From assembly GCF_036013525.1 (NCBI RefSeq), contig NZ_CP107853.1:9486001-9550000 (forward strand): DNA of 64,000 nucleotides, given 5' to 3'. The notes below the pieces were generated by a model. It saw only the letters and a list, made by a program, of their open reading frames with translations. It was not told the DNA's origin and did not search any database. Position 1 is the stretch's first letter. Every line of letters begins with the position of its first letter. Below are positions 1 through 64,000 of this stretch, piece by piece. A program made the position numbers and the translations under genes. This DNA is from Nonomuraea sp. NBC_00507 (lineage in GTDB: Bacteria > Actinomycetota > Actinomycetes > Streptosporangiales > Streptosporangiaceae).

Positions 1-281
1 CTACCGAACCTCCTGATGCCCGACTTGTCGCCCAGCGCCTCGCGGAACGCCGCGCCCAGCGCGAGCGCGGTGTCCTCGATCGTGTGGTGGGAGTCGATGT
101 GCAGGTCGCCCTCGGTCTTGACGGTCAGGTCGAACAGCCCGTGCTTGCCGAGCTGGGCCAGCATGTGGTCGAAGAACCCGACCCCGGTCGCCACCTCGAC
201 CCGGCCGGTGCCGTCGAGACCGACCTCCACCAGGACCGAGGTCTCCTTCGTAACGCGCTCGACGCGGCCTACGCGGTTCAC
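1..281 (-). CDS. hisB: Imidazoleglycerol-phosphate dehydratase, N-terminal part (cut by window edge)
   Basis: This is the start of HisB, which dehydrates imidazoleglycerol phosphate to imidazoleacetol phosphate in histidine synthesis in the cytoplasm. About 93 residues are visible before the gene leaves the window. They include the family signatures GVGFFDHML and [18 protein letters not shown], whose His, Asp and Glu residues bind the two catalytic Mn ions. The GTG start at 281 follows an AAGGAGG ribosome site at 286-292. It is third in a hisD-hisC-hisB operon and begins 59 nt after the hisC stop. The start codon and ribosome site lie in a 12-bp stem-loop listed separately. The identification is secure; only length is unknown. 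Confidence 0.93.
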
Positions 282-311
282 AGGCCCTCCTTCGTCGGTC
301 CTGTGAACCGC
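273..311 (-). promoter_or_regulatory. Stem-loop enclosing the hisB ribosome site and start codon
   Basis: A perfect 12-bp inverted repeat (273-284 and 300-311) lies in the hisC-hisB gap. One arm contains the hisB GTG start and the 15-nt loop contains its AAGGAGG ribosome site. In the operon mRNA this could modulate hisB translation or protect an RNA end. The structure is seen directly; any role is inferred. Confidence 0.5.
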
Positions 312-340
312 AGAAGCGCCGTGTTCATTGGTTCGCTCGC

Positions 341-2730
<2,390 letters not shown>

Positions 2731-2736
2731 CCCCAC

Positions 2737-2742
2737 AGTCTA
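2737..2742 (-). promoter_or_regulatory. Candidate -10 element for leaderless hisD mRNA
   Basis: TAGACT fits the actinobacterial TANNNT -10 pattern and lies 6 nt before the chosen hisD GTG, so transcription would begin at or next to the start codon. No convincing -35 hexamer is seen. Confidence 0.4.
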
Positions 2743-3103
2743 CGGAGTCCGGCCCCTGAATCTCGTTCTGTCCACACTGCGGGACACGGTTCGCCGGTCC
2801 TCCCCGGACACTCGACGGCCGCGGGAGGGGGCAGTCGCCTCCGCCGCACCCGCGGCCGTCGTCGCCCCGGACCGGGCCTGCCGGGGCGGACGTCGTGGCC
2901 GCCACGGGGGCGCGGCCACGACCGTGAAGAGCTTTGAGCCATCTCCACTGCCCGCCGGGCGTGTCTGTGTAACATCACACCTCTGAATACTTTATGCAGT
3001 CAAATCCTACGCTAAGTTATTTTTGCAGGTGAGCGCCCGGCTTGACCATCTGTAGACCGCCATCCACCACTGTCGATCAAGCGGACGGGGTACGGCATGC
3101 ACC
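2743..3103. other. Divergent intergenic region, hisD / DNA ligase
   Basis: About 360 bp without a supported gene lie between divergently read hisD and the ligase. The only compositional feature is an AT-rich stretch at about 2981-3025, unusual in this genome, which probably holds promoter elements for the ligase. No riboswitch or terminator was recognised. Confidence 0.5.
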
Positions 3104-4114
3104 ATGGTGCGCCTGCCGACGTACGCGCCGATGCTGGCCCAGCTCGGCACCCTGGCCTCGGTGCAGGGCCCAGGCTGGGCGGTGGAGATGAAATGGGACG
3201 GCGTGCGGGCTCTCGCCTACCTCGAAGAGGGCGCCGTCCGCCTGATGTCGCGTAACGGCAAGAACATCACCCCCGCCTACCCCGAGCTGCAGCTCATGGC
3301 CGGAGCCACGGCAGGGCGCGCCGCCGTCGTCGACGGGGAGATCGTGGCGTTCGACGAGGCCGGGCGGCCGAGCTTCGAGGCGCTGCAACCACGCATGCAC
3401 CAGCGCAAGGCTGCCGTCACGGCCGAGCTGGCCAGGGCGGTGCCGGTGACGTTCATGGCGTTCGACATCCTGCACCTGGACGAATCCAGCGTGGTCTCGC
3501 AGCCCTACACCGAGCGCAGGGAGCTGCTCGAGGGCACCTTCACGCCCGGCTACCGGTGGCAGGTGCCCATCTGGTTCACCGACGCCGCCAGGCACGCCTT
3601 CGACTCCTCACGGCAGCTCGGGCTCGAAGGGGTCGTGTGCAAGCGGATGGTCTCGCCGTACCGGCCGGGCAAGCGCAGCGGCGAATGGACCAAGGTCAAG
3701 AACGTCAGCACCGTCGAGGTCGTGATCGGCGGCTGGCAGCCCGGCGGCGGACGACGCTCGGGAACGATCGGGTCGCTGCTGCTCGGCGCGTACGACGAGC
3801 GCGGGCGGCTCCTGTACGTCGGGCATGTCGGCACCGGCTTCACCCAGGCCATGCTGCGTGACCTGCGGGAGCGGCTGGCGTCGCTGGAGCGCCCGGACCC
3901 GCCGTTCGACCAGCCCGTGCCGCGCGAGCACGCCCGCGACGCGCAGTGGGTCGAGCCGCGTCTGGTCGGGGAGGTCCAGTACGCCGAGGTCACCGGCGAC
4001 GGCATGTTGCGCCACCCGTCGTGGCGCGGACTCCGCCCCGATCGCGAGCCGGTGGAGGCCGACACCGCCGAGATCCTGCGCCTGCGGCACGGCGGCGACG
4101 CCGCGGCCGGCTGA
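3104..4114 (+). CDS. ATP-dependent DNA ligase (LigC / LigD ligase-domain type)
   Basis: A 336-residue stand-alone ATP-dependent DNA ligase that should seal nicks through a lysine-AMP intermediate. The nucleotidyltransferase motifs are in order: KWDG at 30-33 (Lys30 is the adenylated residue), a central TFMAFDILHL, EGVVCKR, and WTKVK as motif V. An OB-fold-like C-terminal half follows (YVGHVGTGF). It lacks the primase and phosphoesterase domains of full LigD, and no ku gene lies nearby, so it resembles the single-domain LigC proteins of actinobacteria (backup or excision repair). The ribosome site is weak (GACGGGG). It is divergent from hisD and converges on the MFS gene with a 26-bp gap. Confidence 0.87.
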   Translation: MVRLPTYAPMLAQLGTLASVQGPGWAVEMKWDGVRALAYLEEGAVRLMSRNGKNITPAYPELQLMAGATAGRAAVVDGEIVAFDEAGRPSFEALQPRMHQRKAAVTAELARAVPVTFMAFDILHLDESSVVSQPYTERRELLEGTFTPGYRWQVPIWFTDAARHAFDSSRQLGLEGVVCKRMVSPYRPGKRSGEWTKVKNVSTVEVVIGGWQPGGGRRSGTIGSLLLGAYDERGRLLYVGHVGTGFTQAMLRDLRERLASLERPDPPFDQPVPREHARDAQWVEPRLVGEVQYAEVTGDGMLRHPSWRGLRPDREPVEADTAEILRLRHGGDAAAG

Positions 4115-4140
4115 CCGGCGGAGCTCATCGATCAGGGCGC

Positions 4141-5247
4141 TCACGGGGCGGGCTCCTTCAGCGTGCGGGCCAGCAGCCAGGCCAGGAACGGGAACACGAT
4201 CAAGCAGGCCAGTGCCGTCCTCAGCGTGGCCGCCTCCGCGACCGCGCCCACCAGAGGGCTGGCCAGGCCGCCCACACTCACCGCCAGCCCCAGGGTCACG
4301 CCGCTGGCCGTGCCCACCCGGCGCGGCAGGAAGTCCTGGCCCAGCGTCACATGCAGGGAGAACGGGGCGTACAGGGCGATCGACGAAGCGGCGATGAAGA
4401 CGTAGGCGGCGGGTCCGGGCGCGAGGACCACGCCGGCGACGGCGGGGACGGCCGCCGCGTACGCCAGGCGCATCGTCCGCACCCGGCCCCAGCGGGCCGC
4501 CAGCCTGCCACCCAGCACGGTCCCGGCCGCCCCACCGGCGAACAACACGAACAGCGCCGCCGCGCCCGCCGCCCCACCCCCCATGAAGAGGGCCACGAAG
4601 GCGCTCAGGCCGACGTACACGACCGAGCGGAAGACGATCACCAGCGTCAGCCTGGTGAACGACGGCCAGTCGTCGCGGCCCGACACCGGCGCCGAGACCC
4701 TGGCCTCCTGCCCGGCGGGCGCGAGGATCGCCGGCAGCGTCACCAACGCCCCCAGCACGGCCGGGACCACCAGAAACGGCGAGGCGCCCAGACCCCACAC
4801 CGCCAGCAACGGCGTCACCAGCACGGGAGCCGAGGCGAAGCCCAGCGTGCCGCCGAGCGAGAACCAGCTCATCCGCACATGGCTGCCGGCGCTGGCGAGC
4901 CTGGCCAGCCGCGCCGACTCCGGATGGTAGGCGGCCACGCCCAGCCCGGACAGCGCCACGGCCAGCCAGGTCAGCACGTAGGAGTCGGTGACGCCGCCGG
5001 CCGCCACCCCCGCCCCGGCCACCACCATGCTCACCGGGATCAGCCACGGCATCCGCCACTTGTCCGTCAGCACGCCGAACACCGGCTGCACGATCGACGA
5101 CAGCAGCGTCGCCGCCAGCACCACGCCCGAGACGGCGACATAGCCATAACCGCGCTCGGCCACCAGGAACGGCACGAGCGCCGGCACCGCACCCTGGTAG
5201 AGATCGACGGTGGCATGACCGGCGGCGAGCATGGGGATCCTGTTCAC
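4141..5247 (-). CDS. MFS transporter, fosmidomycin-resistance (Fsr)-like
   Basis: A 368-residue membrane protein with about 12 hydrophobic segments. The opening GHATVDLYQGAVPALVPFL resembles the first helix of Fsr-type major facilitator exporters, and a conserved DKWRM loop follows helix 2. Fsr proteins export fosmidomycin and related small compounds by proton antiport; the substrate here is unknown. The start is a GTG at 5247, with an alternative ATG at 5232. It is divergent from an AraC-type regulator only 53 bp away, a common arrangement in which the regulator controls the exporter. Family assignment is good; substrate is a guess from distant similarity. Confidence 0.8.
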   Translation of the reverse strand: MNRIPMLAAGHATVDLYQGAVPALVPFLVAERGYGYVAVSGVVLAATLLSSIVQPVFGVLTDKWRMPWLIPVSMVVAGAGVAAGGVTDSYVLTWLAVALSGLGVAAYHPESARLARLASAGSHVRMSWFSLGGTLGFASAPVLVTPLLAVWGLGASPFLVVPAVLGALVTLPAILAPAGQEARVSAPVSGRDDWPSFTRLTLVIVFRSVVYVGLSAFVALFMGGGAAGAAALFVLFAGGAAGTVLGGRLAARWGRVRTMRLAYAAAVPAVAGVVLAPGPAAYVFIAASSIALYAPFSLHVTLGQDFLPRRVGTASGVTLGLAVSVGGLASPLVGAVAEAATLRTALACLIVFPFLAWLLARTLKEPAP

Positions 5248-5286
5248 CCCTCGATCATTTCCCGGTGCCTCCTGGCCCGCTTCCGA

Positions 5287-5292
5287 TAAAAT
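5287..5292 (+). promoter_or_regulatory. Candidate -10 element for leaderless araC-type mRNA
   Basis: TAAAAT stands 8 nt before the ATG at 5301 in a very GC-rich setting. There is no Shine-Dalgarno before that ATG, which suggests a leaderless transcript. The whole divergent promoter space shared with the MFS gene is only 53 bp, so control of one probably affects the other. Confidence 0.5.
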
Positions 5293-5300
5293 GCCAATTC

Positions 5301-6050
5301 ATGCCGGAAATCCGCCATCTGTCCGAAGCGCCCACCGGGCGGCGGCCGCTCGCGCCCGGCGCCGGCATCGACGCGCACCGGCACGACACCCACCAGATCG
5401 TGTACGCCTGCCGCGGCGTGCTCTCCGTCACCACGAGCGCGGGCACGTGGGTGGCCCCGGCGAACCGGGCCATCTGGGTGCCGGCGGGCACCGTCCACGA
5501 GCACCGCGCCCACGGCGACACCGACCTGCGCCTGGTGGGCCTCACCGGCAACCCGCTCGCCCTCGACCGTCCCGCCGTCCTGGCCGTCGGCCCGCTGCTG
5601 CGCGAATTGATCATCGCCTACACCGATGACGCGCCCGCCAGGAACGGTCCCTCCCACGCCGAGCGTGGGCGACTGCTGTCCGTGCTGCTCGACCGCCTCA
5701 AACGCGCACCCGAGCAGCCCTTCCACCTGCCGGCGCCGGAAGACCCCAGACTGGTGGCCGTCTGCGCGATCCTGCACCGCGATCCCGCCGACAGCAGCAC
5801 CCTCGCGCGGCTGGCCGCGCAGGCCGGCACCAGCGAGCGCACGCTCGCCCGGCTGTGCGGCCGCGAGCTCGGCATGAGTTTCCCCCAGTGGCGCACCCAG
5901 CTCCGCCTGCACCACGCGCTGCTGCTGCTCGCCGACGGCCTCCCGGTGACCGTCGTCGCGCACCGGTGCGGGTGGGCGTCGGCGAGCGCGTTCATCGACG
6001 TGTTCAGGCGGGCGTTCGGGTACACCCCCGGCCGGGCCTTTACATTGTAG
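5301..6050 (+). CDS. AraC-family transcriptional regulator with N-terminal cupin
   Basis: A 249-residue regulator. The N-terminal half is a cupin-like sensor (HRHDTHQIVYACRG, then WVPAGTVHEHRAHG), as in AraC relatives that sense small molecules. The C-terminal 100 residues form the double helix-turn-helix: the first helix pair is around LARLAAQAGTSERTLARL, the second around VAHRCGWASASAFIDVFRRAFG. I took the ATG at 5301, 8 nt after a TAAAAT element; an upstream in-frame start would give an unlikely prefix. It is divergent from the Fsr-like transporter, its probable target. Its stop codon lies inside the palindrome upstream of ybaK. Confidence 0.88.
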   Translation: MPEIRHLSEAPTGRRPLAPGAGIDAHRHDTHQIVYACRGVLSVTTSAGTWVAPANRAIWVPAGTVHEHRAHGDTDLRLVGLTGNPLALDRPAVLAVGPLLRELIIAYTDDAPARNGPSHAERGRLLSVLLDRLKRAPEQPFHLPAPEDPRLVAVCAILHRDPADSSTLARLAAQAGTSERTLARLCGRELGMSFPQWRTQLRLHHALLLLADGLPVTVVAHRCGWASASAFIDVFRRAFGYTPGRAFTL

Positions 6051-6062
6051 ATTCGCTACAAT
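6044..6062 (+). promoter_or_regulatory. 19-bp palindrome overlapping the ybaK -10 element
   Basis: A perfect inverted repeat with 7-bp arms, ATTGTAG-N5-CTACAAT, in an AT-rich patch. Its right arm contains TACAAT (6057-6062), a near-consensus -10 placed 8 nt before the ybaK GTG. A repressor bound here would block that promoter. The TTGTAG-N5-CTACAA form recalls GntR-family operators, but the regulator is not identified. The left arm overlaps the upstream araC stop codon. Confidence 0.5.
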
Positions 6063-6070
6063 CGTTCCTC

Positions 6071-6568
6071 GTGAGCAAATCGAAAGGCAAAGGGGGCGGC
6101 ACCCCGGCCACCATGGCCCTGACGAAGGCCAAGGCCGACTTCACGCTCCACCCCTACGAGCACGACGCCGCCGCCCAGGCCTACGGCGAGGAGGCGGCGG
6201 ACGCACTCGGAGTCCCCTACGAGCGGATCTTCAAGACGCTGGTGGCGGAGGTCGAGAGCGGGCTCGCGGTGGCGGTGGTGCCGGTGGCGGGCAAGCTCGA
6301 CCTCAAGGCGCTGGCGAGCGCGCTCAACAGCAAGCGCGCGGCGATGGCCGACGCGGCGAAGGTGGAGCGGGTGACCGGCTACGTCGTGGGCGGCATCAGC
6401 CCGCTGGGGCAGCGCAAGCAGCTGCCGACGGTGGTCGACTCCTCGGCGCTCGACTTCGAGACGATCTACTTCTCGGCCGGCAAGCGCGGGCTGCAGATCG
6501 AGACCGCGCCCGACAACCTCATCACGCTCACCAGGGCCGTCACGGCGCCCATCGGGAAGACCACCTAG
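6071..6568 (+). CDS. ybaK: Cys-tRNA(Pro)/Cys-tRNA(Cys) deacylase, YbaK/EbsC family
   Basis: A 165-residue member of the YbaK/EbsC family, which hydrolyses Cys wrongly attached to tRNA(Pro) after ProRS mischarging. It follows Escherichia coli YbaK closely along its length: YEHD near the N-terminus, FKTLV, VAVVPVAGKLDLKALA, GYVVGGISPLGQRKQLPTVVD with the catalytic Lys/Gly region, and IYFSAGKRGLQIE. The GTG at 6071 is chosen because translation from it gives the standard length and it sits 8 nt after a TACAAT box; no Shine-Dalgarno is present, so the mRNA is probably leaderless. It follows the araC-type gene but likely has its own promoter with the overlapping palindrome. Confidence 0.92.
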   Translation: MSKSKGKGGGTPATMALTKAKADFTLHPYEHDAAAQAYGEEAADALGVPYERIFKTLVAEVESGLAVAVVPVAGKLDLKALASALNSKRAAMADAAKVERVTGYVVGGISPLGQRKQLPTVVDSSALDFETIYFSAGKRGLQIETAPDNLITLTRAVTAPIGKTT

Positions 6569-6610
6569 GCCCGTTTCCACAGGAACCCGACGTCCCAGGA
6601 AGAGGCAGCA

Positions 6611-6835
6611 GCGTGCGCTACTGCCAGGCCGCGTGCGGCGATCGGCCGCGTGGACGCCGCCCTGGCGGCCCTCCTCGAGCAGCGCGCCGCCCGGGCGAGC
6701 ATCGTGCAACAGTGCCTGGCGGCGTGCGCTGGGTGCCAGCGGCGTGCGCTAGCTTCGGGCGGCGTGCACTTGTGCTGGCGCGTGCACACTTGTGCCGGGG
6801 CGGGCGCTCGTGCCGGCGCGGGCGCTAGTGACGGC
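6611..6835. repeat. Imperfect ~20-bp tandem repeats flanking a gene fragment
   Basis: Units close to GGCGTGCGCTNGTGCCGGC recur at 6721, 6741 and 6761 with exact 20-bp spacing, and decay through 6781-6835 into the 3' end of the PBP gene. A related unit lies at 6611-6630, left of the chorismate-mutase fragment. The units are rich in GTGC/GCAC. No protein product is supported on the plus strand. Confidence 0.55.
6633..6710 (+). pseudogene. Fragment of a chorismate mutase gene, duplicate of 18755-18832
   Basis: These 78 bp match the reverse strand of 18755-18832, inside the DAHP-synthase-like/chorismate mutase gene, at 74 of 78 positions. Read in frame they encode AIGRVDAALAALLEQRA and a little more, the first helix of an AroQ mutase. 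All four differences change the amino acid, including the helix residue Asp to Gly, and the frame then runs into unrelated repeats. It is therefore a dead fragment left by duplication or rearrangement rather than a working gene. Confidence 0.75.
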
Positions 6836-9083
6836 GGCGGCGGAGCGGCCATTCCGGGGAGGGCGCGGCCGGGCTCCGGCCGAGCAGCCACCGCAAGAGC
6901 TTGCGATGACGCTTGGCGAAGGCCCGGTCGCCGCGCCGCATCTCGCGCTTTTCCTCCTCGGCCAGGGCCTCCTTCAGCCCGGGCGTGTGACCGCCGCCGA
7001 AGCGCGCCATGTTCGGCCCGGGGAACCCCCGAGGCTCGACGTGACGCAGCGCGGGCCGCATCGACTCCACCCAGATCGGCCCGGGCAGCGACGCGCCCTG
7101 CACCGAGCCGTAGTACTGGTCCCCGATCTGCACGCCCTGCAGCGGGAAACGGTAGGAGCCCCGGATGTCCCCGACGCTGACCGCCGCCGCCAGCTGCGGC
7201 GTGTAGCCGGCGAACCAGGCCGAGGTGTAGCCGTTGTTGGTCCCGGTCTTGCCGGCGGCAGGCCGGTCGAGGCCCTGCCCTTTCATGGTGCCCTTGTCGA
7301 ACACCCCCGTGAGCACATGGTTGACCGCGTCGGCGACCGGCCGCTCGATGGCCTGCTCGCAGGACGGCGGCACGTGGGTGCGCCGCCCGTTCCTGCCGAC
7401 GATCTCCTCGATGGCCAGTGGCCGGCAGTAGACCCCGCGGGCGGCGAACGCCGCGAAGGACGCCGCCACCGTCACCGGGTCCATCTCGTTGACGCCCAGC
7501 GTGAACGTCGGCACCTCGCGCAGCGCTTTCCCGTCGGCCCGTACGGCGCCGAGCGCCCTGGCGGTCTTCACCACGTTGCAGAGCCCGACCTTGCGCTCCA
7601 GCATCATGTAGAAGATGTTCACCGACTTCCAGGTGCCGGTCTCGATGCTGTGCGGGCCTCCCTCGCCCTCGCCGCTGGCGTTGAGCACGCGGGTGTCGGG
7701 GTCGTTGACCGGCCGGCCCTTGCAGTTGCGGTAGCCCTGGCCGGGCACCAGCGCCCCGGGCGTCTGGAAGCCGTCGCCGAACCTCCACCCCTGCTTCAAC
7801 GCGGTGGCCAGGGTGAACACCTTGAACGTGGACCCGGCCTGGAAACCCTGCCCGCCGCCGTGCGCCACGTCGGCGGGCAGGTTGAAGGTGGTCCTGGGGC
7901 CGTTCTTGCGGTTGCCCGGGTTGCGGCCGAACTCCTTGCTGGCCGCCATCGCCCTGATCCGCCCCGTCCCCGGCTCCACCATGGCCTCGGCGGCCACCTC
8001 GGTGTCCTGGGGGTGCACGTGACGGCGGATGGCCCGCTCGGCGGCCCGTTGCGCGTGCGGGTCGAGGCTGGTCCTGATCACCAGGCCGCCCCTGGCCAGT
8101 CTGGCCCGCCGCTGGGCCGCGGTGTTGCCGAACACCGGATTGGACAGGAGCTCGTGCTTGACGTACAGGCAGTAGAACGGGTAGTTGCTCTGCTCGCAGC
8201 CGCCGGGCTCGGGCCTGAGCTTGAGGTCGAGGGGCGAGCTCTTGGCGTTCGCCGCCTCCTGCTGGGTGATCAGCTTGAGGCCGGCCATGCGGTCCAGCAC
8301 GAGGTCCCGCCGCTCCCGCAGCCGCGCCCGATGGGCGGCGCCGAGCGACGGGTCGGTCGAGTACGGTATCCGCACGGCCCCCGCCAGCGTGGCCGCCTGG
8401 GTGAGGGTCAGCCGGGAGGCCGACGTGGAGAAGAAGCGGCGGGCCGCCGCTTGCACGCCGTGCGCGCCGGCGCCGAAGTAGGCGATGTTCAGATACCGCT
8501 CCAGGATCTCGTCCTTGCGGTACTTGCGTTCGAGCGCCAGGGCGTACCGCAGCTCGGTGATCTTGCGGGCCAGGTTCGGCGCGCGGGCCCGGTCGCGTTC
8601 GGCTTCGGTGCGGGCGCTCTCCACCAAGATGTTCTTGACGAGCTGCTGGGTCAGCGACGAGCCGCCCTGCCGGATGCCGCCTGCCTGGGTGTTGGTGAGC
8701 AGCGCACGGAAGGTGCCCCTGACGTCGAGGCCGCCGTGCTCGTAGAAGCGGGCGTCCTCGATGGCCACGATCGCCCTGCGCATCACCGGGGCGATGGCGC
8801 GGAGTGGGACGGCCGTCCTGTTCGCCTCGTAGAACTGGGCGAACGTCCGGCCGTCCTTGTCCAGCAGCCTGGTCACCTGCGCGAGCGGCTCCTCGCGCGG
8901 GGCGGGCGGCAGGTCTTCGACGAAGGTGTTCGCGACGTTCTTGGCCGCGAGGCCGCCCCCGCTCACCACGGGTGCGGCCAGCCCCGCCGCGAGCACGCCG
9001 CCGACCGCCCCGGCCAGCCCGAGTCCGCCGACGGATTTGAGTACGGTCACGTAGAAAATCTGCATCCACCCGAACGTCAGCAA
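6825..9083 (-). CDS. Class A penicillin-binding protein (transglycosylase-transpeptidase)
   Basis: A bifunctional peptidoglycan synthase anchored in the membrane by one N-terminal helix (about residues 15-40). The GT51 transglycosylase domain shows AIEDARFYEHGG with catalytic Glu109, GGSSLTQQLVKN, and RKITELRYALALE. The transpeptidase domain has STFK at 418-421 (nucleophile Ser418), a KSVN motif as the SxN element, and KTGTNN at 612-617. There is no PASTA domain. The basic tail ends in four Arg and runs into the repeat tract. The listed start is a TTG; an ATG at 9065 giving MQIFYVTVLK is equally plausible. It lies just downstream of the MurA-type gene (19 bp), so both may be transcribed together. 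Confidence 0.92.
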   Translation of the reverse strand: MLTFGWMQIFYVTVLKSVGGLGLAGAVGGVLAAGLAAPVVSGGGLAAKNVANTFVEDLPPAPREEPLAQVTRLLDKDGRTFAQFYEANRTAVPLRAIAPVMRRAIVAIEDARFYEHGGLDVRGTFRALLTNTQAGGIRQGGSSLTQQLVKNILVESARTEAERDRARAPNLARKITELRYALALERKYRKDEILERYLNIAYFGAGAHGVQAAARRFFSTSASRLTLTQAATLAGAVRIPYSTDPSLGAAHRARLRERRDLVLDRMAGLKLITQQEAANAKSSPLDLKLRPEPGGCEQSNYPFYCLYVKHELLSNPVFGNTAAQRRARLARGGLVIRTSLDPHAQRAAERAIRRHVHPQDTEVAAEAMVEPGTGRIRAMAASKEFGRNPGNRKNGPRTTFNLPADVAHGGGQGFQAGSTFKVFTLATALKQGWRFGDGFQTPGALVPGQGYRNCKGRPVNDPDTRVLNASGEGEGGPHSIETGTWKSVNIFYMMLERKVGLCNVVKTARALGAVRADGKALREVPTFTLGVNEMDPVTVAASFAAFAARGVYCRPLAIEEIVGRNGRRTHVPPSCEQAIERPVADAVNHVLTGVFDKGTMKGQGLDRPAAGKTGTNNGYTSAWFAGYTPQLAAAVSVGDIRGSYRFPLQGVQIGDQYYGSVQGASLPGPIWVESMRPALRHVEPRGFPGPNMARFGGGHTPGLKEALAEEEKREMRRGDRAFAKRHRKLLRWLLGRSPAAPSPEWPLRRRRH

Positions 9084-9102
9084 ACGCCCGGTTCCTACCT
9101 CT

Positions 9103-10413
9103 TTACTGGTCCCTGCGAATGTTCAGACCGAGCGACGCGAACTGCTGGAACGGCCGATGGTAGCCGCGCTCGATGTGGTGCACGCCGCGCAGCGTGGACG
9201 GCCCGTCGGCGACCGCGGCCGCGAGCACGGCCGAGAACCCGGCCCTGATGTCCGGCAGCGTGACGTCGGCGCCCTTGAGCTTGGACACGCCACGCACGAC
9301 CGCCGAGTGGCGGGAGTTGGTGTCGTGGTAGCGGCACGCGGGGCCGCCCAGGCACTGGTCGAACACCTCGATCTCGCAGCCCATCTTCTGCAGCGCGGGC
9401 ACGTACACCAGGCGGTTCTCGAAGACCGTCTCGTGCAGGACGGACATGCCCTGGCTCTGCGTGAACAGCACCATGAGCGGCGTCTGCCAGTCCGTCATGA
9501 ACCCGGGGTGGGTGTCGGTCTGCACGGCCGCCGCGCGCAGCCCCTCCGGCGGGGCGGTGGCACACAGGTATTCGTCGTTGATGGCGAACTGGGCGCCCAT
9601 CCTGGCCAGCGTGGTGATCGCGGTCACCAGGCGGTCCTGCGGGCAGCCGTGCACCCGCACCTCTCCCCCGGTGACCAGGCCCGCCGCCAGGTACGAGAAC
9701 GCCTCGATGCGGTCACCGGTCAGCCAGGTGGAGGCGCCGCGCAGCCGTTCGACGCCCTCGATGACGATCCTGCGGTCGGGCGACAGCTCGATCCTGGCCC
9801 CCATCCGTTGCAGGAACAACGCCAGCTCCACCACCTCGGGCTCCATGGCGGCGTTCTTCAGCACCGTCTTGCCCTCGGCCAGCACCGCCGACATCAGCAC
9901 CGTCTCGGTGGCGCCCACGCTCGGGTAGGGCAGCTCGATCCTGGTGCCGTTGAGGCGTTTGGCCTTGGCGTAGATGCCGGTGTCGCCGACCTCCACCTCG
10001 GCGCCCATCGAGCGCAGGGCCTCGACATGGAAGTTCACCGGCCGCCGCCCGATCGGGTCGCCGCCGACCAGCGGGACGAACGCTTCGCCCGCCAGGTGCA
10101 GCAGCGGCCCGAGCATGAGGATGGGGATGCGGTTGAGCCCCGTGAACGCGTCGGGCACCCGCGGCTCGATCTCCGGCCCGCGCTCGATCCTGATCTCCGA
10201 TCCGGAGATCTGAACGTGGATGCCGAGCGCCTCCAGCATCGCGGCGGTGATACCGACCTCGCCCACCTCAGGGGCGTTGTGAATACTGCTCTCCCCACTG
10301 CCGAGCATGGCGGCGACCATGTGCTTGGACACGCCGTTCTTGGAACCGCGTACCTCGACGTCTCCCCGGAGCGGACCGGAGGGCTCTATCAACCAGACCT
10401 CTTCTTGCATCAC
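9103..10413 (-). CDS. murA: UDP-N-acetylglucosamine 1-carboxyvinyltransferase (MurA-type) with Cys-to-Asp active site
   Basis: MurA transfers enolpyruvate from PEP to UDP-GlcNAc, the first committed step of peptidoglycan synthesis. The 436-residue protein belongs to the EPSP-synthase superfamily: RGSKNGVSKHMVAAML at the N-terminus, SVGATETVLM in the middle, PDIRAGFSAVLAA near the end. The catalytic loop reads LVGGDPIGRRP, so the usual Cys is Asp119; Cys-to-Asp MurA enzymes remain active and resist fosfomycin. The GTG at 10413 follows TAGGCT by 6 nt, suggesting a leaderless mRNA. Actinomycetes often carry two MurA paralogues; whether this is the housekeeping one cannot be told from this window. 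PBP follows directly. Confidence 0.85.
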   Translation of the reverse strand: MMQEEVWLIEPSGPLRGDVEVRGSKNGVSKHMVAAMLGSGESSIHNAPEVGEVGITAAMLEALGIHVQISGSEIRIERGPEIEPRVPDAFTGLNRIPILMLGPLLHLAGEAFVPLVGGDPIGRRPVNFHVEALRSMGAEVEVGDTGIYAKAKRLNGTRIELPYPSVGATETVLMSAVLAEGKTVLKNAAMEPEVVELALFLQRMGARIELSPDRRIVIEGVERLRGASTWLTGDRIEAFSYLAAGLVTGGEVRVHGCPQDRLVTAITTLARMGAQFAINDEYLCATAPPEGLRAAAVQTDTHPGFMTDWQTPLMVLFTQSQGMSVLHETVFENRLVYVPALQKMGCEIEVFDQCLGGPACRYHDTNSRHSAVVRGVSKLKGADVTLPDIRAGFSAVLAAAVADGPSTLRGVHHIERGYHRPFQQFASLGLNIRRDQ

Positions 10414-10419
10414 GAAGCG

Positions 10420-10425
10420 AGCCTA
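10420..10425 (-). promoter_or_regulatory. Candidate -10 element for leaderless murA mRNA
   Basis: TAGGCT lies 6 nt before the GTG at 10413, matching TANNNT; no Shine-Dalgarno is present. The divergent DUF2567 gene begins 52 bp away and shares this promoter region. Confidence 0.4.
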
Positions 10426-10476
10426 ACCGGGGGATACCATCAAGCTGATTCGGATGTACTTGTGAAGGGGAGTGGC

Positions 10477-10989
10477 GTGACGAGGGAAGTACGCGCTTTT
10501 GCGGTAACTGTCCTCACACTCGCCACTTTGGGGCTCGGGGCCGGGCTGCTCTGGTCGGGCATGTCGCCGCGGGCTCCGTACCAGGTCACGGAGCAAGGGC
10601 TGGTGCTGGCCGACCCGTCCACGCAGGCGCTGATCGCGGCCGACGGCTGGTTCGCGGTGATCACGGGCGGGATGGGGCTGCTCTGCGGCGGGGTCGCGTG
10701 GTTCGCCGGGCGGCGCTGGATGCCGGCGGTGCTGCTCGGGTTGTGCGCGGGCGGGCTGGTGGCCGCGGCGCTGACGTACTGGATCGGGTCCACGTTCACG
10801 ATCGGGGCGGTCGCGGTGGAGGCCGCGGCGGCGCCCGGGGTGAAGATCGTCCCGGGCGCGCTGAAGCTGACCGCCGACGGTGTGCTGCTGTCCTGGCCGC
10901 TGCTCGCGGTGGGGTTGTTCGGGCTGCTGGAAGGCATGCACGGGTACCGGGAGTCGCCGCTGCGGCAACCGTACGGGGAGCCGCTCTAA
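10477..10989 (+). CDS. DUF2567 family membrane protein
   Basis: A 170-residue protein with four predicted membrane helices: about residues 5-27, 53-75, 79-102 and 140-158. The pattern of a helix, a short extracytoplasmic loop with YQVTEQGLVLADPSTQA, and then three helices matches the actinobacterial DUF2567 family, whose function is unknown. The GTG at 10477 follows an AGGGGAG ribosome site; an in-frame GTG at 10462 is less well placed. It is divergent from murA, and its TAA stop overlaps the stop of the convergent amidase gene. No function is proposed. Confidence 0.72.
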   Translation: MTREVRAFAVTVLTLATLGLGAGLLWSGMSPRAPYQVTEQGLVLADPSTQALIAADGWFAVITGGMGLLCGGVAWFAGRRWMPAVLLGLCAGGLVAAALTYWIGSTFTIGAVAVEAAAAPGVKIVPGALKLTADGVLLSWPLLAVGLFGLLEGMHGYRESPLRQPYGEPL

Positions 10990-12356
10990 AGCGGCGGGCG
11001 GCGCAGCCCGTGCTGTGTGGCCTGCTCGAACGCGCGGGCCACGCGCAGAACCCTGGCGTCCTCGAACGGCCTGCCGACGATCTGCACCCCCACGGGCAGC
11101 CCGTCCGGCGTGAACCCGGCCGGGACGGAGGCCGCCGGCGCGTGCAGGACGCTGATCCAGTACGCCGAGCGCATCCATGCGAGGTAGTCGGGCAGCCGTT
11201 GCCCGTTGATCTCGCTGACGTGCGGATGCTCGACCGGGAACGGCGGCACCTGGCTGACCACTGTGATCAGCACGTCGTAGGTGTCGAAGAACGCGGCCAT
11301 GCGCTGGTAGAGGCGGCTGCGTGCCTGCTCGGCGCGGGCCAGGTCGGCCCCGGTGACCTTGCGGCCCTGCTCGACGTTCCACGCGGTGTTGGGACCGAGC
11401 CCGTCCAGATCCCCGAAGGACAGCGTGTAGTTCCAGGCCCGGTAGGTGCGGAAGGCGTCCTCGGCCTCCGACAGATCCAGCTCGACCTCCTCAACCCGCG
11501 CCCCGAGCCGCTCGAACACGGCGGGCGCGGTGGCGGTGACGGCCGCCGTCCGCGGGTCCACGGGCAAGCCCCCCAGATCCGGGCTCCAGGCGACGCGCAG
11601 GCCCGCGACCCCCTCCTCCGGTTCCGGGGCGAAGATCTCCTTGATCGCGTACGGCGAGCGGCGGTCGAACCCGGCGATGGCCCCGAACATCAGCGTGACG
11701 TCCTCGACCGTGCGCGCCATGGGACCGAGGACGGACAGCGTGTACCAGGCGTTGGAGTCGGACACGACGGGCACCCGGCCGGGGGTGGGACGCAGGCCCA
11801 CGACGTTGCAGAAGGAGGCCGGGTTACGCAGCGAGCCGCCCATGTCGGACCCGTCGGCCAGCGGCACCATGCCGGTGGCGAGGGCCGCGGCCGCTCCCCC
11901 GCTGCTGCCTCCGGCCGACTTGGCGAGGTCGTAGGGGTTTCTGGTGGCGCCGAAGACCTCGTTGACGGTGTGGGAGCCGGTGCCGAACTCGGGGGTGTTG
12001 GTCTTGCCGACGGTGATGGCGCCCGCCGCCCGCAGCCGCCGGACGATCAGGTCGTCCTGGCCGGGAACGTTGCCGGCGAAGAGCGGCGAGCCGTAGGTGG
12101 TGCGGATGCCGGCGGTGTCGACGAGGTCCTTGTGCGCGACGGGCAGGCCGTGCAGCGGCCCCTCCGGCTCGCGCGCGTCCGCGCGCCCGGCCGCCGCCAG
12201 GGCCTGCTCGGCCACCAGGGTCACGATGGCGTTGACGCGGGGATTGACCTCCTCGATGCGGTCGAGGCAGGCCTGGACGACCTCGACCGCGCTCACGTGC
12301 CTGGTGCGGATCAGATGTGCCAGCTCGGTCGCGCTGAGGTAGTGCAGTTCGCTCAC
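10986..12356 (-). CDS. Amidase, amidase-signature family
   Basis: A 456-residue cytoplasmic hydrolase of the amidase-signature family, which cleaves amide bonds through a Ser-cisSer-Lys triad. The lysine lies in GLPVAHKDLVDTAG, the two serines in AKSAGGSSGGAAAALATG and GSDMGGSLRNPASF. Close relatives include general amidases, 6-aminohexanoate dimer hydrolases and the GatA subunit. GatA is unlikely because no gatB or gatC is adjacent and the C-terminus (VLHAPAASVPAGFTPDGLPVGVQIVG) is of the general amidase type. The substrate is unknown. Start is GTG at 12356. The stop codon overlaps the convergent DUF2567 stop. Confidence 0.88.
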   Translation of the reverse strand: MSELHYLSATELAHLIRTRHVSAVEVVQACLDRIEEVNPRVNAIVTLVAEQALAAAGRADAREPEGPLHGLPVAHKDLVDTAGIRTTYGSPLFAGNVPGQDDLIVRRLRAAGAITVGKTNTPEFGTGSHTVNEVFGATRNPYDLAKSAGGSSGGAAAALATGMVPLADGSDMGGSLRNPASFCNVVGLRPTPGRVPVVSDSNAWYTLSVLGPMARTVEDVTLMFGAIAGFDRRSPYAIKEIFAPEPEEGVAGLRVAWSPDLGGLPVDPRTAAVTATAPAVFERLGARVEEVELDLSEAEDAFRTYRAWNYTLSFGDLDGLGPNTAWNVEQGRKVTGADLARAEQARSRLYQRMAAFFDTYDVLITVVSQVPPFPVEHPHVSEINGQRLPDYLAWMRSAYWISVLHAPAASVPAGFTPDGLPVGVQIVGRPFEDARVLRVARAFEQATQHGLRRPPL

Positions 12357-12433
12357 TCTTGCGATCCTGCCCCACGCGGGGCGGCCGGGCGACGGCGAGG
12401 GTTGCCCACCGCCGCCCCTCCGCCTCGTCGAGA

Positions 12434-15400
12434 TCAGGCCCCCAGGCAGGCCGGGCCGAGCAGCTGCTTGAGGTCGCCCATCAGGGCAGGCGAGGGGGTC
12501 ACCCGCAGGCGATCGTCAACGCGCATCACGGTCGTCTTGGGCCCGTTGTGGACCTGCAGATGGACCTCGGAGGTGCCCGGGTGGGTGGTGAGGATCTCCT
12601 TCAGGCGGCTCACGACCGGCGGCGTGCAGCGGGTCAGCGGCAGGCTCACCAACAGCGGCCCGCCCGCCTCCTGCGTCAGGTCGGGCGCCGTCACCTCCAT
12701 GGCGATGATCTTGCCGACGTCCTCCCGCTTGTCGATCCGGCCCTTGACGAACACGATCGCGTCCTCGGCCAGGATCGTCGAGCACAGCTGGTAGGCCGAG
12801 GGGAAGACCATCACCTCGATCGCCCCTTCGAGGTCCTCCAGCTGGGTCAGCACCCACGTGTCGCCCTTCTTGGTGACCTTGCGCTGCACCCCGCTCAGGA
12901 TGCCGCCGACGGTCACGATCTGCCCGTCGGGCCGGCTGTCGTCCTGGAGGGCGGCGATCGAGCAGTCGGCCCCGGCCGACAGGATGTGCTCGACGCCGAA
13001 CAGTGGATGGTCGGACACGTAGAGGCCCAGCATCTCCCGCTCGAACTGCAGCAGGGTGGTCTTGTCCCACTCCCCCGGCGGGATCTGCACGTCGAACGTC
13101 TGGTCCTCGCCGCCGTCGACCCCGCCGAACAACGAGTCCTGGCCGATGGCCTCGTTCTTCTTGATGTCGATGATCGCGTCGACGGCCTGCTCGTGCACCA
13201 TGACCAGGCCCTTGCGCACGTGGCCGAGGGAGTCGAAGGCGCCCGCCTTGATCAGGGACTCGATCACGCGCTTGTTGCAGGCGAGCGCGGGCACCTTGCG
13301 CAGGAAGTCCTTGAAGTCGGCGAAGCGGCCCTTCTCCTTGCGGGCGGCGATGATGCCGTCGACGACGTTGGCGCCGACGTTGCGGACGGCCGACAGGCCG
13401 AAGCGGATGTCGGTGCCGCGCGGGGTGAAGTCGAAGTCGGAGTCGTTGACGTCCGGCGGGAACACCTTGATGCCCATGCGGCGGCACTCGTTGAGGTAGA
13501 GGGCCGACTTGTCCTTGTCGTCCTTCACCGACGACAGCAGCGCGGCCATGTAGGCGGCCGGGTGGTTGGCCTTGAGGTAGGCCGTCCAGTAGGACACCAG
13601 GCCGTAGCCGGCGGTGTGGGCCTTGTTGAAGGCGTAGTCGGAGAACGGCAGCAGGATGTCCCACAGCGCCTTGATGGCCGCGGCCGAGAAGCCGTTGTCC
13701 TGCATGCCCTTCTCGAAGAACTCGAACTGCTTGTCCAGCTCGGACTTCTTCTTCTTGCCCATGGCGCGGCGCAGCAGGTCGGCGCCGCCCAGCGAGTAGC
13801 CGGCGACCTTCTGCGCGATGGCCATGACCTGCTCCTGATAGACGATCAGGCCGTGGGTCGTGGACAGGATCTCCTTCAGCGGCTCCTCGAGCTCCGGGTG
13901 GATCGGGACGATCTCCTGCTGGCCGTTCTTGCGGAGCGCGTAGTTGGTGTGCGAGTTGGCGCCCATCGGGCCCGGACGGTAGAGCGCGAGCGCCGCGGAG
14001 ATGTCCTCGAAGTTGTCGGGGCGCATGAGCCGCAGCAGCGAGCGCATGCCGCCGCCGTCCAGCTGGAAGATGCCGAGCGTGTCGCCCCGGGCCAGCAGCT
14101 CATAGGACTTGCGGTCGTCCAGCGGCAACTGCAGCAGGTCGATCTGCTCGCCGGTGGTGGACTCGATCATCTTCAGGCAGTCGTCGATGATCGTGAGGTT
14201 GCGCAGGCCCAGGAAGTCCATCTTCAGCAGGCCGAGCGTCTCGCAGGTCGGATAGTCGAACTGCGTGATGATCGCGCCGTCGGAGTCGCGGCGCATGACC
14301 GGGATGTAGTCGGTCAGCACCTCGGCCGACATGATCACGCCGGCGGCGTGCACGCCGGTCTGCCTGATCAGGCCCTCCAGGCCCTTGCCGAGGTCCATCG
14401 TCGCCTTGACGTCGACGTCCTCTTCGTAGAGCCTGCGCAGCTCGCCGGCCTCGGCGTAACGCGGGTGGTCCTTGTCGAAGATGCCCGACAGCGGGATGTC
14501 CTTGCCCATGACGGCGGGCGGGAAGGCCTTGGAGACCTTGTCGCCCAGCGCGTAGGGGTAGCCCAGGACGCGGCCCGCGTCCTTGATGGCGGCCTTGGCC
14601 TTGATGGTGCCGAACGTGGCGATCATGGCGACCTTGTCGGCGCCCCACTTCTCGGTGACATATCTGATCACGTCGCCGCGCCTGCGCTCGTCGAAGTCGA
14701 TGTCGACGTCAGGCATGGACACGCGCTCGGGGTTGAGGAAGCGCTCGAAGATCAGGCCGTGCGGGATGGGGTCGAGGTCGGTGATGCCCAGCGCGTACGC
14801 CACCAGCGAGCCGGCCGCCGAGCCACGGCCCGGTCCGACGCGGATGCCGTTGTTCTTGGCCCACATGATGAAGTCGGCGACCACGAGGAAGTAGCTCGGG
14901 AAGCCCATCTGGACGATGACCCGCAGCTCTTTTTCCGCCCACTCGCGGTGCTCCTCGTCCACCCCCTCGGGGAAGCGCCGCTCGAGCCCCTTCCAGACCT
15001 CCTGGCGGAAGTATTGCTCCTCGGTCATGCCGTCCGGGACGGGGAAGGTCGGCATGAGGTTTTTGTGCTCGAAGAAGCCGGTCGGGTCGACCTTCTCCGC
15101 CACCAGCAGCGTGTTGCGGCAGCCCTCCGCCCACAGGTCGGAGGAGTCGACCGCGCGCATCTCGTCGGCGTTCTTGATGTAGTAGCCGCTGCCGTCGAAG
15201 CGGAACCTGTCGGGGTCCGACAGCTGCTTGCCGGTCTGGATGCACAGCAGGGCGTCGTGGGAGGGGGCGTCGGACTCGTAGGTGTAGTGGGAGTCGTTGG
15301 TGACCAGCGGCGGGATGTCCAGCTCCCTGCTGATCCTGGTCAGCCCGTCGCGGACGCGGCGCTCGATGTCGAGGCCGTGGTCCATGATCTCCAGGTAGAA

Positions 15401-15958
15401 GTTGTCCTTGCCGAAGATCTCCTGGAATTTCGCCGCGGCCTGGACCGCCGCGTCGTATTGGCCGAGCCGCAGCCGCGTCTGCACCTCGCCAGACGGGCAG
15501 CCGGTCGTGGCCATCAGGCCGTCGGCGTGCTCGGCGAGGATCTCGGCGTCCATGCGCGCCCACTTGCGGACGAAGCCCTCGGTGTAGGCACGCGAGCTGA
15601 GCTTCATCAGGTTGTGCAGGCCCGTCTTGTTGCGGGCCCAGATCGTCATGTGGGTGTAGTAGCCGCCGGCCGAGACGTCGTCCCTCTTCTGGTGCGGCTC
15701 GCCCCACAGCACCGGGCGCTTGTTGTGGCGGTTTTCCGGCGCGACGTAGGCCTCGATGCCGATGATCGGCTTGATGCCGGCGCCGGTCGCCTGCTTGTAG
15801 AAGTCGTAGGCGCCGTGCATGTTGCCGTGGTCGGTGATCGCGATCGCGGGCATGCCCAGCTCGCCGACCTGTTTGAACATCTGCTTCAGACGGGCGGCGC
15901 CGTCGAGCATCGAATATTCCGTATGCACATGCAGATGCACGAACGAGTCGGACGACAT
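12434..15958 (-). CDS. dnaE: DNA polymerase III alpha subunit, replicative (DnaE1 type)
   Basis: The replicative DNA polymerase. At 1174 residues it matches actinobacterial DnaE1 (about 1180), not the shorter mutasome DnaE2. The N-terminal PHP domain begins [17 protein letters not shown] and keeps its metal-binding histidines, so proofreading by the PHP domain is plausible. The polymerase palm carries [13 protein letters not shown] at 416-428 with two catalytic aspartates. Fingers, helix-hairpin-helix and a C-terminal OB fold ([13 protein letters not shown]) follow. The ATG at 15958 has a GGGAGG ribosome site 9 nt upstream; the reading frame is open much further upstream, but that is a shadow of the divergent permease gene. 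Essential and probably transcribed alone. Confidence 0.96.
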
Positions 15959-16129
15959 GGAGCGGCGCCTCCCGATCTGAAGCTGTGTTTGGTGCGCTCT
16001 GACTCTAGTGGCCCGGACCGACATTCCGGGGTTGCACGGCGCGATCAGCCGGAACGGCGTGCCGGTGGCCGGCGCGCTGACCTGCACCGATATCGTCTCA
16101 GTTACGGAAAGTAGTGGAGGAGACACTCG

Positions 16130-17482
16130 GTGCGCACGAAAACGGACGAAGGATACACACACGCGCTGGGCAACCGGCAGGTCCAGATGATCGCGATCGG
16201 CGGGGCGATCGGGGTGGGCCTGTTCCTCGGCGCCGGCGGCCGGCTGGCCGCCACGGGACCCGCCCTGGTGCTGTCGTACGCCGCCGCCGGGCTCGCCGCG
16301 TTCTTCGTCATGCGCGCGCTGGGCGAGCTCGTGCTCTACCGCCCGGTGTCGGGGTCGTTCGTCGAGTACGCGAACGAGTTCATCGGCCCGTGGGCGGCCT
16401 TCGCCAGCGGCTGGATGTACTGGGTCAACTGGGCGTTCACCGGCATCGCCGAGCTGACCGCGATCGCCGCGTACATCCACTACTGGGCGCCGGCGTTCCC
16501 CCAATGGGCGACGGCGCTGATCGCGCTGGGCTTCGTGCTGACGGTCAACCTGCTGTCGGTCCGGCTGTTCGGGGAGCTGGAGTTCTGGTTCGCCATGCTG
16601 AAGGTCCTGGCGATCACGGTCTTCCTCGTGGTGGGGCTGGTGCTCGTGGTCTTCTCCATCGGCCAGGCGGGGCCGCACAACCTGGTCGCGCACGGCGGCT
16701 TCACCCCGACCGGGTTCCCGCTCGTGCTGATGAGCCTGCAATCGGTGGTGTTCGCGTACGCGTCGATCGAGCTGGTCGGCATCACGGCGGGCGAGACGGC
16801 CAGGCCGGACGAGGTCATGCCGAAGGCGATCAACGGCGTGGTGTGGCGCATCGCGATCTTCTACGTGGGTTCGGTGGCGTTGCTGGCCATGGTGCTGCCG
16901 TGGACGGCGTACCGCGCGGGCGAGTCCCCCTTCGTGACGGTCTTCTCCGGTCTGGGCATCCCGTGGGCGGGCGACGCCATGAACCTCGTCGTGATCACCG
17001 CCGCGATGTCGTCCTGCAACTCGGGTCTGTACGCCACGGGCCGCATCCTGCGTTCGATGGCCATGAAGAGCGAGGCGCCACGCTTCGCGGGGGCGCTCAG
17101 CACCCGTCACGTGCCGATCGGGGGCATCGTGTTCACCGCGGCCACGTTCCTGGCGGGGGTGGCGCTGTTCTACTTCCTGCCGGAGCGGGCGTTCAACATC
17201 GCCACGGCGGTCGCCTCGCTCGGCGTGATCACCACCTGGGGCGTGCTGGTCCACTGCCAGACCCGGCTGCGGCGGTCGGGGCACCGCTCGACGTTCCCCA
17301 TGCCGGGCTCGCCGTACACGAACTGGCTGACGCTCGGCTTCCTGGCGCTGGTGGTGCTGCTGATGCCGTTCGCCGACCGCGATCAGCGGATCGCGTTCTT
17401 CCTGATTCCCGCGCTGGCCGTGGCCATCGCGCTGGGCTGGCTGGCCGTCAAGCGGCGGCGCGTGGCGACCGCGGCGCGCTGA
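16130..17482 (+). CDS. Amino acid permease, APC superfamily (AnsP/GabP-like)
   Basis: A 450-residue membrane transporter with about 12 helices. The first helix has the APC signature [20 protein letters not shown], followed by [25 protein letters not shown]. The stretch [21 protein letters not shown] is the conserved helix 6 loop of the amino-acid/cation symporter group that includes AnsP, GabP, CycA and ProY. It should import an amino acid with protons; the exact substrate cannot be read from sequence. The GTG at 16130 is preceded by a clear GGAGGAG. Divergent from dnaE and followed within 47 nt by a lipase gene, perhaps read on the same transcript. Confidence 0.86.
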
Positions 17483-17528
17483 TCGCCGGGTTACCCTCGA
17501 TGGAGTCGCCGTTCCGGGGGAGGCCGCG

Positions 17529-18572
17529 CTGCAGGAGTCGAGACGGCGCACCATCATCCACATCGCCGCCGCCGCGGCCGCCGGCGTCGCGCTCGCGCTG
17601 GCGTTGCTGCCCTTGGGCGTCTACCCCAAGCTGGCCTGCGCCCTTCTGGACGCGGGCTGCCCTGACGGCGGCCCGCCGCGCGGCGGGTTACCCCAGGTGG
17701 TCCGCCTGACGCCGGTGCAGGTCGCGCAGAGCGGGGCATACGTCGCGCTCGGCGACTCCTTCTCCTCCGGCGAGGGCGTCTACGAGCTGGATAAACAGCC
17801 GCTCAACGACGGCGCCGACCGCTGCCATCGCGCCTCCGGCTCCTACGTGCCGCTGGTCGCCCAGGCCTACCGCTTCGCCGGCGGCACCGCCTTCTACGCC
17901 TGCAGCGGCGCCACCACCGGCCAGCTCTTCTCCGGCCAGTGGGGCCACCGGCCGCAGATCACCCGCGTGGGCCCGGCCGCGAGCCTGGTGACGCTGAGCA
18001 TCGGTGGCAACGACGCGGGCTTCACCAAGGTCCTGACCGCCTGCATCGCCAAGCTGCCGTGGTCGTCGGCCTGCGTCGATCAGGACGCGGCCGTCGCCGG
18101 CCGCATCGAGCGGCTGCGTACCGACATGTCCAAGGTCCTGCGCGAGCTGCGCGTCCGCGCGCCCCACGCGAGGATCGTCGTGCTTGGCTACCCGCGGCCG
18201 TTCCCCCGGGATCCCGTGGCTTCCGTGGACAATCTCACGGTCGAGGACCAGCGATGGCTCAACGGGGTGACGCGGCGGCTCAACGACACGGTGGGGGCGG
18301 TGGTGGCCGAGTTCGACCGGGCGATCGCGGCCTTCGAGGGGCCGGGGAGCGTCGAATACGTCGACGCCTACGAGGCGTTCACCGGGCACGAGGTAGGGCG
18401 GCCGCAACCCTATCTGAACGGGCTGCACATGGACATGGAGGAGCTCAAGGTCAACGCCCGCAGCTACCACCCGACGGGCGACGGCTACCGCCTCTTCGCC
18501 GGCCTGATCACCCAGCAGATCGCGGACGGCCCGGGCCGTCCCATGAACAACTTCCACCTCGCCACCCCATAG
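17529..18572 (+). CDS. Secreted SGNH/GDSL lipase-esterase, probable CTG start
   Basis: An SGNH hydrolase of the actinomycete secreted lipase type. Block I is [13 protein letters not shown] (nucleophile near residue 77), block III is SIGGNDAGF, and the catalytic His is in [13 protein letters not shown]. Several cysteines suggest disulfides outside the cell. The signal sequence (three Arg, then a hydrophobic run ending LALLPLG) lies upstream of the first TTG at 17604, and that frame has no ATG, GTG or TTG before it. A CTG at 17529 stands 5 nt after GGGGGAGG and is the best start, giving 347 residues. A frameshift after the ATG at 17500 is the alternative. Likely an esterase acting on lipids; substrate unknown. 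Confidence 0.8.
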
Positions 18573-18584
18573 CCGTCCCCCGGC

Positions 18585-19502
18585 TCACGGTGCCGCGCGT
18601 TCCTCGGCGAGGTGGAGGCCGGCCTCGATCACGGCGTTCATGATGGGGGCCAGGCGCGCCTGGCCCAGCGAGGGCGCCCGCAGGGCCATCCGCGCCACCA
18701 GGGCACGTTCCCTGGCCATGTCCCGCCCCGCGAACCCGCCGACCGGCTTGATGCGTTGCACGATGCCCGCCAGGGCGGCGCGCTGCTCGAGGAGGGTCGC
18801 CAGGGCGGCGTCCACGCGGTCGATCGCCGCACGGCACTCCGGCACCGTGGCGGGCGCCTCCGGGCGCAGCAGCGCGCCGACGACGGTCACGGCCTCTTCC
18901 GCCACGCGCAGGGCCGCCAGCGGGTCCGCCGCCGATTCGGGACCCGCGCTGTCGATGATCAGGCCGTCGGCGCCGGCCGCCACCGCGGCCGCCGACAGCC
19001 CGAGGTCCCCGGAGACGTCGGCGAGGACGGGCCGGCCCGAGATCATCCGGGCCGCTCGCATCAGGCCCAGGTCGGGCCATCTGCCCACGGCCTGGCCGGG
19101 CCGGCCCGTCGGACTGTGTCGCCGAGCTCCTTCGCAGAGGATCACCCGCCCGTCGCCCTCACTCGCGCAGTAGTCGGCCAGACCCAGCCATTCCTCCACC
19201 GGCGCCGACGGCCGCCGCTCGACCACCACCGGCAGCCCGAGCCCGGCCGCCGCGCGCACCAGCGGGATGTCGCGCGTCCACGAGGCCCCCACCACCACGG
19301 CGTCCGCCAGCTCGGCGATCGCCGGCAAATCGGCCGCCGAGTGCGGCTCCGCCAGCGTGACCCGATCACGCAACACCTCGTAGGCGTCCGCCCGCCCGCC
19401 ATGAGCCCGCAGGCTCACCCTGCTGCCGATCATCACGGCGGGCCCGTCGCCCACGAGCAGGTCTCCGACGGCGACCGCGTGCCGTTCCAACGTCGATGAC
19501 AT
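18585..19502 (-). CDS. Degenerate DAHP synthase-like domain fused to AroQ chorismate mutase
   Basis: A 305-residue two-part protein. The C-terminal 90 residues are an AroQ chorismate mutase (chorismate to prephenate, for Phe and Tyr). The expected active-site residues are visible: Arg in CRAAIDRVDAAL, Arg in LLEQRAALAG, Lys in QRIKPVGG, Asp, Arg and Glu in GRDMARER. The N-terminal 210 residues align with the second half of type I-beta DAHP synthases (APVEEWLGLADY, EGDGRVILCEG, AAGADGLIID). However, the KPRTSPY region is absent, GARNMQ is GASWTR and DPSH is DVSG, so DAHP synthesis is unlikely. The ATG at 19502 has a GGTGGAG site. An attenuator-like leader precedes it. Confidence 0.78.
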   Translation of the reverse strand: MSSTLERHAVAVGDLLVGDGPAVMIGSRVSLRAHGGRADAYEVLRDRVTLAEPHSAADLPAIAELADAVVVGASWTRDIPLVRAAAGLGLPVVVERRPSAPVEEWLGLADYCASEGDGRVILCEGARRHSPTGRPGQAVGRWPDLGLMRAARMISGRPVLADVSGDLGLSAAAVAAGADGLIIDSAGPESAADPLAALRVAEEAVTVVGALLRPEAPATVPECRAAIDRVDAALATLLEQRAALAGIVQRIKPVGGFAGRDMARERALVARMALRAPSLGQARLAPIMNAVIEAGLHLAEERAAP

Positions 19503-19550
19503 TCTTGACTCCACCTTCGGGCCGGCTCCCTGAAGCCGGCGGGGAAAACC

Positions 19551-19579
19551 AAAAAGGCAGAGACGGGCGTCTCTGCCTT
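19551..19579 (-). terminator. Intrinsic terminator upstream of the chorismate mutase gene (attenuator)
   Basis: On the minus strand a perfect 12-bp stem (19554-19565 with 19568-19579, loop of 2) is followed by five T. It lies between a short leader ORF and the coding start, in the promoter region of divergent genes, so it cannot be the end of another gene. A second 7-bp stem (GCCGGCT/AGCCGGC, 19521-19540) lies just before the ribosome site. Confidence 0.75.
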
Positions 19580-19599
19580 GTGCCGACTCCAGGTGGTCG

Positions 19600-19656
19600 C
19601 TAGCCGCCGACCGGCCCTCCCGGAGCCGGCTCGGTAAACGCGTAGCGACAAGTCAT
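19600..19656 (-). CDS. Leader peptide of the chorismate mutase attenuator
   Basis: An 18-codon ORF, MTCRYAFTEPAPGGPVGG. It contains neighbouring Tyr (TAC) and Phe (TTT) codons; TTT is rare in such a GC-rich genome. It ends 20 nt before the terminator stem. Bases in its Cys-Arg-Tyr codons (GTCGCTA) can pair with TAGCGAC at its stop codon, a possible competing hairpin. The ATG follows TAGGGT by 6 nt and has no Shine-Dalgarno, so it probably begins a leaderless transcript. Ribosome stalling at Tyr or Phe codons could prevent terminator formation and raise expression of the downstream aromatic gene. The peptide itself is not one I recognise. Confidence 0.6.
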   Translation of the reverse strand: MTCRYAFTEPAPGGPVGG

Positions 19657-19662
19657 ATTCAG

Positions 19663-19668
19663 ACCCTA
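19663..19668 (-). promoter_or_regulatory. Candidate -10 element for the leader transcript
   Basis: TAGGGT, fitting TANNNT, lies 6 nt before the leader ATG at 19656. No strong -35 is visible. Confidence 0.4.
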
Positions 19669-19789
19669 CCCCACCCCTCCACCTGCTGGACGCTCGTTCT
19701 CACATGGCGGACTGACCTTCCGGCGAGTCGCCGTTGATCCCTCGCTATGGGAGTATTTCTTGGCCTAGAGGGAGGGTTTGAGGCCGTTG

Positions 19790-21595
19790 ATGTCGGATCG
19801 GAAGCAGGACGGACGTCGCATCGCCGGCCGCTACCAGCTGCAGGAACCCATCGGCAGGGGCGGGATGGGCATCGTCTGGCGCGCCCACGACGAGCTCCTT
19901 GACCGCACCGTCGCCGTCAAGGAGGTCAGATACGCGGCCGCCTTGGGCGAGGAAGTGCAGCTCCTGAACCGGCGCACGATGCGCGAGGCGAGGGCGGCGG
20001 CCAGATTCGAGCATCCGAACGTGATCGTCGTGCACGACGTGATCGAGGAGGACGGCCGTCCCTGGATCGTCATGCAGCTCGTCCAGTCGCGGTCGCTGGG
20101 CGCCGTGATCAAGCAGGACGGGCCGCTGCCGCACAAGCGGGTGGCCGAGATCGGCCTGGCGGTGCTGGACGCCCTGCACCGCGCCCACGAGGCCGGCGTG
20201 CTGCACCGTGACGTCAAGCCGGAAAACGTGCTCCTGGCCGACGACGGCAGGGTCGTGCTCACCGACTTCGGCATCGCCACCTTGGAGACCGAGACGCAGC
20301 TGACCGTGACGGGGCTGGCGGGCACGCCGGCGTTCATCGCGCCCGAGCGGCTCAAGGGCCTGCCCGCGCGGCGCGAGTCGGACCTGTGGTCGCTGGGCGC
20401 CACGCTGTACACGGCCGTGGAGGGCCGCTCGCCGCACGAGCGGGGCATGGCCCTGGCGACCATGCACGCCGTGCTGACCGACGAGCCGGATCCCGCACGG
20501 AACGCCGGCCCGCTGACCGAGGTGATCAGCGGGTTGCTGTGCAAGGAGCCAGTGCAGCGGCTCACGCACGAGGAGGCGACGCGCCTGCTGCGCGGGGCCA
20601 TCGCGCAGTCGAGCCCGCCGCCGACCGCGCCGTTCCCCGCGGCTCAGCACCTGGAGGTGCCGACTGCGGCCAAGCCGCGTAAGGCGGCCGTCCCGGCCAA
20701 GCCGCGCAAACAGCCCTACCAGTCCCCCTCGCGCCAGGAACCGGCCGAGGACGACACCCCGACCGATCCCAACCTCGCCCCTGCCCCGGCGGCCGTGCCC
20801 GAGACCGGCGCGCGGCTCACCCCGGGGACCGCGGAGCCGAAGCCGCCCGCCGTGTCCACGGTCGAAGCGGTCCGGCCCGACCCGCGTCGCCCCGGACCGA
20901 TCATCGCGGCGGCCGTGGCGGTCGTGCTCGTCGCCGGCGTGGGCGGCTACCTCGGCCTGCGCTCGGCTCCCGAGGACAGCACGCCGGACCCCGGCAGGTC
21001 GCAGCAGGCCGCCCCGGTCACCGCGACTGCCTCGCAGGCCTCGCCGGACGCGTCCCAGCCGCCTTCGACGGCGCCGTCCGCGTCGCCGAGCCCCTCCGCC
21101 ACCGCCAGTCCCAGCCCGAGCCCCAGTCCGACCAAGGCGGCCGACCCGCTGCCCGCCGGCTGGAAGATGTACAAGGACAAGAAGATGGGTTTCTCCATCG
21201 GGCTGCCCAAGGGCTGGGACGTGTTGACCCGCGGCGGCATGCAGGTCAAGTTCAGGGGCCCGGGGGCGGCGCCGAACGCGTACCTCATGATCGAGGAGGC
21301 CGCGAACCCGGGGACGGACCCGTACAAGGACTGGAAGAAGCAGGAACCCTCACTCAAGAACAACTTCGGCGGCTATAAGTTGCTCGACATCAAGAAGGTC
21401 GACTACATGAAGGCGGCCGCCGACTGGGACTTCACCTGGAACACCAACACCGGCAAGACCCGCGTGCGCAACCGGGGCTTCGTCACCGACAACGGGCGGG
21501 CCTACGCCATCTACTGGCACACGCTGAACAGCCACTGGAAGGACGACTACCACCTCTTCGAGGGGTTCACCGCGACGTTCGTCCCGGCCAAGTAA
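19790..21595 (+). CDS. Membrane Ser/Thr protein kinase (PknB family) with extracytoplasmic domain
   Basis: A receptor-type kinase of 601 residues. The kinase domain (about 15-275) has the glycine loop GRGGMGIVW, Lys44 in VAVKEV, HRDVKPEN with catalytic Asp141, DFG at 159-161, and an APE motif. A Pro/Ala-rich linker leads to one membrane helix at about 368-388, then a Ser/Pro-rich spacer and an outer domain at 454-601 beginning LPAGWKMY. That domain is not PASTA, and an equivalent is found in the next kinase. ATG at 19790 with GAGG 6 nt upstream; a TTG at 19778 is less likely. Probably a sensor of wall or envelope state; ligand unknown. Confidence 0.9.
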   Translation: MSDRKQDGRRIAGRYQLQEPIGRGGMGIVWRAHDELLDRTVAVKEVRYAAALGEEVQLLNRRTMREARAAARFEHPNVIVVHDVIEEDGRPWIVMQLVQSRSLGAVIKQDGPLPHKRVAEIGLAVLDALHRAHEAGVLHRDVKPENVLLADDGRVVLTDFGIATLETETQLTVTGLAGTPAFIAPERLKGLPARRESDLWSLGATLYTAVEGRSPHERGMALATMHAVLTDEPDPARNAGPLTEVISGLLCKEPVQRLTHEEATRLLRGAIAQSSPPPTAPFPAAQHLEVPTAAKPRKAAVPAKPRKQPYQSPSRQEPAEDDTPTDPNLAPAPAAVPETGARLTPGTAEPKPPAVSTVEAVRPDPRRPGPIIAAAVAVVLVAGVGGYLGLRSAPEDSTPDPGRSQQAAPVTATASQASPDASQPPSTAPSASPSPSATASPSPSPSPTKAADPLPAGWKMYKDKKMGFSIGLPKGWDVLTRGGMQVKFRGPGAAPNAYLMIEEAANPGTDPYKDWKKQEPSLKNNFGGYKLLDIKKVDYMKAAADWDFTWNTNTGKTRVRNRGFVTDNGRAYAIYWHTLNSHWKDDYHLFEGFTATFVPAK

Positions 21596-21598
21596 ACT
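21593..21598 (+). promoter_or_regulatory. Candidate -10 element for the second kinase, overlapping a stop codon
   Basis: TAAACT includes the TAA stop of the first kinase and stands 6 nt before the GTG of the second. It fits TANNNT, and no Shine-Dalgarno is present, so the second kinase may have its own leaderless mRNA. Confidence 0.4.
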
Positions 21599-21604
21599 TT
21601 CGAC

Positions 21605-23167
21605 GTGCAGGTCAGCAACCGCTACAGGCTCATCGAGCCGCTCGGAGAAGGCGGCATGGGCGTGGTCTGGCGTGCCTACGACGAGCTGCTCGACCGCACG
21701 GTGGCGATCAAGGAGGTCCGCTACGCGGGCGTCGGCGAGGCCAAGCGGGCCGAGCTCAATCGCCGGACCATCAGGGAGGCCAGGGCGGCGGGCCGCCTCG
21801 ACCACCCCTCGGTGGTCGTCATCCACGACGTCGTGGAGCAGGACGGCCGCCCGTGGATCGTCATGCAGCTCGTCCGCTCCCGCTCGCTGGCGCAGGTGGT
21901 GCGCGAGGAGGGTCCGCTGCGGCCCGGGCAGGTCGCGATGGTCGGCGGCCGGGTGCTGGACGCCCTGCGGGCCGCGCACGCCACCGGGGTGCTGCACCGC
22001 GACGTGAAGCCGGAAAACGTGCTCCTGGCCGATGACGGCAGGGTCGTGCTGACCGACTTCGGCATCGCCTCGCTGGAGGCGGAGGCCGGGCTGACCGCGA
22101 GCGGCGGGCTGGTGGGCACGCCCGCCTACATGCCGCCCGAGCGGCTCAACGGCGAGCCGGCCAGGCCGGAGTCCGATCTGTGGTCGCTGGGTGCGACGTT
22201 GTACGCGGCGGTCGAGGGCGAGCCGCCGTTCAAGCGTGACTCGTGGGCGGCGACGGTCGCGGCGGTGCTGCGGGACGAGCCCGAGCCGCCGGCGAGGGGC
22301 GGGACGCTCACACCGGTGATCATGGGGTTGCTGCGCCGGGACCCGGGCAGGCGGATGCCGGCCGAGGAGGCCGCCCGGCTGCTGCACGAGGCGGCGATCA
22401 ACGCCCCCGGCGACCCGCGCCAGGCGACGGCCATGCAGGGGATGCGCCCGGCGCCCGCCGGCGGCCCGGTGCACCCGACGAGCGAGGCCCAGGCATACCC
22501 GACCGCGGGCGAGCGGCCGGCGGCCGTCCGGGAGCGGTCTCGCCGCGGCAGGACGCTGTGGGTCACGCTGCCCGCCGTGGCGGTGGCGGTCGCCGTGGGC
22601 ACGGGCGGCACGCTGCTCTACACCAGCAGGACGACCCCGACCCCCACCCCGACCCCGACGGCCGCTCCCTCCACGAGCACGTCAGGCCCGGCGCCCACGC
22701 CCGCCCAGACGCTGCCGGCCGGATGGCGGACGTTCACCAGCCCGGCCGGCCGGTTCTCGATCGCGATACCCGAGGGGTGGCGGGCCACGAAACACCCCAC
22801 CAGGGACAGCATCTCCTTCAAGGGGCCCGGCTCCCCGGGGATGATGATCGTGGAGTGGACCACCCCCGAGGTTTCCTGGAAGAGCCCGGAGCAGGCCTGG
22901 CTCGCCCTGGAGAAGGAGATCCTGGCCAAGGGCGAGTTCCAGGGATACACCCGCATCGGCATCACCCTGCTGCGCTACCGCGGCCGCGCGGCCGCGGACT
23001 GGGAGTTCACCCGGATCCGCGACAAGCAGCTGATCCACGTGATCAACCGCGGCTTCCACACCGCCGACGGCCGGCCCTTCGCGCTGTACTGGGATACCAC
23101 GGACGCCCGCTGGGCCCAGGACAAGCACTACTTCACCAAGTTCGCGAGGACCTTCAAATCGCTGTGA
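21605..23167 (+). CDS. Membrane Ser/Thr protein kinase (PknB family), paralogue of the preceding one
   Basis: A 520-residue kinase closely similar to its neighbour, probably a tandem duplicate. Kinase motifs: GEGGMGVVW, VAIKEV, HRDVKPEN, TDFGIA, PPE in place of APE. A membrane helix lies at about 318-338. After a Thr/Pro-rich spacer comes the same outer domain from about residue 370 (LPAGWRTFTSPAGRFSIAIPEGW, shown here in pieces: LPAGWRTF and FSIAIPEGW), ending FARTFKSL. The GTG at 21605 begins 9 nt after the first kinase stop and 6 nt after a TAAACT box. Its TGA overlaps the GTG of the araC-type gene by 4 nt, coupling the kinase to a transcription factor. Confidence 0.9.
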   Translation: MQVSNRYRLIEPLGEGGMGVVWRAYDELLDRTVAIKEVRYAGVGEAKRAELNRRTIREARAAGRLDHPSVVVIHDVVEQDGRPWIVMQLVRSRSLAQVVREEGPLRPGQVAMVGGRVLDALRAAHATGVLHRDVKPENVLLADDGRVVLTDFGIASLEAEAGLTASGGLVGTPAYMPPERLNGEPARPESDLWSLGATLYAAVEGEPPFKRDSWAATVAAVLRDEPEPPARGGTLTPVIMGLLRRDPGRRMPAEEAARLLHEAAINAPGDPRQATAMQGMRPAPAGGPVHPTSEAQAYPTAGERPAAVRERSRRGRTLWVTLPAVAVAVAVGTGGTLLYTSRTTPTPTPTPTAAPSTSTSGPAPTPAQTLPAGWRTFTSPAGRFSIAIPEGWRATKHPTRDSISFKGPGSPGMMIVEWTTPEVSWKSPEQAWLALEKEILAKGEFQGYTRIGITLLRYRGRAAADWEFTRIRDKQLIHVINRGFHTADGRPFALYWDTTDARWAQDKHYFTKFARTFKSL

Positions 23168-24006
23168 AAGAGCAGGCGCATTTCTTCCGGCACCCGGCGG
23201 TGCCGGAGACGGACCTGCTCAAGGCCCGCTACGTCACCCACCGCTTCTCCCGGCACGTGCACGACGGCTACGCGATCGGCCTCATCGTCACGGGCGTCGA
23301 GGAGTTCGACTACCGGGGCGTCACCCACCGGGCGGGCGCGGGCGAGCTGGTGCTGGTCAACCCGGACGCCGTGCACACCGGTCAGGCCGGCGTGGCCGGC
23401 GGGTGGTCGTACCGCATGCTCTACCCATCCATCGACGCGCTGGCCGGGATCGCGGCCGAGCTGGGCGCGCCGCACGGGACGCCGCACTTCCCCGATCAGG
23501 TGGTGCGTGACGACCCGGTGGCGGCGCTGCTCGGCAGGGCGCATGCGGCGGCCGAGCGCGGTGACGCGCTGGCCGCCTCGACCCTGAGCCGCACGTTGTT
23601 CGCCCGGCTGCTGCTGCGCCACGCCGCGCCCCGGCCGGCCGCGGCGCTGCCCGGCGGGGGCGGGCGGGCCGTGCGGGAGGCGCGCGACCTGCTGCACGAG
23701 AGCCTGGTGGACCCGCCGACGCTGGAGGATCTGGCCGGCGCGGTGGGAGCGCGGCCGTTCGCGTTGCTGCGGGCGTTCAAGGACGCGACGGGGCTGCCGC
23801 CGCACGCCTATCTGACCTCGCTGCGGGTCCGCCGGGCGCGCCACCTTCTCGAGTCGGGGATGCGGCCGGCGCGGGTGGCCGCCGAGGTGGGCTTCACCGA
23901 CCAGGCCCACCTGACCCGTCATTTCCGCCGCATTGTGGGCGTACCGCCCGCCGCATACCAACGCGCCGCAGGAACGTACAAGACTGGTGATTCACCCACC
24001 GCCTAG
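23164..24006 (+). CDS. AraC-family transcriptional regulator
   Basis: A 280-residue AraC regulator. The N-terminal half is a cupin-type sensor (HRFSRHVHDGYAIGLIVTGVEEFDYRG, in part HDGYAIGLIVTG; then GELVLVNPDAVHTGQ), and the C-terminal half has two helix-turn-helix units, the second near VAAEVGFTDQAHLTRHFRR. AraC proteins of this form often sit beside azlC-azlD and control amino-acid export. The GTG at 23164 overlaps the kinase stop (GTGA). Downstream azlC starts 11 nt after its stop, with a TAGCCT box over the stop codon. Likely a regulator of azlCD; the link with the kinase is inferred from the overlap alone. Confidence 0.87.
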   Translation: MKEQAHFFRHPAVPETDLLKARYVTHRFSRHVHDGYAIGLIVTGVEEFDYRGVTHRAGAGELVLVNPDAVHTGQAGVAGGWSYRMLYPSIDALAGIAAELGAPHGTPHFPDQVVRDDPVAALLGRAHAAAERGDALAASTLSRTLFARLLLRHAAPRPAAALPGGGGRAVREARDLLHESLVDPPTLEDLAGAVGARPFALLRAFKDATGLPPHAYLTSLRVRRARHLLESGMRPARVAAEVGFTDQAHLTRHFRRIVGVPPAAYQRAAGTYKTGDSPTA

Positions 24007-24009
24007 CCT
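24004..24009 (+). promoter_or_regulatory. Candidate -10 element for azlC
   Basis: TAGCCT overlaps the araC-type stop codon and lies 8 nt before the azlC ATG, which has no Shine-Dalgarno. A leaderless azlCD transcript is possible. Confidence 0.35.
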
Positions 24010-24017
24010 CTCACCCC

Positions 24018-24680
24018 ATGGATCAGACAACACTTCGTTCCGCCGCCGTGCGGGACGGTCTGGGCGTGGGCGTGGCCGTGGGGCTGTCGGGGCTCGCCTT
24101 CGGGGCCGCCGCGATCATCGCCGGACTGACCGTGCCGCAGGCGTGCGTGCTGAGCCTGCTGACCTTCACGGGCGCCTCACAGTTCGCCCTGACCGGGGCG
24201 GTCGGCGCGGGTGGCGACCTGGTGGCCGCCACCGCGGGGGCGCTGCTGCTCGGCGGCCGCAACACGCTGTACGGCCTGCGCCTGGCCGGCCTGCTGCGGG
24301 TGCGCGGCCCGCGCAGGCTGCTGGCCGCGCACGGCGTGATCGACGAGACCACGGCCGTGGCGCTCGCCCAGCCGGACGAGCGGGCGGCGCGCGCCGGTTT
24401 CACGGCCACGTTCGCCAGTCTCTACATCACCTGGAACCTCTGCACGCTGGCAGGGGCCTACGGCACGTCGTTCCTCGGCGACCCGGGGGTGCTGGGGCTG
24501 GACGCGGTGGGGCCGGCCGCGTTCCTGGCCATCCTGTGGCCCCGGCTGGCGTCGAACAAGGAGCTGCGCCTGCTGGCCGCGGTCGCGGCGGCGGTCGCGT
24601 TGTGCGCCACCCCGTTCCTGCCGCCCGGTGTGCCGGTGCTGCTGTCGGCCGCTGCCGTGCTGGTGGTGATGGCCCGATGA
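24018..24680 (+). CDS. azlC: AzlC-family branched-chain amino acid exporter, large subunit
   Basis: A 220-residue membrane protein of the AzlC/YgaZ family, the large part of a two-gene exporter for branched-chain amino acids or their analogues. Helix 1 and 2 read GVAVGLSGLAFGAAAIIAGL and VLSLLTFTGASQFAL, the latter being the family signature. The segment GGRNTLYGLRLAGLL corresponds to the conserved YgaZ loop. It overlaps azlD by 4 nt (ATGA), so the subunits are coupled. The AraC-type gene upstream is the likely regulator. Substrate assignment rests on the family. Confidence 0.88.
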   Translation: MDQTTLRSAAVRDGLGVGVAVGLSGLAFGAAAIIAGLTVPQACVLSLLTFTGASQFALTGAVGAGGDLVAATAGALLLGGRNTLYGLRLAGLLRVRGPRRLLAAHGVIDETTAVALAQPDERAARAGFTATFASLYITWNLCTLAGAYGTSFLGDPGVLGLDAVGPAAFLAILWPRLASNKELRLLAAVAAAVALCATPFLPPGVPVLLSAAAVLVVMAR

Positions 24681-24988
24681 CGCTGTGGTGGGCGATCGCC
24701 GCGGTCTGCGCCGGCTGCTACGCGCTCAAGCTGGCCGGGCTGGCGGCGCCGCGGCGGGTGCTGGACCATCCGGGGGTGCGCAGGTTCGCCGAACTGGTGC
24801 CGGTGGCGCTGCTGGCGGCGCTGATCGCGGTGCAGGTGTTCACGGAGGCGGGCGAGTTGCGCTTCGATGCGGCCCGCACGGCCGGGCTCGGCGCCGCCGC
24901 GGTGGCGCTGCTGCTCAGGGCACCTTTCCTCGTCGTTCTGGCGGCGGCGGCGGTCGTCACCGCGCTTGCCCGGATTCTTCTGGGGTAG
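24677..24988 (+). CDS. azlD: AzlD-family small subunit of amino acid exporter
   Basis: A 103-residue protein with three or four helices (LWWAIAAVCAGCYALKLAGL; LVPVALLAALIAVQVF; APFLVVLAAAAVVTALARI), matching AzlD/YgaH in length and in the order of segments. It works with AzlC to export branched-chain amino acids. The ATG at 24677 overlaps the azlC stop. The next gene, a kinase, begins 9 nt downstream. Confidence 0.85.
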   Translation: MTLWWAIAAVCAGCYALKLAGLAAPRRVLDHPGVRRFAELVPVALLAALIAVQVFTEAGELRFDAARTAGLGAAAVALLLRAPFLVVLAAAAVVTALARILLG

Positions 24989-24997
24989 TCGCCGTGC

Positions 24998-26302
24998 ATG
25001 TCCGATTCAGCGGGGACGATCGGTGGGAGATATCGCCTGCTCAGGACGATCGGCAAGGGCGGAATGGGCACGGTGTGGCAGGCGCACGACGAGGTGCTGG
25101 GCCGCGACGTCGCGGTGAAGGAGGTGCTGCCGCCGCCCGATCTGTCGGGGCCCGAGCGCGAGGTGTTCTCGGTCAGGACGTTCCGCGAGGCCAGGGCGGC
25201 GGGCCGGGTGGCGCACCCGGGTGTGGCGACCGTCTATGACGTGATCGAGGAGCGCGGTCACCCGTGGATCGTCATGCAGCTCGTACGTTCGCACACCCTG
25301 GGCGAGCTGATCCGCGAGGAGGGCCCGATGGCCCCCCTCGAAGCCGCGAACTTAGGACTGCAACTGCTGGAGGCGCTGCGCGCGGCGCACGCGGCCGGGG
25401 TGCTGCACCGCGACGTCAAACCGGACAACGTGCTGCTCAGCGAGGACGGCCGGGCGGTGCTGACCGACTTCGGCATCGCCACCACCGAGGACGAGGCGCC
25501 CGTCACCAGGACGGGCGTCCTCATCGGCACCCCCGCCTTCATGGCGCCCGAACGCGCGGCGGGCGGCTCGGCCAGGCCCGCCTCGGATCTGTGGTCGCTG
25601 GGCGTGACGCTGTACATGGCTGTCGAGGGCCACTCGCCGTTCCAGCGGGACAACGCGCTGGCCACGCTCGGCGCGGTCATGCACGCCGAGCCGGAGCCAC
25701 TGGCCCGGGCGGGCGTGCTCGCCCCCGTGCTGCACGGGCTGCTGCGCAAGGACCCGGCCGAGCGCATGACGCTGGAGGAGGCCGAGCGGCGGCTGACCGC
25801 GATCCTGGCGGGTGGCGTCCCCGAACAGACGGGTCCCGTGCCCGCGACCGTCACGACGGGGGCCGCGGGACGGCCGCGACGCAGGCTGCCACTGGCCGCG
25901 ATCGGCGCGGGCGCGCTCCTGGTCGGCCTCGTCACCGGCGGCGCGGCCTGGTGGTCCAGCCGGCCGGACGACACGCAGCGCACTCCCCTGCCCACGCCCG
26001 TCGTGGTGACCACGACCCCGTCCCCGTCGTCGCAGGCGCCGGGGACGGCCACGCAGACCACCCCGCAATCCACGTACGAGCCGCCGGCGCCGCAGAGCAC
26101 ACCGCCTCCCACGAGAGATCAGCCCAGGACACCCGGCCGCGAGAGCGAGTCCGAGGAGCCGACGCCCACCAAGTCCGAGCAGGACGAGAAAGACACGAAC
26201 GACGAGGAGGAGACGCCGGCCGAGACACCCGGCGCGGTCGACGGATCGGACAACGGCAGGGCGTCGGACAAGGACAAGAAGAAGGCCGGGAAGGACCGCT
26301 GA
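24998..26302 (+). CDS. Membrane Ser/Thr protein kinase (PknB family), third of the cluster
   Basis: A 434-residue kinase: glycine loop GKGGMGTVW, VAVKEV, HRDVKPDN, TDFGIAT and APE are intact. One membrane helix lies at about 293-312 (LPLAAIGAGALLVGLVTGGAAWW in part). Outside is only a disordered tail rich in Thr, Pro, Glu, Asp and Lys, ending in KDKKKAGKDR. It lacks the outer domain shared by the two kinases upstream. The ATG at 24998 follows azlD by 9 nt, with no good ribosome site, so translation may depend on azlD. Substrates unknown. Confidence 0.88.
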   Translation: MSDSAGTIGGRYRLLRTIGKGGMGTVWQAHDEVLGRDVAVKEVLPPPDLSGPEREVFSVRTFREARAAGRVAHPGVATVYDVIEERGHPWIVMQLVRSHTLGELIREEGPMAPLEAANLGLQLLEALRAAHAAGVLHRDVKPDNVLLSEDGRAVLTDFGIATTEDEAPVTRTGVLIGTPAFMAPERAAGGSARPASDLWSLGVTLYMAVEGHSPFQRDNALATLGAVMHAEPEPLARAGVLAPVLHGLLRKDPAERMTLEEAERRLTAILAGGVPEQTGPVPATVTTGAAGRPRRRLPLAAIGAGALLVGLVTGGAAWWSSRPDDTQRTPLPTPVVVTTTPSPSSQAPGTATQTTPQSTYEPPAPQSTPPPTRDQPRTPGRESESEEPTPTKSEQDEKDTNDEEETPAETPGAVDGSDNGRASDKDKKKAGKDR

Positions 26303-26310
26303 CGCCGGGG

Positions 26311-27240
26311 TCAGGACTCGTCGCGGACGATGTCGAGCGCCTTCTGCAGGTCCTGCGGGTAGTCGGTGCTGAACGACATCCACTCCCCGGTGGACGGGTG
26401 CTCGAACCCGAGCGCGACCGCGTGCAGCCACTGCCGGGTGATCCCCAGCCGGGCGGCGAGCGTCGGGTCGGCGCCGTAGAGCAGATCGCCCACGCACGGA
26501 TGGCGCAGCGCCGCCATGTGCACCCTGATCTGGTGGGTACGCCCCGTCTCCAGCTTGATGTCCAGCAGCGAGGCCGCGCGGAACGCCTCGACGGTGTCGT
26601 AGTGGGTGATGGAGGGCTTGCCGCCGGCCACCACCGCGAAACGGCCGTCGCCTGACGGATGCCGGTCGATGGGCGCGTCCACGGTGCCGCGGAACGGGTC
26701 GGGATGCCCCTGGACGAGGGCGTGGTAACGCTTGTCGACCGTGCGCTCCTTGAAGGCGCGCTTGAGCCGCGAGTAGGCATGCTCGCTCTTGGCCACGGCC
26801 ATCGCGCCGGTGGTGTTGGCGTCCAGGCGGTGCACGATGCCCTGGCGCTCGGCGGCGCCGCTGGTGGCGATCGTGTGCCCGGCCCCGAGCAGCCCGCCGA
26901 TCACGGTGGGTCCCGTCCAGCCGACGGTCGGGTGGGCGGCCACCCCGATCGGCTTGTTGACCACCACGATGTCGTCGTCCTCGTAGACGATCGTCATGCC
27001 GGGCACCGGCTCGGCCACCGGCATGGGCGTGGTCACCGGCGGCGGCAGGGTCACGTCCAGCCACGCGCCCGCGTGCACCCGGTCGGATTTGGCCGGCTGC
27101 CGGCCGTCGACCAGCACCTCACCCGCGCCGATCAGCTCGGCCGCGCGGGTGCGGGAGAAGCCGAACAGCCGCGAGAGGGCGGCGTCGAGCCGCTCGCCCT
27201 CGAGCCCGTCGGGCACGGGCAGGCTGCGCTGCTCAGTCAT
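26311..27240 (-). CDS. rluD: 23S rRNA pseudouridine synthase, RluD family
   Basis: A 309-residue RluA/RluD-family pseudouridine synthase, expected to modify uridines in helix 69 of 23S rRNA. An N-terminal S4 RNA-binding domain ([27 protein letters not shown]) precedes the catalytic domain with [11 protein letters not shown] and HRLDANTTG, whose Asp is the nucleophile. [10 protein letters not shown] is the last conserved motif. The ATG at 27240 overlaps the lspA stop by 8 nt, the usual actinobacterial lspA-rluD order. It converges with the third kinase gene across 8 nt. Confidence 0.93.
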
Positions 27241-27823
27241 CCTTCGTCGCCTCCTTGGTCTCCCTGGAGCCGTCGATCTGCACGTTGCGCCAGGCCAGGA
27301 TGACCGCGAGGATGCCGCCGCAGACGATCGCCGAGTCGGCGATGTTGAAGACCGGGAAGTAGTCGATGATGGGAAAGTGCCCGGGCAGGACCTCGATGAA
27401 GTCCACGACGTGCCCCTGGAGCTGCGTGGACCGGCCGAACCCCGACGGGTAGCGCAGCAGCCGGTCGGTGAGGTTGCCGAGCGCCCCCCCGAGCAGCAGG
27501 CCGAGCGTGACCGCCCAGGCGCGGCTGCCCAGCTTGCGCGCGGTCCGGACGATGGCCACCACCACCGCCGCGGCGATCAGCGTGAAAACGAAGGTCATCC
27601 CGGTGCCGATGCTGAACGCGGCACCGGAGTTGAAGATCACCCGGAACTGCAGGACGTCCTTGATGACGACCAGAGGCGCCTCGCCTTCAAGCGTCCGCAG
27701 CACCACCGTCTTGGTGATGAGGTCGGCCGCGTAGATCACGGCCGCCAGCACGATGAGGACGGCGAACAGACGACCCCGAGGTCTGCCTACCGGCGCTCCT
27801 CCTTCTGCTTGCAGGCCACGCAC
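27233..27823 (-). CDS. lspA: Lipoprotein signal peptidase II
   Basis: LspA is the membrane aspartyl protease that removes signal peptides from lipoproteins after lipid attachment. Four helices are visible. Conserved blocks are [28 protein letters not shown] with the first catalytic Asp, VVDFIEV, and FNIADSAI with the second. The frame is open to 27886, which would overlap dksA by 100 nt. I prefer the GTG at 27823 (196 residues), preceded by GAGGG; the start remains uncertain. It overlaps rluD by 8 nt and follows dksA. Confidence 0.9.
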
Positions 27824-28176
27824 AGCGTCGCCCTCGGGAACGCCTGAAGGCGTTCCTTGCCGATCGGCTTGTGGCACGATTCGCACACTCCATAAGTCCC
27901 CGCGTCGATCCTGGCGATCGCACGTTCGTTCTGCGCGACCAGATCGCGCGCATTCAGGGTAAGGGCGATCTCGCGTTCGCGCTCATATGTCTTCGCACCG
28001 GCGTCGGCCTGGTCATCTCCGGCGCCCTGGGTGACATCTCCAGAGGCTATCTCCGTCTCATGGCGAAGAATGTCGGCGTTGAGCTCGTCGATCTCCGACT
28101 GGAGCGTGCCGCGTACCTCAGCCAGCTCCTCCTCCGACCACATCGAAGGAGTAGCGGTCTGCGTGACTGCCGCCAT
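27787..28176 (-). CDS. TraR/DksA-family C4 zinc-finger protein
   Basis: A 129-residue protein of the DksA/TraR family. An N-terminal helical, probably coiled-coil part (EELAEVRGTLQSEIDEL...) precedes a C4 zinc finger, CESC then CVAC separated by [16 protein letters not shown]. Such proteins act on RNA polymerase through its secondary channel or, in actinobacteria, as CarD-unrelated stress factors; the acidic coiled-coil tip of true DksA is not clear here. ATG at 28176 with GGAGG upstream. It is the first gene of the dksA-lspA-rluD set and has a plausible sigma-70-like promoter. Confidence 0.86.
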   Translation of the reverse strand: MAAVTQTATPSMWSEEELAEVRGTLQSEIDELNADILRHETEIASGDVTQGAGDDQADAGAKTYEREREIALTLNARDLVAQNERAIARIDAGTYGVCESCHKPIGKERLQAFPRATLCVACKQKEERR

Positions 28177-28218
28177 GGCGTGCCTCCATTGCTGATCAAG
28201 GCCGTTAAGGGTGCGGGC

Positions 28219-28247
28219 AGCTTAGGATCCTGATAACGGAACGGCAA
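28219..28247 (-). promoter_or_regulatory. Candidate promoter of the dksA-lspA-rluD operon
   Basis: On the minus strand TTGCCG (-35) and TAAGCT (-10) are separated by 17 bp, placing a start site about 35 nt before the dksA ATG. Confidence 0.42.
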
Positions 28248-28459
28248 ACGACCCGCCGGACGGTTTACCTCCTGCGTACTATCCCGCCTCGCGCATCTAA
28301 CTCCTCCTCAGCGGCGTCCATTCCCACAACTTTGTTGCCGTTTACGCCTTCCGTACCGGAGTGGTGGCAGCTGCGGTGGCGCCGCAGGGCCTCACCAGGG
28401 AAACCTGGAAGCCTTTGGCTCCACTCTGCGTTATGGTTTGAGACTGCAAGGCGTTGATG
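28248..28459. other. Intergenic stretch before the ileS leader
   Basis: About 210 bp between the dksA promoter and the T-box leader. The ileS promoter must lie here; TATGGT at 28432-28437 is a possible -10. Nothing else was recognised. Confidence 0.4.
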
Positions 28460-28615
28460 GGGCCCGACTGTGAGGGATATCACCCCGGAGCCGCCGGAAG
28501 AACGGCTCTCGCGAGCTCATTAGAACCGGCAGCAGATCAAATGAAGAGGGCCTCGCCCTGCGGGCGGGGTCAAGAAGGGTGGTACCGCGGAGCCGTTCCG
28601 GGCTTCGTCCCTTCG
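28460..28615 (+). promoter_or_regulatory. T-box riboswitch of ileS (translational, short stem I type)
   Basis: The conserved T-box AGGGTGGTACCGCGG lies at 28576-28590 and is closed by CGTCCC at 28605-28611. Its TGGT can pair with the ACCA end of uncharged tRNA-Ile. Upstream, a short stem (GGG at 28474-28476 with CCCC at 28483-28486) exposes ATATCA, containing the Ile codon ATC as specifier at 28479-28481. There is no T-run before the start codon, so control is probably at translation, as in known actinobacterial ileS leaders. Confidence 0.9.
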
Positions 28616-28658
28616 CGCTTGTCCTGCCGTATTGACCAAGCGTGGAGGCCCGCCCGAC

Positions 28659-31600
28659 ATGTCTTCCCCAACCTTCCGCCCTCTTCCCGCGCAGGTCGAC
28701 CTGCCCGCGCTCGAGCGCGAGGTCCTCGACCGCTGGCGGGACGGGAAGATCTTCGAGCGTTCCATCGAGCAGAACGCGGGCAATCCCGCCTGGGTCTTCT
28801 ACGAGGGCCCGCCCACCGCTAACGGCCTGCCCGGCGTGCATCACGTCGAGGCGCGCGTGTTCAAGGACCTGTTCCCGCGCTACAAGTCCATGCGCGGATT
28901 CAGCGTTCCGCGAAAGGCCGGATGGGACTGCCACGGCCTGCCCGTCGAGGTGGGAGTGGAGAAGGAACTCGGCCTGTCCGGTAAGAAGGACATCGAGACG
29001 TACGGCATCGCCGAGTTCAACGCCAAGTGCCGCGAGTCCGTGCTGCGGCACGTGGACGCCTTCGAGCAGTTGACCGAGCGGATGGGCTACTGGATCGACC
29101 TGTCCCAGGCCTACCGGACCATGGACCCGTCCTACGTGGAGTCCGTGTGGTGGTCGCTGAAGGTCGTCTTCGACAAGGGGCTGCTGTTCCGCGACTTCCG
29201 GATCACGCCCTACTGCCCGCGCTGCGGCACGGGCCTGTCCGACCACGAGCTGGGCCAGCCGGGCGGCTACGAGAACGTCTCCAGCCCGTCGGTCTACGTC
29301 CGCATGCCGGTGACCTCCGGACCGCTGGCCGAGCTGGGCGCGGCGCTGCTGGTGTGGACGACGACGCCGTGGACGCTGGTGTCCAACACGGCGGTGGCCG
29401 TGCACCCCGACGTGACGTACGTCGCGGCCCGCACCACGGACGGCGAGGTGCTCGTCGTCGCCGAGCCGCTGCTGCCGGTCCTGGGCGAGGGCATCACCGA
29501 GGTGGCCCGCTACAGCGGCCGCGACCTGGAGCGCACCACCTACTCCCGGCCGTTCGACCTGGTCGACATCCCGGACGCCCACTATGTGGTGCTCGGCGAC
29601 TACGTCACGGTCGAGGACGGCACCGGCCTGGTCCACCAGGCGCCCGCCTTCGGCGCCGACGACCTGGCCGTGATCAAGCGGTATGACATGCCGATCGTCA
29701 ACCCGATCGGCCCCGACGGCCGCTTCCTCGACGACGTCCCCATGGTCGGCGGCCGGTTCTTCAAGGACGCCGACGAGGAGCTGACCGAGGACCTGCGGGC
29801 CCGCGGCCTGCTGTTCCGCGGCGGCCACTTCGAGCACGCCTACCCGCACTGCTGGCGCTGCCACACGCCGCTGCTCTACTACGCGCTCCCGTCCTGGTAC
29901 ATCCGCACCACCGCGGTCAAGGACCAGATGCTGGCCGAGAACGCGGACACCCATTGGTATCCGGACACGATCAAGTGGGGCCGCTTCGGCGAGTGGCTGC
30001 GCAACAACGTCGACTGGTCGTTGTCGCGCTCACGCTACTGGGGCACGCCCCTGCCGCTGTGGGTGTGCTCGGCGGACGAGTCCCACGTGACGTGCGTCGG
30101 GTCGATGGAGGAGCTGGGCTCGCTGGCCGGCCAGGACGTCTCGGCGCTCGACCCGCACCGCCCGTACGTGGACGACGTGACCTTCGACTGCCCGACGTGC
30201 GGTGCTCTCGCGCGCCGCGTGCCGGACGTCATCGACGCCTGGTACGACTCCGGCTCGATGCCGTTCGCGCAGTGGGGCGAGCGCGGCAAGCCCGAGGGCG
30301 TCTACCCGGCGCAGTTCATCTGCGAGGCCACCGACCAGACCCGCGGCTGGTTCTACTCGCTGATGGCCGTCGGCACGCTCGTCTTCGGCCAGTCCTCCTA
30401 CGAGAACGTGCTCTGCCTGGGCCTGATCCTGGCCGAGGACGGCCGCAAGATGAGCAAGCACCTGGGCAACATCCTGGAGCCCATCCCGCTGATGGACCAG
30501 CACGGGGCCGACGCACTGCGCTGGTTCATGGCCTGCTCCGGCTCGCCCTGGGCGGCCCGCCGCGTGGGGCACAACGCCCTGGAGGAGATCGTCCGCAAGG
30601 TCCTGCTGACGCTCTGGAACACCTCGTCGTTCTTCACCCTCTACGCGAACGCGGAGTCGTGGTCGCCCGCCAGGCTGGCCGAGGCCACGCCGGCGGCCGA
30701 GCGCCCGCTGCTCGACCGCTGGGCGCTGGCCGAGCTGCACCGCACGGTGGCCGACGTCACGGCGTCGCTGGATGAATACGACACCCAGCGCGCCGGCCGC
30801 CGCCTGGCCGACTTCCTTGACGACCTGTCCAACTGGTACGTGCGCCGCTCGCGCCGCCGCTTCTGGCAGGGTTCGCAGGACGCGTTCGCCACGCTGTACG
30901 AGTGCCTGGAGACGGTGCTGCGGCTGATGGGCCCCATCACGCCGTTCGTCACCGACTACCTGTGGGACGTGCTGCGCTCGCCGCAGGCGCCCTCCTCGGT
31001 GCACCTGGCGTCCTGGCCGGAGGTACGCGAGGACCTGCTGAACCCGGTGTTGTCCGACCAGATGGCGCTGGTGCGGCGCCTGGTGGAGCTGGGCCGCTCG
31101 GCCCGCGCGTCGTCGGGCGTCAAGACGCGGCAGCCGCTCGGACGGGCCCTGGTGGGCGCGCACGGGTGGCCGTCACTGCCCGGCGAGCTGCGAGGCCTCG
31201 TGGCCGAAGAGCTCAATGTCCAGACGATCGAGGACATGTCCGGCTTCAGCGCCGATCTCGTGTCCTACACGATCAAGCCCAACTTCCGGGCCCTGGGCAA
31301 GCGCTTCGGCTCCCAGACCAAGCTCGTGGCCGCCGCGGTGGCCGCCGCCGACCCGACGCGGGTGGCGCGTGCTCTCCGCTCCGGCGGCACGGTCATGGTG
31401 GAGGCGGACGAGCTGGGCGAGATCATGCTCGGCCCGGACGACGTGATCGTCAACGAGCAGCCCCGGACGGGCTGGGCGGTGGAGACCGGCGCGATCGGCA
31501 CCGGCACCGGCGAGACGGTCGCCCTGGACCTGGAGCTCACCGACGAGCTGCGCCGCGCGGGGCTCCTGCGTGAGGTCATCCGCCTGGTCCAGGAGGCCCG

Positions 31601-31805
31601 CAAGGCGACGGGCCTGTCCATCACGGACCGGATCGAGCTGTGGTGGACCACCTCGTCACCAGACCTGGCCGCGGCCCTGCGCGCCGAGCCGCACGTGGTG
31701 GCTGAGGAGGTCCTGGCGACGACGATGACGGAGGGCACCGTGGACGACTTGCCGTCCCACGTGGACGAGGACCTGTCCCTGACCTTCCGCCTCCGCCGCG
31801 CCTGA
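28659..31805 (+). CDS. ileS: Isoleucyl-tRNA synthetase
   Basis: A 1048-residue class I synthetase that charges tRNA-Ile. The HIGH-like motif is in GPPTANGLPGVHHVEA, KMSK is at 597-600 (GRKMSKHLGN), and the CP1 editing domain carries VWTTTPWTLVSNTAVAVHP, for removal of misactivated valine. Cysteine pairs such as CPRCGTG and CPTCG suggest zinc sites. Length and the eukaryote-like sequence are typical of the actinobacterial type-2 enzyme, which in other organisms gives mupirocin tolerance. The ATG at 28659 follows GTGGAGG; the upstream in-frame ATT-region is unlikely to be translated. Expression is controlled by the T-box leader. Confidence 0.96.
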   Translation: MSSPTFRPLPAQVDLPALEREVLDRWRDGKIFERSIEQNAGNPAWVFYEGPPTANGLPGVHHVEARVFKDLFPRYKSMRGFSVPRKAGWDCHGLPVEVGVEKELGLSGKKDIETYGIAEFNAKCRESVLRHVDAFEQLTERMGYWIDLSQAYRTMDPSYVESVWWSLKVVFDKGLLFRDFRITPYCPRCGTGLSDHELGQPGGYENVSSPSVYVRMPVTSGPLAELGAALLVWTTTPWTLVSNTAVAVHPDVTYVAARTTDGEVLVVAEPLLPVLGEGITEVARYSGRDLERTTYSRPFDLVDIPDAHYVVLGDYVTVEDGTGLVHQAPAFGADDLAVIKRYDMPIVNPIGPDGRFLDDVPMVGGRFFKDADEELTEDLRARGLLFRGGHFEHAYPHCWRCHTPLLYYALPSWYIRTTAVKDQMLAENADTHWYPDTIKWGRFGEWLRNNVDWSLSRSRYWGTPLPLWVCSADESHVTCVGSMEELGSLAGQDVSALDPHRPYVDDVTFDCPTCGALARRVPDVIDAWYDSGSMPFAQWGERGKPEGVYPAQFICEATDQTRGWFYSLMAVGTLVFGQSSYENVLCLGLILAEDGRKMSKHLGNILEPIPLMDQHGADALRWFMACSGSPWAARRVGHNALEEIVRKVLLTLWNTSSFFTLYANAESWSPARLAEATPAAERPLLDRWALAELHRTVADVTASLDEYDTQRAGRRLADFLDDLSNWYVRRSRRRFWQGSQDAFATLYECLETVLRLMGPITPFVTDYLWDVLRSPQAPSSVHLASWPEVREDLLNPVLSDQMALVRRLVELGRSARASSGVKTRQPLGRALVGAHGWPSLPGELRGLVAEELNVQTIEDMSGFSADLVSYTIKPNFRALGKRFGSQTKLVAAAVAAADPTRVARALRSGGTVMVEADELGEIMLGPDDVIVNEQPRTGWAVETGAIGTGTGETVALDLELTDELRRAGLLREVIRLVQEARKATGLSITDRIELWWTTSSPDLAAALRAEPHVVAEEVLATTMTEGTVDDLPSHVDEDLSLTFRLRRA

Positions 31806-31812
31806 CGGTGTC

Positions 31813-31841
31813 GGGGCGCGCCCACCATCCGGGCGCGCCCC
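31813..31841 (+). terminator. Probable terminator after ileS
   Basis: A perfect 11-bp inverted repeat with a 7-nt loop, beginning 8 nt after the ileS stop. It is very GC-rich and has no T tract, as is common in actinomycetes. Confidence 0.6.
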
Positions 31842-31844
31842 CGG

Positions 31845-31972
31845 CGCCGGCTTCGGGCTCACCGGCCACACCACGCCCTCGTCATGGAACGCCTCACCCA
31901 CGTCGGCCCCTCGGTCGATGAGCTTGGAGCGTGCGACGTCGATGGCGTCGGCGATCGGCAGGCGGGTCGTCC
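31845..31972 (-). pseudogene. Possible remnant of a VOC (glyoxalase/bleomycin-resistance) gene
   Basis: Minus-strand translation gives RLPIADAIDVARSKLIDRG, then ADVGEAFHDEGVVWP. This resembles the central region of VOC-fold proteins (DIDAARAELVARGVDVSEVFHD type). The frame has no start, is fused to unrelated codons on both sides and overlaps the 3' end of the NmrA-like gene region. A decayed fragment is the simplest reading; chance resemblance is not excluded. Confidence 0.35.
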
Positions 31973-31987
31973 GGCTTTCCGCGCGGC

Positions 31988-32893
31988 TCAGCCCAGGTAG
32001 AAGTCCCTGCGAGCGGCCACGAACGCCTCGATCGTCTGGGCGGGTACGCCCGTCACGCGTTCGACGTCGTCGGACGCGCGGTCGTAGCGGTTCTCGCGGT
32101 GCAGCCGGGCCATGGTGGCGATGTGCTGTTCGGTGTGCGGCGGCAGGCCCGCCTTCGCGAGCACCTCGGCCCGCCACCGGTCCAGCGGCACGTCCACATA
32201 GGACACCGGACGCCCCAACGCCCGTGAGAACTCCTCGGCCATCTCCGTCATGTCGACCGTGCGCGGCCCGGTCAGCTCGTAGACGTGCCCGACGTGCGGA
32301 GCCGGGTCGCGGAGCACGGTGGCGACCACCCGGGCGACGTCGTCCACAGCGACCGGCGACGTGCGCCCGTTGCCGAACGGCAGCGCGATCGTGCTGTTCT
32401 CCCGGATCGACTGCGCCGCCAGCGTGGTGAACAGCGGATTGTCCAGGAACGACGTCGGCCGGATGTGCACCACTGGCAGGCCTGACCAGTCGAAGACCTG
32501 CTCCGCCAGCCAGTGCAGCCGCTGCTGGTGCGACTCCGCGGTGCTGGTGGCCGTCATCTGCGACACCGTCATCTGTGACATGCCGACCAGGCAGGCCAGC
32601 TCCCCGCGCTCCCGCGCCACGGTGGCCACCACGGTCGCCGCCAGCAGATGGTCCGGCGACACGGGCATCGCGAAATACATCCGCCCGACACCCGCCAGCG
32701 CGGCCGCGACGCTCTCGGGCCGGGTCAAATCGCCCACGACGATCTCCGCGCCGAGCGCACGCAGCTCAGCCGCACGATCATCGTCGCGGCGGACCATCGC
32801 GCGCACCGGCACGTCCTGCGCACGCAGGCGGCCGAGAACTGTTCGGCCCACGCCACCGGCCCCGGCGATCAGAACAAGGTTGCTGGCGGCCAT
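31988..32893 (-). CDS. NmrA-like NAD(P)-binding protein (atypical short-chain reductase)
   Basis: A 301-residue Rossmann-fold protein of the NmrA/atypical SDR group. The dinucleotide motif GAGGVGRTVLGRL is at residues 10-22, followed by MVRRDDDRA and GDLTRPESVAAAL. The middle contains IRPTSFLDN, a segment seen in NmrA-like and quinone-oxidoreductase relatives, and VDDVARVVATVL. No Tyr-x3-Lys catalytic pair stands out, so it may be a redox sensor rather than a reductase. The ATG at 32893 has a strong AAGGAG site. It stands alone, next to the ECF42 locus but divergent from it. Confidence 0.8.
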   Translation of the reverse strand: MAASNLVLIAGAGGVGRTVLGRLRAQDVPVRAMVRRDDDRAAELRALGAEIVVGDLTRPESVAAALAGVGRMYFAMPVSPDHLLAATVVATVARERGELACLVGMSQMTVSQMTATSTAESHQQRLHWLAEQVFDWSGLPVVHIRPTSFLDNPLFTTLAAQSIRENSTIALPFGNGRTSPVAVDDVARVVATVLRDPAPHVGHVYELTGPRTVDMTEMAEEFSRALGRPVSYVDVPLDRWRAEVLAKAGLPPHTEQHIATMARLHRENRYDRASDDVERVTGVPAQTIEAFVAARRDFYLG

Positions 32894-33179
32894 GAGTCGA
32901 TCTCCTTAGAACATCGTGTGGCGGGACCGGACGCGGTGCGCCGGGCAGCAGGATCCGCTTCTTCAGCAGGTGTACCCGCGCCCGAGCGGTGGGGATGGTG
33001 GCCGCCGGCGAAGGTCACCACCGACCCGCACGGTCGGGTGCATCCGAATCCGAGCCGGGGCGCCCTGCCGACGTATATCCCGGTTACCCGATCCGGCGGA
33101 TACGGTGAGGGCGCATCGATTCGCGACCGCCTCGTTCGTCGTATAGGTAGTCGGGCCAAACAGGCCTCGGAGCGATGGG
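32894..33179. other. Divergent intergenic region, NmrA-like gene / DGPF gene
   Basis: 286 bp without a supported gene. A TATAGG element at 33142-33147 lies 33 nt before the DGPF start and may be its -10; no good -35 accompanies it. No operator-like palindrome was found. Confidence 0.4.
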
Positions 33180-33545
33180 ATGTCTGAGATGGCGAAATAC
33201 CTGCTCCTCATCTACGGGGACGAACGACTCTGGGAGTCGAGGTCCCCGGAGGAGATCAAGGACCTTCATGCCGGCCACGCCGCCTTCGCCGCGGCGGCCG
33301 GTGACGCGATACTCGGCGGTCACGAACTGGAGTCATCCACCACCGCGACCTGCCTGCGCGGCACCGTCAATGGCCGGCCAACGCCGACCGACGGGACGTT
33401 CCTGGAGACCAAGGAGGTGCTGGGCGGCTACTACCTGGTGGAGGCGCCGGACCTCGACGCGGCGATCGCGCTCGCCGAGAATCTGCCCGAGGTGTCCGCG
33501 GCGCACAGCGGGGTCGAGATCCGGCCGATCCGCGAGGCGAGCTGA
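33180..33545 (+). CDS. YCII-related (DGPF) domain protein
   Basis: A 121-residue protein with the opening MAKYLLLIYGDE and the ending LPEVSAAHSGVEIRPIRE, typical of DGPF/YCII-like proteins, a ferredoxin-like fold of uncertain biochemical role. In actinobacteria such genes are the standard partner of ECF42 sigma factors, and one follows here after 4 nt. The ATG at 33180 has a GGAG about 8 nt upstream; an ATG at 33189 would shorten it by three residues. It is probably a target and partner of the sigma factor. Confidence 0.85.
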   Translation: MSEMAKYLLLIYGDERLWESRSPEEIKDLHAGHAAFAAAAGDAILGGHELESSTTATCLRGTVNGRPTPTDGTFLETKEVLGGYYLVEAPDLDAAIALAENLPEVSAAHSGVEIRPIREAS

Positions 33546-33549
33546 CCGC

Positions 33550-34824
33550 GTGACCGAACACGAGCGCGGTTCCGCCGCTGACGTCGACGTCAACGAGGCG
33601 ATCGCGCAGGCGCACCGTCGCGAGTGGGCCAGTGTGCTCGCCGCGACGGTGCGTGTCGTGCGCGATCTCGACCTTGCCGAGGAGTGCGCGCAGGACGCGT
33701 ACGCGCAGGCGCTGCGCACCTGGGCCACCAGCGGTGTTCCTGCCCGGCCTGGCGCCTGGCTGACCACCGTCGCGCGCAACCGCGCGAAGGACCTGCTGCG
33801 GCGGGAGTCCGTGCTCCGATCGGCGCTGCCGTCGCTCGTCGTGGACGACGTCGTGGCCGGGCCGGAAGACTGTGACGACCCGCCGGTGGTCGACGACGAC
33901 CGGCTACGCCTCATCTTCACCTGCTGCCACCCGGCGCTGTCCCGCGACGCGCAAGTGGCGCTGACCTTGAGGTTGGTGTGCGGCCTGTCCACGGCCGAGG
34001 TGGCCCGGGCGTTCCTGGTCCAGGAGTCCGCCATGGCGGCGCGGATCACGCGTGCCAAAAAGAAGATCAGCACGGCCCGGATCCCGTACCGGGTTCCCGC
34101 GCGTACCGATCTTCCCGAGCGGGTCAGTGCCGTCCTGGACGTGGTGCACCTGGTGTTCACCACCGGCCATGCCGCACCCGTCGGTGCGCGGCTCGTGCGC
34201 CAGGACCTGGTGGATGGTGCCATCCACCTCGCCCGCACGCTGTACCAGCTGTTGAGGGGCGACGGTCAGGTCGCCGGCCTGCTCGCGCTGATGCTGCTCA
34301 CCGACGCACGCCGGAACACCCGGCTGTCCCGCAGCGGCCGCCTCGTTCTGCTCGCCGATCAGGACCGGACGCGGTGGGACACCCGGCAGATCGCTGAGGG
34401 CACCGCGCTGCTGGCGCAATCGCTGCGGCAGGCGCCTACGAGGTACGCCGTGCAGGCGGCCATCGCCGCCGTGCACGCCGAGGCGGCGACCTGGGAAGAC
34501 ACCGATTGGACGGAGATCGTCGGGCTGTACGACGTGCTGCGGGACCTGTGGCCGTCCCCGGTGGTCGAGTTGAACCGCGCCGTCGCGATCGGCTTCCGCG
34601 ATGACCCTCGGGCCGGCCTCGCCGCTCTCACCCCGCTGCTCGACGAACCGGTGCTGGCCACCTACGGCTACCTCAGCGCGGCCCGTGCCGACTTCCTGCG
34701 CCGGCTGGGGCGGTGGCAGGAGGCGATCGCGGCGTACGAGGAGGCCCTGGCCATGACCGACAACGACGTGGAACGCGCCTTCCTGACCGGACGGCTCGAG
34801 GAGGTCCGCGCTCGCCTGACCTGA
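33550..34824 (+). CDS. ECF-family sigma factor with C-terminal TPR-like extension (ECF42 type)
   Basis: A 424-residue sigma factor. Region 2 (about 20-90) includes LAEECAQDAYAQALRTWATS and GAWLTTVARNRAKDLLRR; region 4 (about 130-185) includes LTLRLVCGLSTAEVARAFLV and ITRAKKKI. A long helical extension of about 230 residues follows, with TPR-like pairs such as AYEEALAMTDNDVERAFL, characteristic of ECF42. These sigma factors have no anti-sigma gene and are thought to be controlled through the extension. It forms a two-gene unit with the upstream DGPF gene. GTG start at 33550. Regulon unknown. Confidence 0.88.
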   Translation: MTEHERGSAADVDVNEAIAQAHRREWASVLAATVRVVRDLDLAEECAQDAYAQALRTWATSGVPARPGAWLTTVARNRAKDLLRRESVLRSALPSLVVDDVVAGPEDCDDPPVVDDDRLRLIFTCCHPALSRDAQVALTLRLVCGLSTAEVARAFLVQESAMAARITRAKKKISTARIPYRVPARTDLPERVSAVLDVVHLVFTTGHAAPVGARLVRQDLVDGAIHLARTLYQLLRGDGQVAGLLALMLLTDARRNTRLSRSGRLVLLADQDRTRWDTRQIAEGTALLAQSLRQAPTRYAVQAAIAAVHAEAATWEDTDWTEIVGLYDVLRDLWPSPVVELNRAVAIGFRDDPRAGLAALTPLLDEPVLATYGYLSAARADFLRRLGRWQEAIAAYEEALAMTDNDVERAFLTGRLEEVRARLT

Positions 34825-34946
34825 GCCCGACCGTCGAGGCGCGCGCCGCCGTTCGCCGCTTGGTGCGCGCCCTGGCCGGCTACCGACCGCAGTGGATCTG
34901 CTGCCATCTCATGGCGCCGTCGCTCGGGCGAGCATTTCGCGGCTGC

Positions 34947-36899
34947 TCAGGCGACCGTTTCCCGGTCGTGCTGGCAGACCGAACAGCTTGTCAACCCGGC
35001 CGCCTCCGCAGCGGCGAGCGTCATCGTCTCCACGCCGGACTCACCCGCACCCTTGATCAACGGGCAGGCGGTGCTGTGGTAACGGCGCGTGCCGACGATG
35101 ACCTTCACCGTGCCGGGGCGCTCGCCCTTGGAAGCGGCGGCAGGCTCGTCGCCGCCCTTCGAACCCGCGGCCTCGGTCTTGGCCCCTGAGGTCTGCGATT
35201 TCGCGGGAGCACCGGTCCCGGGAGGGTCGGCCTTCGCACCCGCGCTGGACGCGTCTGGCCCGGCGCCCGTGCCGGACGGCCGTTCCTTCGAGGACCTGGC
35301 GAAGGCTGTGGACCCCGGGGGCAGCGGTCCCTTGGGCTTGGCCTCCGACTCGGCTGAGGAGGCGGGCCGTTCCAGCACCACTTCCTCCTCCGGCTGTGCG
35401 GGCCCGAACATCTTGGCGGCCCCGGAAAGACCCCCAGAAGGACGCTGAGACGATCCAGCAGACCCTCCCGGCGCCCCCGGACCCCCTTGGCGGGGAGGCG
35501 CCGCAGAAGAAGGCACACGCGGCTGTGGAGCCGTGGACGGCCCCGAGTCGTCGTCCTCGGCAGGACTCTGGGACCACACGGGCCTTCCAGGTTGCCTGAG
35601 GTTGGCGACCGTCTCTCCTGGTCCACCCCCGGGCGCGTCAGGCTTGCCGGTGGACGGCGCCGGCTGACCCGGGCGGCGGAGGGAAGGCGCGGTCACGCCC
35701 TCGGGTGCCGCGGCCTTGCCCGCGCCCGGTCCGGGGCGGTCCGCGGCGGGCCCGGTCTCGTCGGCGGGCGGGTCGCCCTTGCCTGTGGACGGGCCGCCCT
35801 TGGCGGCAGGAGTCCCTGTCTTGCCGGCGGAGGATGTGTCGGACTTATCAGCGGGAGTCCGGGCGTCGCCGGCGGGCCGGGAGGGGCCGGCACCAGGCTT
35901 GGAAGGCGCGCTGCCGGATGCGGGTGATGTGCCGGACGCCTGTGACGGCTCGCCGGACGATGGGCGGCTCGTCGCGCCCGAAGATGGCGACTCGGACCTG
36001 AGCGCGTTCGGCGGCGGCCGGAAAATGGAGGTCTGCGTCTCCGCCTGCTCGTCCTCGGATTCCGAGGGGGCGGCGGAGGAGTGGGCCTGGCCGGCGGATG
36101 CGGCGGCCGGCCTGCCGAACCACCCGGCGGCGCCTTCCTCGTGGGCGGCGGCGGGCTCCGGGCTGGGGGTGGAAGCCTTCGTGTCGGGCTTCGGCGGAGC
36201 GACCGGCGGACGCAGATCGCGGCTCTCCGCGGCGGTCTCGGCCCGGCTCTCCGCGGCGGTCTCGGCCCGGCTCTCCGCGGCGGTCTCGGCCCGGCTCTCC
36301 GCGGCGGTCTGGGCCCGGCTCTCCGCGGTGAACGCGGAGGGCAGCGCCGCAGCGGGCTCGGGGTCGGCGGCAGGCGGCAGCTGCCGTCCACCGAGCGCTG
36401 CGTCAGGAAGGCACGTCGTGCAGGGCGTGAAGCCCTCCTCGCGTGCCTCCTCGTGAGTGAGCTCCTCGTGCTCCCGCCCGGCCAGCTGGCGGCAGCCGGC
36501 CACGTGGTAGCGCTTGCGTCCGGGGATCACCAGCACGATCGCGTCCGGCGCGAGGCCGCCTGCCGGGGGGCGGCGCGGGGCGGTGGCCGGCACGGTCACC
36601 GTCCGCTGCGGCGGTTGCGGACGCGGCTGCTGAGGGGGCGGCTGGTGAGCCACAGGACCGGTCTGGTTGTACGGCAAGCCGGGCGGCAGGAGCCCTGCCG
36701 GAGGGGTGGCCGGCGCAGCGGCCTGCCCACCACCGGGGAAAAGCTCGTGACGCCGCAGGAAGGCCCCGATCACCAGGAACAGCGCGGACAGCACGCTGAC
36801 CACGATGGACCACATGATCAGGAACGGCTTCGCCAGTACGAAACCCGCGATCAGCAGCACGACTGCCGCGAGCACCAAACCAGCACTGATAAGGATCAC
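34947..36899 (-). CDS. Membrane-anchored low-complexity protein with two H-x3-C...C-x2-C modules
   Basis: A 650-residue protein I cannot name. Two hydrophobic segments (about 3-22 and 27-47) anchor it. Two similar cysteine modules lie far apart: RYHVAGC...PCTTC (His132, Cys136, Cys160, Cys163) and RYHSTAC...SCSVC (His608, Cys612, Cys639, Cys642), both preceded by a beta strand ending in GRKR or GTRR. They look like metal-binding sites. Between them are more than 400 residues rich in Pro, Ala, Ser, Gly and Lys, including a tandem AESRAETA repeat. It is the last gene of the division cluster, 76 nt past divIVA. A membrane-linked, zinc-binding scaffold is a guess. Confidence 0.7.
   Translation of the reverse strand: MILISAGLVLAAVVLLIAGFVLAKPFLIMWSIVVSVLSALFLVIGAFLRRHELFPGGGQAAAPATPPAGLLPPGLPYNQTGPVAHQPPPQQPRPQPPQRTVTVPATAPRRPPAGGLAPDAIVLVIPGRKRYHVAGCRQLAGREHEELTHEEAREEGFTPCTTCLPDAALGGRQLPPAADPEPAAALPSAFTAESRAQTAAESRAETAAESRAETAAESRAETAAESRDLRPPVAPPKPDTKASTPSPEPAAAHEEGAAGWFGRPAAASAGQAHSSAAPSESEDEQAETQTSIFRPPPNALRSESPSSGATSRPSSGEPSQASGTSPASGSAPSKPGAGPSRPAGDARTPADKSDTSSAGKTGTPAAKGGPSTGKGDPPADETGPAADRPGPGAGKAAAPEGVTAPSLRRPGQPAPSTGKPDAPGGGPGETVANLRQPGRPVWSQSPAEDDDSGPSTAPQPRVPSSAAPPRQGGPGAPGGSAGSSQRPSGGLSGAAKMFGPAQPEEEVVLERPASSAESEAKPKGPLPPGSTAFARSSKERPSGTGAGPDASSAGAKADPPGTGAPAKSQTSGAKTEAAGSKGGDEPAAASKGERPGTVKVIVGTRRYHSTACPLIKGAGESGVETMTLAAAEAAGLTSCSVCQHDRETVA
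36221..36330 (-). repeat. 24-bp tandem repeat coding for AESRAETA
   Basis: Four near-identical 24-bp units (36221, 36245, 36269, 36293) and a partial fifth, inside the 650-residue protein. The repeat keeps the frame; copy number is likely to vary between strains. Confidence 0.85.
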
Positions 36900-36974
36900 A
36901 GAGGGCTCTTTCGAGTGACAGGTCCTACTCTCACTGGCTCGGGAGCTCCGCTCCCTTCGCCGTGACCCGTTACT

Positions 36975-37844
36975 TTACCGGCGGTCGTTGTGCGAACCGT
37001 CACCGCCGGGGAAGGCGCCCTGCGGGCCCTCGCCGCCGAACGGGTTGGGGCTGCCGGGAAGAGGCTGCTGACCACCCTGCACAGCGTGCGACATGGCGGG
37101 AGCCTGACCCTGCGGACCACCGGTCATGACGGGAAAGCCACCGCTGCCCTCGGCCGAGACGTTGAGCTCGGCGAGCTGGTTTTCCAGGTAGAGCTTGAGG
37201 CGGCTGCGGTATTCACGCTCGAAGCTGCGCAGCTCCTCGACCTTGCGCTCGAGCTCGTCGCGGGTCTGCACCAGCGAGCCCATCGCCTGGCGGTGACGCT
37301 CCTGCGCGTCGCGCTCGAGCGTCTCGGCACGGGCGCGCGCGTCGCCGATGACCTGCTCGGCCTGGCGGCGGGCCTTGGTGAGGATCTCGTCGGCCTCGCG
37401 GCGGGCGCGGGTCACCGTCTCGTCCGCCTCCCGGCGGGCGTCGGCGATCGCCTGGTCGGCGGTCTGCTGGGCAAGCGCGAGCACGCGGGCCGCGGTGTCC
37501 ATGTTGTCCTCGGCGGGAGGCATGCTCATGGCCACGGGGACCGGCTGCTGCACCGGCGGCGGCTCGGGGGCCCGCATGGGCTCCGGCTGCGGCGGCGCCA
37601 TCATCTCGGGCTTGGGCTGCTCTTGAACCGGAGCCGAGGCCATGGGCATGTTCATGCCGCCCGGCACCTTCCCGCGCAGGCACTCGGCCAGTTTCGCGCG
37701 AAGCTCCTCGTTTTCTTGGATCAGGCGGTCGAGCTCAGCCTCCACCTCGTCGAGGAAGGCGTCGACCTCTTCCTCGTCGTAGCCCGGCCGCAGCCGGGTG
37801 GTACTGAACTGCTTGTTCCGCACATCAGCGGGCGTCAGCGGCAT
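36975..37844 (-). CDS. divIVA: DivIVA / Wag31 polar growth protein
   Basis: A 289-residue DivIVA. The N-terminal domain (MPLTPADVRNKQFSTTRLR, then GYDEEEVDAFLDEVEAELD) binds curved membrane. After a Pro/Met-rich linker (about 70-115) comes a long coiled coil (about 120-235) with heptads of Ala, Glu and Arg. In actinomycetes DivIVA recruits the wall-synthesis machinery to hyphal tips and is essential. ATG at 37844 with AAGGAG upstream. It ends the conserved ftsZ-sepF-yggT-divIVA order. PknB-type kinases phosphorylate DivIVA in related organisms; kinases are encoded 10 kb away. Confidence 0.95.
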   Translation of the reverse strand: MPLTPADVRNKQFSTTRLRPGYDEEEVDAFLDEVEAELDRLIQENEELRAKLAECLRGKVPGGMNMPMASAPVQEQPKPEMMAPPQPEPMRAPEPPPVQQPVPVAMSMPPAEDNMDTAARVLALAQQTADQAIADARREADETVTRARREADEILTKARRQAEQVIGDARARAETLERDAQERHRQAMGSLVQTRDELERKVEELRSFEREYRSRLKLYLENQLAELNVSAEGSGGFPVMTGGPQGQAPAMSHAVQGGQQPLPGSPNPFGGEGPQGAFPGGDGSHNDRR

Positions 37845-37951
37845 TTTTTGGTCTCCTTGGCGCGCTTGGGGAGTCTGTCCGGAGGGACGGTAACCCGAAT
37901 CACTTCAGCGCGGACACGAGTTGGATCACGACCGGCACCACACCGGCCCCG

Positions 37952-38239
37952 TCATCGCAGCGCCCCCGCGATCTGAATCAAGATCAGGACGACGATGAAC
38001 AGGACAGTGAAGCTTAGGTCAAAGGCCACCGTACCCAACCGGAGCGGCGGAATGAAACGGCGGAGGAACTTGAGTGGTGGGTCGGTTGCGGTGTATGTGG
38101 CCTCGGCGACCACCAGGACGACGCCCGACGGACGCCACTGGCGGGCGAAGGCCTGCACCGTCTCAATGATCATCCTGCCGATGAGCAGCACCAAGTAGAG
38201 AGACAGGACAACGACCAAGATCTGACCTATGATCCCCAC
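37952..38239 (-). CDS. YggT family membrane protein
   Basis: A 95-residue protein with two membrane segments, about 6-24 and 73-92, separated by the family loop ATDPPLKFLRRFIPPLR. YggT (YlmG) proteins lie between sepF and divIVA in Gram-positive division clusters and are linked to osmotic balance or division-site organisation; the mechanism is unknown. It begins 80 nt after sepF, with a palindromic hairpin in that gap. Confidence 0.9.
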   Translation of the reverse strand: MGIIGQILVVVLSLYLVLLIGRMIIETVQAFARQWRPSGVVLVVAEATYTATDPPLKFLRRFIPPLRLGTVAFDLSFTVLFIVVLILIQIAGALR

Positions 38240-38273
38240 GGCCCGGCCGCGCCTCCACTTCTGATGAGCCCGT

Positions 38274-38292
38274 CCGGTCTCGGCGAGACCGG
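38274..38292 (-). terminator. 19-bp palindrome between sepF and yggT
   Basis: Perfect 9-bp arms around a single base (CCGGTCTCG-G-CGAGACCGG), 28 nt after the sepF stop. It could reduce read-through or mark an RNA processing site; no T tract follows. Confidence 0.4.
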
Positions 38293-38319
38293 GTTGGGTG
38301 CGATAGACATACAGAGACT

Positions 38320-38820
38320 CTAACTCTGATTGAAGAACCCGCGTTCCGCGATTCGGGCCTTGTCCTCGGCAGTCACCTCGACATTGGCAGGGGACAACAG
38401 GAACACCTTGTTGGTAACACGTTCAATGCTGCCGTGTAGGCCAAAGACAAGACCTGCCGCGAAATCGACGAGCCGTTTTGCGTCACTGTCAACCATCTCG
38501 GTCAGATTCATGATGACAGGAGTGCCGTCGCGGAAGTGCTCGCCGATGGTGCGCGCCTCGTTGTAGGTCCGCGGATGGAGGGTCGTGATCCGGGCCAGGT
38601 CCGTCGTGCGGCGCTCTAGGATCGTCGTGGCGGGTCTGGGCGCGGGGACCCCGGCGTCGGGCTCGTCGTCGCGGTCCTGGACCGCCACGGCCCGCTCCTC
38701 GCCGGTCCGCTGCGCCTCGTCCTCGTAGGCGTAATCGTCCGGGTAGGTCTCATACCTCTCGTAGCGGTCGTCCTCCACGAGACCGAGGTAGACCGCCATC
38801 TTGCGCATCGCGCCGGCCAT
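38320..38820 (-). CDS. sepF: Cell division protein SepF
   Basis: A 166-residue SepF. The N-terminal [18 protein letters not shown] is the amphipathic membrane-binding helix; an acidic, Tyr-rich linker follows; the C-terminal 90 residues ([21 protein letters not shown], in part [14 protein letters not shown]; then [21 protein letters not shown]) form the dimerising FtsZ-binding core. SepF tethers FtsZ to the membrane in bacteria lacking FtsA; no ftsA is present here. ATG at 38820 with AGGAGG upstream. Confidence 0.95.
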
Positions 38821-38960
38821 CGCTACGTCGTCCTCCTGCTCATGGTCGCCCTCGCTCGGGACCCGTCGCCGGGCTCCGAGGCGGTAGCCGTACCCCCTTG
38901 GAGCTCACCGCCGATCGACCTCTACCTGATCATGGACCTGAAGACCCACTTGAGGGGACA

Positions 38961-39653
38961 TTACCTGACGAAGGGCTTGCGGCGGCCGAGCAACGCCGTA
39001 CCGACCCGCACGTGTGTCGCGCCGTAGGCGATCGCCTCCACGAGGTCCTCGCTCATCCCCGCGGAGACCATCGTGGCGCGGTGGTGCTGCTCCTGCACCC
39101 GGGTGGCGATGTCACGCAGCCTGGCGAACGCCTTGGCGGGCTCCTCGCCCAGCGGCGCCACCGCCATGACGCCGCCCAGCCACACGCCCTCGGCGAGCGC
39201 CACCTCGTCGGCGAGCTCGAGCACGTCGGCGGGCCGTGCCCCGCCCCTGGCCGGGTCGTCGTCGAGCGCGACCTGCACCAGGCACCCGACGTTGCGGCCC
39301 TGGCGCACCGCCTCCCTGCTGATCGCCTCCACCAGCCTGAGGCGGTCCACGGAGTGCACCACGTCGGCGTACCCGACGACGGAGCGGACCTTGTTGGTCT
39401 GAAGCTGGCCCACGAAGTGCCAGGTCAGCGAGAGATCGGCGAGCTCGGCGGCCTTGGACGCGGCCTCCTGGTCGCGGTTTTCGCCGATGTCGCGCACGCC
39501 CAGCTCGGCCAGGATGCGCACGTCCTCGGCCGGCCGGGTCTTGGTGACGGCGATCAGCGTGACCTCGCCGCGGTCGCGGCCCACCGCCCGGCAGGCCGCC
39601 GCGATGCGCGCGTCGACCTCGGCGAGCCCGGCCGCGATCTCATCCCTTCTCAC
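38961..39653 (-). CDS. yggS: YggS-family PLP-binding protein
   Basis: A 230-residue PLP-binding protein of the YggS/PLPBP family, which keeps PLP and amino-acid pools balanced and has no known catalytic reaction. The PLP lysine lies in LIAVTKTRP; LTWHFVGQLQTNK, VDRLRLV and LSMGMS-like MVSAGMSEDLVEAIAYGATHVRVG (partial: VSAGMSEDLVEA) are conserved. The GTG at 39653 follows GGGAGGG; the frame is open 12 codons further but without a ribosome site. It stands directly between ftsZ and sepF. The yfiH (ylmD) gene common at this place in other actinobacteria is missing. Confidence 0.93.
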   Translation of the reverse strand: MRRDEIAAGLAEVDARIAAACRAVGRDRGEVTLIAVTKTRPAEDVRILAELGVRDIGENRDQEAASKAAELADLSLTWHFVGQLQTNKVRSVVGYADVVHSVDRLRLVEAISREAVRQGRNVGCLVQVALDDDPARGGARPADVLELADEVALAEGVWLGGVMAVAPLGEEPAKAFARLRDIATRVQEQHHRATMVSAGMSEDLVEAIAYGATHVRVGTALLGRRKPFVR

Positions 39654-39737
39654 GTGAGTCTCCCTCCCGATTCGGCTCTCGCAGCACATGAGCGCGCCGC
39701 TCCCGTATCCCTGGGGGAGCGGCGTCGGGTCTCCGTG

Positions 39738-41180
39738 CTACTTGAGGAAGTCGGGAACGTCGAGTTCCTCTTCCTGTTCCTCGAAGATCACGCGCGGACG
39801 TTTGGCGGGCTCCGACATGCGGGAGGTGATGGGCGTGGGCGGGTTGGCGGGCTCGGGCGCGGGCCGCGGGATCGAGACCGGGCCGGACGGCCCGTCGGCC
39901 GGCGGCTCGTCGTCGTCCTGCTCGGCGACCGCCTGCACCGGCTCCATGGGGCGCACGGGCTCGGGACGCGGCTCGGGCCTGAACTCACTCCTGGGCTCGG
40001 GGCGGAAGTCCGCACGAGCCTCAGGACGGGGCTCGGGACGCGGCTCCGGCCTGAAGTCGGGCCGGGGCTCCGAACGCACCTCAGCGCGCGGCTCAGGGCG
40101 CAGCGGGGGCGGCTCGGACTTCACGCTGGGCGACGACATGCTCGGGCGTACGGGCGAGGACACGGGCGGCGCGGGAGGCGGCGACGCGGCGGGGCGGCCG
40201 GCCGGCCGCGGCAGCTGCTTCTCGGCCGGACCGGGCACGTCGTCGAAGCCCGCCGCGATCACCGTCACGCGCACCTCGTCGCCGAGCGCGTCGTCGATGA
40301 CCGTGCCGAAAATGATGTTGGCGTCGGGCGCGGCGGCCATGGACACGAGCTGGGCCGCCTCGTTGATCTCGAACAGGCCCAGGTCCGAGCCGCCCGCGAT
40401 GGACAGCAGCACGCCGTGCGCGCCGTCGATGCTGGCCTCCAGCAGCGGGCTGGAGACCGCCATCTCGGCGGCCGCCACCGAGCGGTCGTCGCCGCGGGCG
40501 TGGCCGATGCCCATGAGCGCCGAGCCGGCGCCGGACATGACCGACTTGACGTCGGCGAAGTCCAGGTTGATCAGACCGGGGGTGGTGATGAGGTCGGTGA
40601 TGCCCTGCACACCGGACAGCAGCACCTGGTCGGCCGCCTTGAAGGCGTCGAGCACGCTCACCTGCCGGTCGGAGATCGACAGCAGCCGGTCGTTGGGGAT
40701 CACGATCAGCGTGTCGACCTCGTCGCGCAGCGTCTCGATGCCGGCCTCGGCCTGCATGGCCCTGCGGCGGCCCTCAAAGCTGAACGGCCTGGTCACGACG
40801 CCTATGGTCAGGGCGCCGAGCGACCTGGCGATGTTGGCCACCACGGGCGCGCCGCCGGTGCCGGTGCCGCCGCCCTCGCCCGCCGTGACGAAGACCATGT
40901 CGGCCCCCTTGAGGACCTCCTCGATCTCCTCGCGGTGGTCCTCGGCCGCCTTGCGCCCGACGTCGGGATTGGCGCCCGCGCCGAGCCCGCGCGTGAGCTC
41001 GCGGCCCACGTCGAGTTTCACATCGGCGTCACTCATCAGCAGCGCCTGGGCGTCGGTGTTGATGGCGATGAACTCGACGCCCTTGAGTCCCTCCTCGATC
41101 ATCCGGTTGACGGCGTTGACTCCGCCGCCGCCGATGCCGACGACCTTGATGACCGCGAGGTAGTTCTGCGGTGCTGCCAC
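39738..41180 (-). CDS. ftsZ: Cell division GTPase FtsZ with extended linker
   Basis: The tubulin-like GTPase that forms the division ring. The core (1-315) is canonical: [15 protein letters not shown], the tubulin signature [12 protein letters not shown] at 101-112, and the T7 loop [11 protein letters not shown]. The C-terminal peptide ELDVPDFLK, which binds SepF and FtsW, is intact. Between them a linker of about 150 residues is rich in Pro, Arg and Glu with repeated RPEPR units; the whole protein is 480 residues against about 400 in Streptomyces. The GTG at 41180 gives the usual [15 protein letters not shown] start. Promoter elements lie in the 335-bp gap upstream. Confidence 0.96.
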
Positions 41181-41515
41181 GACGAGGGGCCTTTCCGCTC
41201 GTTGACTTGCCATTTCGGTGCGGATTGTCTCCGCTTTTGTCAGTTCGAGTAACTCTCAACCTCAGGTTGAGATTTAGATTTATGTCAACCTGATGATTGA
41301 TACGGACAGTAGGAGCCCCCTACCTGGCGGGTCAACTAACCGCGCCGCAAGCACGTCCGGCGTGTCGCGGGCTGTCCGTTTCGCTCCGAAGTCGTGCCTG
41401 GTCGGAGCTCTCCTCTGCCCAACCTCCGACTTTAGGCTCTCACGCCGCGACCCCCACCTCGCACAGGCTCGGCCATGCCCTTGCCGCGGACTTGCCAGAC
41501 CCTGACAACTCTTGA
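41181..41515 (-). promoter_or_regulatory. ftsZ promoter region with 19-bp palindrome
   Basis: The ftsQ-ftsZ gap. A perfect TTGACA (-35, minus strand) lies at 41283-41288. A palindrome with 9-bp arms, TCTCAACCT-C-AGGTTGAGA, lies at 41254-41272 where the -10 should fall; another TCAACCT half-site lies at 41285-41291. The AT-rich surroundings are unusual here. A regulator bound to the palindrome would control ftsZ directly. The remainder up to 41515 shows nothing recognisable. Confidence 0.55.
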
Positions 41516-42181
41516 TCACTTCAGGGTCACCACGTCCGGGGAGCTGACGTCGTACACCGTGGCCTTTTCTCGTTTGAGAAGCGAGGCCAGGATGCGGCCC
41601 TTTTCCTCGGGACGGTCCGGGCCGCCCCACACGACGGAACGCCCGTCGGACAGCTCCAGAGTCACCCCTTCGGCCGTTCCCGCGCGCACCTGCCTGACCT
41701 TCGGGGCCACCTCGTCCGGGACCGCCTCGATGACCTGCAGCGCCGCCATCAAGGCCGGGTCGCCCGCGGCGGGGCGGTCCACCTTGAGCAGCGGCAGCAG
41801 CGGCGGGGCGGCGGAGGCCACCTCGATCACCACGGCCTGCTTGTCCACGACGGCGAACCTGCCGCCGGCGGGGATGACGGCGACGGGCTCCCGCTCGACC
41901 ACCTCGATCTTGAGCGTGCCCGGCCAGACCCGGTCGACCTTCGCGCCGGCGAGCTGCCTGATGCCCAGCACGCGGCTCTGGACGCCGGCGAGGTCGACCG
42001 TGGCGAGCGGGTGGAGGTCCGCCACCCCGGCCTGCTGTTTGATCCGCTCGCTGGGCACTGTGAGATTTCCCACGATCTCGATCGAGCGCACGCCCAGCAC
42101 GGGCGAGAAGAACACCAGCCATGCGGCCGTGCCCACCACCCCCGCAGTCAGCAGCACCAGGAACGCCGTCCGCGCCTTCAT
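41516..42181 (-). CDS. ftsQ: Cell division protein FtsQ
   Basis: A 221-residue bitopic division protein, part of the FtsQ-FtsL-FtsB (DivIC) complex that activates FtsWI. A short cytoplasmic start, one membrane helix (about 6-27), the POTRA domain (VRSIEIVGNLTVPSERI) and the FtsQ domain (WPGTLKIEVVEREPVAVI, GRFAVVDKQAVVIE) are in order. The cytoplasmic tail is only five residues, in contrast with the very long tail of FtsI in this cluster. It follows murC after 161 nt. Confidence 0.93.
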   Translation of the reverse strand: MKARTAFLVLLTAGVVGTAAWLVFFSPVLGVRSIEIVGNLTVPSERIKQQAGVADLHPLATVDLAGVQSRVLGIRQLAGAKVDRVWPGTLKIEVVEREPVAVIPAGGRFAVVDKQAVVIEVASAAPPLLPLLKVDRPAAGDPALMAALQVIEAVPDEVAPKVRQVRAGTAEGVTLELSDGRSVVWGGPDRPEEKGRILASLLKREKATVYDVSSPDVVTLK

Positions 42182-42303
42182 CGCCCTCCTGCCGTGTCGG
42201 CACCGAACCTACTCCCGAGTACGGCGTGACGCCGCGCGCCACGCCGGGATGCAGGCGGGGCCCACGGCGTCCTCCAGCCGCCGATTCCGGCGTCCTGGAG
42301 TGA

Positions 42304-42329
42304 CTCCCGGGCCCCCGCCGGCCCGGGAG
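42304..42329 (-). terminator. Stable hairpin between murC and ftsQ
   Basis: Perfect 10-bp arms (CTCCCGGGCC/GGCCCGGGAG) with a 6-nt loop, 13 nt after the murC stop. It may lower transcription into ftsQ or stabilise the murC mRNA end. Confidence 0.5.
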
Positions 42330-42342
42330 GTGGGATGAGGTC

Positions 42343-43736
<1,394 letters not shown>

Positions 43737-43740
<4 letters not shown>

Positions 43741-44813
43741 CGGGCTATCTCCAACACTTTCCTGGCAAGCATGATATCGGCGTCCTTGCGCCCCAGCCGG
43801 GAGGCGGCCTCCGACATGGCGGCGACCCGCTCGGGGTCGTGGAGCATGGGCAGCACGTTCTGGATGATCCAATCGGGTGACAGGCCGGCGTCGTCGACCA
43901 TCAGGCCGCCGCCGCCCCGGGCGATGCGCTCGGCGTTGATGCGCTGCTCGCCGTTGCCGTGCGGCAGCGGCACGTAGGCCGCCGGCAGCCCGACCGCGGT
44001 CAGCTCGGCGCACGTCAGCGCCCCGCTGCGGCACAGCGCCACGTCGGCGGCCGCGTAGGCGAGGTCCATACGGTCGACGTAGGGCAGCAGCACGTATTGC
44101 GGGTCACCGGGCGGCGGCTCGCGCTCCACGGTGTTCTTCGGGCCGAGCACGTGCAGCACCTGCACGCCCGCCCGGCGCAGGACCGGCGCCGCGGCCAGCG
44201 CGGCCTGGTTGAGCGACCTGGCCCCCTGCGAGCCGCCGAACACCAGCAGCGTGGGCCGGTCGTTCTCCAGGCCGAACCAGGAGCGGGCCTTGTCGCCCAT
44301 CGACAGCCGGTCGAGGCCGACGATCTCGCGGCGCAGCGGGGTGCCGATGAACTCGGCCTTGGGCAGCGCGGCGTCGGGAAACCCGGTGAACACGTGCTCG
44401 GTGAGCCGGGCGCCCAGCCGGTTGGCGAGGCCCGGCCGCGGGTTAGCCTCGTGGACGACGATCGGCAGGCCACGCCGCTTGGCCGCCAGGTAGGCTGGAG
44501 TTGCGACATAACCGCCGAAGCCGACCAGCACGTCGGCCTTGACGCGGTCGATTATGCCGGCCGTGGCGTTGATCGCGCCTGCGAGCCTGCCAGGGACAGT
44601 GAGCAGGCTCGGGGTGATCGCCCTTGGAAGCGGCACGGCCGGCACCAGCTCCAGCTCATAGCCCCTGGCCGGCACGAGCCGCGTCTCCAAGCCGCGCTCG
44701 GTGCCCACACAGGTGATGCCGATGCTGGGGTCTAGACGGCGCAGCGCGTCCGCAAGGGCGAGCGCGGGCTCGATGTGCCCGGCCGTCCCGCCACCGGCGA
44801 GGACCACCCTCAT
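43737..44813 (-). CDS. murG: UDP-GlcNAc:undecaprenyl-PP-MurNAc-pentapeptide GlcNAc transferase
   Basis: MurG converts lipid I to lipid II at the inner face of the membrane. The GT-B glycosyltransferase has the two glycine loops [18 protein letters not shown] and [11 protein letters not shown], plus [16 protein letters not shown] and [25 protein letters not shown] (in part) that bind UDP-GlcNAc. I chose the ATG at 44813 (358 residues), 8 nt after AGGGAG; a GTG at 44822 overlaps that site. It overlaps murC by 4 nt and begins 12 nt after ftsW. Confidence 0.95.
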
Positions 44814-44825
44814 CTCGGTCACTCC

Positions 44826-46106
44826 CTAACGTGTCACTCGGCGTCTGGTCGTACCTCCCAGGCCAAGCCAGCTTAGGGCCCGGGCGGCGGGTCCGGGGCC
44901 ACGGGCCGCCAAGGCCTCCTTCGCGCCCGGCTCGCGTTTGGCGAACGACACCAGCATGCCGAGCGCGGCGAGCGTGGGCAGCAGCGCGGATCCGCCGTAG
45001 GAGACCAGTGGGAGGGGGATGCCGGTGATCGGCAGCACGCCGAGCACCGCGCCCATGTTGACAGTGGCCTGCCCCACGATCCAGGCCACCATGGCGGCGG
45101 CCGCCAGCCTGACGAAGGGGTCGTTCACCCGCACCGCGACCCGCAACCCCGCATAGCCCAGCAGCCCGAACAGCGCCACCACCATCAGCGTGCCCATCAG
45201 ACCGAGCTCCTCACCGACGATGGCGAAGATGAAGTCGCTCTCGCCGTGCGGCAGCCAGCTCCACTTCTGCCGGCTGCTGCCCAGCCCGAGCCCGAACCAG
45301 CTGCCCGAGCCCATCGCGATCTGCCCCTGCACGGCCTGGTAGCCGGCGCCCTGCGCGTCGGCCCACGGGTCGAGGAAGGCGCCGATGCGCGCCATCCGGT
45401 ACGGCTCCACCTTGATCATGATGATCGCGGCCAGCATCGCCAGAGCCATGAGGCCGCCGAACAGCTTGACCGGCGCCCCCACCACCCACAGCAGCGCCAG
45501 GAAGATCATGAACAGCACCAGCGTGGTGCCCAGGTCGCGGCCCAGCATGACGAGCACGGCCAGGAGCACGGTGCCCGGCATGAGCGGGATCAGCATCTGC
45601 CGCCACTCGATCCGGCCCTGCCGCGCCCGCCTGGCCAGCAGGTCGGCGCCCCACAGCACGAGCCCGAGCTTGGCCGGCTCGGACGGCTGGATCGTCAGCC
45701 CGCCGGGCAGGTAGATCCACCTCTGCGCGCCCAGCTCGGACGAGCCGATGAACAGCACCATGACCAGCGCGATGATCGACAGCGCCATCAGCGGGTAGCC
45801 GGCCCAGCGGAAGAACTTGGCCGGCAGGCGCGCGCAGGCGTACATGAGGGGCACGCCGACCGCGGCCGACAGCGACTGCTTGATGAACCACGAGAACGGG
45901 CTGCCGGTCTTCTGCAGCGCCTCGATGCTGGAGGCCGACAACACCATCATCAGCCCGAGCGCCAGCAGCAGCGCGCTGCACATGATGATGAGGTAGTAGG
46001 TGGTCAGCGGCTTTTCGAGCAGCTCCTTCAGCGCGGCCAGCTGCTCGCGGAGCGGGCTGCCGGACCTCTGCGCGGCGCCCGGCTTCTCTTCAGCGGTCGT
46101 GCTCAC
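44826..46106 (-). CDS. ftsW: Septal peptidoglycan polymerase FtsW (SEDS family)
   Basis: FtsW polymerises lipid II at the septum with FtsI. The 426-residue protein has about ten helices; SEDS signatures include WIYLPGGLTIQPSEPAKLGLV (in part), GRDLGTTLVLF, VKPYR-like KVEPYRMARI, and the last-helix motif GSGSWFGLGLGSSRQKWSWLP, split here as GSGSWFGLGLG and PHGESDFIFAIVGEELGL. ATVNMGAVLGVLPITGIPLP contains the conserved Pro. The GTG at 46106 overlaps the murD gene end by 17 nt. Confidence 0.95.
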   Translation of the reverse strand: MSTTAEEKPGAAQRSGSPLREQLAALKELLEKPLTTYYLIIMCSALLLALGLMMVLSASSIEALQKTGSPFSWFIKQSLSAAVGVPLMYACARLPAKFFRWAGYPLMALSIIALVMVLFIGSSELGAQRWIYLPGGLTIQPSEPAKLGLVLWGADLLARRARQGRIEWRQMLIPLMPGTVLLAVLVMLGRDLGTTLVLFMIFLALLWVVGAPVKLFGGLMALAMLAAIIMIKVEPYRMARIGAFLDPWADAQGAGYQAVQGQIAMGSGSWFGLGLGSSRQKWSWLPHGESDFIFAIVGEELGLMGTLMVVALFGLLGYAGLRVAVRVNDPFVRLAAAAMVAWIVGQATVNMGAVLGVLPITGIPLPLVSYGGSALLPTLAALGMLVSFAKREPGAKEALAARGPGPAARALSWLGLGGTTRRRVTR

Positions 46107-47466
46107 GTCGCCGCCTCAGCTCGTGTACGGCACGCGCGAAGGCCTCCCCTCGCGCGGGATAGCCGGCGAACATGTCGAGGGAGGCCGCCGACGGGGAGAG
46201 GAGCACGGTGTCGCCCGGCGAGGCCAGGCGGGCGGCTTCGATGACGACTCTGTCCATCGCACCAGTGTCCCGATCAGCGATGTCCACGACGGGGACATTC
46301 GGGGCGTGTCGCGCGATGGCTTCGGCGATCATGGCTCGATCGACGCCGAGCAGCACCGCGCCGCGCAGCCGGGGAGCGGCCTGGCGGACCAGGTCGTCGA
46401 CGTCGGCGCCCTTGAGCTGGCCGCCCGCCACCCACACGATCGACGGGTACGAGGCCAGCGCCGCGGCGGCGGCGTGCGGATTGGTGGCCTTGGAGTCGTC
46501 GACGTAGTCCACGTCGCCGATCCTGTCGACGTGCGACAGGCGGTGCGGGTCGGGCGTGAAGTCCCGCAGGCCGCGCGCCACCGCCTCGGACGGGACGCCC
46601 AGCGAGCGGGCCAGGGCGGCGGCGGCCAGGGCGTTGGCCACGTTGTGCGGCGCGAACGGCCGCACGTCCTCCAGCGTCGCCAGCTCCTCGGCCGCCTCCA
46701 CCGGGTCGGCCACGAACGCCCGGTCCACCAGCAGGTCCTCCACGACGCCGACCTCGCCGCGCTTGGGCACCCTGAGGGTGAACCCGACGGCCCCCGGGTA
46801 GGGCGCGGCCAGCCGGGTCGCCTCGGGGTCGTCGGCGTTGAAGATCACGGTGCCGGCGCGTTCGTAGATGCGGCCCTTGGCGGCGGCGTACGCCTCCATG
46901 GAGCCGTGCCAGTCGAGGTGGTCGGGCGCGATGTTCAAGATGGCCGCGGCGTGCGGGGCAAGCGTGCTCGACCAGTGCAGCTGGAAGCTGGACAGCTCGA
47001 CGGCCAGCACGTCGTACGGCTCGCCGACGGCGCGTACGACCGGAACGCCCACGTTGCCCACGGCCAGGGCCTTGTGGCCGGCGGCGAGCAGGATGGAGGT
47101 GAGCATGCGCACGGCGGTGGTCTTGCCGTTGGTGCCGGTCAGTGCCAGCCACGTGGCCGCCTGGGCCGGACGCAGCCGCCAGGCCAGCTCCACCTCGCCC
47201 ACGACCTCGACCCCGGCCTCCGTCGCCGCGGCGATGAGCGGGTGGTGCGGCGCCCAGCCCGTGGTGACGAGCCGGGTGGCGCCCTCCGGCAGCGCCATCT
47301 CCCCGAACCGGGTCTCGACGCCGAGCCTGGCCAGCTCGGCCGCGGCGGCGAGCTGCGGCTCCCCCGCCTTGGCCTCCACGACCACGACGTGCTCGCCGCG
47401 CTCGGCCAGAGCCCTGGCCACGGCGGTGCCGGACACGCCGAGCCCGGCGACGCAGGTCACGCTCAT
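46090..47466 (-). CDS. murD: UDP-N-acetylmuramoylalanine--D-glutamate ligase
   Basis: MurD adds D-Glu to UDP-MurNAc-L-Ala. The 458-residue enzyme shows the N-terminal GLGVSGTAVARALAERG, ATP loop LTGTNGKTTAVRML, LNIAPDHLDWHGSM, HNVANALAAAALARSLG and the C-terminal DDSKATNPHA with a conserved Lys. The ATG at 47466 overlaps the mraY stop (ATGA). The gene ends 17 nt inside ftsW. Confidence 0.95.
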   Translation of the reverse strand: MSVTCVAGLGVSGTAVARALAERGEHVVVVEAKAGEPQLAAAAELARLGVETRFGEMALPEGATRLVTTGWAPHHPLIAAATEAGVEVVGEVELAWRLRPAQAATWLALTGTNGKTTAVRMLTSILLAAGHKALAVGNVGVPVVRAVGEPYDVLAVELSSFQLHWSSTLAPHAAAILNIAPDHLDWHGSMEAYAAAKGRIYERAGTVIFNADDPEATRLAAPYPGAVGFTLRVPKRGEVGVVEDLLVDRAFVADPVEAAEELATLEDVRPFAPHNVANALAAAALARSLGVPSEAVARGLRDFTPDPHRLSHVDRIGDVDYVDDSKATNPHAAAAALASYPSIVWVAGGQLKGADVDDLVRQAAPRLRGAVLLGVDRAMIAEAIARHAPNVPVVDIADRDTGAMDRVVIEAARLASPGDTVLLSPSAASLDMFAGYPARGEAFARAVHELRRRREHDR

Positions 47467-48518
47467 CAGGGCATCCATTCGACGTAGAACAGGCCGAGCC
47501 CGAGCGCCGCGCAGAGCATCGCGATGAGCCAGAAGCGGACCACGATCGTGGTCTCCGCCCAGCCCTTCAGCTCGAAGTGGTGCTGCAGCGGCGCCATCCT
47601 GAACACGCGTTTGCGGGTCATCTTGAAGAACCCGACCTGGATGATCACCGACATCGTGATGATCACGCACAGCCCGGCGAGGATGATCAGCAGCAGCTGG
47701 GTGCGGGTGGCGATGGCCAGCCCGGCCAGCACGCCGCCGAGGGCAAGCGAGCCGGTGTCACCCATGAAGATGCGGGCGGGCGGGGCGTTCCACCACAGGA
47801 ACCCGATGAGGGCGCCCAGGACGGCGGCTGCCACGACGGCGAGGTCGAGCGGATCTCGTACCCAGTAGCAGTTGGGGCCGAGCTGGTCGATGCAGTTGTT
47901 GCGCAGCTGCCAGTTGCCGATCAGGACGTACGCGCCCAGCACCACCCCGGCCGCGCCGCTGGCCAGGCCGTCGAGACCGTCGGTGAGGTTCACCGCGTTG
48001 GAGAACCCGACGATCATGATGAGGACCCAGATGGTGAAGCCGACGATGCCGATCGACGGGCCGATGTCACGCAGGAACGACACGCGGGTCTCGGCGGGGG
48101 TGATGCCGTAGACGTTGGGGTTGCGTACGACGAGGACGGCGAAGATGGCGCCGACGACGAGCTGGCCGAGCGCCTTGGCACCGCTGCGGAGGCCGAGGCT
48201 GCGCTGTTTGTAGATCTTGATGAAGTCGTCGAGGAACCCGACCGCGCCGAGCCCCGTCATGAGGAACAGCACGAGCATGCCCGACACGGTCGGCGCGCTG
48301 AGCGTGGCGAAATGGGAGGCCGCGTAGGCGAACAGGGCGGCCAGCACGAACACCGTGCCACCCATGGTGGGGGTGCCCCGCTTGCCGTGGTGGGCCTGAA
48401 CGCCCTCCTCGCGGATCTGCTGGCCGTAGCCGCGCCGCGAGAACAGCCTGATCGCCAGCGGGGTGCCCAGCATCGAGATGATCAAACCCACCGCGCCGGC
48501 GATGACGATGTTGATCAC
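47466..48518 (-). CDS. mraY: Phospho-MurNAc-pentapeptide transferase MraY
   Basis: MraY makes lipid I from UDP-MurNAc-pentapeptide and undecaprenyl phosphate. The 350-residue protein has ten helices and the conserved cytoplasmic blocks [14 protein letters not shown] (first catalytic Asp pair), [25 protein letters not shown] and [13 protein letters not shown]. Start is GTG at 48518, overlapping the murF stop by 4 nt (GTGA). It is the target of several nucleoside antibiotics made by actinomycetes. Confidence 0.95.
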
Positions 48519-50266
48519 TGGGCGGCACCTCCGAGCAGGAGCTCGGCCGTCCGCTCCAGGCCCATCGCCCGCGGACCCTTGATCAGCACGGCGTCGCCGG
48601 GGCGCAGCCACTGGTTCAGCTCGGCCGCCGCGACCTCGGCGTCGGGCACGTGCACGATCCGCGTCGGATGCGCCACTCCCCCGCCTCCGGGCGGCCCACC
48701 GATGGTCGGCGGCCCGCCGGCGTACGGCCCGCCCGCGTACGGCCCGCCCGCGGCCGACGCTCCACCGGCCGCAGGTCCCTGCCGGCCCTGGGGCACACCG
48801 GCGTCGGGCGCCTGCCACCCCTGCGGGGCGTCGTCCTGCGGACCGGGCACCGGCGCGCCGTGCGGCGGTATCACCGGCGCAGGCCCAGCCGGCCCCTGAG
48901 GGCCGGAAGCGTGCTGCGCGGCTGGGGGGTGGGGCCCGGGGGCGTGCTGCGCGGCCGGGGCGTGGGGCCCGGGGGCGTGCTGCGCGGGCGGGGCGTGGGG
49001 CCCGGGGGCCTGCGGGGCGCCTGGTGCGGGCGCGTGGGCTGCGGCGTGGGCGCCTTGCAGGACCGGTTCGGCGTCCGGGCCCGCCACGATGAGAGCCGTC
49101 AGGCCGGCGCCCCCGGCCATGCGGCCGAGCTCGGCGTTCAGCGCGGGCCCTTCGTCGCCCAGCTCCCGCAGCGCCGCGATGACGGCGAAGCGCCGCCGCC
49201 CCCGCCCCAGCACCTCGAACGCCTCGAAGGCGGCGCGCATGGAGTCCGGGTTGGCGTTGTAGGCGTCGTTGACCACGATCACCCCGTCGGCCCGGTCCGT
49301 GACCTCCATCCGCCACCGGCTGCGCGGCGTGGCCTCGGACAGCTCCGCGGCGATCGTGGCGACGGGCAGCCCGAGCTCGTATCCGGCCGCCGCGGCCGCC
49401 AGCGCGTTGTCGACCGCGTGTGCCCCGTACAGCTTCAGCGACACGTGCGCGGCCCCCGACGGGGTGCGCAGCGTGAAGGAGGCCCGCCCGCGGACGTCCA
49501 CGACGACCTCTTCGGCCCGGATCGCCGCGTCGTCGCCCCGCCCGAAGTACGTGACCCGCGCGTCGGTGCGCGCGGCCATCTCCCGCACGTAGGGGTCGTC
49601 GGCGTTGAGCACGGCCACGCCGGTGCGGGGCAGCGCCTCCACCAGCTCGCCCTTGGCCTTGGCGATGGCCTCCTTGCCGCCGAACACGCCGAGGTGCGCG
49701 GTGCCGACGTTGAGCACGACGCCGATCTTCGGCGGCGCGATGCGGGTCAGGTCCTTGATGTGGCCGAGGTTGCGCGCGGCCAGCTCCAGCACCATGAACC
49801 GGGTGCCGGCGTCGGCGCGCAGCACCGTCAGCGGGTGGCCGAGCTCGTTGTTGAAGCTGCCGACCGGCGCGATGGTGGGCCCGATCCGGGCGGTCAGCCG
49901 GGCCAGCAGGTCCTTGGTGCTGGTCTTGCCGGCCGACCCGGTCACGCCGATCACGGTGGCGTCGGGCAGCGCGGCGACCTGGGCGGCGGCCAGCTCGGCC
50001 AGCGCGACGGCGGCGTCCGGCACGATCACCGCGGGTGCGTCGACCGGCCGGGTGGCCAGGACGGCGACGGCTCCGGCCCGGATCGCCTGCGCGGCGTAGT
50101 CGTGACCGTCGACCCGCGCGCCCCTGAAGGCGACGAACAGCGATCCCGGTTCTACGGCCCGCGAGTCGATCACGACGGGCCCGCGCACCACCGCGCGGGG
50201 ATCGGCCATGCCCGACAGGGCGCCCGAGGTTATCTCGGCGATCCTGGCCAGAGGCAACGGGATCAT
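48515..50266 (-). CDS. murF: UDP-MurNAc-tripeptide D-Ala-D-Ala ligase with large low-complexity insertion
   Basis: MurF adds D-Ala-D-Ala to complete the wall precursor. Family motifs: [20 protein letters not shown] loop [61 protein letters not shown]. At 583 residues it is about 120 longer than usual. The excess is one insertion at about 411-534 in the C-terminal domain, between [15 protein letters not shown] and RIVHVPDAE; it is rich in Pro, Ala, Gly and His and contains three [11 protein letters not shown] repeats. The normal C-terminus ([19 protein letters not shown]) resumes afterwards, so the frame is real. ATG at 50266 overlaps murE by 4 nt. Confidence 0.94.
48911..49009 (-). repeat. 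33-bp tandem repeat inside murF
   Basis: Three nearly identical 33-bp units (48911, 48944, 48977) code for 11-residue repeats close to [11 protein letters not shown]. In-frame copy number changes by slippage are likely. Confidence 0.9.
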
Positions 50267-51813
50267 TGGTGCTTCCTGCTTTCCTTGCGTGCGTCGATCG
50301 CCTCGGCGACCACCTCCCGGTCGTCGAAGGGGATCACCTCGCCTGACATGTACTGACCCTGCTCGTGACCCTTGCCTGCCACGACGATCACGTCGCCGCG
50401 CCCGGCGCCGGCGATCGCCAGGCCGATGGCGGCCGCGCGATCGGGCTCAATGATCACATGAGCGCGGTCGTGCTGCGGAACGCGGAGCGCTCCCTCCATC
50501 ATCGTCGCGAGGATGGCGAGCGGATCCTCCGAACGGGGATTGTCGCTCGTGAAAATGGCCACATCTGCCAACTGTGCGGAGATCTCGCCCATGATGGGCC
50601 TTTTGCCCTTATCGCGGTCGCCACCGCAACCGAGCACGATCACGAGCCGGCCCGCGGTGACGGTACGCAGGGACCGCAGCACCGATTCCACGGCGCCCGG
50701 CTTGTGGGAGTAGTCCACGATCGCCTGGAACTCGTCCTCGCCCGTCGTGACGCGCTGCATGCGCCCCGGCACGCCGATGAGCGTGCCGACGCCGTGCACG
50801 GCCGTCTGCAGCGGCACGCCCGCCTCGACCAGGGTGACGATGGCCCCGAGCGCGTTGGCGACGTTGAACGGCCCCGGCAACGCGATCTGCGCGTCGGCCT
50901 CGACGCCGCCAGGGCCGACCACGCGGAACGCGCTGCCGTCCGCGCCGAGCCTGACCTCCAGCGCCCGCCACGCGGCCTCCGGGTCGCCCTGCGCCGAGAA
51001 CGTCGTCATCGGGACCTTCGCCAGGTCCAGCAGCTCACGACCGTAGCGGTCGTCGATGTTGGTGACGCCGACGCGGCTCAGCTCCGGCTGGAACAATCGC
51101 ACCTTGGTGGCGAAGTAGTCCTCGAAGTCCTTGTGGAAGTCGAGGTGGTCCTGGGAGAGGTTGGTGAACAGGGCCACGTCGTAGTAGACGCCGTCGATCC
51201 TGCCGAGGGCGAGCGCGTGGCTGGAGACCTCCATGGCGGCCGCGCCGACGCCCTCCTCGCGCATGAGCGCGAACAGGCCGTGCAGCACCGACGCCTCCGG
51301 CGTGGTCAGCGTCGGCTGGAAGCGCAGGTCGCCCGCGCGGATCTCGACGCCGCCCACCAGACCCGTCCGGTGCCCGGCGGCCCGCAGGCCCGCCTCCAGC
51401 ATGAACGTGGTGGTGGACTTGCCGCTGGTGCCGGTCACACCGAGGATCTGGATGTCATGGGCCGGCTGCCCGTAGACCCAGCTGGAGATCTGCCCGAGCA
51501 GGGCGCGCGGGTCGGCCACGATCAGGACGGGAAGCCCGGTGGCGACGGCCGCGTCGCGCCCCTCCTTGTCGGTGAGGATGGCCACCGCACCGCCGGCCAT
51601 CGCCTCGGCGGCGAACGCGGCGCCGTGGGCGCGGCTGCCGGGCAGCGCGACGTAGAGATCCCCGCGTCTGGCGTCGCGGGAGTCGATGGTGACGCCGGTC
51701 AGGGCGGCGTGTGGCGAGCGCGAGGTGCCCGAATCGGCATCGAGCATGGTCGCGAGCCCGGTCAGCGGGCGGGGCGGGCTGGTCGTGGGACGCATAGACG
51801 ACGGGGGACGCAC
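50263..51813 (-). CDS. murE: UDP-MurNAc-L-Ala-D-Glu:meso-diaminopimelate ligase
   Basis: MurE adds the third residue of the stem peptide. The 516-residue enzyme has ATP loop [23 protein letters not shown], the [14 protein letters not shown] block, [13 protein letters not shown] and the motif DNPRSEDP near residue 425, which marks meso-diaminopimelate rather than lysine as substrate. Start is GTG at 51813, or ATG at 51795. It overlaps murF by 4 nt and begins 22 nt after ftsI. Confidence 0.95.
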
Positions 51814-51835
51814 GGCGGCAGCGTACCTTCCCTGG

Positions 51836-54577
51836 TCACTGTCCGGCGCCCGTACGCACCGGCGGCACGACGGAGCCTGTGGGAGGAATCTTCTTGCTCT
51901 TGATGGCGAACGTCATCACATCCTTGAACACGGGGGCCGCCAGCTGCCCGCCGAAGTGGCCGTTCTTCGGGTTTTGCAGCACCGACAGCACCACCAGCCT
52001 GGGCTTGTCCGCCGGGCTGAACCCGGCGAAGGAGGCAGTGTAGCCGTCGTAGCGGCCGAGCTCGGCGTCGTAGCGGTTGGCCGTGCCCGTCTTGCCCGCC
52101 ACCCGGTAGCCGGGAATGGCGGCCAGCTGGCCGGTGCCCTCCTCGCCCACCGCGCCCTCCAGCATCGTCGTGATCTCTTTGGCCGTCGTCTCGCTCACCA
52201 CTCTGGTCTGCTTACCAGCGGGAGCGGGCACGAACCTCCCCTCGCCGTCCGTGGTCCCCGCGACGATCTGCGGCTCGACCTTGACGCCGCCGTTGGCGAT
52301 GGTCTGGTAGACGCTGGCCATCTGCAACGCCGTCACCGACACACCCTGACCGTAGGCGACGGTGCAGCTCTGGCTGCCGGACCATTTCCTGTAGTCGGGC
52401 AGCAGGCCGGCCTCGGCGCCTGGCACGCCGCCGCCCGGCTCGGCGCCGAAGCCGAAGGCCTTCAGCATCTGGTACAGGCGCGCGCTGCCGACCTTCCGCG
52501 CCGCCATGATCGTGGCCACGTTGCTGGACTGGGCCATGGCCTGGCGGAACGTCATCGACTCCGCCTTGTGCGCATGGGCGTCACGCAGGACCTGGTCGGC
52601 GCACCTGATCCGGTCGGGCACGTGGAACACGGTGCCGGGGGACACCGCACGGGCCTCGAGCGCGGCGGCGGCGGTGATCACCTTGTTGGTGCTGCCGGGC
52701 TCGAACACGTCGGCGGCGGCCTTGTTGATCTGGCTGGACTGGGGGGCCTTGCGCCAGTTGTTCAGGTCGAGCTCGGGGGCGTTGGCCATGGCGACGATCT
52801 GGGCCGTCCGGACGTCCATGACGATCACGGTGCCGCTGTCCGCGCCGGCCTTCTGGACCTGCTCGCCGATCGACTTCTGGGCGGCCCACTGGATGTCGCG
52901 GTCGATGGTCAGCCGGATGTCCCGGCCGTCCTCGGGGGCGGTGCGCTGGCTGCTGGTCATCGGAATGCGCTGGCCGTCGCGGCCGGTCTCCACCCGCTGC
53001 TCGCCGTCGCGGCCGCCCAGGAGCGTGTTCTTGGTCCGCTCGAGGCCGGCCAGGCCGGTGCCCTCGTCCCCGACGAAGCCGACGAGGCTGCCCGCGAGAT
53101 CGCCCGCCGGGTAGAGCCTGCGGTAGGTCTTCTTGGCCGACAACGCCGGCACGCCCGCCTGCAGCAGGCGGGTGGCCACGACAGGGTCGACGTCGGTGGC
53201 CAGGCGCTGGTAGCGGGTGTCCGTTCTGGCCAGTTTGGCAGCGATGTCCTGCTCGCTCTTGCCGAGCTGCCTGGCCAGGATCGTGGCGATCTTCCCGCGC
53301 ACGTCGGCGCTGATCTTGGACGGGTCGATCGACAGCTCTCGGGCCTCGATGGTCACGGCCAGGTCGTGGCCGTTGACGTCGGTGATCGAGCCGCGCTTGG
53401 CGGGGATGGTCTCGGTGTGCTGGCGCTGATCCGCGGCGGCGGCCTCGTAGACCTTGGAGTCCAGGCCCTGCATCTGGATCAGCCGGCCCGCGAAGATCGA
53501 TAGCACGAACGTCATGCCGATGAGGCCGATGTTGATGCGCCTGCGCGGGCTGCCCAGCCGCAGCACCAGCGGCGGCCTGGGCGGGCGCGGCGGCGTGGGG
53601 GGGCGCCGGGGCCCTCGGGGTGGCGGCACGTCTCCGCCGCGACGCGCCGCCACCCGCTCACGGCCCCGCACCTGCTCGGACCGGGAACCCCCGGTCTGCG
53701 TCCGGCGCAGCGGCCCGTCTCCATCTCCATGCCTGTCACGGCCCCGCAGGTCGTCCTCACGCCTGTCGCGACCGCGCAGGTCGTCCTCACGCCGCTCCCG
53801 CTGCCGGAGGCCGTCGTCCTGCGGGGACCGGCTCCGCGGACCGTCGCCCTGCCGGGACCGGCGCGCCTGGGGACCGCGCGCCGCGGCGTCGGACGGGCCG
53901 CCGTCCCCGCGCACGCGCTCGTCCCGCCCTTGAACGCGGCCCCGGAGCCGGTCGTCCCGCCCTGGGGAGGGACGCCGTGGACGGTCGCCGCCGTCGCGGC
54001 CCTGAGCGACGCGGCCCTTCGCGGGGTCGGCTTCGTCGCGCGGACGCCTGCGGACGCCTGCGTCGTCGTCGGCGCCGTCCCGGCGAGCGCGGCTGCCATC
54101 GTCCTGGGCGCTGAGGCGATCGTCGTCCCGCCGGACGCGCGCAGGCCTGTCGTTCCTGGAACGGTCGCTGGAACGGTCGGCCCTGGAACGGTCGGCCCCG
54201 GAACGGTCGGCGCGGTCCTGCCGGCTCCGGTCGGAGCCGCCCGAACGGGGGCGCTCGGCGTCGGAGCGGCGGGCGCCGCCGGACTCTCCCGGCGTGTCGG
54301 CCGGGTCCTGCGGGGGACGCCCGCGAGCGTCGTCGTCGTGCCCGAACGGCAGGTCGAGGGGATCGGACCGCTTGCGTGGCCGGCGCGGCGGGTTCTCCGG
54401 CGGCGGCGGGCTGCCCGCGCCGTCAGAACGGGCCCCGTCAGAACGGGCAGGGCCCCCTTGGCGCCCTGGCCGTCCCGGGCCGCCCGGCGTACGACGAGCG
54501 GCGCCGGGCCCTCCTTGAGAGCCGGCGCCGCCAGCGCCGCGGCCGGGACCCTGCCCCCTGCCGCCTGAGTCCCTCAC
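51836..54577 (-). CDS. ftsI: Septal transpeptidase FtsI (PBP3) with very long charged cytoplasmic tail
   Basis: FtsI crosslinks septal peptidoglycan with FtsW. The membrane helix is at about 348-367 (INIGLIGMTFVLSIFAG). Beyond it come the PBP dimerisation domain and the transpeptidase with STNK at 629-632 (nucleophile Ser629), SSN in AQSSNVATI, and KTGT at 829-832. The 913-residue length comes from about 345 residues before the helix, almost entirely Arg, Asp, Gly, Ser and Pro with DRSRADRSSDRSR-like repeats. The GTG at 54577 overlaps the ftsL stop by 4 nt (GTGA), which supports this start and hence the tail. Related proteins have about 50-100 cytoplasmic residues. Confidence 0.93.
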   Translation of the reverse strand: MRDSGGRGQGPGRGAGGAGSQGGPGAARRTPGGPGRPGRQGGPARSDGARSDGAGSPPPPENPPRRPRKRSDPLDLPFGHDDDARGRPPQDPADTPGESGGARRSDAERPRSGGSDRSRQDRADRSGADRSRADRSSDRSRNDRPARVRRDDDRLSAQDDGSRARRDGADDDAGVRRRPRDEADPAKGRVAQGRDGGDRPRRPSPGRDDRLRGRVQGRDERVRGDGGPSDAAARGPQARRSRQGDGPRSRSPQDDGLRQRERREDDLRGRDRREDDLRGRDRHGDGDGPLRRTQTGGSRSEQVRGRERVAARRGGDVPPPRGPRRPPTPPRPPRPPLVLRLGSPRRRINIGLIGMTFVLSIFAGRLIQMQGLDSKVYEAAAADQRQHTETIPAKRGSITDVNGHDLAVTIEARELSIDPSKISADVRGKIATILARQLGKSEQDIAAKLARTDTRYQRLATDVDPVVATRLLQAGVPALSAKKTYRRLYPAGDLAGSLVGFVGDEGTGLAGLERTKNTLLGGRDGEQRVETGRDGQRIPMTSSQRTAPEDGRDIRLTIDRDIQWAAQKSIGEQVQKAGADSGTVIVMDVRTAQIVAMANAPELDLNNWRKAPQSSQINKAAADVFEPGSTNKVITAAAALEARAVSPGTVFHVPDRIRCADQVLRDAHAHKAESMTFRQAMAQSSNVATIMAARKVGSARLYQMLKAFGFGAEPGGGVPGAEAGLLPDYRKWSGSQSCTVAYGQGVSVTALQMASVYQTIANGGVKVEPQIVAGTTDGEGRFVPAPAGKQTRVVSETTAKEITTMLEGAVGEEGTGQLAAIPGYRVAGKTGTANRYDAELGRYDGYTASFAGFSPADKPRLVVLSVLQNPKNGHFGGQLAAPVFKDVMTFAIKSKKIPPTGSVVPPVRTGAGQ

Positions 54578-55101
54578 CGCTCCGTGTCCACCCGGCCGAC
54601 CCGGTCACCGGCGCTGGTCCAGCCGTTGACGTTGTCCCAGTCGGGCTGCTGCCCCTGCTGCTCGGCCAGCTTGGCGATCGCTTCGGGCTGCGTCTTGAGC
54701 TGGTATTCCTGCTCGAGCTTCTCGTTCTCCCGCCGCGCCACCGCGATCTCCTCGCGCAGCGTCGCGTCGGTGATGGTGTCCTTGGCCAGCATGGTGTTGA
54801 GCAACAGCAGGCTGACCAGGCCGCCGGACATGAGCCCGACGACGAGCAGCACGAACGGCGTGCGCTGGCGGCGCGCGGATGGGCGCCGCGGCACGGCACG
54901 GGCGCCCGCCCGCGTCTCGCGGCGGCCGGCGTCGGTGCGCGTCCGCTCGGCGTCCGGCGCCGTCCCGCCGGTCTCGGGGCGCGTGTCAGGACGGGGCCGC
55001 GGCTTGGACTGGTGCGGCGCCGCGTACCGGCGCGTGCCCGTCTTGGGCACCGCGCGACGGACGGCCGTACCCCGGCCGGTCTCCTGCTCAGTGGTCAACA
55101 C
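54574..55101 (-). CDS. ftsL: Cell division protein FtsL-like (bitopic, coiled coil)
   Basis: A 175-residue bitopic protein in the ftsL position. About 80 cytoplasmic residues rich in Arg, Thr and Pro precede one membrane helix ([21 protein letters not shown], about 82-102). An outer coiled coil ([18 protein letters not shown], about 117-137) and [12 protein letters not shown] follow, matching the FtsL/DivIC pattern. It should join FtsQ and FtsB to activate FtsWI. Sequence conservation in this family is low; the call rests on layout and position. GTG at 55101 overlaps rsmH by 14 nt. Confidence 0.88.
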
Positions 55102-56053
55102 GGATCCTCTCTGCCGCCCGTAGCCGGGCCGAGGCCGCCCGTGGGTTGCGGGCGAGCTCTTCTTCGCTTGGGAGCTCTGCTCCCCTCGTCAGCATGCGGA
55201 ACCTGGGCTGATGAGCCTCCAGCGGGACGGGCAGCCCGGGAGGACTGGTGTCCCTGGTTCGCGCCGTGAGGGCCTGCTTGGTGAGCCGGTCCTCGAGTGA
55301 GTGGTAGGAGAGCACGACGACTCGCCCACCCAGCGCGAGCGCGTCGAGTGCCGCGGGAAGCGCCGCCTCCAGGGCGGTCAGCTCCGCGTTCACCTCGATG
55401 CGCAGCGCCTGAAAAGTCCTCTTGGCGGGGTTTCCCCCGGTGCGCCGAGTAGCGGCGGGAATCGCCTCGCGAACGATGTCCGCTAGCCGCTTCGTCGAGG
55501 TTATTGCCTCTTTAGCCCGTTCCTTAATGATCAGGCCCGCGACACGCGGAGCAAATCGCTCCTCGCCGTAGTCGCGCAGAATGCGGGTCAACTCGGCGGC
55601 GGAGTAGGTGTTGACCACCGTTTCCGCCGTCAGCTCCTGCGAGGTGTCCATCCGCATGTCGAGAGGCGCGTCGTAGGAATAGGCGAACCCGCGCTCGGCC
55701 TCGTCCAGCTGCGGCGAGGAGACCCCCAGGTCGAACAGCGCTCCGTCGATCGTGGTGCGCCCCGCGTGGGCAAGCACCTCGTCCAGGTCGCCGGAGGAGG
55801 CGTGGACCAGGGTGATCCGATCTGCGTACGGGCTCAGCCTGCGGGTCGAGAACTCGATCGCGAATGGGTCGCGGTCGATCCCGATCAGGTGGAGCGCCGG
55901 GTAGGCGGCGAGCAGGGCCTCCGAGTGGCCGCCGAGGCCGAGGTTGGCGTCGACGACGACCGGAGCCGGTCCGGACAGCGCGGGACCGAGCAGCTCCAGA
56001 ACGCGCTCGAGCATCACCGGAACGTGACCGCCGGTGCCGACGTTGTCGTCCAT
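55088..56053 (-). CDS. rsmH: 16S rRNA (cytosine-N4)-methyltransferase RsmH
   Basis: RsmH (MraW) methylates N4 of C1402 in 16S rRNA with SAM. The 321-residue protein begins [13 protein letters not shown] and has the SAM-binding [44 protein letters not shown] (in part) and [14 protein letters not shown], then [14 protein letters not shown] near the end. I took the ATG at 56053; the in-frame TTG at 56059 lies too close to the ribosome site. It follows mraZ after about 220 nt with no gene in the gap. Confidence 0.95.
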
Positions 56054-56274
56054 CTCCAAACCCCCCTCTCGCGCCCTTGCTCGCGGATGACGCGTTTATC
56101 GGTCGATCGTGGTCATTCCTGGGTCCCCACCCGGCGCCGCCCGGCCAGGTCCCCATCCGCACCCTCTTCGTGGACGTCTGCCCTCTGACACCGGGGAAGG
56201 TGCATCAGTTGGCGGACAGTGGTTGCGGGTGGAGACCTCGCCGAACGACATCACCGACGGATCGACCGTGACTC

Positions 56275-56706
56275 CTACAAGATCCCTGGCAGCACCTCCT
56301 CCGACAGATCGGCGAACGCCTGCTCCTGGTCACTGAGATAGGTGTCCCAGGCCCCCGCGTCCCAGATCTCCAGCCGGGTGTTGGCCCCGATGACAACGCA
56401 GTCACGCTCCAGACCGGCGTATTGACGCAGGCCCTGCGGGATCGTGATGCGTCCTTGTTTGTCTGGCTTCTCGTCGGACGCGCTGGCGAAGAAGACGCGG
56501 CTGTAGTCACGCACCGCCTTGGCGGTGACCGGGGCGGTGCTGAGAGCCTCGGTAATGCGCTGGAACTCCTCCACAGGAAAGACGTAGAGGCATCGCTCCT
56601 GGCCTTTGGTGATCACAAGACCCTCCGCCAGCTCCTCACGGTACTTAGCCGGCAGGAACAGCCGTCCCTTGTCGTCGAGACGCGGTTGATGGGTGCCGAG
56701 GAACAC
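56275..56706 (-). CDS. mraZ: Transcriptional regulator MraZ
   Basis: MraZ is an AbrB-like DNA-binding protein that represses its own operon, the dcw cluster. The 143-residue protein has the two SpoVT-AbrB repeats: [20 protein letters not shown] and [20 protein letters not shown]. The GTG at 56706 gives the standard length and FLGTH start and follows GGGAGG by 8 nt; the open frame begins 9 nt earlier. The promoter upstream carries its expected binding repeats. Confidence 0.95.
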
Positions 56707-56756
56707 CGGCCCCACCTCCCGTGCCTTGCGAAGCGCTCAGCGCTGGTGCACCGGGC

Positions 56757-56799
56757 TCTCCACTGCGCACCACCATACTCCACTTCTCCCCACCGTCAA
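56757..56799 (-). promoter_or_regulatory. mraZ (dcw) promoter with four 10-bp-spaced MraZ repeats
   Basis: On the minus strand TTGACG (56794-56799) and TATGGT (56772-56777) are 16 bp apart. Four GTGG repeats begin at 56793, 56783, 56773 and 56763, exactly 10 bp apart (GTGGGGAGAA, GTGGAGTATG, GTGGTGCGCA, GTGGAG). MraZ is known to bind direct TGGGN-type repeats with 10-bp periodicity, so this is very probably its operator, covering spacer and -10. Confidence 0.82.
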
Positions 56800-57117
56800 C
56801 TGATTCGAACCGTCTTCATCACTCGTTTCCGTTGCGTTACCGCAGGTCAGGGCAATGGAGCCGGGTGGAGCGCGGTGGCCGCGCGGTCAACCCTCATGGG
56901 CGTGTCGAGGGTTCAAAAGATCGAAGAAATAGGGGGCGAGACCCTTCGCGATGGTCGGGGTGGGGGAAAGTGGGGCGGTTCGAGGGTGCTCTGTCACGGG
57001 ATTCGCACCGCCATGCGACAAGAACGGGATCATCGCCCAGGTTCCCTGGAATATCTACAAATGTCGCTCGAGAACCCACAGCGTCGTAGGGTCGTAACCA
57101 CAATGAAAAGGAATGGC
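56800..57117. other. Divergent region between mraZ and moxR
   Basis: Over 300 bp without a convincing gene. It holds a plus-strand pair of GTGGGG repeats exactly 10 bp apart (starts 56960 and 56970) inside a G-rich run (56956-56986) that could form a G-quadruplex. No clear moxR promoter was identified. Confidence 0.5.
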
Positions 57118-57180
57118 ATGGCTCCCGCAAAGCACCCCGGGACAGCCGTCGCACTTCTCATGGAGGCCTGGTGGCAGTAA
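57118..57180 (+). CDS. Possible small ORF coupled to moxR
   Basis: A 20-codon ORF, MAPAKHPGTAVALLMEAWWQ, with AAAAGGA about 6 nt before its ATG. It ends inside the moxR coding sequence, overlapping its first 10 nt, and the moxR ribosome site (GGAGG) lies within it. Translation of this ORF would bring ribosomes to the moxR start. Two adjacent Trp codons near the end are notable. It may also be a chance reading frame. Confidence 0.3.
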   Translation: MAPAKHPGTAVALLMEAWWQ

Positions 57181-58148
57181 CCCATGACGTCCCTCCCCAG
57201 CTCGACGAGCTGGTCACCACAGCCCACCGGATCCGGGAAGCGATCGAATCGGTGATCGAGGGCAAGAGTGACGCCGTCCGCCTCACGCTGACCGTCTTGC
57301 TCGCCGAGGGCCACCTCCTGATCGAGGACGTCCCAGGAGTGGGCAAGACCATGCTGGCCAAGGCGCTGGCTCGTTCCATCGACTGTCCCGTCCGCCGGGT
57401 TCAGTTCACCCCCGACCTGCTGCCGAGCGACATCACCGGCGTGAGCGCGTACAACCAGCAGACCCGGGAGTTCGAGTTCAAGCCGGGACCCGTCTTCGCC
57501 AACATCGTCGTCGGCGACGAGATCAACCGCGCCTCCCCCAAGACCCAGTCCGCGCTGCTGGAGTGCATGGAGGAGCACCAGGTCACGGTGGACGGGGTGA
57601 CGTACGAGCTCGACGCGCCGTTCATGGTGATCGCCACCCAGAACCCGATCGAGATGGAGGGCACCTATCCCCTCCCCGAGGCGCAGCGTGACCGCTTCAC
57701 CGCCAGGGTCGCCATGGGCTACCCCGAACCGACGGCCGAGCTGGAGATGCTCGACGTGCACGGCGGCACCTCGCCGCTGGACAAGCTGCAGCCGGTGGCC
57801 AAGACGTCGGAGGTGCGCGCGCTGATCGAGGCCGTACGCGGCGTCTACGTCTCGCAGGCGGTCAAGAAATACGCCATCGACCTGGTCGTGGCCACCCGCC
57901 ACTCCCCCGACCTGCGCCTGGGCGCCTCACCCCGGTCCACGCTGCAGCTGGTCAGGGCGGCCAGGGCGCACGCGGCACTGGCGGGACGCGACTACGTCAT
58001 CCCGGACGATCTGCAAGACCTGGCCGTTCCGGTGCTGGCGCACCGGCTGCTGCCCAGCGTCGAGGCCCAGGGCCAGCGCCGCCTGCCCGAGCAGGTGGTG
58101 ACCGATCTGATCAGGCGCGTGCCGGTGCCGGAGACCCGGGGCCGTTGA
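57171..58148 (+). CDS. MoxR-type AAA+ ATPase
   Basis: A 325-residue MoxR AAA+ ATPase. Walker A is EDVPGVGKTMLAKALA, Walker B is VVGDEINRASPKTQSALLE, and ATQNPIEMEGTYPLPEAQRDRF is the sensor 1 region (shown: ATQNPIEMEGTYPLPEAQ). A C-terminal lid domain follows. MoxR ATPases act as chaperones for the assembly of partner complexes and are regularly encoded with DUF58 and transglutaminase genes, as here. GTG at 57171 with GGAGG 5 nt upstream. It is divergent from the division cluster. Confidence 0.93.
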   Translation: MAVTHDVPPQLDELVTTAHRIREAIESVIEGKSDAVRLTLTVLLAEGHLLIEDVPGVGKTMLAKALARSIDCPVRRVQFTPDLLPSDITGVSAYNQQTREFEFKPGPVFANIVVGDEINRASPKTQSALLECMEEHQVTVDGVTYELDAPFMVIATQNPIEMEGTYPLPEAQRDRFTARVAMGYPEPTAELEMLDVHGGTSPLDKLQPVAKTSEVRALIEAVRGVYVSQAVKKYAIDLVVATRHSPDLRLGASPRSTLQLVRAARAHAALAGRDYVIPDDLQDLAVPVLAHRLLPSVEAQGQRRLPEQVVTDLIRRVPVPETRGR

Positions 58149-58283
58149 TGGATCCGCAGCGAAGCGAGGACATCCATCAACGGCACGGGTTGCCAAGGGC
58201 GCTGCTGGATCCGCAGCGAAGCGAGGACATCCATCAACGGCACGGGTTGCCAAGGGCGCTGCTGGATCCGCACGGGTTGAGTG
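58141..58283 (+). repeat. 57-bp tandem repeat with hairpin between moxR and the DUF58 gene
   Basis: Two identical 57-bp units start at 58150 and 58207, with a shortened third from 58264 to about 58283. The first unit and the end of moxR form a perfect 13-bp stem (58141-58153 with 58172-58184, loop of 18) containing the moxR stop codon. Each unit contains GCAGCGAAGCGAGGAC. No coding function is apparent. Confidence 0.85.
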
Positions 58284-58290
58284 AGGCGCT

Positions 58291-59553
58291 GTGAGGGCCG
58301 GACTGCGGGCGCTGACCAGCAGGGGCAGGTCGTTCCTCGCCTCCGGGATCGCGGCGCTGCTGATGGCGCTCTTCCTGGGTGAGAACGACCTGTTCAGGAT
58401 CGGGGTGTTGGTGACGGCGCTGCCGCTGCTGGCCGCGCTGGTGGTGGCGCGGACCCGCTACCGGCTCAGCTGTGCCAGGCGGCTCGACCCGCCCAGGGCC
58501 GAGGTGGGTGGCGAGGCCACCGTGACCCTGCGGCTGGAGAACGTCACCAGGCTGCCGACCGGCCTGCTGCTCATCGAGGACACCGTCCCGTACGCGCTGG
58601 GCGTCCGCCCCAGGTTCGTGCTCGACCGGGTCGAGCCGCGCGGCGTGCGGGAGATCGACTATCGGGTGCGCTCCGACCTGCGGGGCCGTTACACGATCGG
58701 GCCGCTGTCGATCCGCATCGCCGACCCGTTCGGGCTGGTGGAGCTGACCCGCTCGTTCACGATCAGCGACACGCTCGTGGTGACGCCGCATGTGGCGGCG
58801 CTGCCGCACGTACGGCTGTCGGGCGAGTGGACGGGCGGCGGCGACAGCCGTACCAGGAGCGTGGCGGCCGCGGGCGACGACGACGTGGCGCCGCGCGAGT
58901 ACCGGCAGGGCGATGACCTGCGGCGGGTCCACTGGCGCTCGACGGCCCGCCATGGCGAGCTGATGGTGCGCCGCGAGGAGCAGCAGTGGCAGAGCCGCGG
59001 CGCGCTCCTGCTCGACACCCGCAGGCATGCGCACCGCGGCGAGGGGCCGCGCTCGTCGTTCGAGGTGGCGGTCTCGGCCGCGGCCTCCATCGGCGTGCAT
59101 CTCGCCCGCGAGGGCCTCGGCCTGCGGCTGGTGACCGACCAGGGCGCCGAGCACCTGACGGACACCGGCCTGAGCCATTCGCTGCTCGACACCCTCGCCG
59201 TGGTACGGCACAGCCCGGCCCGCTCCCTGGAGATGGGCGTGTCCGCCCTGCGTCAGGGCGGCGGCGACGGGCTGATCGTGGCCGTGCTCGGCGCGCTGGA
59301 CGCGGAGGAGGCAAGGGAACTGGCCAGGTTGCGGCACAGCGGCATCACCGGGGTGGCGGTCCTGCTCGACGTGGGCACGTGGGACGGCGGCGACGCGGAG
59401 ACGGCGGACGATCATCAGGCCGCGCAGACCGTGCTGGCCGGGTACGGCTGGCGCATCGTCCGGCTGCCCGCGGGCACCTCGATCGCATCGGTCTGGCAGG
59501 ACGCCGCCAACCGCGGCAGGTACGCGGTCAACCCCGCGGGAGGTGCGGCATGA
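58291..59553 (+). CDS. DUF58 domain protein
   Basis: A 420-residue protein with two N-terminal membrane helices (about 18-50), a beta-rich middle part and the DUF58 signature REYRQGDDLRRVHWRSTARHG near 205-225, followed by a vWA-like region. Proteins of this kind accompany MoxR ATPases and transglutaminase-like proteins and are thought to be chaperone clients; no reaction is known. GTG at 58291 with a nearby GAGG. Its TGA overlaps the ATG of the next gene. The 57-bp repeat lies just upstream. Confidence 0.88.
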   Translation: MRAGLRALTSRGRSFLASGIAALLMALFLGENDLFRIGVLVTALPLLAALVVARTRYRLSCARRLDPPRAEVGGEATVTLRLENVTRLPTGLLLIEDTVPYALGVRPRFVLDRVEPRGVREIDYRVRSDLRGRYTIGPLSIRIADPFGLVELTRSFTISDTLVVTPHVAALPHVRLSGEWTGGGDSRTRSVAAAGDDDVAPREYRQGDDLRRVHWRSTARHGELMVRREEQQWQSRGALLLDTRRHAHRGEGPRSSFEVAVSAAASIGVHLAREGLGLRLVTDQGAEHLTDTGLSHSLLDTLAVVRHSPARSLEMGVSALRQGGGDGLIVAVLGALDAEEARELARLRHSGITGVAVLLDVGTWDGGDAETADDHQAAQTVLAGYGWRIVRLPAGTSIASVWQDAANRGRYAVNPAGGAA

Positions 59554-62009
59554 GGCTGACGATCGCCTCGGGCGTGGCCGCGTTCGCCGCGGCCATGCTG
59601 CTCTATCCGCTCTTCGAGGGCGGGACGTGGTTCTGGGCCTCGCTGGGCGCCGTGCTCGCTGTGGTGGCGGCGGGACTGGTGAGCAGCCGGCTGTCGCTGC
59701 CGGCGTGGGCCGCGACGCTCCTGGGCGTGGCCGCGACGTGGATCTACCTGACCGCGTCGTTCGCCGCCGAGGAGGCCTGGGCGGTGTTCGTGCCGACCAG
59801 GGGGTCGGTGGTGGAACTGGGCCGGCTGCTCGGCGTCGGGTGGGCCGACATCCAGCGGTTCGCCGCGCCCGTGCCCCCGACGGAAGGCATCACGCTGCTG
59901 ACCGCCGGCGGGGTGGCGCTCATCGCGATCATCGTGGATCTGTTCGCCGCGCGGCTGCGGCGGGCGGCACTGGCCGGGCTGCCGCTGCTGGCGCTGGCGA
60001 CGGTCCCGGCGACGATCCTGCCCGATCCGATCAGCTGGCCGGCGTTCATCATCGCCGCGCTCGGCTTCGTCGGTCTGCTGATCGCCGACGGGCGTGAGCG
60101 GGTGGGCCATTGGGGCCGGGCGGTGCTGGTGCGCCGCACGCGCCTGGCGGCGCGGCCGGCCACGAGTCCATCCGCGAGAGGCCCGCAGGCCTCCGCCGAC
60201 ACCAGTGGCTTGCGGGTGTCGGGCAAGCGCATCGGATTCGCCGCGATCGCGCTGGCCGTGCTGGTGCCGGCCCTGCTGCCGACGATGGAGCCGGTGTCGT
60301 TCTTCCAGTTCGGCGTGGGCGGCAGCGGCACGGGCGGCCGGGGCAACTCGATCAGCATCCCCAACCCGATCGCCAACCTGAAGGGGCAGCTGGACCTGCC
60401 GGAGCGACGGACGGTCCTCACCTACGCCAACAACGACGACAAGCCGCGCTACCTGCGGATCTACGCGCTGGACACGTTCGACGGCCAGCAGTTCGGCATG
60501 ACGGAGCCGAAGGGGTCTCCCGACAACAGGACGGACAACGGCCCCCTGCCGCCGCCGCCCGGGCTGACCGGGAATCCGAAGATCAACAGCGTGCTGACGA
60601 ACATTCAGATCAGCGACGAGATCGCGGAGTTGAAGTTCCTGCCGCTGCCGTACCCGCCCAGGCAGATCCAGGTGGACGGCGACTGGCGCGCCGACGTCAG
60701 CTCGCTGATGGTCTTCTCCGCCCGCGACGAGGCCGCCGGACTGGAGTACGACGTGGCCACCAGCGAGCCGGAGCCGACCGCCGACCTGCTGGAGTCGCTG
60801 AACGGCAACCAGGAGGCGGTGGACCAGCGCTATCTGAGGCTGCCCGACGACCTGCCTCCCGACATCAGAGAGCTGGCCGACAGGGAGACCGCGAATGCCA
60901 CGTCGGATTACGACGCGGCGGTGAAGCTCCAGCAGTTCTTCACCAAGACCGGCGGTTTCACCTACACGCTGCGCACGCAGGGGCACAGCACCTCGGCGCT
61001 GCGGGACTTCCTGCTCCAGACCCGGGCGGGTTACTGCGAGCAGTTCGCGGTGTCGATGGCGGTGCTGTCCAGGCTGGTCGGCATCCCGTCCCGGGTGGTG
61101 ATCGGCTACACGGGCGGCACGAAGATCGGCAATCGGTGGGAGGTCAGCACGACCGACTCCCACTCCTGGCCCGAGCTGTACTTCGAGGGCGTGGGCTGGT
61201 TGCCGTTCGAGCCGACTCCGGCCGGGGCGCTCGGCCAGGGCAGCGCGCGGGTGCCCGCGTACACGCAGCCCGCGCCCCGCCCCACGGACTCCTCCGCGGC
61301 GCCGACGCCAGGGGCCACCGGTTCCTCGGCCGCCGACGAGCCGGTCGACCCGCAGGCGCGGCAGAACCCCCGCGCGCTCGACCGGGAGAGCCAGCTCATC
61401 CCCGGCGCCCTGCCCACGGAGGAGTCGATGCCGCTGATCGCCCAGATCGGCATCGCAGCCCTGGCGCTGCTCCTCATCCTGCTGATCCCCGCGGGCATGC
61501 GGCTGATCACCAGGAACCGGCGCGTGCGCACACTGGGCTGGAAGGTGTCGCAACCGTCGGACGAGCTGACTGCCAGGATCGTGTCGGGTGAGGGGGCCGC
61601 GGGCCGGCATCCGTCGGTGGGCGCGGCCTGGGCCGAGCTGGACGACATCCTGTACGACTACGGCATGGGCCGCCAGACCAGCGAGACCCCGCGGGCGCTC
61701 GCGCGGCGGCTGACCCAGCAGTACGAGTTCGACGCCGCCTCTGCGGCGGCCGTGTCCGCCATCGCCTCGGCGGTCGAGCGGGTGTTGTTCGCCAGGGACC
61801 CCGGCCGGATCGGGCCCATGAAGAAGGACCTGCGTACGGTGCGGCAGGCTCTGGCGGCCACGGTGTCACGCGGGCGGCGGGTGCGGGCGGTGCTGATGCC
61901 TCCGTCGGCGTTGCGCCGGCTGCGGGGCTTCGGCGAGCGCCTGCTGGACGGGTTCGACCTGCTGGAGACCATCAGGCTGCGGCGTACGGCGGCCCAGAAG
62001 GGCTCCTGA
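59550..62009 (+). CDS. Membrane transglutaminase-like protein (TgpA type)
   Basis: An 819-residue membrane protein. About six N-terminal helices, a periplasm-side region of unknown fold, and a transglutaminase-like domain follow in order. The catalytic Cys is in RAGYCEQFAVSMAVL, the His in TDSHSWPELYFEG and the Asp-containing strand follows. A Ser/Pro-rich spacer leads to a last membrane helix (IAQIGIAALALLLILLIPAG, in part) and a DUF4129-like cytoplasmic tail (AWAELDDILYDYG, TPRALARRL). TgpA proteins are essential in some bacteria; the substrate is unknown. It is the last gene of the moxR operon and is followed by a terminator. Confidence 0.9.
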   Translation: MRLTIASGVAAFAAAMLLYPLFEGGTWFWASLGAVLAVVAAGLVSSRLSLPAWAATLLGVAATWIYLTASFAAEEAWAVFVPTRGSVVELGRLLGVGWADIQRFAAPVPPTEGITLLTAGGVALIAIIVDLFAARLRRAALAGLPLLALATVPATILPDPISWPAFIIAALGFVGLLIADGRERVGHWGRAVLVRRTRLAARPATSPSARGPQASADTSGLRVSGKRIGFAAIALAVLVPALLPTMEPVSFFQFGVGGSGTGGRGNSISIPNPIANLKGQLDLPERRTVLTYANNDDKPRYLRIYALDTFDGQQFGMTEPKGSPDNRTDNGPLPPPPGLTGNPKINSVLTNIQISDEIAELKFLPLPYPPRQIQVDGDWRADVSSLMVFSARDEAAGLEYDVATSEPEPTADLLESLNGNQEAVDQRYLRLPDDLPPDIRELADRETANATSDYDAAVKLQQFFTKTGGFTYTLRTQGHSTSALRDFLLQTRAGYCEQFAVSMAVLSRLVGIPSRVVIGYTGGTKIGNRWEVSTTDSHSWPELYFEGVGWLPFEPTPAGALGQGSARVPAYTQPAPRPTDSSAAPTPGATGSSAADEPVDPQARQNPRALDRESQLIPGALPTEESMPLIAQIGIAALALLLILLIPAGMRLITRNRRVRTLGWKVSQPSDELTARIVSGEGAAGRHPSVGAAWAELDDILYDYGMGRQTSETPRALARRLTQQYEFDAASAAAVSAIASAVERVLFARDPGRIGPMKKDLRTVRQALAATVSRGRRVRAVLMPPSALRRLRGFGERLLDGFDLLETIRLRRTAAQKGS

Positions 62010-62020
62010 GGGACGCAAAG

Positions 62021-62074
62021 ACGGAGCGTGCGGCCCATCCCCATGAGGGGACGGACCGCACGCTCCGTCGTTTT
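62021..62074 (+). terminator. Intrinsic terminator after the transglutaminase gene
   Basis: A perfect 13-bp stem (62021-62033 with 62056-62068) with a smaller inner CCCC/GGGG stem, followed by CGTTTT. It begins 12 nt after the stop codon and closes the moxR operon. Confidence 0.85.
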
Positions 62075-62249
62075 GGGACCGTCGCTTCCGGGGAGATCGC
62101 CTCAGGGATGGGAACGCGACGCGTAGGCCTTTCCCTGGACGGCTAGCTTCGGCGTCGCGGGGCGTTGTTAGACCCAGGCACGCCGGCCTGGTGTCCCGCC
62201 GGGTGGGCGGGATGCCGTCGTGGCCGGGCCGACCGCGGGAACGGCTCGC

Positions 62250-62657
62250 TCAGCGCTCGTCGTGACGACGGCGCCAGCGCTCTTCCATGCGCTCCATGAA
62301 GCTGCCCCGGTTGCCCCGGCGCGCCTGCTTGCCCGGTGGCACGGCCGGGCCGGAGGACGGGGCCGAGTCACCGAACCCGTTCATGCGTTTCCAACTGGAC
62401 AGGCCCCACAGACACGCGGCGAGCATGACCACGAAACCGCCGACGCCGAGCGGGATCAGAGCGCTGCCGCTCGACACCACGCCGACCATCATGATGACGA
62501 CGCCGAGAGCAAAGCCGATGGAGGCCCTGATCAGGCGACGCTTGTAATGGCTGCGCGGGTCACTGATCCTTACGGTGTTGGCCCACTTCGGGTCCTCGGC
62601 GTAGAGGGCCTGCTCGATCTGGTCGAGCAAGCGCTGCTCGTGCTCAGAGAGCGGCAC
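62250..62657 (-). CDS. DUF3040 family membrane protein
   Basis: A 135-residue actinobacterial protein. The N-terminal PLSEHEQRLLDQIEQALYAEDP is the DUF3040 signature. Two membrane helices follow (about 45-63 and 67-88), then a basic, Arg-rich tail. Function unknown; such genes are often near division clusters. The GTG at 62657 follows GGGAGG; the frame is open 17 codons further without a ribosome site. It converges on the moxR operon terminator. Confidence 0.88.
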   Translation of the reverse strand: MPLSEHEQRLLDQIEQALYAEDPKWANTVRISDPRSHYKRRLIRASIGFALGVVIMMVGVVSSGSALIPLGVGGFVVMLAACLWGLSSWKRMNGFGDSAPSSGPAVPPGKQARRGNRGSFMERMEERWRRRHDER

Positions 62658-62885
62658 GGCGCCTCCCAAGGACAGCCCCAGGACGGGGAAGACGGCAACG
62701 GACGACACGGGGTGTCCGAACCTCGCGGTCGGTTATCCCCAGAATACGAGGCTGTAGACGTAGGCGAAAGCAAACGTCCAACGCAGACCAAACCGGAGGT
62801 GACGTCATGGCTCCATTGTGGCCCATCTCGCCCCCCTTCCCCCAAAATCGTGACACCGACGCGCCACAGAGTCCGGACATCAGCG

Positions 62886-64000
62886 TTATGTCTCTATTTC
62901 ATCAAGCTTGCCACGTACGAGCGATGCTGGGACCACCGCATCGGGACCGAATCTTCGAATCGCCTTGTCCATGGCCTGCTCGGCCTCACGCCAGCCGGTC
63001 TCCCGCTCGCCCAGACCCAGCTGCCGGGTGGCCTCCTCGGCGGGTCGCAGGTTTTCCATCCTGACCCCCACCAGGCGCAGCCGCACCCGCTCCAGGCCCG
63101 CGGCCCGGTAGAGCTCGCAGGCCGTGGTGTAAATCACCTGGGCCACATCGGTGGCCTCACGCAGCGTGCGCGAGCGGGTGATCGTGGTGAAATCGGCTCG
63201 GCGAAGCTTCACACTTACAGTTCTTCCCACGTGTCCGGCCTTACGCATCCTGGCGGCCACCCGCTCGGACAGGCGCAGCAGCTCCCGTCTGATCACCTCG
63301 GGGTCGTCGACGTCGGTGGCGAACGTCTCCTCGTTGCCGATGCTCTTGTCGGGCACGTGGGCGCTCACCGGCCGCTCGTCGCGTCCCCAGGCCAGCGCCG
63401 CCAGATGGCCGCCCGCGGCCTGCCCCAGTTCGCGCTGGAGCGTCGTGGGAGGCACTCTGGCCAGATCGCCCACAGTGCGGATGCCGAGGCGTACGAGGGA
63501 CTGCTCGGTGCGCTCGCCGACGCCCCACAGGGCCGACACGGGCAGCGGATGGAGGAAGTCCACGACCTGATCGGCGGGCACCACCAGCAACCCGTCCGGC
63601 TTGCACTGCTTGGAGGCGAGCTTGGCGACGAATTTGCTGCTGGCCACGCCCACGGAGCACGTGATGCCGTAGCGGTCGAGGACCTGCTCCCTGATCATGG
63701 CGGCGACGGCCGCGGGCGAGCCGAGCCGCCGCCTGGCGCCGCCGACGTCGAGGAACGCCTCGTCGGAGGCGATGGGCTCGACCAGCGGGGTGATCGAGTG
63801 GAAGATCTCCATGACGCCCTTGGAGACCTCGGAGTATTTGCCGTGGCTGGGCGGGATGATCGTGGCCTGGGGGCACAGCCGGCGCGCCCTGCTCATCGGC
63901 ATCGCGGAGTGCACCCCGAAGGCCCTGGCCTCGTAGGTGGCGCTGAGCACGACGCCGCGCCCGGCGGGCGAGCCCACGATCACCGGGTGGCCGCGCAGCT
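62886..64000 (-). CDS. dinB: DNA polymerase IV (DinB family), cut by right window edge
   Basis: A Y-family translesion polymerase; 371 residues are visible and the N-terminus lies outside the window. SYEAR-like ATYEARAFGVHSAMP is the fingers region; ASDEAFLDV holds the catalytic SxDE acids; SVGVASSKFVAKLASKQCKPDG and LWGVGERTEQSL (helix-hairpin-helix) follow, then the little-finger domain (VSVKLRRADFTTITRS). The last residues, LVRGKLDEIET, show no clear beta-clamp-binding peptide of the QxxLF type. No LexA-like site can be assessed because the promoter is outside. Confidence 0.93.
   Translation of the reverse strand, partial: LRGHPVIVGSPAGRGVVLSATYEARAFGVHSAMPMSRARRLCPQATIIPPSHGKYSEVSKGVMEIFHSITPLVEPIASDEAFLDVGGARRRLGSPAAVAAMIREQVLDRYGITCSVGVASSKFVAKLASKQCKPDGLLVVPADQVVDFLHPLPVSALWGVGERTEQSLVRLGIRTVGDLARVPPTTLQRELGQAAGGHLAALAWGRDERPVSAHVPDKSIGNEETFATDVDDPEVIRRELLRLSERVAARMRKAGHVGRTVSVKLRRADFTTITRSRTLREATDVAQVIYTTACELYRAAGLERVRLRLVGVRMENLRPAEEATRQLGLGERETGWREAEQAMDKAIRRFGPDAVVPASLVRGKLDEIET

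Follow-up and report, generated by a model that had tools for sequence, protein, structure and literature searches.

A short reading frame, a terminator-like hairpin and a chorismate mutase (CM) gene follow one another on the minus strand of the window (the whole stretch of 64,000 nucleotides from Nonomuraea sp. NBC_00507 that we analyzed), which raises the question of whether the frame encodes a leader peptide that controls the gene, in response to which amino acid and through which RNA step. An earlier note, made from the DNA letters, had proposed a Tyr/Phe attenuator in which ribosome stalling allows read-through. Having compared the element across genomes, we consider it likely that a leader-peptide switch senses charged tRNA-Phe, with Tyr codons helping, and controls the CM gene, and that class-I DAHP synthase genes are under the control of relatives with Trp, Tyr and Phe codons. 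The element is very probably an amino-acid-sensing switch, with a final step unlike that of a textbook attenuator.

The leader locus and its gene

The leader open reading frame (ORF; 19600..19656, minus strand, as for all leader features below) comprises 18 codons, from an ATG at 19656 to a TAG stop at 19602-19600, and encodes MTCRYAFTEPAPGGPVGG. Its start codon lies 6 nt downstream of a -10-like hexamer, TAGGGT (19663..19668), and it is followed by a hairpin with a U-run and then by the CM gene (18585..19502, minus strand, start ATG 19502-19500), an arrangement described in the earlier note and confirmed here on the minus strand. Codon 7 (19636..19638), a UUU for Phe, is the candidate control codon, and codon 5 (19642..19644), a UAC for Tyr, is a secondary one. 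Downstream of these come segment A (GCCGGCUCCGGG, 19619..19630), which can pair with segment D (CCUGGAGUCGGC, 19582..19593) over 12 bp or, through its inner part, with segment B (19608..19617) over 7 bp; segment C (CGACC, 19595..19599), which can pair with GGUCG, the 3' part of B; the terminator-like hairpin E (19551..19579, with the hairpin at 19579-19554 and the U-run reaching 19551); segment F (GCCGGCUUCAGG, 19529..19540), complementary to D and its alternative partner; segment G (GAGCCGGC, 19521..19528), a partner of F directly before the ribosome site; and a Shine-Dalgarno region, GGUGGAG (19509..19515). Hairpin E thus lies between D and F, and the ATG of the gene is about 50 nt downstream of it.

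A scan for intrinsic terminators over 19000-20200 returned hairpin E as the single site, with 0.3 expected in shuffles, and counted 11 pairs in a stem that had been read before as a perfect 12 bp. The hairpin had also been assigned to the leader, and this holds: the other neighbor gene starts on the plus strand, so hairpin E terminates no other gene. On that side, at 19778-23167 (+) and divergent from the leader, are two adjacent genes in tandem that we take, by motif, to encode serine/threonine protein kinases.

The product of the downstream gene combines a partial DAHP-synthase-like domain (PF00793, 19358-18948) with a C-terminal type II CM domain (CM_2, PF01817, 18836-18618) and is 97% identical to a protein of Nonomuraea sp. 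G32, the closest named record. The profile match of the DAHP-synthase-like half (18948-19358, minus strand) starts late, near position 90 of the profile. In an alignment with solved enzymes a Glu replaces the Lys of LLKRG and a Gly replaces the His of DPSH/DVTH, two residues important for DAHP synthase function. Because of these replacements and of the late start of the match, this half looks catalytically dead, and it may be a regulatory partner of the CM domain. In other leader-bearing loci it was mainly the CM domain of the query that matched downstream (L174, L176, L178, L180, L182, L184, L186 and L187, among others, and the further relatives L145, L149-L152, L157-L160 and L164-L166), and the fused form is kept in, for example, L177, L188 and L190. 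The matches confined mainly to the CM domain suggest that the leader remained linked to the CM gene when domains were fused or split.

Conservation, spread and codon content

We scanned named genomes for relatives of the downstream protein and found 89, of which 80 were kept, the more distant ones being other DAHP synthases. Within the genus of the window the protein had a match in 53 of 54 genomes and was merely weakly matched in G003, G015 and G051. From 58 distinct upstream regions we built an alignment of 55 leaders, leaving out L023 and L045, which are degenerate, and L004, which is the same as L001 in the stretch concerned; L006 and L033 were placed by hand. The alignment has 133 columns with a mean column identity of 76% and long invariant stretches, and its named genera belong to Streptosporangiaceae. 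Lost or damaged leaders amounted to 2 of 57 distinct CM leaders (L023 and L045). Upstream of the CM gene in L023 (2652-2938, Streptosporangium amethystogenes) we observed two partial copies of the element, as if an insertion had split the leader.

A covariance model built from the 55 leaders found one clear copy in the genome of the window. Within the order it matched 215 of 345 genomes, in 41 of 70 genera, counts that include some sister leaders and a few chance matches. The matches L168, L171 and L172 were rejected as leaders because they look like chance, have no leader and have unrelated neighbors. The same model matched 53 of 394 genomes sampled across the class, and a second model matched 47 of 249 genomes sampled from another order, where all 11 loci read, of 12 returned, held a DAHP synthase gene with an aromatic leader. 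Five genomes of the genus of the window (G006, G013, G017, G043 and G047) carry one leader before each of the two genes, CM and DAHP synthase, and outside the order G487 has one leader before a DAHP synthase gene and another before a confirmed CM gene (L224/L225). Two leaders of the DAHP synthase and CM kinds were also observed outside the order at L226/L227 (G543) and L229/L230 (G496), the CM gene being confirmed for G487 only. Across the whole window, none of the Rfam families (including leader families, T-box and riboswitches) matched at gathering score, and relaxing the threshold to an E-value of 10 gave seven chance-like matches, each of them to a family of microRNAs or long non-coding RNAs. 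The leader observation is far from chance, and, going by sequence comparison, the leader and its relatives precede CM or DAHP synthase genes in many actinomycetes.

Several features indicate that the ORF behaves as a coding unit, its translation being deduced from conservation. It starts with ATG in 53 and with GTG in 2 of the 55 leaders, and the start lies 18 nt from the control Phe in 45 leaders and 21 nt from it in the other 10, so that the spacing is always a multiple of three. From the Phe codon to the motif GCCGG there are exactly 5 nt in 55/55. A stop codon falls between segments A and D in 55/55, in a frame and at a position that vary; in three DAHP-synthase leaders (L195, L198 and L202) the frame extends past the usual stop. 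All 56 leaders that could be located (L023 and L045 could not) have a TANNNT hexamer whose 3' end is 6-8 nt ahead of the start codon, compared with 2.5% in shuffles. Because of this short distance, transcription probably starts at or beside the leader's own start codon, and the mRNA is probably leaderless. Several leader peptides of Streptomyces lividans have been reported to be leaderless (PMC8079986).

The codon content points to the signal. The control position encodes Phe in 55/55 leaders, as UUU in 53 and UUC in 2; the segments of the CM genes taken from these loci have no UUU and 89 UUC. A Tyr codon stands between codon 2 and the control Phe in 43/55, and in 9/55 the control position and the codons ahead of it include a single aromatic (Phe/Tyr) codon. 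The earlier note had named Tyr and Phe as control codons and had tied its reading to conservation of the ORF or its aromatic codons in relatives: the leader survived that comparison, with Phe invariant and Tyr not conserved. Trp is absent between codon 2 and the control codon in all CM-type leaders (0/55 in the alignment and 0/43 in a wider divergent set, 0/98 together; in the wider set, L144 and L185 at least repeat the aligned rows L034 and L028, and the gene is unconfirmed as CM for L227, where the contig ends, and for L230).

Sister leaders precede class-I DAHP synthase genes, and Trp was read in 26 of 36 of them, a count that is one too low, L211 having been misframed (its true leader is VSRWYWRF); the reading also missed the Phe of L182, ending at Tyr. 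Aromatic runs in the DAHP-synthase leaders include WYWRF, FWRY, YWRF, RYPWF, RYPYF and similar ones, and the order of residues differs between lineages while the set remains aromatic. Their control codon is UAU and not UUU in 14/36 by automatic reading. Codons therefore track the pathway branch: CM leaders carry Phe/Tyr, and DAHP-synthase leaders carry the full aromatic set or, in some lineages, Tyr and Phe. No other observation, in our view, argues as strongly for charged-tRNA sensing. The sequence GUUUA is conserved beyond the Phe codon itself, invariant except for the two UUC, a hint of RNA constraint as well.

The conserved fold and the search for an antiterminator

The conserved fold consists of A:D (12 bp) around B:C (5 bp), followed by hairpin E, and A:D encloses the leader stop codon. 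In the 55 leaders, A:D, B:C and E together were 99.6% paired with 5 pairs changed on both sides, and 0 of 500 column shuffles were as good on any measure, relatedness being uncontrolled in this comparison. B:C was 100% paired in 54 distinct rows. The alternative A:B (7 bp) was also 100% paired, with one-sided changes only, and was no better than shuffles. Hairpin E has 10 pairs in the alignment, 99.6% paired and 3 with two-sided changes; it is kept in 55/55 leaders and is followed by at least three T in 54/55 and at least four T in 50/55. Among divergent members U-runs are short in many and absent in L169. Other lineages hold the same fold in different sequence, for example GCCGGUUCGGAC with GUCCGAACCGGC in L146. 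Comparison thus establishes the ORF and its codons, A:D, B:C and E as conserved features, together with D-F complementarity in several lineages. The pairing of GTCGCTA with TAGCGAC, put forward before, occurs in 25/55 and so lacks support as a core feature. Just after E in L223, L224, L226, L240 and L241 we observed GAGACGGGC, which is complementary to the 3' arm of E and could form a further alternative pairing.

We searched for an antiterminator competing with E. We folded the alignment with A blocked, the state expected when a ribosome stalls on the Phe codon. The 5' arm of E then paired with its own 3' arm, and with that 3' arm also removed it found a partner of at most 3 bp. In 104 elements the best upstream duplex of the 5' arm was weaker than in shuffles (mean -11.2 vs -12.3 kcal/mol); it was stronger than E in 5/104 (among them L054, where E was misread) and within 5 kcal/mol of it in 15. 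A conserved antiterminator was rejected on both grounds. Since no conserved sequence competes with E, stalling has no visible way of preventing termination. Of the features of a classical attenuator, the leader has an ORF with end-product codons, a fixed codon-to-A distance and a stop inside the structure and, as a feature of the sequence only, an intrinsic terminator that precedes the gene; what is missing is an antiterminator that would use one of the terminator's strands. We do not class the element as a classical attenuator because this defining part was tested and not found.

The other conserved alternative to A:D, in several lineages, is D:F. Against dinucleotide shuffles, the fraction as good as D:F had a median of 0.00 and a mean of 0.04 in the CM set (54 rows, with L020, L024, L089 and L096 skipped) and a median of 0.02 in 20 DAHP-synthase leaders. 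The pairing was weaker in 8 outlying CM leaders (median 0.07, 4 at or below 0.05) and in 14 class-level DAHP-synthase leaders (median 0.07, 6 at or below 0.05), and it did not exceed shuffles in 18 putatively Thermomonosporaceae-like elements (median 0.28) or in 8 further CM elements (median 0.23), the segment D of divergent elements being miscut in some rows and lacking in two. D:F was 98.7% paired in 33 Nonomuraea rows, where none of its pairs changed on both sides and it did not outperform column shuffles. F could owe its conservation to F:G rather than to D:F; the fold of the whole spacer, F:G included, was no better than shuffles (median fraction 0.28).

In folding predictions, the openness of the ribosome site was 0.26, rising to 0.41 once D was made available, with a gain above 0.1 in 29/55 leaders and a drop in 1; a scrambled D likewise raised it in 17/55. 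The gain was 0.153, compared with 0.035 with a shuffled spacer, and was larger in 35/55. Unconstrained folding of whole leaders, in which the ribosome site is poorly placed, gave 0.40 to 0.47, with 23/54 up and 9 down, and the 20 DAHP-synthase leaders showed no opening of the site (0.55 to 0.51). The predicted effect is modest. That D:F leads to more expression through an opened ribosome site is our proposal for the last step of the switch, one that we consider less likely than not.

Proposed action, rival readings and known systems

When Phe-tRNA is scarce, a ribosome would slow at the rare UUU codon and, given the fixed 5 nt from UUU to A, would cover segment A. A:D would then be blocked, leaving D available to F beyond hairpin E. 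With plentiful Phe, the ribosome would reach the stop codon in the A-D loop and depart and A:D would close, upon which hairpin E would terminate a share of the transcripts and F would remain available for folding with G and the ribosome site. Both stalling at the control codon and termination at E are steps that we infer. Extended to the actinomycete aromatic leaders as a whole (before CM and DAHP synthase genes, in several orders), our tentative proposal is that, with no antiterminator, a stall frees D to pair with F across E and so couples partial termination with control of translation; we put it forward as a possibility more than as an expectation. Of the earlier claim that stalling gives read-through, the attenuator-like sensing end stands, and the outcome does not fit a conserved antiterminator, the conserved alternatives being A:D and, in several lineages, D:F. 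The earlier reading is in this sense partly supported, right on the kind of element, largely right on the signal and wrong on the helper pairing.

Attenuation at E itself, with stalling lowering termination by a route invisible to secondary-structure prediction, is a reading that we hold possible, if short of probable. The hairpin is kept throughout the 55 leaders with at least three T behind it in 54, there is no other gene there for it to end, and a model of the trpE attenuator of S. venezuelae was reported to be Trp-tRNA-dependent only if RNA triplexes were allowed (PMC4833913). A triplex, a pseudoknot, a contact of NusG or of the ribosome with RNA polymerase, or a disturbance of E by unpaired D are each conceivable as the route; the low complementarity of the 5' arm to upstream RNA relative to shuffles (-11.2 vs -12.3 kcal/mol, 104 elements) and the short U-runs of many divergent members, down to none in L169, tell against this reading. 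Somewhat unlikely, in our view, is purely translational control in which E would be a constitutive partial terminator or a bridge and the choice between A:D and D:F would set F:G and access to the ribosome site: D:F in both CM and DAHP-synthase leaders and the gain over shuffled spacers in 35/55 (0.153 vs 0.035) speak for it, but the effect is small and is absent in the DAHP-synthase set.

A further reading, that the element is a folded RNA to which a ligand or protein binds, with the ORF incidental, would suit its high conservation and the near-invariant GUUUA. We judge it improbable: the leaders preserve the start codon, the frame, the position of the stop and the aromatic codons specific to each branch, 14/36 sister leaders (automatic reading) have UAU in place of UUU as control codon, and no Rfam family matches. 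A repeated DNA operator, suggested by the palindrome GAGCCGGCTC, half of which is common to A, D, F and G, is more improbable still, as the paired segments co-vary elsewhere (GGUUCG with CGAACC in L146 and L155; also L056).

In the pheA and trp leaders of enterobacteria, control codons lie beside the first RNA segment, the stop lies inside the structure, a terminator precedes the gene and an antiterminator shares a strand with that terminator. The CM leader resembles these attenuators in codon-to-segment placement, in the stop within the structure and in the terminator before the gene, and differs from them in having no conserved antiterminator. In translational attenuators of the erm type, a stalled ribosome frees one strand and the new pairing may open a ribosome site. 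The likeness here is that the freed strand would pair with the next and might open the ribosome site; unlike in the erm type, the switch would respond to the charging of tRNA, and the two strands are separated by a terminator-like hairpin.

Among actinomycetes, the aroR leader of C. glutamicum (Phe-Tyr-Phe), which precedes aroF, is reported to respond to limitation of Phe and not of Tyr (PMC11802643, which also mentions pheL and trpL, and PMC4046766), and it is elsewhere called a translational regulator responding to both Phe and Tyr (PMC7356990). Both it and the CM leader are actinomycete leader peptides with aromatic codons before an aromatic-pathway gene, and a response to Phe and not Tyr fits Phe as the invariant codon of CM leaders; unlike the CM leader, aroR precedes a DAHP synthase gene, and the likeness is one of function. 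Seliverstov et al. (2005) described actinobacterial leaders (trp, ilvB, cys and leuA), many without some components of an attenuator; in the available text, structures are reported as conserved for ileS and for the Trp, Cys and Leu genes, and genes of other amino-acid pathways had none in front of them (PMC1262725). As far as that text goes, the CM leader is like these in being a leader peptide with a part of the attenuator missing. In the literature searched by title and abstract opening, which covered few subscription papers, we found no leader peptide before an actinobacterial CM gene, nor is one mentioned in the available text of PMC1173090 or PMC2965389.

The leader family suggests that a large group of actinomycetes regulates both the Phe/Tyr branch and entry into the shikimate pathway at the RNA level, by sensing tRNA, with the codon content of aromatic leaders tuned to the pathway branch. 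It makes testable a puzzle from the actinobacterial literature, that of attenuator-like leaders without some of their parts, and its many natural variants make it suited to working out how such leaders function.
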